Below, in pieces: positions 1-20,173 of a stretch of DNA of 20,173 nt. The notes under the pieces were generated by a model. The model worked only from the letters and a program-made list of their open reading frames with translations. It was not told the origin of the DNA and ran no database searches. The first letter of the stretch is position 1. Each line of letters starts with the position of its first letter. Origin of the DNA: a virus; the IMG/VR virus record IMGVR_UViG_3300044732_001134, positions 1 through 20,173 of that record; one strand, given 5' to 3'. Made by a program: the position numbers and the translations under genes.

Positions 1-171
1 GGCAACTCCTACACCTGCCGGCCCTGGCGGACCTGCGGGCCCTTCTGGTCCAGGCGTACCTGGGCCGCCGTTTACCACACTGTTTATAAACAAGTCACGG
101 TCATCAATTGTTGGAGGAAGCGGCAAGTACGGTGGCATACTCCAGCCAAATGGCATTGTTTGATATTGCAT
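1..171 (-). CDS. Collagen-like phage protein, N-terminal part (cut by window edge)
   Basis: The first 57 codons of a gene that runs off the left edge. After a Pro/aromatic-rich start and a short segment with DDRDLF, residues 35-57 form an uninterrupted Gly-X-Y run (GGP-GTP-GPE-GPA-GPP-GPA-GVG). This is the hallmark of collagen-like triple helices, which in phages are usually found in tail fibres or other virion appendages. The ATG at 171 is chosen because AAGGA lies 6 bases upstream (178-182). The gene sits just downstream of a terminator, so it is either read through from the gene at 227-1141 or has a weak promoter I cannot see. The GC-rich repeat stands out from its surroundings. A structural role is inferred from the family; what follows the repeat is unknown. 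Confidence 0.75.
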   Translation of the reverse strand, partial: MQYQTMPFGWSMPPYLPLPPTIDDRDLFINSVVNGGPGTPGPEGPAGPPGPAGVGVA

Positions 172-184
172 GTTAGTTCCTTAA

Positions 185-219
185 CAAAAAAGCCCCCACG
201 GCTTGTGGCTGCGGGGGCT
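185..219 (-). terminator. Rho-independent terminator after the gene at 227-1141
   Basis: On the minus strand a 9-bp stem (AGCCCCCGC with GTGGGGGCT, one G-U pair) has an 11-base loop and is followed directly by a run of T. It lies 8 bases past the stop codon of the 227-1141 gene and just before the collagen-like gene, so it likely limits expression of the latter. Confidence 0.88.
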
Positions 220-226
220 AGCAATA

Positions 227-1141
227 TTAACGAATGTTAGTATTTGTGTTGCTTGGGTTAGCAGTTTGTGTTCCGCTTCCAACGTTGATTGCAGCATTTT
301 CGCTGCGAATGCTCTGACCTAAGCTCCAGATCAAGTTGGCCAATTGGCCATACTGAGCTTGAGTTTGTTGCTGTTGTTGCATCTGGTTGATGTTGTTGGT
401 TGTTGTAACCTCAACACCACGTGCAGCAGCGCCACTAAACTCACGGCTACGTAGCTCAATAATAGCTGCATTAGCATCAGCTAGTTGACGCTGTAGGTTT
501 AATTCGTATTGCTGAGTAATCAGTGCACGAGTCTTTTCACCGTCAGCACTAATATCTTTGCTTAGTTCATAGCGATTTTCCATTACGTTCTGGTTAATCG
601 CTGCTTGACCTTGCATTAGTGCAACTGCATTTTGATTAACTACGTCTTTTACGTTGTCAATACGTAGAGACAATCCCTGAGTAACTGCATTTAGTGCTGC
701 GTTAATACCAATAGTTTGGTTAGCTTGTGAGGCTTCCATTGCTGCTGTTGATACAGCTACTGCCTTGTCAACTTGACCAATACTTTGCATTAAGCTCATA
801 TTAGCCATGTCTTGTTCTGGTGGATTACGTAGTGTAGCGCCTAGGGCTGCACCACTACCGTCTCCACCTAGTAAGTTACCGTTGTTGCGTAGTAGGCTTC
901 CTAGGATAAGACCGCCGATTAAACCGCCTCCGCCGAAACCACCATCATTGCTACCGCCCATACCCATAATCATACCGGGTGTCATTACTTCTGCCATTTT
1001 AGGCTCCTTTAAAGTTTCTTTTGCTTGATATACTAGTTGCTTGTAATATTGGTCAGCAAAACTAGCCTGTTTTTTAAGCGCTTCCATAGCTTCCTCGGTT
1101 GCAGCCGGGGAAACAGGTACGCCAGTTGTGTTATCATCCAT
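227..1141 (-). CDS. Gly-rich/Gln-rich protein of unknown function, possibly structural
   Basis: A 304-residue protein I do not recognise. Residues 1-48 are polar and probably helical. Residues 60-100 are very Gly-rich with a hydrophobic core (LIGGLILGSLL), suggesting a glycine-zipper or membrane/capsid-interacting segment. Residues 110-240 are Ala/Gln/Asn-rich and look like a long helical or coiled-coil region. Then come a Gln run (QQQQQ near 256) and a Ser/Asn/Thr tail. Low complexity, length and the collagen-like neighbour suggest a virion component, but this is inference. It has its own promoter (1220-1248) and terminator (185-219), so it is a single-gene unit. The start is uncertain: the ATG at 1141 has no good ribosome site, while an in-frame ATG at 997 (codon 49) follows a near-perfect AAGGAG. 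Confidence 0.8.
   Translation of the reverse strand: MDDNTTGVPVSPAATEEAMEALKKQASFADQYYKQLVYQAKETLKEPKMAEVMTPGMIMGMGGSNDGGFGGGGLIGGLILGSLLRNNGNLLGGDGSGAALGATLRNPPEQDMANMSLMQSIGQVDKAVAVSTAAMEASQANQTIGINAALNAVTQGLSLRIDNVKDVVNQNAVALMQGQAAINQNVMENRYELSKDISADGEKTRALITQQYELNLQRQLADANAAIIELRSREFSGAAARGVEVTTTNNINQMQQQQQTQAQYGQLANLIWSLGQSIRSENAAINVGSGTQTANPSNTNTNIR
1004..1008 (-). promoter_or_regulatory. Strong internal Shine-Dalgarno before an in-frame ATG
   Basis: AGGAG (extended AAAGGAG) lies 6 bases before an in-frame ATG at 997 inside the 227-1141 gene. It is a better ribosome site than the one at the longest start and may define either the true start or a shorter second product of 256 residues. 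Confidence 0.55.
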
Positions 1142-1172
1142 ATAAATAAATTTCTGTGTTGTGGATAGATAT

Positions 1173-1213
1173 GATACTGCGTATCACTGCGCAGTTCCTA
1201 AAATTTAAGAACT
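1173..1213 (-). repeat. Three consecutive palindromes in a 5' leader
   Basis: Between the promoter at 1220-1248 and the ATG at 1141 three dyads follow each other: GATAC-TGC-GTATC (1173-1185), ACTGCGCAGT (1186-1195, perfect) and a 21-base near-perfect palindrome (1193-1213, arms AGTTC/GAACT plus inner A/T pairs). They begin at about the predicted transcription start, so they could fold in the mRNA leader or bind a protein. Function unknown. Confidence 0.6.
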
Positions 1214-1219
1214 GATATA

Positions 1220-1248
1220 ATTATACAACAAAATGGTATGTAGTGCAA
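1220..1248 (-). promoter_or_regulatory. Sigma70-type promoter for the gene at 227-1141
   Basis: TTGCAC (1243-1248), a 17-base spacer and TATAAT (1220-1225) read on the minus strand. The start of transcription would be near 1213, giving a leader of about 70 bases. The -10 region is itself a palindrome (TATAATTATA), but no good -35 exists for the plus strand. Confidence 0.8.
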
Positions 1249-1350
1249 CACAACTTTTAGGGTTCCAGGAGCAAAAATGCACGGTAATAAGAAATTATGC
1301 AGGATATTTTTGGGCAAGTGCACTGGCGCACCCTACAAAAATTTGACGAC

Positions 1351-1390
1351 AAAAAAGCCCCCGAATCTTCTGATGCGGGGGCTTTTTCTT
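1351..1390 (-). terminator. Strong, symmetrical terminator after the gene at 1398-1568
   Basis: A perfect 12-bp stem (AAAAAGCCCCCG, 1352-1363, with CGGGGGCTTTTT, 1376-1387) and a 12-base loop, flanked by A and T runs on both sides, so it could work in both directions. It starts 8 bases after the stop of the small gene at 1398-1568 and would end the transcript coming from the endonuclease and reductase genes. Confidence 0.92.
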
Positions 1391-1397
1391 TGCCTAT

Positions 1398-1568
1398 TTA
1401 TTCGGCTGCTGGCTGTGGTGCTGGTTGTGGCAACTGGGCTTCTGCTTGTGCGCGAACTTTTTGAGATAGCGGATTGCAGATTTTAGCAGGCAGTTCTTGC
1501 AGTCCGGCTAGGATAGCATTAACTTCGTCAACAGACAGGTCAGAAAGGTTGATTTTAATATCGTTCAT
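1398..1568 (-). CDS. Small conserved-looking phage protein (56 residues)
   Basis: An open frame of 56 codons. Its N-terminal half (KINLSDLSVDEVNAILAGLQ, then ELPAKI) has the look of a small protein often encoded by tailed phages, with a pattern of the type LTVEETN-x-LxALxELP. Its last 15 residues are Gln/Pro/Ala-rich. No function is known to me. The gene ends 8 bases before a strong terminator and begins about 20 bases after the endonuclease stop codon. The ribosome site before the ATG at 1568 is weak. The coding call rests on protein-like composition, a full open frame and a snug fit between endonuclease and terminator. The homing endonuclease may have inserted between this gene and the reductase. 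Confidence 0.72.
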   Translation of the reverse strand: MNDIKINLSDLSVDEVNAILAGLQELPAKICNPLSQKVRAQAEAQLPQPAPQPAAE

Positions 1569-1589
1569 GTTTATGGTTGGTTAGTTGGT

Positions 1590-2282
1590 TTAGGCTAGTT
1601 TCCAGCCTTTATGGGTTTTTCTTACCTTATTTAAGACTCCACATAAGTGGCTCTTATTAAGATCATGCTGTCTAGCAAATTCGCTAAGATTACTTATAGT
1701 GTATGCAGTGTTATTTGGTGATAGTATAATAGGGTACTTTATATTTTTATGTTTAGCGGTATTAATTGACCTATTATGTTTCAGACTAAGTAAACATTCA
1801 TAGTCTTCTGAGTATAGTGAAGCTAACCATTTATGTGATTTACCTTTTGATATATCGCGAATAGTAGAAATTTCTACTCCAGTAGTTTTTGCAATATCCT
1901 TAAACGGAATGTCCAGTAAAAGATTTTTAAAAACTGTAAGTATTGTTTCTTTTGAGTACTTGGAATTAGGGTGTGCGTCTCCCTGTAGTCCAGTACCTCC
2001 GCCGCCCGCCTTTGAGTTAATATTAAATCCATTATTAACAGAATTAAAAATCTCAATAGCCTCATTTTCAAGCATATCTAAATTATCTTCTAAAGTACAC
2101 TCTAGTAATACTTCTAAGTAAGGTACACCATATAATAAATAAGCTTGCTGCAATTTAATTGAGGCAATATTATTTGCTAGGTTGTATTTATGTTTAGTCA
2201 ATCTTTCTTCTATTCTCAGAGATTGACCCACATAAACTTTATTAGTTCCATTAAATTTTAGTAAATAAATGCCTATAGTCAT
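1590..2282 (-). CDS. GIY-YIG homing endonuclease, free-standing
   Basis: A 230-residue DNA endonuclease expected to cut an allele lacking the insert and so spread itself. The catalytic module is at the N-terminus: GIY at 4-6, YVG at 17-19, Arg27, His31 and the metal-binding Glu74 in ENEAIEIF, spacing typical of I-TevI-type enzymes. Then a Gly-rich linker (GGGGTG), a helix-turn-helix segment containing HPNSKYS and ISTIRDISKGKSHKW, and a C-terminal DNA-binding motif ending HKGWKLA, as seen in phage homing enzymes. The ATG at 2282 is chosen over an upstream TTG (2300) because it puts GIY at the usual place and AGGA lies 9 bases before it. The gene is visibly more A/T-rich than its neighbours, fitting recent transfer. 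It carries its own promoter and a hairpin over its ribosome site. Confidence 0.93.
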   Translation of the reverse strand: MTIGIYLLKFNGTNKVYVGQSLRIEERLTKHKYNLANNIASIKLQQAYLLYGVPYLEVLLECTLEDNLDMLENEAIEIFNSVNNGFNINSKAGGGGTGLQGDAHPNSKYSKETILTVFKNLLLDIPFKDIAKTTGVEISTIRDISKGKSHKWLASLYSEDYECLLSLKHNRSINTAKHKNIKYPIILSPNNTAYTISNLSEFARQHDLNKSHLCGVLNKVRKTHKGWKLA

Positions 2283-2334
2283 AATATTGTGTCCTAACAA
2301 ATATTTTATATTATACTATTTTGGACACAATATT
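2283..2334 (-). promoter_or_regulatory. Perfect 12-bp inverted repeat covering the endonuclease ribosome site
   Basis: AATATTGTGTCC (minus strand, 2334-2323) pairs perfectly with GGACACAATATT (2294-2283) across a 28-base loop. The second arm includes GGA of the AGGA ribosome site (2292-2295) and ends at the base before the ATG (2282). In RNA read through from the reductase gene the site would be hidden in the stem. RNA started at the internal promoter (start near 2303) would lack the first arm. Confidence 0.78.
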
Positions 2335-2338
2335 TCAA
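2310..2338 (-). promoter_or_regulatory. Promoter inside the hairpin, for the homing endonuclease
   Basis: TTGAAA (2333-2338), 17-base spacer, TATAAT (2310-2315). The -10 lies in the loop of the inverted repeat and the -35 overlaps the outer end of its first arm, so a protein bound to the dyad could also block transcription. Predicted start near 2303, leader about 20 bases. Confidence 0.82.
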
Positions 2339-2356
2339 GTACAAATTTTTACTACG

Positions 2357-4324
2357 TCATTTTATAGGACAGGCTCCCGTGGCGCACTCTGCATCGGTAA
2401 TTTCGTCAAAACTGTTGGTGTTATTTAAGTCTACTGTTAAAAGTGTTTTAACGTACTCGTGGTAAGTTTCTTCTGTTACTACTTCTTGTGGAAGATATAA
2501 GTATCCAAGGTCTTTGGCAGTTTTAGTAGGGTCTGTGCGATAGATAAAACTCACACCCACATAACAATCCCAGTTTAGTAACAACCAGTCAATGATCGCA
2601 GGAATTTCGCCGGGATCATAACTAATAGTTACTGATGTGTTCTGTTGGTTCCAACTAGTTTGCAATAGTTTGTAACGCTCCAACTGTACCACAGCTGATT
2701 CGATATTAACTTCTTTGCCGTCAACTTTATCAAATGGAACTCCATCCCACATTACTGGAAACGTAACAAGAACTCCAGAATCATCAACAGGATGATTAAT
2801 AACACGGTAACCCGCTTGACGTAGTTTTTCAACCACCGGGTCATGTTTGCTAAACTGAACATTGTTGAAAATGTACTTTCCTAGTGGTTTGTGTACTCCT
2901 TCTGGGCAATCCATGATTTTGCTGAGAGTGCCTGAAGGCTTGATACAAGTTACGTTCTTGGGAGCAGGTAAACCCAGTTCTAAACTCATACCCACAGCAG
3001 CCGATGTGGCAGTACGCTTTAAGTATTCATAGTCATAGCTGCCCATGTCAGGACGCATTGCAATACCAGTTAAGCCTACACCGCAAAGTCGTAAGAAATA
3101 GTTGTTAAGGTGCCAAGACTCTTGAAGAATGCCGTCCTGAAGGTTAACACACGTTTGTCGGTAGTTGGCACGAGCTGCCAGTCGTATAGCGTTGTGCAAA
3201 CCGGCAGTGTCGCCTTTGAACTTGGCAATGTCAGTTTCGGTAAGGTTACAGAAAGCCTTATTACCGAGTAAGATTTCAACGCATGGATTGGCTCCCTTAA
3301 ACCACGGAGCGCGTCTGAGTGCTTCAACTTCATTGATAAATCCTGGTTCACTACCACCGGCTTCAGTCATCATCCCAAAGATGCGTTCTAAGTCGGTTTT
3401 TAGTGGTTTCTTTTTAAATACTAAACTGTTGTTTGATTGTGTGCGGTGCTGGTTATTATGCAACCACCAGTCTTTTTTGGCTACTGCGAATTCTTCCCAT
3501 TCTGGCTGGTCATAGTCAAATAAAGCGATCTCGGCACTACGACGACTAGATAGAATAGTACCCAGGTGGTTAACAATATCGAGGATATCCATCCGAGTAA
3601 GTAAACTATCAGCACGGCCGTTGAGGATATTTGCAATAGCCACGTATGCAGTGGATATAGCACTGTCGCCACTTGAAATCCATCCATAGCCTTTTAGTCT
3701 TTCACCTGCTGGTCGTAGTTGCGAAAAGTCGAGTACGAGCGTATCAGCGGAATATTTTCCAGCCAGTAGTTTGCCAATTGACTTTGCCCAGGCTTCTGCA
3801 CTGTCTCCGATTTGAATTGTCCAGGTTTTGGTGTCTGGTTCCCAGTACTCAACGTTGTGCTCATTGCCACCTTTGGCAGTGCGTGTGCTTCTAACCACTC
3901 GAATGTTCTTGATTGGCTTTGAAAATCCATTTAGCGTTCCTACAATTGGTTTAAATCCAACGCCGCAACCTTGTAGCAACAACCATAAGACGTCTACTAC
4001 GTCATAGATTGTTTCAACGTGTGTAAAGCTGCAATTGAACTGAGATGCTTCACGTGTTTTGGCTACGTTAGTGCCGCCAAGCCACAGTGTGCGACCACTC
4101 ATTAGCACTTTGCGATCTAGCATTAGTTGCTCAAGATCATAAAGTTCCGAGTATTCTAGGTCGTTTAAGTCACGACCAACTGCCCGCTCCCACAACCACT
4201 GTTGGTGGTCAATAACACGTGCAACTGTTTCTGCCCATGTTTCAAATTGTTTTCCGTCGTCTGAGGTAGGGCGGTTGTATGTACGACGTGTAATTACTTG
4301 TGCTCGTGTTGATGGTAGGTTCAT
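2357..4324 (-). CDS. rtpR: Adenosylcobalamin-dependent (class II) ribonucleoside-triphosphate reductase
   Basis: A monomeric B12-dependent reductase of 655 residues that turns ribonucleoside triphosphates into deoxy forms, supplying phage DNA synthesis with or without oxygen. Key residues match the spacing in the Lactobacillus leichmannii enzyme: Cys98 (FNCSF) and Cys359 as the redox pair, Cys348 in NPCVE as the thiyl-radical cysteine exactly 11 residues before Cys359, Glu350 two residues after it, and a C-terminal Cys647-x4-Cys652 shuttle pair (ECATGACPIK). Most family members have NPCGE; here Gly is Val. It is somewhat shorter than the about 740-residue reference. The ATG at 4324 has AAGGA about 6 bases upstream. 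The lipoprotein and dUTPase genes lie just upstream in the same transcript, and no terminator separates it from the endonuclease downstream. The electron donor may be the phage glutaredoxin at 8674-8946. Confidence 0.93.
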   Translation of the reverse strand: MNLPSTRAQVITRRTYNRPTSDDGKQFETWAETVARVIDHQQWLWERAVGRDLNDLEYSELYDLEQLMLDRKVLMSGRTLWLGGTNVAKTREASQFNCSFTHVETIYDVVDVLWLLLQGCGVGFKPIVGTLNGFSKPIKNIRVVRSTRTAKGGNEHNVEYWEPDTKTWTIQIGDSAEAWAKSIGKLLAGKYSADTLVLDFSQLRPAGERLKGYGWISSGDSAISTAYVAIANILNGRADSLLTRMDILDIVNHLGTILSSRRSAEIALFDYDQPEWEEFAVAKKDWWLHNNQHRTQSNNSLVFKKKPLKTDLERIFGMMTEAGGSEPGFINEVEALRRAPWFKGANPCVEILLGNKAFCNLTETDIAKFKGDTAGLHNAIRLAARANYRQTCVNLQDGILQESWHLNNYFLRLCGVGLTGIAMRPDMGSYDYEYLKRTATSAAVGMSLELGLPAPKNVTCIKPSGTLSKIMDCPEGVHKPLGKYIFNNVQFSKHDPVVEKLRQAGYRVINHPVDDSGVLVTFPVMWDGVPFDKVDGKEVNIESAVVQLERYKLLQTSWNQQNTSVTISYDPGEIPAIIDWLLLNWDCYVGVSFIYRTDPTKTAKDLGYLYLPQEVVTEETYHEYVKTLLTVDLNNTNSFDEITDAECATGACPIK

Positions 4325-4337
4325 TTATTTCCTTGAT

Positions 4338-4727
4338 TTATTGAGTACAGGGACCTGCTACGAATCCACTCGCATCTGGCTTGCAGGTAGAATCTAATTT
4401 TACACAAGGTCCAACTACAAATCCGTCTGTGCAGTAGTTAATTGTGGGTTGGATAACTGGACTAGGCCCAATTACCACCGTAGGTGTTAGTGTAACCTGT
4501 GGGCCTTTTACCGGACCAATTACAAAAGGCAGTTGAGCTGCTGGACCTGGACCTACTACAGGGATTTCAGGTACTGCAACAGTTCCTGATGGACCTAACA
4601 CAAAAGGTGTGGGCAACTCAGCAATGGCTTTGTCAGACAGCTTTACTGCTTTTGGCAATTCTGGGGTGTTGCCACCGCCACAAGCTGTTAGTGTGGCCAC
4701 TAACAGCATTAATACAAAATGTTTCAT
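4338..4727 (-). CDS. Putative outer-membrane lipoprotein with xVxGP repeats
   Basis: A 129-residue protein with a typical lipoprotein signal peptide: Lys2, a hydrophobic stretch and the lipobox LTAC with Cys16 as the lipidated residue, followed by GGG. There is no Asp at +2, so outer-membrane sorting is expected. The mature part is Pro/Gly/Val-rich and holds six spaced copies of a short motif (FVLGP, PVVGP, FVIGP, VVIGP, FVVGPC, FVAGPC). The last two lie in Cys-bounded modules near the C-terminus that could form disulfides in the periplasm or at the surface. I do not recognise the family. Phage lipoproteins may block superinfection (T5 Llp does so by binding FhuA) or act as outer spanins; neither is shown here. 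Its place between dUTPase and reductase suggests early expression, which favours a role in exclusion over lysis. Confidence 0.78.
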   Translation of the reverse strand: MKHFVLMLLVATLTACGGGNTPELPKAVKLSDKAIAELPTPFVLGPSGTVAVPEIPVVGPGPAAQLPFVIGPVKGPQVTLTPTVVIGPSPVIQPTINYCTDGFVVGPCVKLDSTCKPDASGFVAGPCTQ

Positions 4728-4740
4728 AATATTTTCTCAG

Positions 4741-5214
4741 TTATTGTCCGGTACTACCAAAACCGCCAGTACCGCGTTGTGTGTCATTCCATGCATCACG
4801 GAATGTGGGAAGTTCTACTCGCTGCACTACCAGTTGTGCAATTCGGTCTCCAGCCTCAATCGCATAAGGGTCTTCCGAAATATTTTTTAGCAAAACTTTT
4901 AAATTTCCACGATAGTCAGCATCTATTACGCCAACACTATGTGGGATTGTAATCCCACGTTTCCCTTGCGAGCTCCTGTTATAAATAAAGCCTGCGAACC
5001 CTTGTGGAATTTTGACCGCTACTCCTGTATCCACAAGTTTTTGTTCGCCGGGATAAATTTCATGTGCTTCAAGTGCAAACAAATCTGCACCAGCGTCATT
5101 GGGATGTGCACGTTGTGGTAGTTTTGCGCCTGGCTGTAGTTGGCAGTCAATTGTGGGTTCTGTGATGCAGTTGCTGCTGCTGCTGCCGCTGCTAATATAA
5201 AATTGGTTACTCAT
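4741..5214 (-). CDS. dut: dUTP diphosphatase (dUTPase)
   Basis: Trimeric dUTPase that hydrolyses dUTP to dUMP and diphosphate, keeping uracil out of phage DNA and feeding dTMP synthesis. All five family motifs are present in order in 157 residues: I DAGADL (40-45), II NRSSQGK (79-85), III GVIDADYRGNL (95-105), IV AGDRIAQLVV (121-130), V RGTGGFGSTG (147-156). Asp98 in motif III is the expected catalytic-water residue. The N-terminus carries an extra Ser/Gly stretch (residues 8-14) encoded by AGC-type trinucleotide repeats. The ATG overlaps the exonuclease stop as ATGA, implying translational coupling. T5 also encodes a dUTPase next to its D15 exonuclease. Confidence 0.97.
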   Translation of the reverse strand: MSNQFYISSGSSSSNCITEPTIDCQLQPGAKLPQRAHPNDAGADLFALEAHEIYPGEQKLVDTGVAVKIPQGFAGFIYNRSSQGKRGITIPHSVGVIDADYRGNLKVLLKNISEDPYAIEAGDRIAQLVVQRVELPTFRDAWNDTQRGTGGFGSTGQ

Positions 5215-6056
5215 TGTAGGTAAAGTTCTAAGATTTGGTCGATTTGTTTGATGTTGGGGTCACCAATGGCTTCACGGCAGTGTGTTACCAAGTCCATTAG
5301 CTGGTAGTTAAGCATTAGTGTGTCTTTGCACTTGTTTAGCTCTTGAATATACTTGTACTTGCCTGGTAGTGGAATACTTGCGATAATGTCGTAAGTGCTG
5401 CCATACTCAGCCACAAGTGAAACTGCTCGTTTAGGCCCAATACCAGGGACACCAGCAACATTGTCGCCGCTGTCACCTGTAAGGCACTTAATACTAATGT
5501 AATCTTCAGGATTGAATTCATAGTGGTCATTCCAGTTGTCAAGGGTAACTTCTTTGCGTGTAACGTAACTGAATCGACTGACGCCGGGTTGTACTAGCAA
5601 ATCCCAGTCACGGTCTGAACTGATAAGCCAGATATCGTCTGTGCTAAGCTTAGACTTTTGTGATACAATATAAGCAGCAATGTCGTCGGCTTCTACGCCT
5701 TGAAACTTTAGCACTGGATAGCTGGTTGTGGTTTCGATAGTGGCAATAGTTGCTAAAAAGTCTTCAAAGAACAGTTCAAAAGCTGCACGTTCTGCATCTG
5801 TTTGCTGTTCTTGTTTGTCTTTGCGGTTTTGCTTGTACTCAGGACTAAGTGCTTTGCGATAACTAGAACTACCTTGGTCACATGTAATGATAACGTGCGA
5901 TGCTTTATAAGACTTTTTTAAGCTGTCTACTGTGCGAATATAATCAGTGGCAAAATCTGTGGCTCCACTATGCTTGTAACGAAAAGCTAAGTTTAAGGCA
6001 TCAACAACCAGCAGCGTGTTGTTTGATTCTGTGGCTTTTTTAAATGTAATACTCAT
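5211..6056 (-). CDS. 5'-3' flap exonuclease (T5 D15 type)
   Basis: Structure-specific nuclease that removes 5' flaps and RNA primers during lagging-strand synthesis and repair. The acidic metal-binding set is complete: Asp19 (VVDALNLAFR), Asp60, Glu122/Asp124/Asp125 (VEADD), Asp148/Asp150 (SSDRDWD) and Asp195/Asp198 (GDSGDN). It is followed by the helix-hairpin/H3TH DNA-binding segment VPGIGPKRA (203-211). The helical-arch region has the usual Tyr/Arg/Lys residues (YRKALSPEYKQNRK). At 281 residues it is close to T5 D15 (291). It starts a transcription unit with its own promoter (6083-6111) and overlaps the dUTPase gene by four bases. Confidence 0.95.
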   Translation of the reverse strand: MSITFKKATESNNTLLVVDALNLAFRYKHSGATDFATDYIRTVDSLKKSYKASHVIITCDQGSSSYRKALSPEYKQNRKDKQEQQTDAERAAFELFFEDFLATIATIETTTSYPVLKFQGVEADDIAAYIVSQKSKLSTDDIWLISSDRDWDLLVQPGVSRFSYVTRKEVTLDNWNDHYEFNPEDYISIKCLTGDSGDNVAGVPGIGPKRAVSLVAEYGSTYDIIASIPLPGKYKYIQELNKCKDTLMLNYQLMDLVTHCREAIGDPNIKQIDQILELYLQ

Positions 6057-6082
6057 GGTGTATTCTTTGTGGTTAAGTGTAT

Positions 6083-6111
6083 ATTATACACCAAAAACCA
6101 AAGTATTTCAA
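6083..6111 (-). promoter_or_regulatory. Promoter for the exonuclease-dUTPase-lipoprotein-reductase unit
   Basis: TTGAAA (6106-6111), 17-base spacer, TATAAT (6083-6088). The -35 contains the TGA stop codon (6108-6110) of the upstream nuclease gene. The -10 sits in a dyad, GTGTAT-AAT-ATACAC (6077-6091), which could be an operator. Transcription would start near 6076, about 20 bases before the exonuclease ATG. Confidence 0.85.
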
Positions 6112-6566
6112 GTTACAAATTCTGGATGCTCATGCTGCAACCAATCTTCTAGGAGTGCTATATAGAACTCATGGCTTTCATGATTGTAGTAAATGCAGCG
6201 ATAAGCATCGCTGTTTGGCATATCTTCAAAAGCCACAAAAATCTTGCTTCGATTAAACTTAAATATTAACAGTGGCTTTTTACTAACCTGCTGGCCTTGA
6301 CGTATGGTTTGCTGCCAAAATTCTACTAGTTGCGGAGTTTTTGAGGTAAGCAGTTGTGAAGTAAGATGGTCTTCGGCATAGCCTTTTACTTCCACGCACC
6401 ACAAATTAGTGCGTCCTGGAACGTATAAGTCGCCTTTTAGCAAATGCTTGGGGTCTAGGGCACCACTTCCAGGTATTCGCTCCCACCCTAAACCGGTGTG
6501 TTTACGCAAGAGGTCACGTGCCACAGTTTCTGTGCGCGCACCTTTTGCTCGGGCATCAACGACCAT
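6108..6566 (-). CDS. PD-(D/E)xK nuclease, probable Holliday-junction resolvase-like
   Basis: A 152-residue protein with the layout of small PD-(D/E)xK nucleases of the archaeal Hjc type. Glu13 lies in KGARTETVARDLL, followed by RIPGSGA (30-36), Asp46 in KGDLYVP and Glu59-x-Lys61 in CVEVKGY, then a helical region and a C-terminal strand-rich half. Such enzymes cut branched or Holliday-junction DNA, which would resolve recombination intermediates and branched replication products. It stands between the SbcC-like gene and the flap exonuclease, the place held by D14 in T5 as I recall it. The ATG at 6566 overlaps the upstream stop as TAATG. Its own stop codon lies inside the -35 box of the next promoter. 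Substrate preference is inferred. Confidence 0.72.
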   Translation of the reverse strand: MVVDARAKGARTETVARDLLRKHTGLGWERIPGSGALDPKHLLKGDLYVPGRTNLWCVEVKGYAEDHLTSQLLTSKTPQLVEFWQQTIRQGQQVSKKPLLIFKFNRSKIFVAFEDMPNSDAYRCIYYNHESHEFYIALLEDWLQHEHPEFVT

Positions 6567-6865
6567 TACGCTTGCGTCGCACTGGCAGTTTTACGTGCAG
6601 GTTGTACGATGGGCTTGGCAACCTTGGCGGCAGCCACAGGTTCAGCGGCTGGGGCTGTGTCAACCATTGGCTCAGGGGCGGGGACTGATCGAAAGTCAAC
6701 AGTCTTAACCTCCAGTTCGTCTACGCTGTAGGTAACTGTGCCACTTTCAGCAGTTAAGCTGGCCAGTTCCTCTGCGGTAACCGTCATGTTTAGTGTTACT
6801 GGTTGGCGCACACCATTTCGCATAATGGTTGGTTTAACCGCAGTGCTTCGTTCAATTTTAATCAT
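6566..6865 (-). CDS. Unknown small protein with Ala/Pro/Val-rich tail
   Basis: A 99-residue protein I do not recognise. Residues 1-57 look like a small beta-rich domain (repeated Val/Thr strands, ELEVKTVDF). Residues 58-99 are Pro/Ala/Val/Lys-rich and likely disordered, with repeated AxPxV-like segments. The start at 6865 (MIKIERS) is preferred over an upstream in-frame start because GAGG lies 6 bases before it and it begins right after the SbcC-like stop at 6867. Its stop overlaps the resolvase-like ATG as TAATG. Coupling to both neighbours suggests a role with the recombination nucleases, perhaps as an adaptor, but there is no direct evidence. Confidence 0.75.
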   Translation of the reverse strand: MIKIERSTAVKPTIMRNGVRQPVTLNMTVTAEELASLTAESGTVTYSVDELEVKTVDFRSVPAPEPMVDTAPAAEPVAAAKVAKPIVQPARKTASATQA

Positions 6866-6866
6866 A

Positions 6867-8705
6867 TTATACCTCGATTTGTGATATGTTGTTGTGTTTG
6901 ACAACATTTACCTTTTCTAGTAAGGGATGTGTAAATCCATGCGATACCAAAAAGGTGTTTAGGTGTTCTTCGCCTAGTAGAACTTCTACTAGTCGTTCTT
7001 TGCCATCCACATCCAGTGCCTCAACTGTTTCGTCCAAGATCAACAAGTTAATTCTGCTTGAACTTAGGGTCTGCATTAGTTTGCGAATAGCTAACAATGT
7101 GGCTACGTTAACTCTGGCACGTTCACCACCGCTTAGTGCCAGTATTTCAATATCACGACCATTGTCTGTGATAACCACATTTAGTTTATCACTAGCCGAA
7201 ATTTTAAAACCAATTTGAAAACGACCGTCTGACAAGTCAACCAAGTAGCTGTTTGTGATTTCTTCTAGGTCTTTGACCAAGCACTCAATTTTGTAAGCCA
7301 CTAAGCCAGTGGTTGAAAACGTTTTTGTTAGCACGTTAACAGTACTCATGCGCTCTGATAGCTCGTGTAAGTTTGTGCTGTAGGTTTCCAACTCACTATT
7401 CATTTCAGTGATCTGAGTGCTCAATGACTCCACACGCGCATTGTGTGCACTAGCAGCCAAGTTGTGCTTTTCGGCTTGTGCAATCGCAGTTTTTAAGTTG
7501 CTGATTGCAGTTTGCAGTGCTTGAAACTTTGAATCCAGTTCGTTTTTGTCTAACAAGTCTGTGCTGATTTCTGGGTCAATAAGTGCATGGTACTTTTCCC
7601 ATTCTTCACTGGACTTGTTTGCGTTTTCCCAGGTTTGAGTACGTTTGACGATATCTGCACGTAGTGCGTCTAGTTCACGAATACGTGCTGTTAGTGCCAT
7701 ATTGCTGGTTTGTGCAAAGTCTTGAATTTTTTCTTGCTCAGCTACTAGTTCAGCAATCTTGGCTTCATCAATCTCTTGTAAACAAGTCGGGCACGTTCCG
7801 TGCAGTGCAGCAATCTTTTTAACAAATGCTTGCGAATCACGAATTGTTTTTGAATGCTCAACTACTTGTTTGTCTAGCTGAGTGCTTTCGGTAACCAATG
7901 GACGCACATCTTCACTGGGCTTTTCAGGAATTGGAAACAGCTTGATTTTTGACTGTAGCTGGCGATAAGTGTTGTTTTGCGTGATACGTTTATTAATAGC
8001 TTCTAAGCTACCAATTTGCGTTTCAAGCTCAGCACTACCAGTTACCAGTTCATCTGGAACTGTGGGAACTGCTTGCAGCGGTTTAGGTAACAGGTTTGTG
8101 TTGGCATACTTGGTTAACCAAGCATTAACAGTGTCTACTTGAGCCTGCACTTTGGCAATATCACGGCTTAGCTCTTGAGCAGTTTCCTTAAAAACTTCTT
8201 GTGCTTGAGTATACTTGCCCAAGTTCAAGATTTCAATTAAGAACTTTTTACGTGCTGTGTCAGGTGCAGTTAAAAACTCTAGACTACCAGCATTTGACTG
8301 ATACACAATCTGACTAAAGCTCTTGTGATCAAATCCCAAGATTTCTTCAATGGCTTTGTAAGTTTGTGTGCTGGTGTGTGCACTAATGTCTGTGCTACCA
8401 CGAAACAGCTTAACGGTTTGAGTACTACCACGACGTGTGTTGATTGTGTACTCTGTGCCGTCTTTTTCAAACACCAGCGAGATTTCGTAGTGTTTGCTGT
8501 CAACATAGCGATTGATAATATCGGCTTTTTTAATTGACTTTGAATTCTTGTTGAACAGGACTTCTTCTAGGATAAGTGCAATAGAACTTTTACCGTGGCC
8601 GTTTTTGCCTACCAGCTGCGTTAGCTGTGCATTGGAAAAATCAATAGAATTGTCCGCGCCGTAACTGAAAGCATTAGACCATGCTAGTGTTTTTATTGTT
8701 ATCAT
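6867..8705 (-). CDS. SbcC/gp46-like ATPase subunit of recombination nuclease (T5 D13 type)
   Basis: SMC-like ATPase (612 residues) that pairs with the SbcD-like nuclease to process DNA ends and branched DNA. It shows the Walker A motif GKNGHGKSS (33-41), a long coiled-coil arm, a zinc-hook CPTC (Cys305, Cys308) at the arm tip, a second coiled coil, the ABC signature LSGGERARVNV (524-534) and Walker B LLILDE (554-559). The Glu that ends Walker B is the catalytic base. The length is near that of phage SbcC-type proteins and well below E. coli SbcC (about 1050) because the arms are short. The ATG at 8705 overlaps the glutaredoxin gene by 32 bases and has no clear ribosome site, so translation is probably coupled. 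Confidence 0.93.
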   Translation of the reverse strand: MITIKTLAWSNAFSYGADNSIDFSNAQLTQLVGKNGHGKSSIALILEEVLFNKNSKSIKKADIINRYVDSKHYEISLVFEKDGTEYTINTRRGSTQTVKLFRGSTDISAHTSTQTYKAIEEILGFDHKSFSQIVYQSNAGSLEFLTAPDTARKKFLIEILNLGKYTQAQEVFKETAQELSRDIAKVQAQVDTVNAWLTKYANTNLLPKPLQAVPTVPDELVTGSAELETQIGSLEAINKRITQNNTYRQLQSKIKLFPIPEKPSEDVRPLVTESTQLDKQVVEHSKTIRDSQAFVKKIAALHGTCPTCLQEIDEAKIAELVAEQEKIQDFAQTSNMALTARIRELDALRADIVKRTQTWENANKSSEEWEKYHALIDPEISTDLLDKNELDSKFQALQTAISNLKTAIAQAEKHNLAASAHNARVESLSTQITEMNSELETYSTNLHELSERMSTVNVLTKTFSTTGLVAYKIECLVKDLEEITNSYLVDLSDGRFQIGFKISASDKLNVVITDNGRDIEILALSGGERARVNVATLLAIRKLMQTLSSSRINLLILDETVEALDVDGKERLVEVLLGEEHLNTFLVSHGFTHPLLEKVNVVKHNNISQIEV

Positions 8706-8946
8706 GTGCGAGTTTTCGTTTTAGTTCTTGTAAGCCACCAACATACACACCATCTACAAAAATTTGTGGAACACTGCGTGCTTGTGGAACTAGCTCAATT
8801 AAGTCTTTTTTAGTGTAGCCGTTAATACCCAACATACGTTCTTCGATTGCAATACCATGTAAGTCCAGCAGTCGCTTGGCTTCGGTGCAGGCAGGGCAGT
8901 TTGTTTGTGACCATACTTGCGCTGATTTAGGTGAGTTTTTCTGCAT
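8674..8946 (-). CDS. Glutaredoxin
   Basis: A 90-residue thioredoxin-fold redox protein with the dithiol site CPAC, the cis-proline loop SVPQIFVDG and the GG-x2-EL segment. It could reduce the cysteine pair of the phage class II reductase or other disulfides. The ATG at 8946 is chosen because GGAG lies 10 bases upstream and it gives the usual family length; a TTG 10 codons earlier would read through that ribosome site. The gene is wedged between the two nuclease subunits and overlaps the SbcD-like gene by 20 bases and the SbcC-like gene by 32, so all three are translated as a coupled set. NrdH-type redoxins are a related alternative. Confidence 0.9.
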   Translation of the reverse strand: MQKNSPKSAQVWSQTNCPACTEAKRLLDLHGIAIEERMLGINGYTKKDLIELVPQARSVPQIFVDGVYVGGLQELKRKLAHDNNKNTSMV

Positions 8947-9883
8947 GATTTTGCATCTCCTTGAGAACCTTGTCAATTGTGGGTTCTGGTAATTCTAAGA
9001 TATAAGTTAAGTATTCGCGAACTTCTGCATCCAGCGACATTTCAGGGTCTAGGATTAGTGCACTATCAGTATCACGTTTGAGAACTTTTGAAGAAATAAG
9101 CTCACTATCGGCTAATTCTCCAAGCTCTTGCATGTCGCCTTGGACTTCGTACATGGTATGATCAAAGTCTGTGGGAACTGGCGTTTCGTCTGCGGCAATT
9201 GTTCGCTTAATGAGTTGCGGCAAGTTGAATTTAAGCCACTGATGTTCCAAGCTACTAGCATCAAGCAGAATAGCACCGGTATCAACCCTGGAACGATGAA
9301 AGCTAGTAGTATAAGGGCTACCAGGGTAAAGAATATTTCTTTGAGAGTTTTCATAACTGTGTAGGTCACCGGCTAAGACAACCTGCCAGCTGGCAAATAT
9401 GTCCAAGTCTACTTCTGGTTTAACGTGTGGTGGAATCTCGCCACGAACGTGTGTGCAAAGAATACGGCCCACAAAAGCTCTGCCATTCTTTTCGTAATCT
9501 TTTAGCTTGTTGTAGGGAATAATGTCAATGTCAAAGCCGCAATTTTGGTAGTAATCGTCAATTACACTTACCAGTGGGTTTAAGCGATGTGTGGACCTTT
9601 TTAGGTTTGTTAAAAATGTTGTGTCTTTTTTCAACATTTCGTGGTTGCCTGGATAGATCAGTGTGGGCTTTGTAAATGACTCCACAAAGTCAAAGTAGAG
9701 TTCTACTTCGTCCATGGTTGGTAGTCTGTCAAACACGTCACCACCTATGATTACCAAGTCTGCTGATTCTTGCATTTCTGCAAACTGCTCAACAAACATT
9801 TTGAAGCGATTTTTAGCCCAGGCAACTGGAACATTCTTTTGACCCAGCTTGATGTGTACGTCTGCTGTAAAGAGTATTTTCAT
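8927..9883 (-). CDS. SbcD/gp47-like nuclease subunit (T5 D12 type)
   Basis: Mn-dependent metallophosphatase-fold nuclease (318 residues), partner of the SbcC-like ATPase in trimming DNA ends and cutting hairpins. The five metal-site motifs occur in order: DVH (9-11), GGDVFDR, GNHE, THV and GDLHS. The C-terminal part is acidic and helical, as expected for the region that contacts the partner's coiled coil. It follows a terminator-like hairpin after the ssDNA-binding protein gene. The ATG at 9883 has no visible ribosome site; TATAAT directly precedes it but is too close to act as a -10 box for this start. The order SbcD-glutaredoxin-SbcC is unusual in having a gene inserted between the two subunits. 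Confidence 0.93.
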   Translation of the reverse strand: MKILFTADVHIKLGQKNVPVAWAKNRFKMFVEQFAEMQESADLVIIGGDVFDRLPTMDEVELYFDFVESFTKPTLIYPGNHEMLKKDTTFLTNLKRSTHRLNPLVSVIDDYYQNCGFDIDIIPYNKLKDYEKNGRAFVGRILCTHVRGEIPPHVKPEVDLDIFASWQVVLAGDLHSYENSQRNILYPGSPYTTSFHRSRVDTGAILLDASSLEHQWLKFNLPQLIKRTIAADETPVPTDFDHTMYEVQGDMQELGELADSELISSKVLKRDTDSALILDPEMSLDAEVREYLTYILELPEPTIDKVLKEMQNHAEKLT

Positions 9884-9894
9884 ATTATACGAGA

Positions 9895-9932
9895 CAAAAT
9901 AGCCCGCTAAGCTTTTAAGTTTAGCGGGCTAT
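9895..9932 (-). terminator. Terminator-like hairpin after the ssDNA-binding protein gene
   Basis: A perfect 12-bp stem (ATAGCCCGCTAA, 9899-9910, with TTAGCGGGCTAT, 9921-9932) with a 10-base loop. On the minus strand the stem's end runs into a short T stretch (ATTTTGT). It lies 8 bases after the stop codon. The weak T run suggests partial termination, letting some RNA continue into the SbcD-like gene, for which no separate promoter is evident. Confidence 0.75.
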
Positions 9933-9939
9933 GTGTTGT

Positions 9940-10581
9940 TTAACCTAGTTCTTTAACAGCTTCTTGAGCAGCGTCATCGCCTGCGTCGCCGTCGTCAGTG
10001 TTTGTGGTAATTTTTATCAGGGTTGCTAGTACTTCGGCTTCAGTTGGACGTGGGTACTTTTCGTCAATGGACTTGGCTTCGTCAGCCACAGCACGTTCAG
10101 CATCAGTTAGCTTGCGTGGCTTGCAACGTAACACACTTAGATCATAGCTGATGTTAAAAGCCAGTGGGCCTGTTTTGGTACGCTTGAACACAACATCCCA
10201 GCCGGTGTCTGGATCGGTTGGGTCACCCAAGTCTTCGGCTGCACTTACAATTTGCTCAAACAGTTTCTTTTTCAAGTTAAGTGCTTTGACTTTGCCGTCT
10301 TTGGGGTCAATACAGTTAACTGTGTACGACCATGAGCACTTCAAGTCTGGAAAGTAGGTAGGAACGTGATCGACTTCCAGATTGTCGAATTTTTCTTTGT
10401 CACGGCTAAAAGCCAAGCATTCAACTGGAATGTCTTTGTTGTTTGCACCCTTCAACCAGTAAATATAACGGGGCAATACGCCACCAATCAATCTGACTGT
10501 GTTTTCGCCGTCTTTGTACTCAAAAGCCTCAACTTTGTTGGAAATTGCTTTGCCTTTGGTGTTTTTAAATGAAATTGCCAT
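9940..10581 (-). CDS. Single-stranded DNA-binding protein (gp32-like)
   Basis: A 213-residue protein with the look of phage replication SSBs. The N-terminal core has the strand pattern ENTVRLIGGVLPRYIYWLKG, then a Cys-containing central part and the segment GWDVVFKRTKTGPLAFNISY, typical of OB-fold SSBs of tailed phages. The C-terminus is strongly acidic (TDDGDAGDD, then a short hydrophobic end), the usual docking tail for polymerase, helicase and nucleases. It would coat ssDNA at the fork and in recombination. It starts 3 bases after the stop of the upstream unknown gene and shares the promoter at 10979. A terminator follows, so it should be made in quantity. I assign it by overall pattern; no single motif is diagnostic. 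Confidence 0.75.
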   Translation of the reverse strand: MAISFKNTKGKAISNKVEAFEYKDGENTVRLIGGVLPRYIYWLKGANNKDIPVECLAFSRDKEKFDNLEVDHVPTYFPDLKCSWSYTVNCIDPKDGKVKALNLKKKLFEQIVSAAEDLGDPTDPDTGWDVVFKRTKTGPLAFNISYDLSVLRCKPRKLTDAERAVADEAKSIDEKYPRPTEAEVLATLIKITTNTDDGDAGDDAAQEAVKELG

Positions 10582-10584
10582 TGT

Positions 10585-10959
10585 TTAATTCTCGTATTTG
10601 AAATATATTTTGTTTTGTGTTATTTTGAGCAGGGGATTGTGTGCAAGTGTATCTAAGTCTAGGTCTTTGAAATAACTCAAGTCTAAATGGGTAACTTTGT
10701 ACAATTTGTACAAGCTATAATCGCGTCTTCCTGCTAGTCGAATATATTGTGCTTTAAAAGCTATATCCGTGGTGTCATCAAAAAGTGAAGCGGCGTCTAG
10801 TAAAAAACTGTGTCCGACAAGGTTGCGGTAATTATTTGTGTCGCGATGGTTTTTCGGTATTAGTTTTTTGCCAGAATGCCGTTCCAACATTTGTAGCATT
10901 AATTTAGGGTCACAGTTGGTTTCAGACTCCAGTAGTTCTAAGTTGAAGAATAAGGCCAT
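10585..10959 (-). CDS. Unknown protein, 124 residues
   Basis: I do not recognise this protein. It begins with a hydrophobic/acidic helix (MALFFNLELLE), has a basic segment near residues 28-40 (RHSGKKLIPKNHRD), and ends in alternating hydrophobic and polar residues (LLKITQNKIYFKYEN). No catalytic motif is obvious. It is the first gene after a strong promoter (10979-11007) and lies directly upstream of the ssDNA-binding protein gene, with only 3 bases between, so it is expressed together with it. It could be a small replication or recombination factor, since its place lies between the SF2 helicase and SSB. The ribosome site before the ATG at 10959 is weak. Confidence 0.8.
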   Translation of the reverse strand: MALFFNLELLESETNCDPKLMLQMLERHSGKKLIPKNHRDTNNYRNLVGHSFLLDAASLFDDTTDIAFKAQYIRLAGRRDYSLYKLYKVTHLDLSYFKDLDLDTLAHNPLLKITQNKIYFKYEN

Positions 10960-10978
10960 AATGTGTTGCTAAGACTAT

Positions 10979-11007
10979 ATTATACTACATTGACCAACGT
11001 TTGACAA
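10979..11007 (-). promoter_or_regulatory. Promoter for unknown gene plus ssDNA-binding protein (copy 1 of a duplicated promoter)
   Basis: TTGTCA (11002-11007), 17-base spacer, TATAAT (10979-10984). The larger sequence 10972-11017 shares AAATTTACACTTGTCAAA and TATAATATAGTCT exactly with 19451-19496. The spacer differs between the two, so the shared parts are probably under selection. Confidence 0.85.
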
Positions 11008-11018
11008 GTGTAAATTTA

Positions 11019-12314
11019 TCATACCGTTATTACCTGCCAGCCTTTACGTAAGTAAAGCGCAAGTCTGTCATTGTTTTGTTTTTTATCAGCATAGCCAGCA
11101 AAGTTAATGTCCACTACTAGTGGATTTAGTTTACCGTCATGCATACGCTGTACCCTGCCCACAATTTGCTCTAGCAAACTATCGTTGCTCATTGGGGCGG
11201 CAAGAATCACACAGCTAAGCGAGTTAATAGATATGCCTTCTGAGAAGATTTGCCTACTACCCGCAATGGCACGCTTTTCTCCACTAAGCACTTGCTGCTT
11301 AACAAGTTGTCGTTCTTCGTATTCGGTATCGCCTGTAACAACCGCGCAATCTTCACCAATGTATTCCTTTACTTTGTGTAGAAATTCTACTCTGTCTGCA
11401 ATAACCAACACACTGTGGCCTTCTTGAATATGCATGAGTGCTAGTGCAGCTATAAACTCACGATACTTTTCTGACTCCAACAGTTCCGATACTTTCTCCA
11501 CCCAGGTTACTCCTGGCTTGAGTGTAATGCCACTTTTAACAATGTGTACTGTGGGTGTTAGCGTATGTGATTGTGGCGGCTTATAGACTAGTGGTCCAAA
11601 GTAATCGCCGAATAAAATGTGCTTGCCGTCTTTGCGAATCATTGTGCCCGATAGGGCGATTCTGTAACGTGCATGGAAAGCGTCCACTGTTTGTGCAAAT
11701 GTAGTGGCAGGACAGTGGTGCGCTTCGTCCAAGATAATACACCCAAACTCCTTAGCCAAATCACCAGCATGCTTAACAAGGGTTTGTATGTTGGCGACCG
11801 TGATAAAGTGGTCGGCGTAGTCCACTCGTCCACCACCAATAACGCCGGGTTCTTGCCCAAATAACACGGCGATTTCTTCACACCACTGGTCTCGGAGTGC
11901 GGCAGTGTGGGTAATAACAAGAGTTTTTTGGGCAAACTTGTGTGCAAGGTGTAAGGCTGTAAAAGTCTTTCCCCATCCCACAAGGGCATTGATAAAACAG
12001 GTGTCGTCGATTGGGTCATAAACCACTTGCTGCTCGGGTCGTAAACCAAATTTAGGCGTTGGAAAAGGTACTGCCTCAAGCACTCGTTTATCAATGATTT
12101 CATAATCTTCGGGCACTAAGTCTAAGCGGCCTTGTGGGATACTTAGAATACCTTTGGGCAATACTTTGTAGTTTTTGATAGTTTCTATGGGACTAAACTT
12201 TTTAGCACCAGTGTCTTTTTTGATTTTGTAGGTAAGTGCACTAATAACCCGCTTGGTATGTTCTACACCAGGGTTATCCATGTAAATACGGTTTGATATT
12301 ACTGCTTTAGGCAT
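11019..12314 (-). CDS. SF2 DNA helicase (T5 D10 / UvsW type)
   Basis: A 431-residue ATP-dependent helicase of the SF2 type related to UvsW and Ssl2. Motif I is VGWGKT (112-117), motif Ia contains VITHTAALRDQW, motif II DEAH (196-199), motif III SGT (222-224), motif V EGISINSLSCVI and motif VI QIVGRVQR. UvsW-type enzymes reverse forks, unwind branched DNA and help restart replication. The ATG at 12314 overlaps the upstream stop as TAATG and has GGAG 9 bases before it; an upstream TTG is less likely. In T5 the D10 helicase also follows the polymerase gene, as here. The N-terminal 90 residues form a basic accessory domain before the helicase core. Confidence 0.92.
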   Translation of the reverse strand: MPKAVISNRIYMDNPGVEHTKRVISALTYKIKKDTGAKKFSPIETIKNYKVLPKGILSIPQGRLDLVPEDYEIIDKRVLEAVPFPTPKFGLRPEQQVVYDPIDDTCFINALVGWGKTFTALHLAHKFAQKTLVITHTAALRDQWCEEIAVLFGQEPGVIGGGRVDYADHFITVANIQTLVKHAGDLAKEFGCIILDEAHHCPATTFAQTVDAFHARYRIALSGTMIRKDGKHILFGDYFGPLVYKPPQSHTLTPTVHIVKSGITLKPGVTWVEKVSELLESEKYREFIAALALMHIQEGHSVLVIADRVEFLHKVKEYIGEDCAVVTGDTEYEERQLVKQQVLSGEKRAIAGSRQIFSEGISINSLSCVILAAPMSNDSLLEQIVGRVQRMHDGKLNPLVVDINFAGYADKKQNNDRLALYLRKGWQVITV

Positions 12315-12844
12315 TAGACCATTCTCCAACTATCTGGCTCTGATTTTTCACAAAAGCCATAAAAAATAAAGCCCATGCCGTGTTGTAAGACTCTGGCATA
12401 ACTTTCAAACTCCGTGGGGTGTCGCATACATTTAAAACGGCTGCTAATGCCCACAAGTTCAACCACACACCCTAGACCACTTGCAGGTAAAACTTGTTTG
12501 ATCCGCTTTGTGGTCAGTTTGGCGCGTATGGTTTTACGGTACTGAAATGTGTGACCACTACTATCCACAAACCAAGTCTTTGATTTTGCAAGTTTAACCA
12601 AGTCTGCTAAAAAGTAAACCGCAGTGCGAATTGCAAACAGCTTTTCGCCCTGCGATTTTAGGTGTAGTCTGCGCAAGCCCAGTGTGCTACCAGGCACGGT
12701 TTTATCGTCTATGACTTTAAAGCTCACAGCAGCTTGATTTTGTTCATCAACATAGTTAACCATGTAGTATGTGACACCATCACGCTGCTGTGGCTCACGC
12801 TCACCTAGCCGGAACACGGGCCAGGTTATTTCCGTTAAATTCAT
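12314..12844 (-). CDS. Unknown protein between polymerase and helicase (176 residues)
   Basis: I do not recognise this protein. The N-terminal half is beta-rich (YYMVNYVDEQ, AVSFKVIDD) and the middle is basic (FQYRKTIRAKLTTKRIKQV). The end has two Cys and a His (ELVGISSRFKCMRHP) and a hydrophobic segment, GMGFIFYGF. The basic middle could bind nucleic acid. The ATG at 12844 (MNLTEITW) is chosen because a longer in-frame start would overlap the polymerase by more than 120 bases; this one overlaps by 44. Its stop overlaps the helicase ATG as TAATG, so it is coupled to both polymerase and helicase and may act with them. Function unknown. Confidence 0.75.
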   Translation of the reverse strand: MNLTEITWPVFRLGEREPQQRDGVTYYMVNYVDEQNQAAVSFKVIDDKTVPGSTLGLRRLHLKSQGEKLFAIRTAVYFLADLVKLAKSKTWFVDSSGHTFQYRKTIRAKLTTKRIKQVLPASGLGCVVELVGISSRFKCMRHPTEFESYARVLQHGMGFIFYGFCEKSEPDSWRMV

Positions 12845-15098
12845 AGAACTTTTCCCAGTCTCCAAAGCTATAGTCATCACCCACGTCTTGGTCAACACCA
12901 ATGGGTGCGCCAGGGATTTCACAACCCCAACTGTGCTGAGTGTTACGCTTTAGGATCTCGCAGTATTCCACCACATCTTCGTCTTTTACAAGCGCAACAA
13001 TCGAGTCATGAACCAACATAAAGATTTTAGCGTCTAAGCCCTTTGCCGAAATCTCATTTGCTGTTCGCATAGCTCCAAGTAAGTTAACATCACTGGCAAG
13101 ACTTTGTACTTCGGCATTAATGCCGCTACGGACTTCGTGAGCGGCAATGCCTTTATCTGAGCTAAACACATTAGGTAGTCTGCGTTTGCGTCCGAAGAAT
13201 GAGTAAGTGTAACCGTTTTGCTCAATGAATCGTTTTCTGTCATTTAACCACTGTTTTAGTTTGCTGAACTTTGTAAAGTATTGTTTGATATCGTCACGGG
13301 CTTGTTCTACTGGATAGCTTTCGCCTTCTGGTAAACCCTTGGTAACGGTTTCAGCAACTTTGTTAGCACCCGAACCGTACAAGATACCAAAGCTAATAGC
13401 TTTAGCACTTTGACGCATACTTCCATACAGCTTTTTAACATCTTCAACTGGACAAGGCAGCGAGAATACCATTTTGGCAATTGTTGAGTGGAAGTCGCCG
13501 CCACTAGAGAACACTTGTTGCAAGTTCTTGTCACCCGACAACACAGCGGCATAGTACATTTCAGCTGTTGTCAAGTCTTGCGATACAATCTTATATCCTG
13601 CTGGAGCCTGTAAACAACCTTTGATAATAGGGTTGTCCCGAGGAATTTGCTGAGCATTGAACTTCCCACTACTACTAAGACGACCACTAGTAGTAAAGAT
13701 AAGATTAAAATTCGTGCGGATACGACCATCACGGTCAATCTCCGGTAGAATCTTGGAAATGTAGGTATTTTGAATTTTACCAAGTTGACGTACCTTTAAA
13801 ATCGCCGCTGGCAGTGGGTGTTCTTCTGACAACTCACCAAGCACTTCTGCGTCGGTTGAGACTGCTCCTGTAGCAGTCTTTTTACCAGTAGGGTTAAGTC
13901 CCAAATAGTCAAATAACACAACACGAAGTTGCATTACGCTATTGGGATTAAATATCTTACCAGTATCTTGTTCAAATTGTTTGACTGCTGGGAATGCATA
14001 CACTAACTTTTTGGCTTCATCAATTTCGTAATCCAAGTACTTTTCAGCAGCAGCCATGCGTTCACGACTAACAGGAATGCCTACTTCTTCCATGTCCATC
14101 AAGAACAATGTGCCTGGAATTAAGATTTCACTATAAACCTTGAGTAGCTTGGGGTTCGCTTGAACAATAGGCCAGAATTTATGGAACAAGTCAAATGTAA
14201 CCGCAGTGTCAATACTAGCGTATTGAGCGATTGTTTCAAACGGAATAAGGTCATAGGTAAAATCTTCTTGCAGCATACCGTGCTGGGCACAGTAGGACTT
14301 TTTGAACTCGTCCAGCGGTGTGTCGTAGTCGCCGTAATCGGTGTACTTTAGGGCCAGTGGTTTCAAACCATGACTATCAGTTTCGTCAAGCACATAGTGC
14401 ATAACCATTGTGTCGTGTACACGGTCGCGTGGAAAGTCGATTGCAAGGTGATATTTAATCATCTTGAAGTCGAACTTCATGTTGTGAAACACTGGATGGA
14501 ATGTATTGGCAATTTTTTGTAGCAATGCAATACAAAGTTCGTCTAAACAATCAGTTTCAATATAACGACCCTGATGTGTTTTGTATGACAGCGACAGCCC
14601 TAGCACATAACCGTCACGTGGGTAAAGTGCAGTTGTTTCCGTGTCCCAGGCAACATAGCCTTGGGCATTGTCTAAGATTTCACGCAAGTACCGCTTGGCT
14701 TCAGCAGTATCTTGAATACCTGCATAATCGCCAACTACTTTGGTGGCACGTAGTTCACCACGAACATACTTGTGAATTTTGTCACAAGCACGTTGAAAGT
14801 CTGGTTTGCCTTCTGGCTTAAAAGCAAGCATAGCCGGGTTACTAATGGCAATAAACTTATCGTCCACTAGCTGACCGGCCATGTTTGTTACTGACGTAAT
14901 CTTGGCGTATTCTTTGGCGGCTTCTGCACCTACCAGGATAACGAAATCATAAGGCTCTAGGTCAACCACCAAGTCCACGTCTTTTTTAAGCAGTTTGGTG
15001 ATTGGCACCGAACTCATGTGGTAGTGATCAAACTCAAAGTCAAAATAGTCGGTATACCGTGTACGGTTAGGTGCTTTGTCAATCAACGCAATTTTCAT
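12801..15098 (-). CDS. Family A DNA polymerase with 3'-5' exonuclease (T5 D9 type)
   Basis: Replicative polymerase, 765 residues. The proofreading domain is complete: Exo I DTETT (Asp152, Glu154), Exo II HNMKFD (Asp210), Exo III YASID (Tyr293, Asp297). Polymerase motif A is SQDLTTAEMYY (Asp508, Glu513), motif B is RQSAKAISFGILYG (Arg562, Lys566, Phe570) and motif C is VHDS (Asp698), where most relatives have HDE. Phe at 570 is the E. coli Pol I-like residue rather than the T7-like Tyr. The first 115 residues are extra and resemble a degenerate uracil-DNA-glycosylase-like fold (VILVGAEAA, NPAML), a guess. The ATG at 15098 has AAGGA 7 bases upstream and a dedicated promoter with a leader of about 16 bases. 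Confidence 0.96.
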   Translation of the reverse strand: MKIALIDKAPNRTRYTDYFDFEFDHYHMSSVPITKLLKKDVDLVVDLEPYDFVILVGAEAAKEYAKITSVTNMAGQLVDDKFIAISNPAMLAFKPEGKPDFQRACDKIHKYVRGELRATKVVGDYAGIQDTAEAKRYLREILDNAQGYVAWDTETTALYPRDGYVLGLSLSYKTHQGRYIETDCLDELCIALLQKIANTFHPVFHNMKFDFKMIKYHLAIDFPRDRVHDTMVMHYVLDETDSHGLKPLALKYTDYGDYDTPLDEFKKSYCAQHGMLQEDFTYDLIPFETIAQYASIDTAVTFDLFHKFWPIVQANPKLLKVYSEILIPGTLFLMDMEEVGIPVSRERMAAAEKYLDYEIDEAKKLVYAFPAVKQFEQDTGKIFNPNSVMQLRVVLFDYLGLNPTGKKTATGAVSTDAEVLGELSEEHPLPAAILKVRQLGKIQNTYISKILPEIDRDGRIRTNFNLIFTTSGRLSSSGKFNAQQIPRDNPIIKGCLQAPAGYKIVSQDLTTAEMYYAAVLSGDKNLQQVFSSGGDFHSTIAKMVFSLPCPVEDVKKLYGSMRQSAKAISFGILYGSGANKVAETVTKGLPEGESYPVEQARDDIKQYFTKFSKLKQWLNDRKRFIEQNGYTYSFFGRKRRLPNVFSSDKGIAAHEVRSGINAEVQSLASDVNLLGAMRTANEISAKGLDAKIFMLVHDSIVALVKDEDVVEYCEILKRNTQHSWGCEIPGAPIGVDQDVGDDYSFGDWEKFYEFNGNNLARVPAR

Positions 15099-15120
15099 GT
15101 AATAATCCTTGTGATACTTT

Positions 15121-15149
15121 ATTATAGCGTATCTGGGCTAATAGTTCAA
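15121..15149 (-). promoter_or_regulatory. Promoter for the DNA polymerase gene
   Basis: TTGAAC (15144-15149), 17-base spacer, TATAAT (15121-15126). The -35 contains the TGA stop codon (15146-15148) of the small upstream gene. Start of transcription near 15114. Confidence 0.83.
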
Positions 15150-15310
15150 GTTTGTTTGTGCTCTCGGGCACGGATAATTGCATCTAGCAATTTGTATTCT
15201 GTTTCAGCTATCCAGTAGTTGGGACGCTTTAGCCATATGTCTTTCCACTGGTCTCGGAGTATTTTAAGACGATAGGTTGGCAGGCTATCTAGGTATTCTT
15301 CTTTTTGCAT
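15146..15310 (-). CDS. Small unknown protein between primase and polymerase (54 residues)
   Basis: An open frame of 54 codons filling almost all of the gap between primase and polymerase. The product is charged and rich in Trp and Tyr (LRDQWKDIWLKRPNYW), followed by a likely helix (YKLLDAIIRARE) and a basic end. The ATG overlaps the primase stop as TAATG, the same junction seen at several genes here, and its stop lies in the -35 box of the polymerase promoter. These two fits and the protein-like composition support a real gene. No function is known to me. A bridging or regulatory peptide for primase or polymerase is possible. Confidence 0.75.
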   Translation of the reverse strand: MQKEEYLDSLPTYRLKILRDQWKDIWLKRPNYWIAETEYKLLDAIIRAREHKQT

Positions 15311-16164
15311 TATTTGTTTACATACTCTGCAATCGACCTGACATTTTCACGATCTAAATCGCCGGGGTCTGTGCCGTCTGGTAAGTCGATGATTTCAACA
15401 ACAAAGCCCTCTGCTTCAAGCACTGGCTTGAGTGCTTTTGCAGCACTGTTACCTGCCTCGTCCCCGTCAAAAAGCAAGTAGATGTGCGTGATGCCTTGAG
15501 CTCGGAATGGTAACAGTTTTTGTTTTGTGTCATTTTGAAGAGTTTTAGTACCAAAAGCGCATACTGCGTTTTCGCAGCCATTGTCGTATAAGTTAAGCAT
15601 ATCAAATATGCCTTCCACCAATACCATTGACGAATAACCACTGGGTAGGTGTGCTGGAAACAGTGGCATTGTTACACCTTGTGGGTAGTTAACATATCTG
15701 GGATTGCCAGCACTCATTGTGTGACGGCCAACAAATACCACTGTTTTTTGCGTAATATCACGAATGGGAAATACAATACGATCTTGTAGCTTTTCTACTT
15801 GATTGGTATAAAAAGCACCAAAGTGCTTGAGTGTTGCCGGGCTAATACCGCGAAACATTTTAGTCCAAGGTGTGTACCCTTGTGGCAAGTCCAGTTCACG
15901 TCCAAATGATTTTAGTGTGGCTAGCTTTTCTTTGAGTGCCGCAATCTTTACTGGAACCGGATTGGTAAAGACTCCGTAAAACTTGAAAAGGTTGGTTTTA
16001 AAACCACAAGCAAAACAGTGTGCAACTCCACTTACACGATCAACGCGAAAGCTGGGATTTGAGTCAGGATGTTCTGGGTTCAAGCACTTGATCAAGTAGT
16101 CGCGACCACTGGATTGATAGCCTAGGCCATTCTTTTGAATTAGTTCTAGTACTGGGTCGCTCAT
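15310..16164 (-). CDS. DnaG-type DNA primase
   Basis: Makes RNA primers for lagging-strand synthesis. The N-terminal CHC2 zinc ribbon is formed by Cys27, His32, Cys50 and Cys53. The Toprim catalytic core follows, with VLVEGIFDMLN supplying the conserved Glu, LFDGDEAGN the Asp pair and DPGD near the end. At 284 residues it is much shorter than bacterial DnaG (about 580) and lacks the C-terminal helicase-binding domain, as in several phage primases that work with a separate helicase. The ATG at 16164 overlaps the helicase stop as TAATG and is preferred over a TTG 4 codons upstream. Confidence 0.94.
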   Translation of the reverse strand: MSDPVLELIQKNGLGYQSSGRDYLIKCLNPEHPDSNPSFRVDRVSGVAHCFACGFKTNLFKFYGVFTNPVPVKIAALKEKLATLKSFGRELDLPQGYTPWTKMFRGISPATLKHFGAFYTNQVEKLQDRIVFPIRDITQKTVVFVGRHTMSAGNPRYVNYPQGVTMPLFPAHLPSGYSSMVLVEGIFDMLNLYDNGCENAVCAFGTKTLQNDTKQKLLPFRAQGITHIYLLFDGDEAGNSAAKALKPVLEAEGFVVEIIDLPDGTDPGDLDRENVRSIAEYVNK

Positions 16165-17552
16165 TATGCATTCCAAGGTAAATCTGCGCCACTGTCATTA
16201 ACTGCAACCACTTCTTCCTGCCCCTTTTTCACTCGCTTAACCGATTCTTTAGCAGCAGGCTTGTCCACACTCTGTGGCGAGATGCGTAGTGTGTCCCAGT
16301 CAATTGGGCATGTGAAAGCCATCTCCTTGCCACCACGAATCTTAGTTGTTTCGAAAGAAACCGCATTCGTTTCTTTATCATGCGCTTCCATTGTAAGCGC
16401 GATATCCGCTGCGTCCAAGATGCCTTTGGCAAATCTCGCCTCGCCGTCTTTGTCAATTTGATAAGGAGATACCATGACAATTTCGTATTTCCGGGCCAGG
16501 TTTTTGAGTTTTTTGCTGACTTCAATCTGTGGCTTCCAATCATACTGGTCATTTCCTTCTAAGACAATCTGGTTCAAGTAGTCAACCACAGCAACTTTTA
16601 GCTTGTCACCAAACTTTGCTTTGGCTTTGCCGATGTGCAAGTCGATTGAGCTTAGGGTCAGGTCACGGTCATCAACAATAATCATCTGATTATCTGTTTT
16701 TAGTTGAAAGTTTCGTACTAAGGTTTCTTCAAACTTGAATCTGTCACGATGACGTAGGAACTCGCTGATAGTTTCGTCAGCGCCTTCAAACATACCAGCA
16801 CGGGCTTTTACAACTGCCAGAACTTCAGTGTCAGTTAACTTGTGTTGCTTGAGATTTTGAAGATTCACATTGGCTAGAATAGCCAAGTTACGCTCCATAG
16901 TCTCTTTGGCAGTCATTTCAATACTGAAATAAATGCAACTGTTACCAGACTCATATTGATTAATAAAAAGATTGCTACAACTAATAGATTTGCCGGAGCC
17001 TCGTTTACCCCCAATGAGAATGAGTTCTTGGCGAGCAACGCCACCAAGCACACTGTCAAAACTGTTATTAAGGCCAAGATAAACACGTTCGCGCTCCAAG
17101 TCTTCGGGGTGGCTAAACATCATCATGTCAGCCATTGTAAACACCTTTTCAGATGTATGGGTTTTTTCTTCGATTGTTAGCGCAATTGTGGCTAAGTTTT
17201 CTTTTATTTCATTTGTGTCGTAGAGTGGCAGTTTATCTACGAACTTATCTAGTAATTTTACCGTTTCACTCTGAGTGTACTGGTCGATTAGTGCGTCCAG
17301 TGCAACTTCGGCTGAAACGTCTGGTATCTCGGTTAACCGGAGAGTCGCCAGTGTTTTTGACGCCGGACCCTCCCTTAAGGTTAGTTCGAGTTCATCGAAC
17401 GACGGAATAGCGCTGTACTTTTCATAGTACTTGTTAACCACGCTATACAAGGAAGAATACGCAGGATCTAAAAACACTAACTTGAGCTTGGCCCAGATAT
17501 CTAGGTTACGTTCTGTTAATAATTTGTTTAAGACTACTGCTGATGTATCCAA
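16164..17552 (-). CDS. DnaB-type replicative helicase
   Basis: Hexameric RecA-fold helicase that opens the fork 5'-3' and works with the primase encoded next to it. Walker A is GGKRGSGKS (181-189), followed by the DnaB-like segment YFSIEMTAKETMERN (208-222). Walker B is VAVVDYLNQI (320-329, Asp324). A late FETTKIRGGKE segment holds the likely arginine finger and Gln/Lys sensor residues. Residues 1-130 form a helical N-terminal domain. At 462 residues it is close to DnaB (471). The start appears to be TTG at 17552, 1 base after the upstream stop, with AGGG close by; no ATG gives the full N-terminal domain. The acidic C-terminus after residue 430 is polar and linker-like. Confidence 0.92.
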   Translation of the reverse strand: MDTSAVVLNKLLTERNLDIWAKLKLVFLDPAYSSLYSVVNKYYEKYSAIPSFDELELTLREGPASKTLATLRLTEIPDVSAEVALDALIDQYTQSETVKLLDKFVDKLPLYDTNEIKENLATIALTIEEKTHTSEKVFTMADMMMFSHPEDLERERVYLGLNNSFDSVLGGVARQELILIGGKRGSGKSISCSNLFINQYESGNSCIYFSIEMTAKETMERNLAILANVNLQNLKQHKLTDTEVLAVVKARAGMFEGADETISEFLRHRDRFKFEETLVRNFQLKTDNQMIIVDDRDLTLSSIDLHIGKAKAKFGDKLKVAVVDYLNQIVLEGNDQYDWKPQIEVSKKLKNLARKYEIVMVSPYQIDKDGEARFAKGILDAADIALTMEAHDKETNAVSFETTKIRGGKEMAFTCPIDWDTLRISPQSVDKPAAKESVKRVKKGQEEVVAVNDSGADLPWNA

Positions 17553-17553
17553 G

Positions 17554-17853
17554 TTACCCTACTTTCGCTTCATTGTCAATAATAACTTGATCTACGATTT
17601 CGGTAACTTTGTACATTATCTGATCTCGTAATTTTTTAATATCTTGCTGATACGTTGCACCACTGTCATACAACAAACTCAATTGCTCGTGAGTTAGTAA
17701 CTGTTGTAAGCCAAAGTAAATGTGGTCATACGCCAAGGTAGATTCTGGAGTGATTTCTACGTGTGCTGCCTTGCCATAGTTATGCACAGCTTGCTTTACA
17801 ACTTCTTCTATTGTAAACGATTCATTGTCGTGGTATGTGATTGTAACACGCAT
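17554..17853 (-). CDS. Unknown small protein upstream of the helicase (99 residues)
   Basis: I do not recognise this protein. It is acidic, with an N-terminal strand region (MRVTITYHD), several likely helices (EEVVKQAVHNYG, LQQLLTHEQLSLLYD, DIKKLRDQIMYKVTEIVDQV) and no Cys. It has the best ribosome site in the window, AGGAGGT 5 bases before the ATG at 17853, so it should be translated well. It follows a terminator with no separate promoter visible, and stops 1 base before the helicase TTG start. The helicase start is weak, so reading this gene probably delivers ribosomes to it. A helicase loader or partner role is conceivable from position only. Confidence 0.8.
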   Translation of the reverse strand: MRVTITYHDNESFTIEEVVKQAVHNYGKAAHVEITPESTLAYDHIYFGLQQLLTHEQLSLLYDSGATYQQDIKKLRDQIMYKVTEIVDQVIIDNEAKVG

Positions 17854-17870
17854 ACTTGACCTCCTAAAAC

Positions 17871-17906
17871 AGAAAAAGCCCGGGAGCTTTATGGGACTCC
17901 CGGGCT
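17871..17906 (-). terminator. Rho-independent terminator after the HTH-repeat gene
   Basis: A perfect 10-bp stem (AGCCCGGGAG with CTCCCGGGCT), 10-base loop and TTTTTCT on the minus strand. It lies 16 bases after the stop codon at 17923, with a perfect 12-bp palindrome TGGTTTAAACCA (17909-17920) between. No promoter follows before the next gene, so read-through must supply the helicase and primase. Confidence 0.9.
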
Positions 17907-17922
17907 ATTGGTTTAAACCAGA

Positions 17923-18672
17923 TTAAGCTGCTGCTTTAGCTTCGGCTTTGGCTTTTTTAGCTGCACCATCATAGTCAGCAACTTTGATACCACGGCGAGT
18001 CAGCAATGTACGCAGACCACGTTCTGTTTTGTCAACAGCAGCTGCAATTTCTGCAACTGTCATGGCATGAATACGATCACCAAGGGCAACCACTGGATCA
18101 ACAGATTCTTTGGCATGAGACTCACGCTGTGCTGGAATCTTGCTAATCTGACCCTTACGTGTCAAGCTCAGGGCTTTACCACGAACACTGGCAACAGTCT
18201 TGTTGAGCTTGGCAGCGATATCTTCAATAAAGTTACCGGCATCAGCCATTTTCACAAAAGTGGCTTCTTCGGCTTCGGTATAAGTACGAGCCACTTCCAC
18301 TTTTTCAGCTGGCTTTACACTGCCAGTTAGTTCCAGGGCCAGCAATTTGCCTTGGATTTGTTTTGCAGTGAACTTGCCGTCAGCAAAGTTTTCAGCAATT
18401 TCTTTGTAAGTCAAGTTACCTGCATTAGCACTCACGAAATCGGCAAGATCAGCGCCTTCGTCGGGTGTAAATGCACTGGTTTTTTCTTTTGCAAGACTAG
18501 CAACTTCACGGTCAAGTTGACGCAGTTTAGATGCAATACTGCGAGTAGTTTTACCCAGTTGTTCAGCAGCACGCTCAACGCTATCAACGCTAACGGGGCT
18601 TTCGCTTCCAACGATTTGCATCAGTTGGTCAACAGCTTCGTCAGACCAGTTTTTAGTAGCTTTTTCAGTCAT
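17923..18672 (-). CDS. DNA-binding protein with about four HTH/Myb-like repeats (T5 D5-like candidate)
   Basis: A 249-residue basic, Ala-rich protein built from repeated units of about 45 residues. Each has an (F/Y/W)(T/S)x(D/E)E-like entry or a related helix, followed by an IAxxLxKTxxSVxxK-like recognition helix: residues 9-53 (NWSDEAV to SIASKLRQL), 68-114 (FTPDEGA to QIQGKLLAL), 131-170 (YTEAEEA to SVRGKALSL) and 204-230 (MTVAEIA to LRTLLTRRGI, shorter). The tail is Lys/Ala-rich. This points to cooperative double-stranded DNA binding. In T5 the D5 protein, an abundant DNA-binding regulator needed for replication and late transcription, is of similar size; identity with D5 is inference from size and place. 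The ATG at 18672 overlaps the ligase C-part by 8 bases. A strong terminator follows. Confidence 0.75.
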   Translation of the reverse strand: MTEKATKNWSDEAVDQLMQIVGSESPVSVDSVERAAEQLGKTTRSIASKLRQLDREVASLAKEKTSAFTPDEGADLADFVSANAGNLTYKEIAENFADGKFTAKQIQGKLLALELTGSVKPAEKVEVARTYTEAEEATFVKMADAGNFIEDIAAKLNKTVASVRGKALSLTRKGQISKIPAQRESHAKESVDPVVALGDRIHAMTVAEIAAAVDKTERGLRTLLTRRGIKVADYDGAAKKAKAEAKAAA

Positions 18673-19432
18673 TTGTATTTTCTTTCAAGAAAGTATTTAG
18701 GTTTGTTATAATTGGGATGCCAAGTGATTCGGCTTTTTTGCGTTTTGTACTAGCCTTATCTTCTTCATCAACCAAATAGTCAGTGGTTTTAGTCACAGAC
18801 TCTACTGCTCTGTATCCGGCAGCTTCCAGTGCTTGATAAGCATCTGCTTTGGTTTTGTAAGAAGATAGTTTTCCAGTGATACAAACAGTTTTAGAATTGT
18901 TGTTACTGATTGTATTGGAATTTCTATTAGACTTAAAAGAGAACGGCAAAAACTCTCGTAAGTCAGGGAAATCTGTTTGTAACCAACCAACTAGGTTTTC
19001 GGTTACTTTGTCGCCTAAACCGGCTTGTTTGCAGGTTTCGTATGTGATTTGATCAATATGCTCAACCACTTCACAAATCTTTTTTGATGCTGTGCTGCCA
19101 ACTAGGGTAATCGAGAAACTTGCTAATACTGTGGCTAAGTCAACAGTTTTGGCACGTTCAATTTCATCTAGTAGTTTTGCGGCAGTTTTTTCACTGCCCA
19201 GGGCTTCTGTTACTGTATCCAAATCCAAATAAAACAGCTCAGTTAAATCTTGTAAGTCAAGCTTTTCTACTGTCTTTGGGCCCATGCCTTTGATGCCAAG
19301 GGTCTTACAAAAGTGCTCTAGTTTTTTACCCAGCTGTGCACTGCAAGCTGTGTTGCGGCAAAAGAGTTGGTCATTGACCAATTCAAGTGTGTAGCTACAG
19401 CAGGGGCAAACGGTTGGGATTTCGATCTTCAT
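18665..19432 (-). CDS. ligB: NAD+-dependent DNA ligase, C-terminal subunit (Zn finger, HhH, BRCT)
   Basis: A separate 255-residue protein that equals the C-terminal part of bacterial LigA. It has a four-cysteine zinc finger (Cys9, Cys12, Cys25, Cys30), helix-hairpin-helix repeats from about residue 40 to 150 (GIKGMGPKTVEKL and later copies) that bind the DNA backbone, a low-complexity Asn/Ser linker at about 168-180, and a BRCT domain to the end (TVCITGKLSSYKTKADA, TKTTDYLV, LGIPIITN). It should bind the nicked DNA and complement the adenylating subunit encoded upstream. T5 also has its NAD+ ligase as two subunits annotated A and B. It has its own promoter (19458-19486), with a leader of about 20 bases. 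Confidence 0.92.
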   Translation of the reverse strand: MKIEIPTVCPCCSYTLELVNDQLFCRNTACSAQLGKKLEHFCKTLGIKGMGPKTVEKLDLQDLTELFYLDLDTVTEALGSEKTAAKLLDEIERAKTVDLATVLASFSITLVGSTASKKICEVVEHIDQITYETCKQAGLGDKVTENLVGWLQTDFPDLREFLPFSFKSNRNSNTISNNNSKTVCITGKLSSYKTKADAYQALEAAGYRAVESVTKTTDYLVDEEDKASTKRKKAESLGIPIITNLNTFLKENTND

Positions 19433-19457
19433 AGTGGTTTATTGCTTTGTAGACTAT

Positions 19458-19486
19458 ATTATAACTGATTGGGACGGCTTTGACAA
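19458..19486 (-). promoter_or_regulatory. Promoter between the two ligase genes (copy 2 of a duplicated promoter)
   Basis: TTGTCA (19481-19486), 17-base spacer, TATAAT (19458-19463). The sequence 19451-19496 matches 10972-11017 in its upstream 18 bases and its last 13 bases while the spacer differs. It makes the C-terminal ligase subunit and the HTH-repeat gene expressible apart from the N-terminal subunit. Confidence 0.85.
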
Positions 19487-19503
19487 GTGTAAATTTTTAT
19501 TGC

Positions 19504-20173
19504 TTAAGCATCAACTTTGTGCAAGATGCAAGGAATGATTTCACCAGCGCGAATAACCGCCACGGTGTCGCCAATACGCAGGTCTAGCATTTCAATAAAA
19601 CCAGGATTATTAAGAGTAGCACGACTGACGAGAGCATCGCCAATAAGCACAGGTTCAAGAATTGCCACTGGGCTAACTTTGCCACTCTTGCCGACTTGCC
19701 ACTCAACTGCAACAAGTTTGGTTTCAACATGGGCTGCCCGTTCTTTTTTAGCATACGCACCGCGCGGATGCTTGGCCGTATACCCCATCTCGTAGAACTG
19801 ACTATTGTTATTGACTCGGAACACAACACCATCACACGGGAATATTTTGTCGAGGTCTGGTTCATTGATTACTCCAAAGCCTGCCAGTTGCAGTGCTGCC
19901 AAGTCTGCGTTAAATGTTTCGTGTAGGCTAGGCTGAACGCCATAGGCAAAGAAACTGAGTGCTCGTGATTGAAATTCGGACACATCTTTTAAGTTAAGTG
20001 CGCCTGCGGCATAGTTGCGAGCATTTTCAATGTTGAGTGGAGCCACAATCTCACCAGTGATCTGGTAAACGCCTGGCCACGGCACAGTTTGTGGCACAAT
20101 AGGATTGCCCAAGAACTTGTCAGTTACAATCTGACCTTCTACACCATCCCCACGGGTAAGAACTCGAACAAGA
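19504..20173 (-). CDS. ligA: NAD+-dependent DNA ligase, N-terminal subunit (partial; 5' end outside window)
   Basis: The reading frame is open to the right edge, giving 223 codons of the adenylation and OB parts of an NAD+-dependent ligase. Visible family signatures in order are LTRGDGVEGQIVT near the edge, the GEIVAPL strand, DGVVFRV (motif IV), TAKHPRGAYAKK (motif V), VEWQVGKSGKVSPVA, SRATLNNPGF and IGDTVAVIRAGEIIP of the OB fold. The product stops right after the OB fold, where bacterial LigA would continue into its zinc finger. That remainder is encoded by the next gene. The adenylated lysine and NAD-binding Ia domain must lie to the right of the window. The first in-window start-like codon (TTG at 20112) is internal and not the real start. 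Confidence 0.93.
   Translation of the reverse strand, partial: LVRVLTRGDGVEGQIVTDKFLGNPIVPQTVPWPGVYQITGEIVAPLNIENARNYAAGALNLKDVSEFQSRALSFFAYGVQPSLHETFNADLAALQLAGFGVINEPDLDKIFPCDGVVFRVNNNSQFYEMGYTAKHPRGAYAKKERAAHVETKLVAVEWQVGKSGKVSPVAILEPVLIGDALVSRATLNNPGFIEMLDLRIGDTVAVIRAGEIIPCILHKVDA

Follow-up and report, generated by a model that had tools for sequence, protein, structure and literature searches.

What purpose does a perfect inverted repeat serve when it encloses the promoter of a phage homing endonuclease gene (HEG) and also covers the ribosome-binding site of that gene? The question is raised by the leader of a GIY-YIG gene in a 20,173-base IMG/VR contig, the whole of which is referred to here as the window. 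The arrangement is quite probably a lock against read-through, carried by a mobile gene, whereby translation is blocked on incoming RNA and released by the gene's own promoter.

The endonuclease gene and its leader

The minus strand of the window carries genes for a DNA polymerase, a helicase, a primase and a B12-dependent ribonucleotide reductase, an SbcC-like gene, and also two separate NAD-ligase-like ORFs; the ligase name of the first is our reading. The NAD-ligase-like sequence is split over these two ORFs (positions 18665-20112), the downstream one displaying its own TTGTCA-17-TATAAT promoter. The DNA polymerase is closest to the polymerases of Vibrio phages, e.g., pVp-1 (~50% identity), which we take to be T5-like, and the T5-like origin proposed in the preliminary description agrees with this. 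The HEG has the reductase gene on one side and a 56-aa ORF on the other. In keeping with that description, no terminator-like site is found in the window sequence from the reductase stop to the hairpin. The features of the unit, in the order of reading of the minus strand, are as follows.

2357..4324, minus strand: B12-dependent ribonucleotide reductase gene, the presumed source of read-through RNA (Pfam)
2343..2350, minus strand: UP-like AAAAATTT, directly upstream of the -35 (from the frequency of AAATTT before HEG promoters)
2333..2338, minus strand: -35 hexamer TTGAAA (promoter scan, direct reading)
2323..2334, minus strand: 5′ arm AATATTGTGTCC, in read-through RNA only (inverted repeat, fold)
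2310..2315, minus strand: -10 hexamer TATAAT, in the hairpin loop (17-nt spacer)
2303, minus strand: predicted transcription start, +1 (from the -10 position)
2292..2295, minus strand: ribosome-binding site AGGA, 9 nt from the ATG (direct reading; 3 of its 4 bases are paired in the fold)
2283..2294, minus strand: 3′ arm GGACACAATATT, covering the GGA of the ribosome site and running to the last base before the ATG (inverted repeat, fold)
2282-2280, minus strand: HEG start codon ATG
1590..2282, minus strand: free-standing GIY-YIG HEG, 230 aa, stop at 1590 (Pfam, profile, PHROGs)
1398..1568, minus strand: 56-aa ORF, which adjoins the reductase gene in HEG-less phages (empty site in contig L021)
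1352..1387, minus strand: terminator-like hairpin closing the unit (perfect 12-bp inverted repeat, then a T run; direct reading)

The two arms, 2283-2294 and 2323-2334, complement each other perfectly over 12 bp; they flank the promoter -10 and sit inside a longer, imperfect 22-nt repeat (2283-2304/2313-2334). The promoter, TTGAAA-17-TATAAT, agrees with the consensus in 11 of 12 positions, and its start is placed near 2303 because the -10 lies at 2315-2310. All elements of the original observation, i.e., the repeat with the -10 in its loop, the downstream arm extending from the GGA of the AGGA through the base before the ATG, and the TTGAAA-17-TATAAT promoter, are confirmed on the minus strand at the positions given.

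The window contains three perfect 12-bp repeats with a spacer of up to 60, the other two being terminator-like hairpins; the mean expected per dinucleotide-shuffled whole window is 0.13, and local 150-nt shuffles yielded such a repeat in 3 of 2000 cases. The exact arm sequence is found in the window at the two leader places only, and in addition in three near-identical contigs. A sigma70-like match alone is not unusual (35 promoter-like sites in the window vs 35.6 in shuffles); the four best sites (11/12) are all on the coding strand. Seven promoter-like sites on the minus strand, with -35 starts at 1248, 2338, 6111, 8236, 11007, 15149 and 19486, all read with the coding strand, and several have a UP-element-like A/T tract just upstream.

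Pfam, profile and PHROGs searches agree with the earlier naming of the gene product as a GIY-YIG homing endonuclease. It matches the Pfam GIY-YIG family PF01541 with 23.3 bits (cut-off 22.6), its profile matches the I-TevI catalytic domain (PDB 1mk0) with an E value of 2e-13, and its PHROGs matches are to homing endonucleases. A GIY-YIG catalytic domain with the conserved residues is present, and G4, I5, Y6, Y17, R27, H31, E72 and N87 are invariant across 15 HEG relatives. The C-terminus displays a profile match to a piece of the HNH homing endonuclease 1u3e.

Predicted folding and recurrence in relatives

In the proposed mechanism, RNA entering from the reductase gene would hold both arms, fold and bury the AGGA of the HEG, and little endonuclease would be made from it. 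RNA from the sigma70-type promoter of the HEG would begin in the loop, without the 5′ arm, and its AGGA would be open. The gene's own promoter would then determine the endonuclease level at any site of insertion.

Folding of the two transcripts in silico bears out what had been predicted for them. The RNA of positions 2350-2262 folds at -19.4 kcal/mol (z -3.3, matched by 0 of 200 shuffles), and the RNA from 2303 is nearly unfolded at -0.2 kcal/mol. To compare the start sites, the cost of opening the 15 nt before the ATG through the ATG was calculated for the long and the short RNA. The modelled cost is 16.6 kcal/mol in the read-through RNA vs 2.0 kcal/mol in the RNA begun at 2303, i.e., in these models the ribosome site is buried in the former and free in the latter. 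The effect of the upstream 50 nt on the opening cost was equalled by 7 of 2000 dinucleotide shuffles, and the result is stable for starts at 2301-2305 and for read-through of 100-300 nt. The reductase stop is located ~23 nt before the 5′ arm; thus a ribosome terminating there would probably leave the stem closed. No match to Rfam was detected.

Stronger support for this layout, in which the hairpin masks the ribosome site and the promoter lies in the loop, comes from its recurrence, with changed sequences, in HEG relatives. Scans of viral contigs (IMG/VR) for the HEG family listed 68 and then 80 loci, some common to both, and a search with a promoter-plus-start pattern gave 77 stretches. In the loci covered, 73 distinct HEG starts were recognised, 47 of them preceded by a sigma70-like promoter, the distance from the end of its -10 being 14-40 nt. 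The relatives were assayed by the same opening test of long vs short RNA, with shuffled versions of the upstream 50 nt as the reference. Promoter-bearing HEGs passed at 1% or better in 16 of 47 cases and promoterless HEGs in 1 of 26 (Fisher p 0.003, a value that relatedness inflates). With loosely clustered promoter-bearing members, 8 of 32 passed at 2 in 200 or better and the Fisher p is 0.03; some relatedness persists in the tested set. In the 32 clustered relatives the pairing between a leader's own arms is -9.5, vs -6.6 +/- 0.42 when arms are swapped between members, and none of 20000 arm-exchange permutations matched the own-arm value. Pairs altered on both sides with pairing kept are found in 1 of 12 and 3 of 17 cases, in hand-aligned subgroups of four and three sequences, respectively. 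Contigs L196 (67% aa identity) and L101 (about 50%) have the HEG at the same place behind the reductase gene, each with its own different dyad. In GTDB genomes no relative could be confirmed, named phages show partial, distant relatives only, and the six annotated heg genes that start in the first 50 kb of the T5 genome (AY543070) display no such layout by eye.

The variation among relatives also bears on another explanation, namely that the dyad is a DNA operator over the promoter for a repressor, perhaps the endonuclease itself, whose binding there was the alternative raised in the preliminary description. The dyad does bracket the -10, I-TevI is autorepressed through a homing-site-like operator at its promoter (PMC2988022), and in the HEGs L093 and L114 the dyads around the -10 leave the ribosome site free. 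However, arm sequences and spacings differ between close relatives, no further exact copy of the arm is present in the phage, and dyads that cover the ribosome site are largely confined to promoter-bearing HEGs. Nor does the leader look like the empty insertion site: its best 20-nt matches to three empty sites, compared without gaps in a rough test, were no better than those of shuffles. An operator is judged highly unlikely, and neither binding by the endonuclease itself nor autorepression from a homing-site-like sequence at the promoter gained support.

Other promoters and the question of timing

Raw arm energies, uncorrected for base composition, did not separate HEG promoters from other promoters, and this comparison was replaced by the opening test, in which the shuffles correct for composition. 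A first control set held 10 promoter-gene units, and the 3 that passed were HEGs or HEG-like; the set was widened to 36 units from the same loci, of which 4 passed. Three of these are homing-type nucleases beyond the main HEG family, with the same layout: L143 is GIY-YIG, L317 has treble-clef and HNH/homing PHROGs matches, and L071 combines a treble-clef match and an endonuclease PHROG with a match to T5orf172 that is weak. The sole non-HEG unit that passed, an ORF of 66 aa whose Tad2-like match (Thoeris anti-defence) is weak, displays the full promoter-in-hairpin layout (L277:6888-7085 and upstream, minus strand). With L227 (HNH with AP2) counted as a failing HEG, 1 of 32 non-HEG units passed, and the difference from promoter-bearing HEGs gives a Fisher p of 0.0007, which relatedness inflates and which includes a few HEG-like control units classed after the passing ones were seen.

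Dyads are also found around other promoters more than expected by chance (own pairing -7.40 vs -6.66, 3/5000). At the 1% level they flank 9 of 117, a set that holds a few HEGs, and some leave the ribosome site uncovered. Because of this, a second use of promoter-flanking dyads in such phages, at the level of transcription, is possible. On the minus strands of L027 and L035, promoters at ~4304 and ~4239 (reverse-complement count) have dyads that flank the -10 with the ribosome site uncovered, and they precede a related pair of ORFs of 231-251 aa.

These dyads, and the approximately two thirds of promoter-bearing relatives that fail the opening test and so manage without the hairpin, could suggest that the hairpin is incidental or has some other function unrelated to translation, e.g., in RNA processing or stability. 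The shuffle and arm-exchange tests, the pairs changed on both sides and the burial of the ribosome site speak against this, and we give it hardly any credence.

A separate question is whether the read-through lock acts as a timed switch. The preliminary description had likened the locus to T4 I-TevI, where the hairpin silences early read-through RNA and a later-firing internal promoter turns the enzyme on. The same anatomy is found in I-TevI, I-TevII, I-TevIII, segB and Aeh1 mobE, for which this mode of action, with promoters of the late or middle class, is established or presumed (PMC2988022, PMC3014915). At the HEG of the window, however, the promoter has the same make-up as its neighbours: UP-like AAATTT, TTG, 17 nt, TATAAT. 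By motif class, compared with the promoters of the window and of related contigs, there is no sign of a later class. In a 40-kb sister contig, TTGN20TATAAT occurs 10 times on the coding strand and 0 times on the other. AAATTT falls within the 16 nt that precede the -35 for 19 of 26 HEG promoters vs 42 of 117 other TTGN20TATAAT sites in the same contigs. The A-tract upstream of the -35 had been considered as a mark of the HEG boundary; it is frequent before other promoters too and is therefore read as a UP-like element.

Thus, with a promoter like that of its neighbours, the sign of a timed switch is gone and insulation is indicated. The likeness to T4 holds for the layout of hairpin and promoter, as seen in folding and in relatives, but is not supported for the timing. 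A timed switch is considered unlikely, although the sigma70-type promoters of T5-like phages may be timed by other means. We favour insulation from read-through, as in IS10 and IS50, over an early/late switch.

Mobility of the gene and relation to known systems

The HEG is found in occupied and empty alleles at one site. In L021, whose reductase protein is 98% identical, it is absent and the 56-aa ORF follows ~20 nt after the reductase stop. Base identity between the two reductase genes is ~99% over most of their length and drops to 81/100 near the 3′ end; the divergence rises steeply towards the HEG over window positions 2357-2960. On the side of the HEG away from the reductase, the two sequences are 97.6% identical from the start. 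We read the 3′ divergence of the reductase gene as probable one-sided co-conversion with the inserted HEG; the empty site and the divergence rising towards the gene mark a mobile insertion.

In the sister contig IMGVR_UViG_3300042486_001136 (L219:2900-3780), a further GIY-YIG HEG separates the two NAD-ligase ORFs and has a promoter of its own, along with a hairpin over its ribosome-binding site; positions 19432-19520 of the window represent the empty allele. In the HEG-less phage L024, a promoter with the dyad TGTCTAACAC/GTGTTAGACA lies at positions 7966-8110, in the stretch that separates the reductase gene from the small ORF.

Since the layout recurs in HEGs that have their own, ordinary promoter, and hardly in promoterless ones, its basic use is suggested to be the shielding of the nuclease from transcription of the host-site gene. 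Tentatively, and with somewhat more doubt than trust, we propose that diverse HEGs in uncultivated phages (the GIY-YIG family, T5orf172-like GIY-YIG and treble-clef HNH-type) have repeatedly built promoter-in-hairpin locks from unrelated arms, as a portable read-through insulator with ordinary sigma70-type promoters and no timing switch. To our knowledge, and in the literature searched, hairpin control of homing endonucleases is known only from T4-like phages, mostly with late promoters. The mechanism itself is thus not new. What is apparently new is that it extends through a family of free-standing GIY-YIG genes beyond the T4-like phages, with ordinary promoters: no such spread was found in the literature searched, outside which many subscription papers lie, and this is not proof. 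The HEG relatives offer many natural variants with paired changes for reporter study.

The likeness to T4 I-TevI, I-TevII, I-TevIII and segB is that a hairpin in the upstream-initiated RNA buries the ribosome site of the endonuclease and that an internal promoter gives RNA without the 5′ arm; with I-TevI the GIY-YIG catalytic domain is also shared. Unlike I-TevI to III, which are intron-borne, the HEG of the window is free-standing. The late promoter of segB is a predicted T4 one, whereas the HEG promoter is of the sigma70 type, like those of its neighbours, and unlike at I-TevI, no homing-site-like operator was found there. Aeh1 mobE of an Aeromonas phage, as reviewed in PMC2988022 and PMC3014915, is likewise free-standing and linked to a ribonucleotide reductase gene, and it has a hairpin on the ribosome site and a promoter nearby. 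It is, however, an HNH enzyme inside nrdA of a T4-like phage.

The HEG is not a transposon, and its similarity to IS10 and IS50 is one of working, not of membership. In IS10, IS50 and IS200, translation of the transposase is blocked on incoming RNA by a hairpin that buries the start, and the gene's own promoter starts inside it. By analogy, the HEG shares with these elements the mobile gene, the start buried on incoming RNA and the promoter inside the hairpin. In the insertion sequences, by contrast, the gene encodes a transposase and the arm derives from the end region of the transposon, and IS10 and IS200 add antisense RNA control. PMC2965389, which cites the original studies (Davis 1985, Beuzon 1999), describes terminators that lie upstream of transposase genes and serve a similar purpose. 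Shielding from read-through, as proposed for the HEG, would be the same problem that transposons solve.
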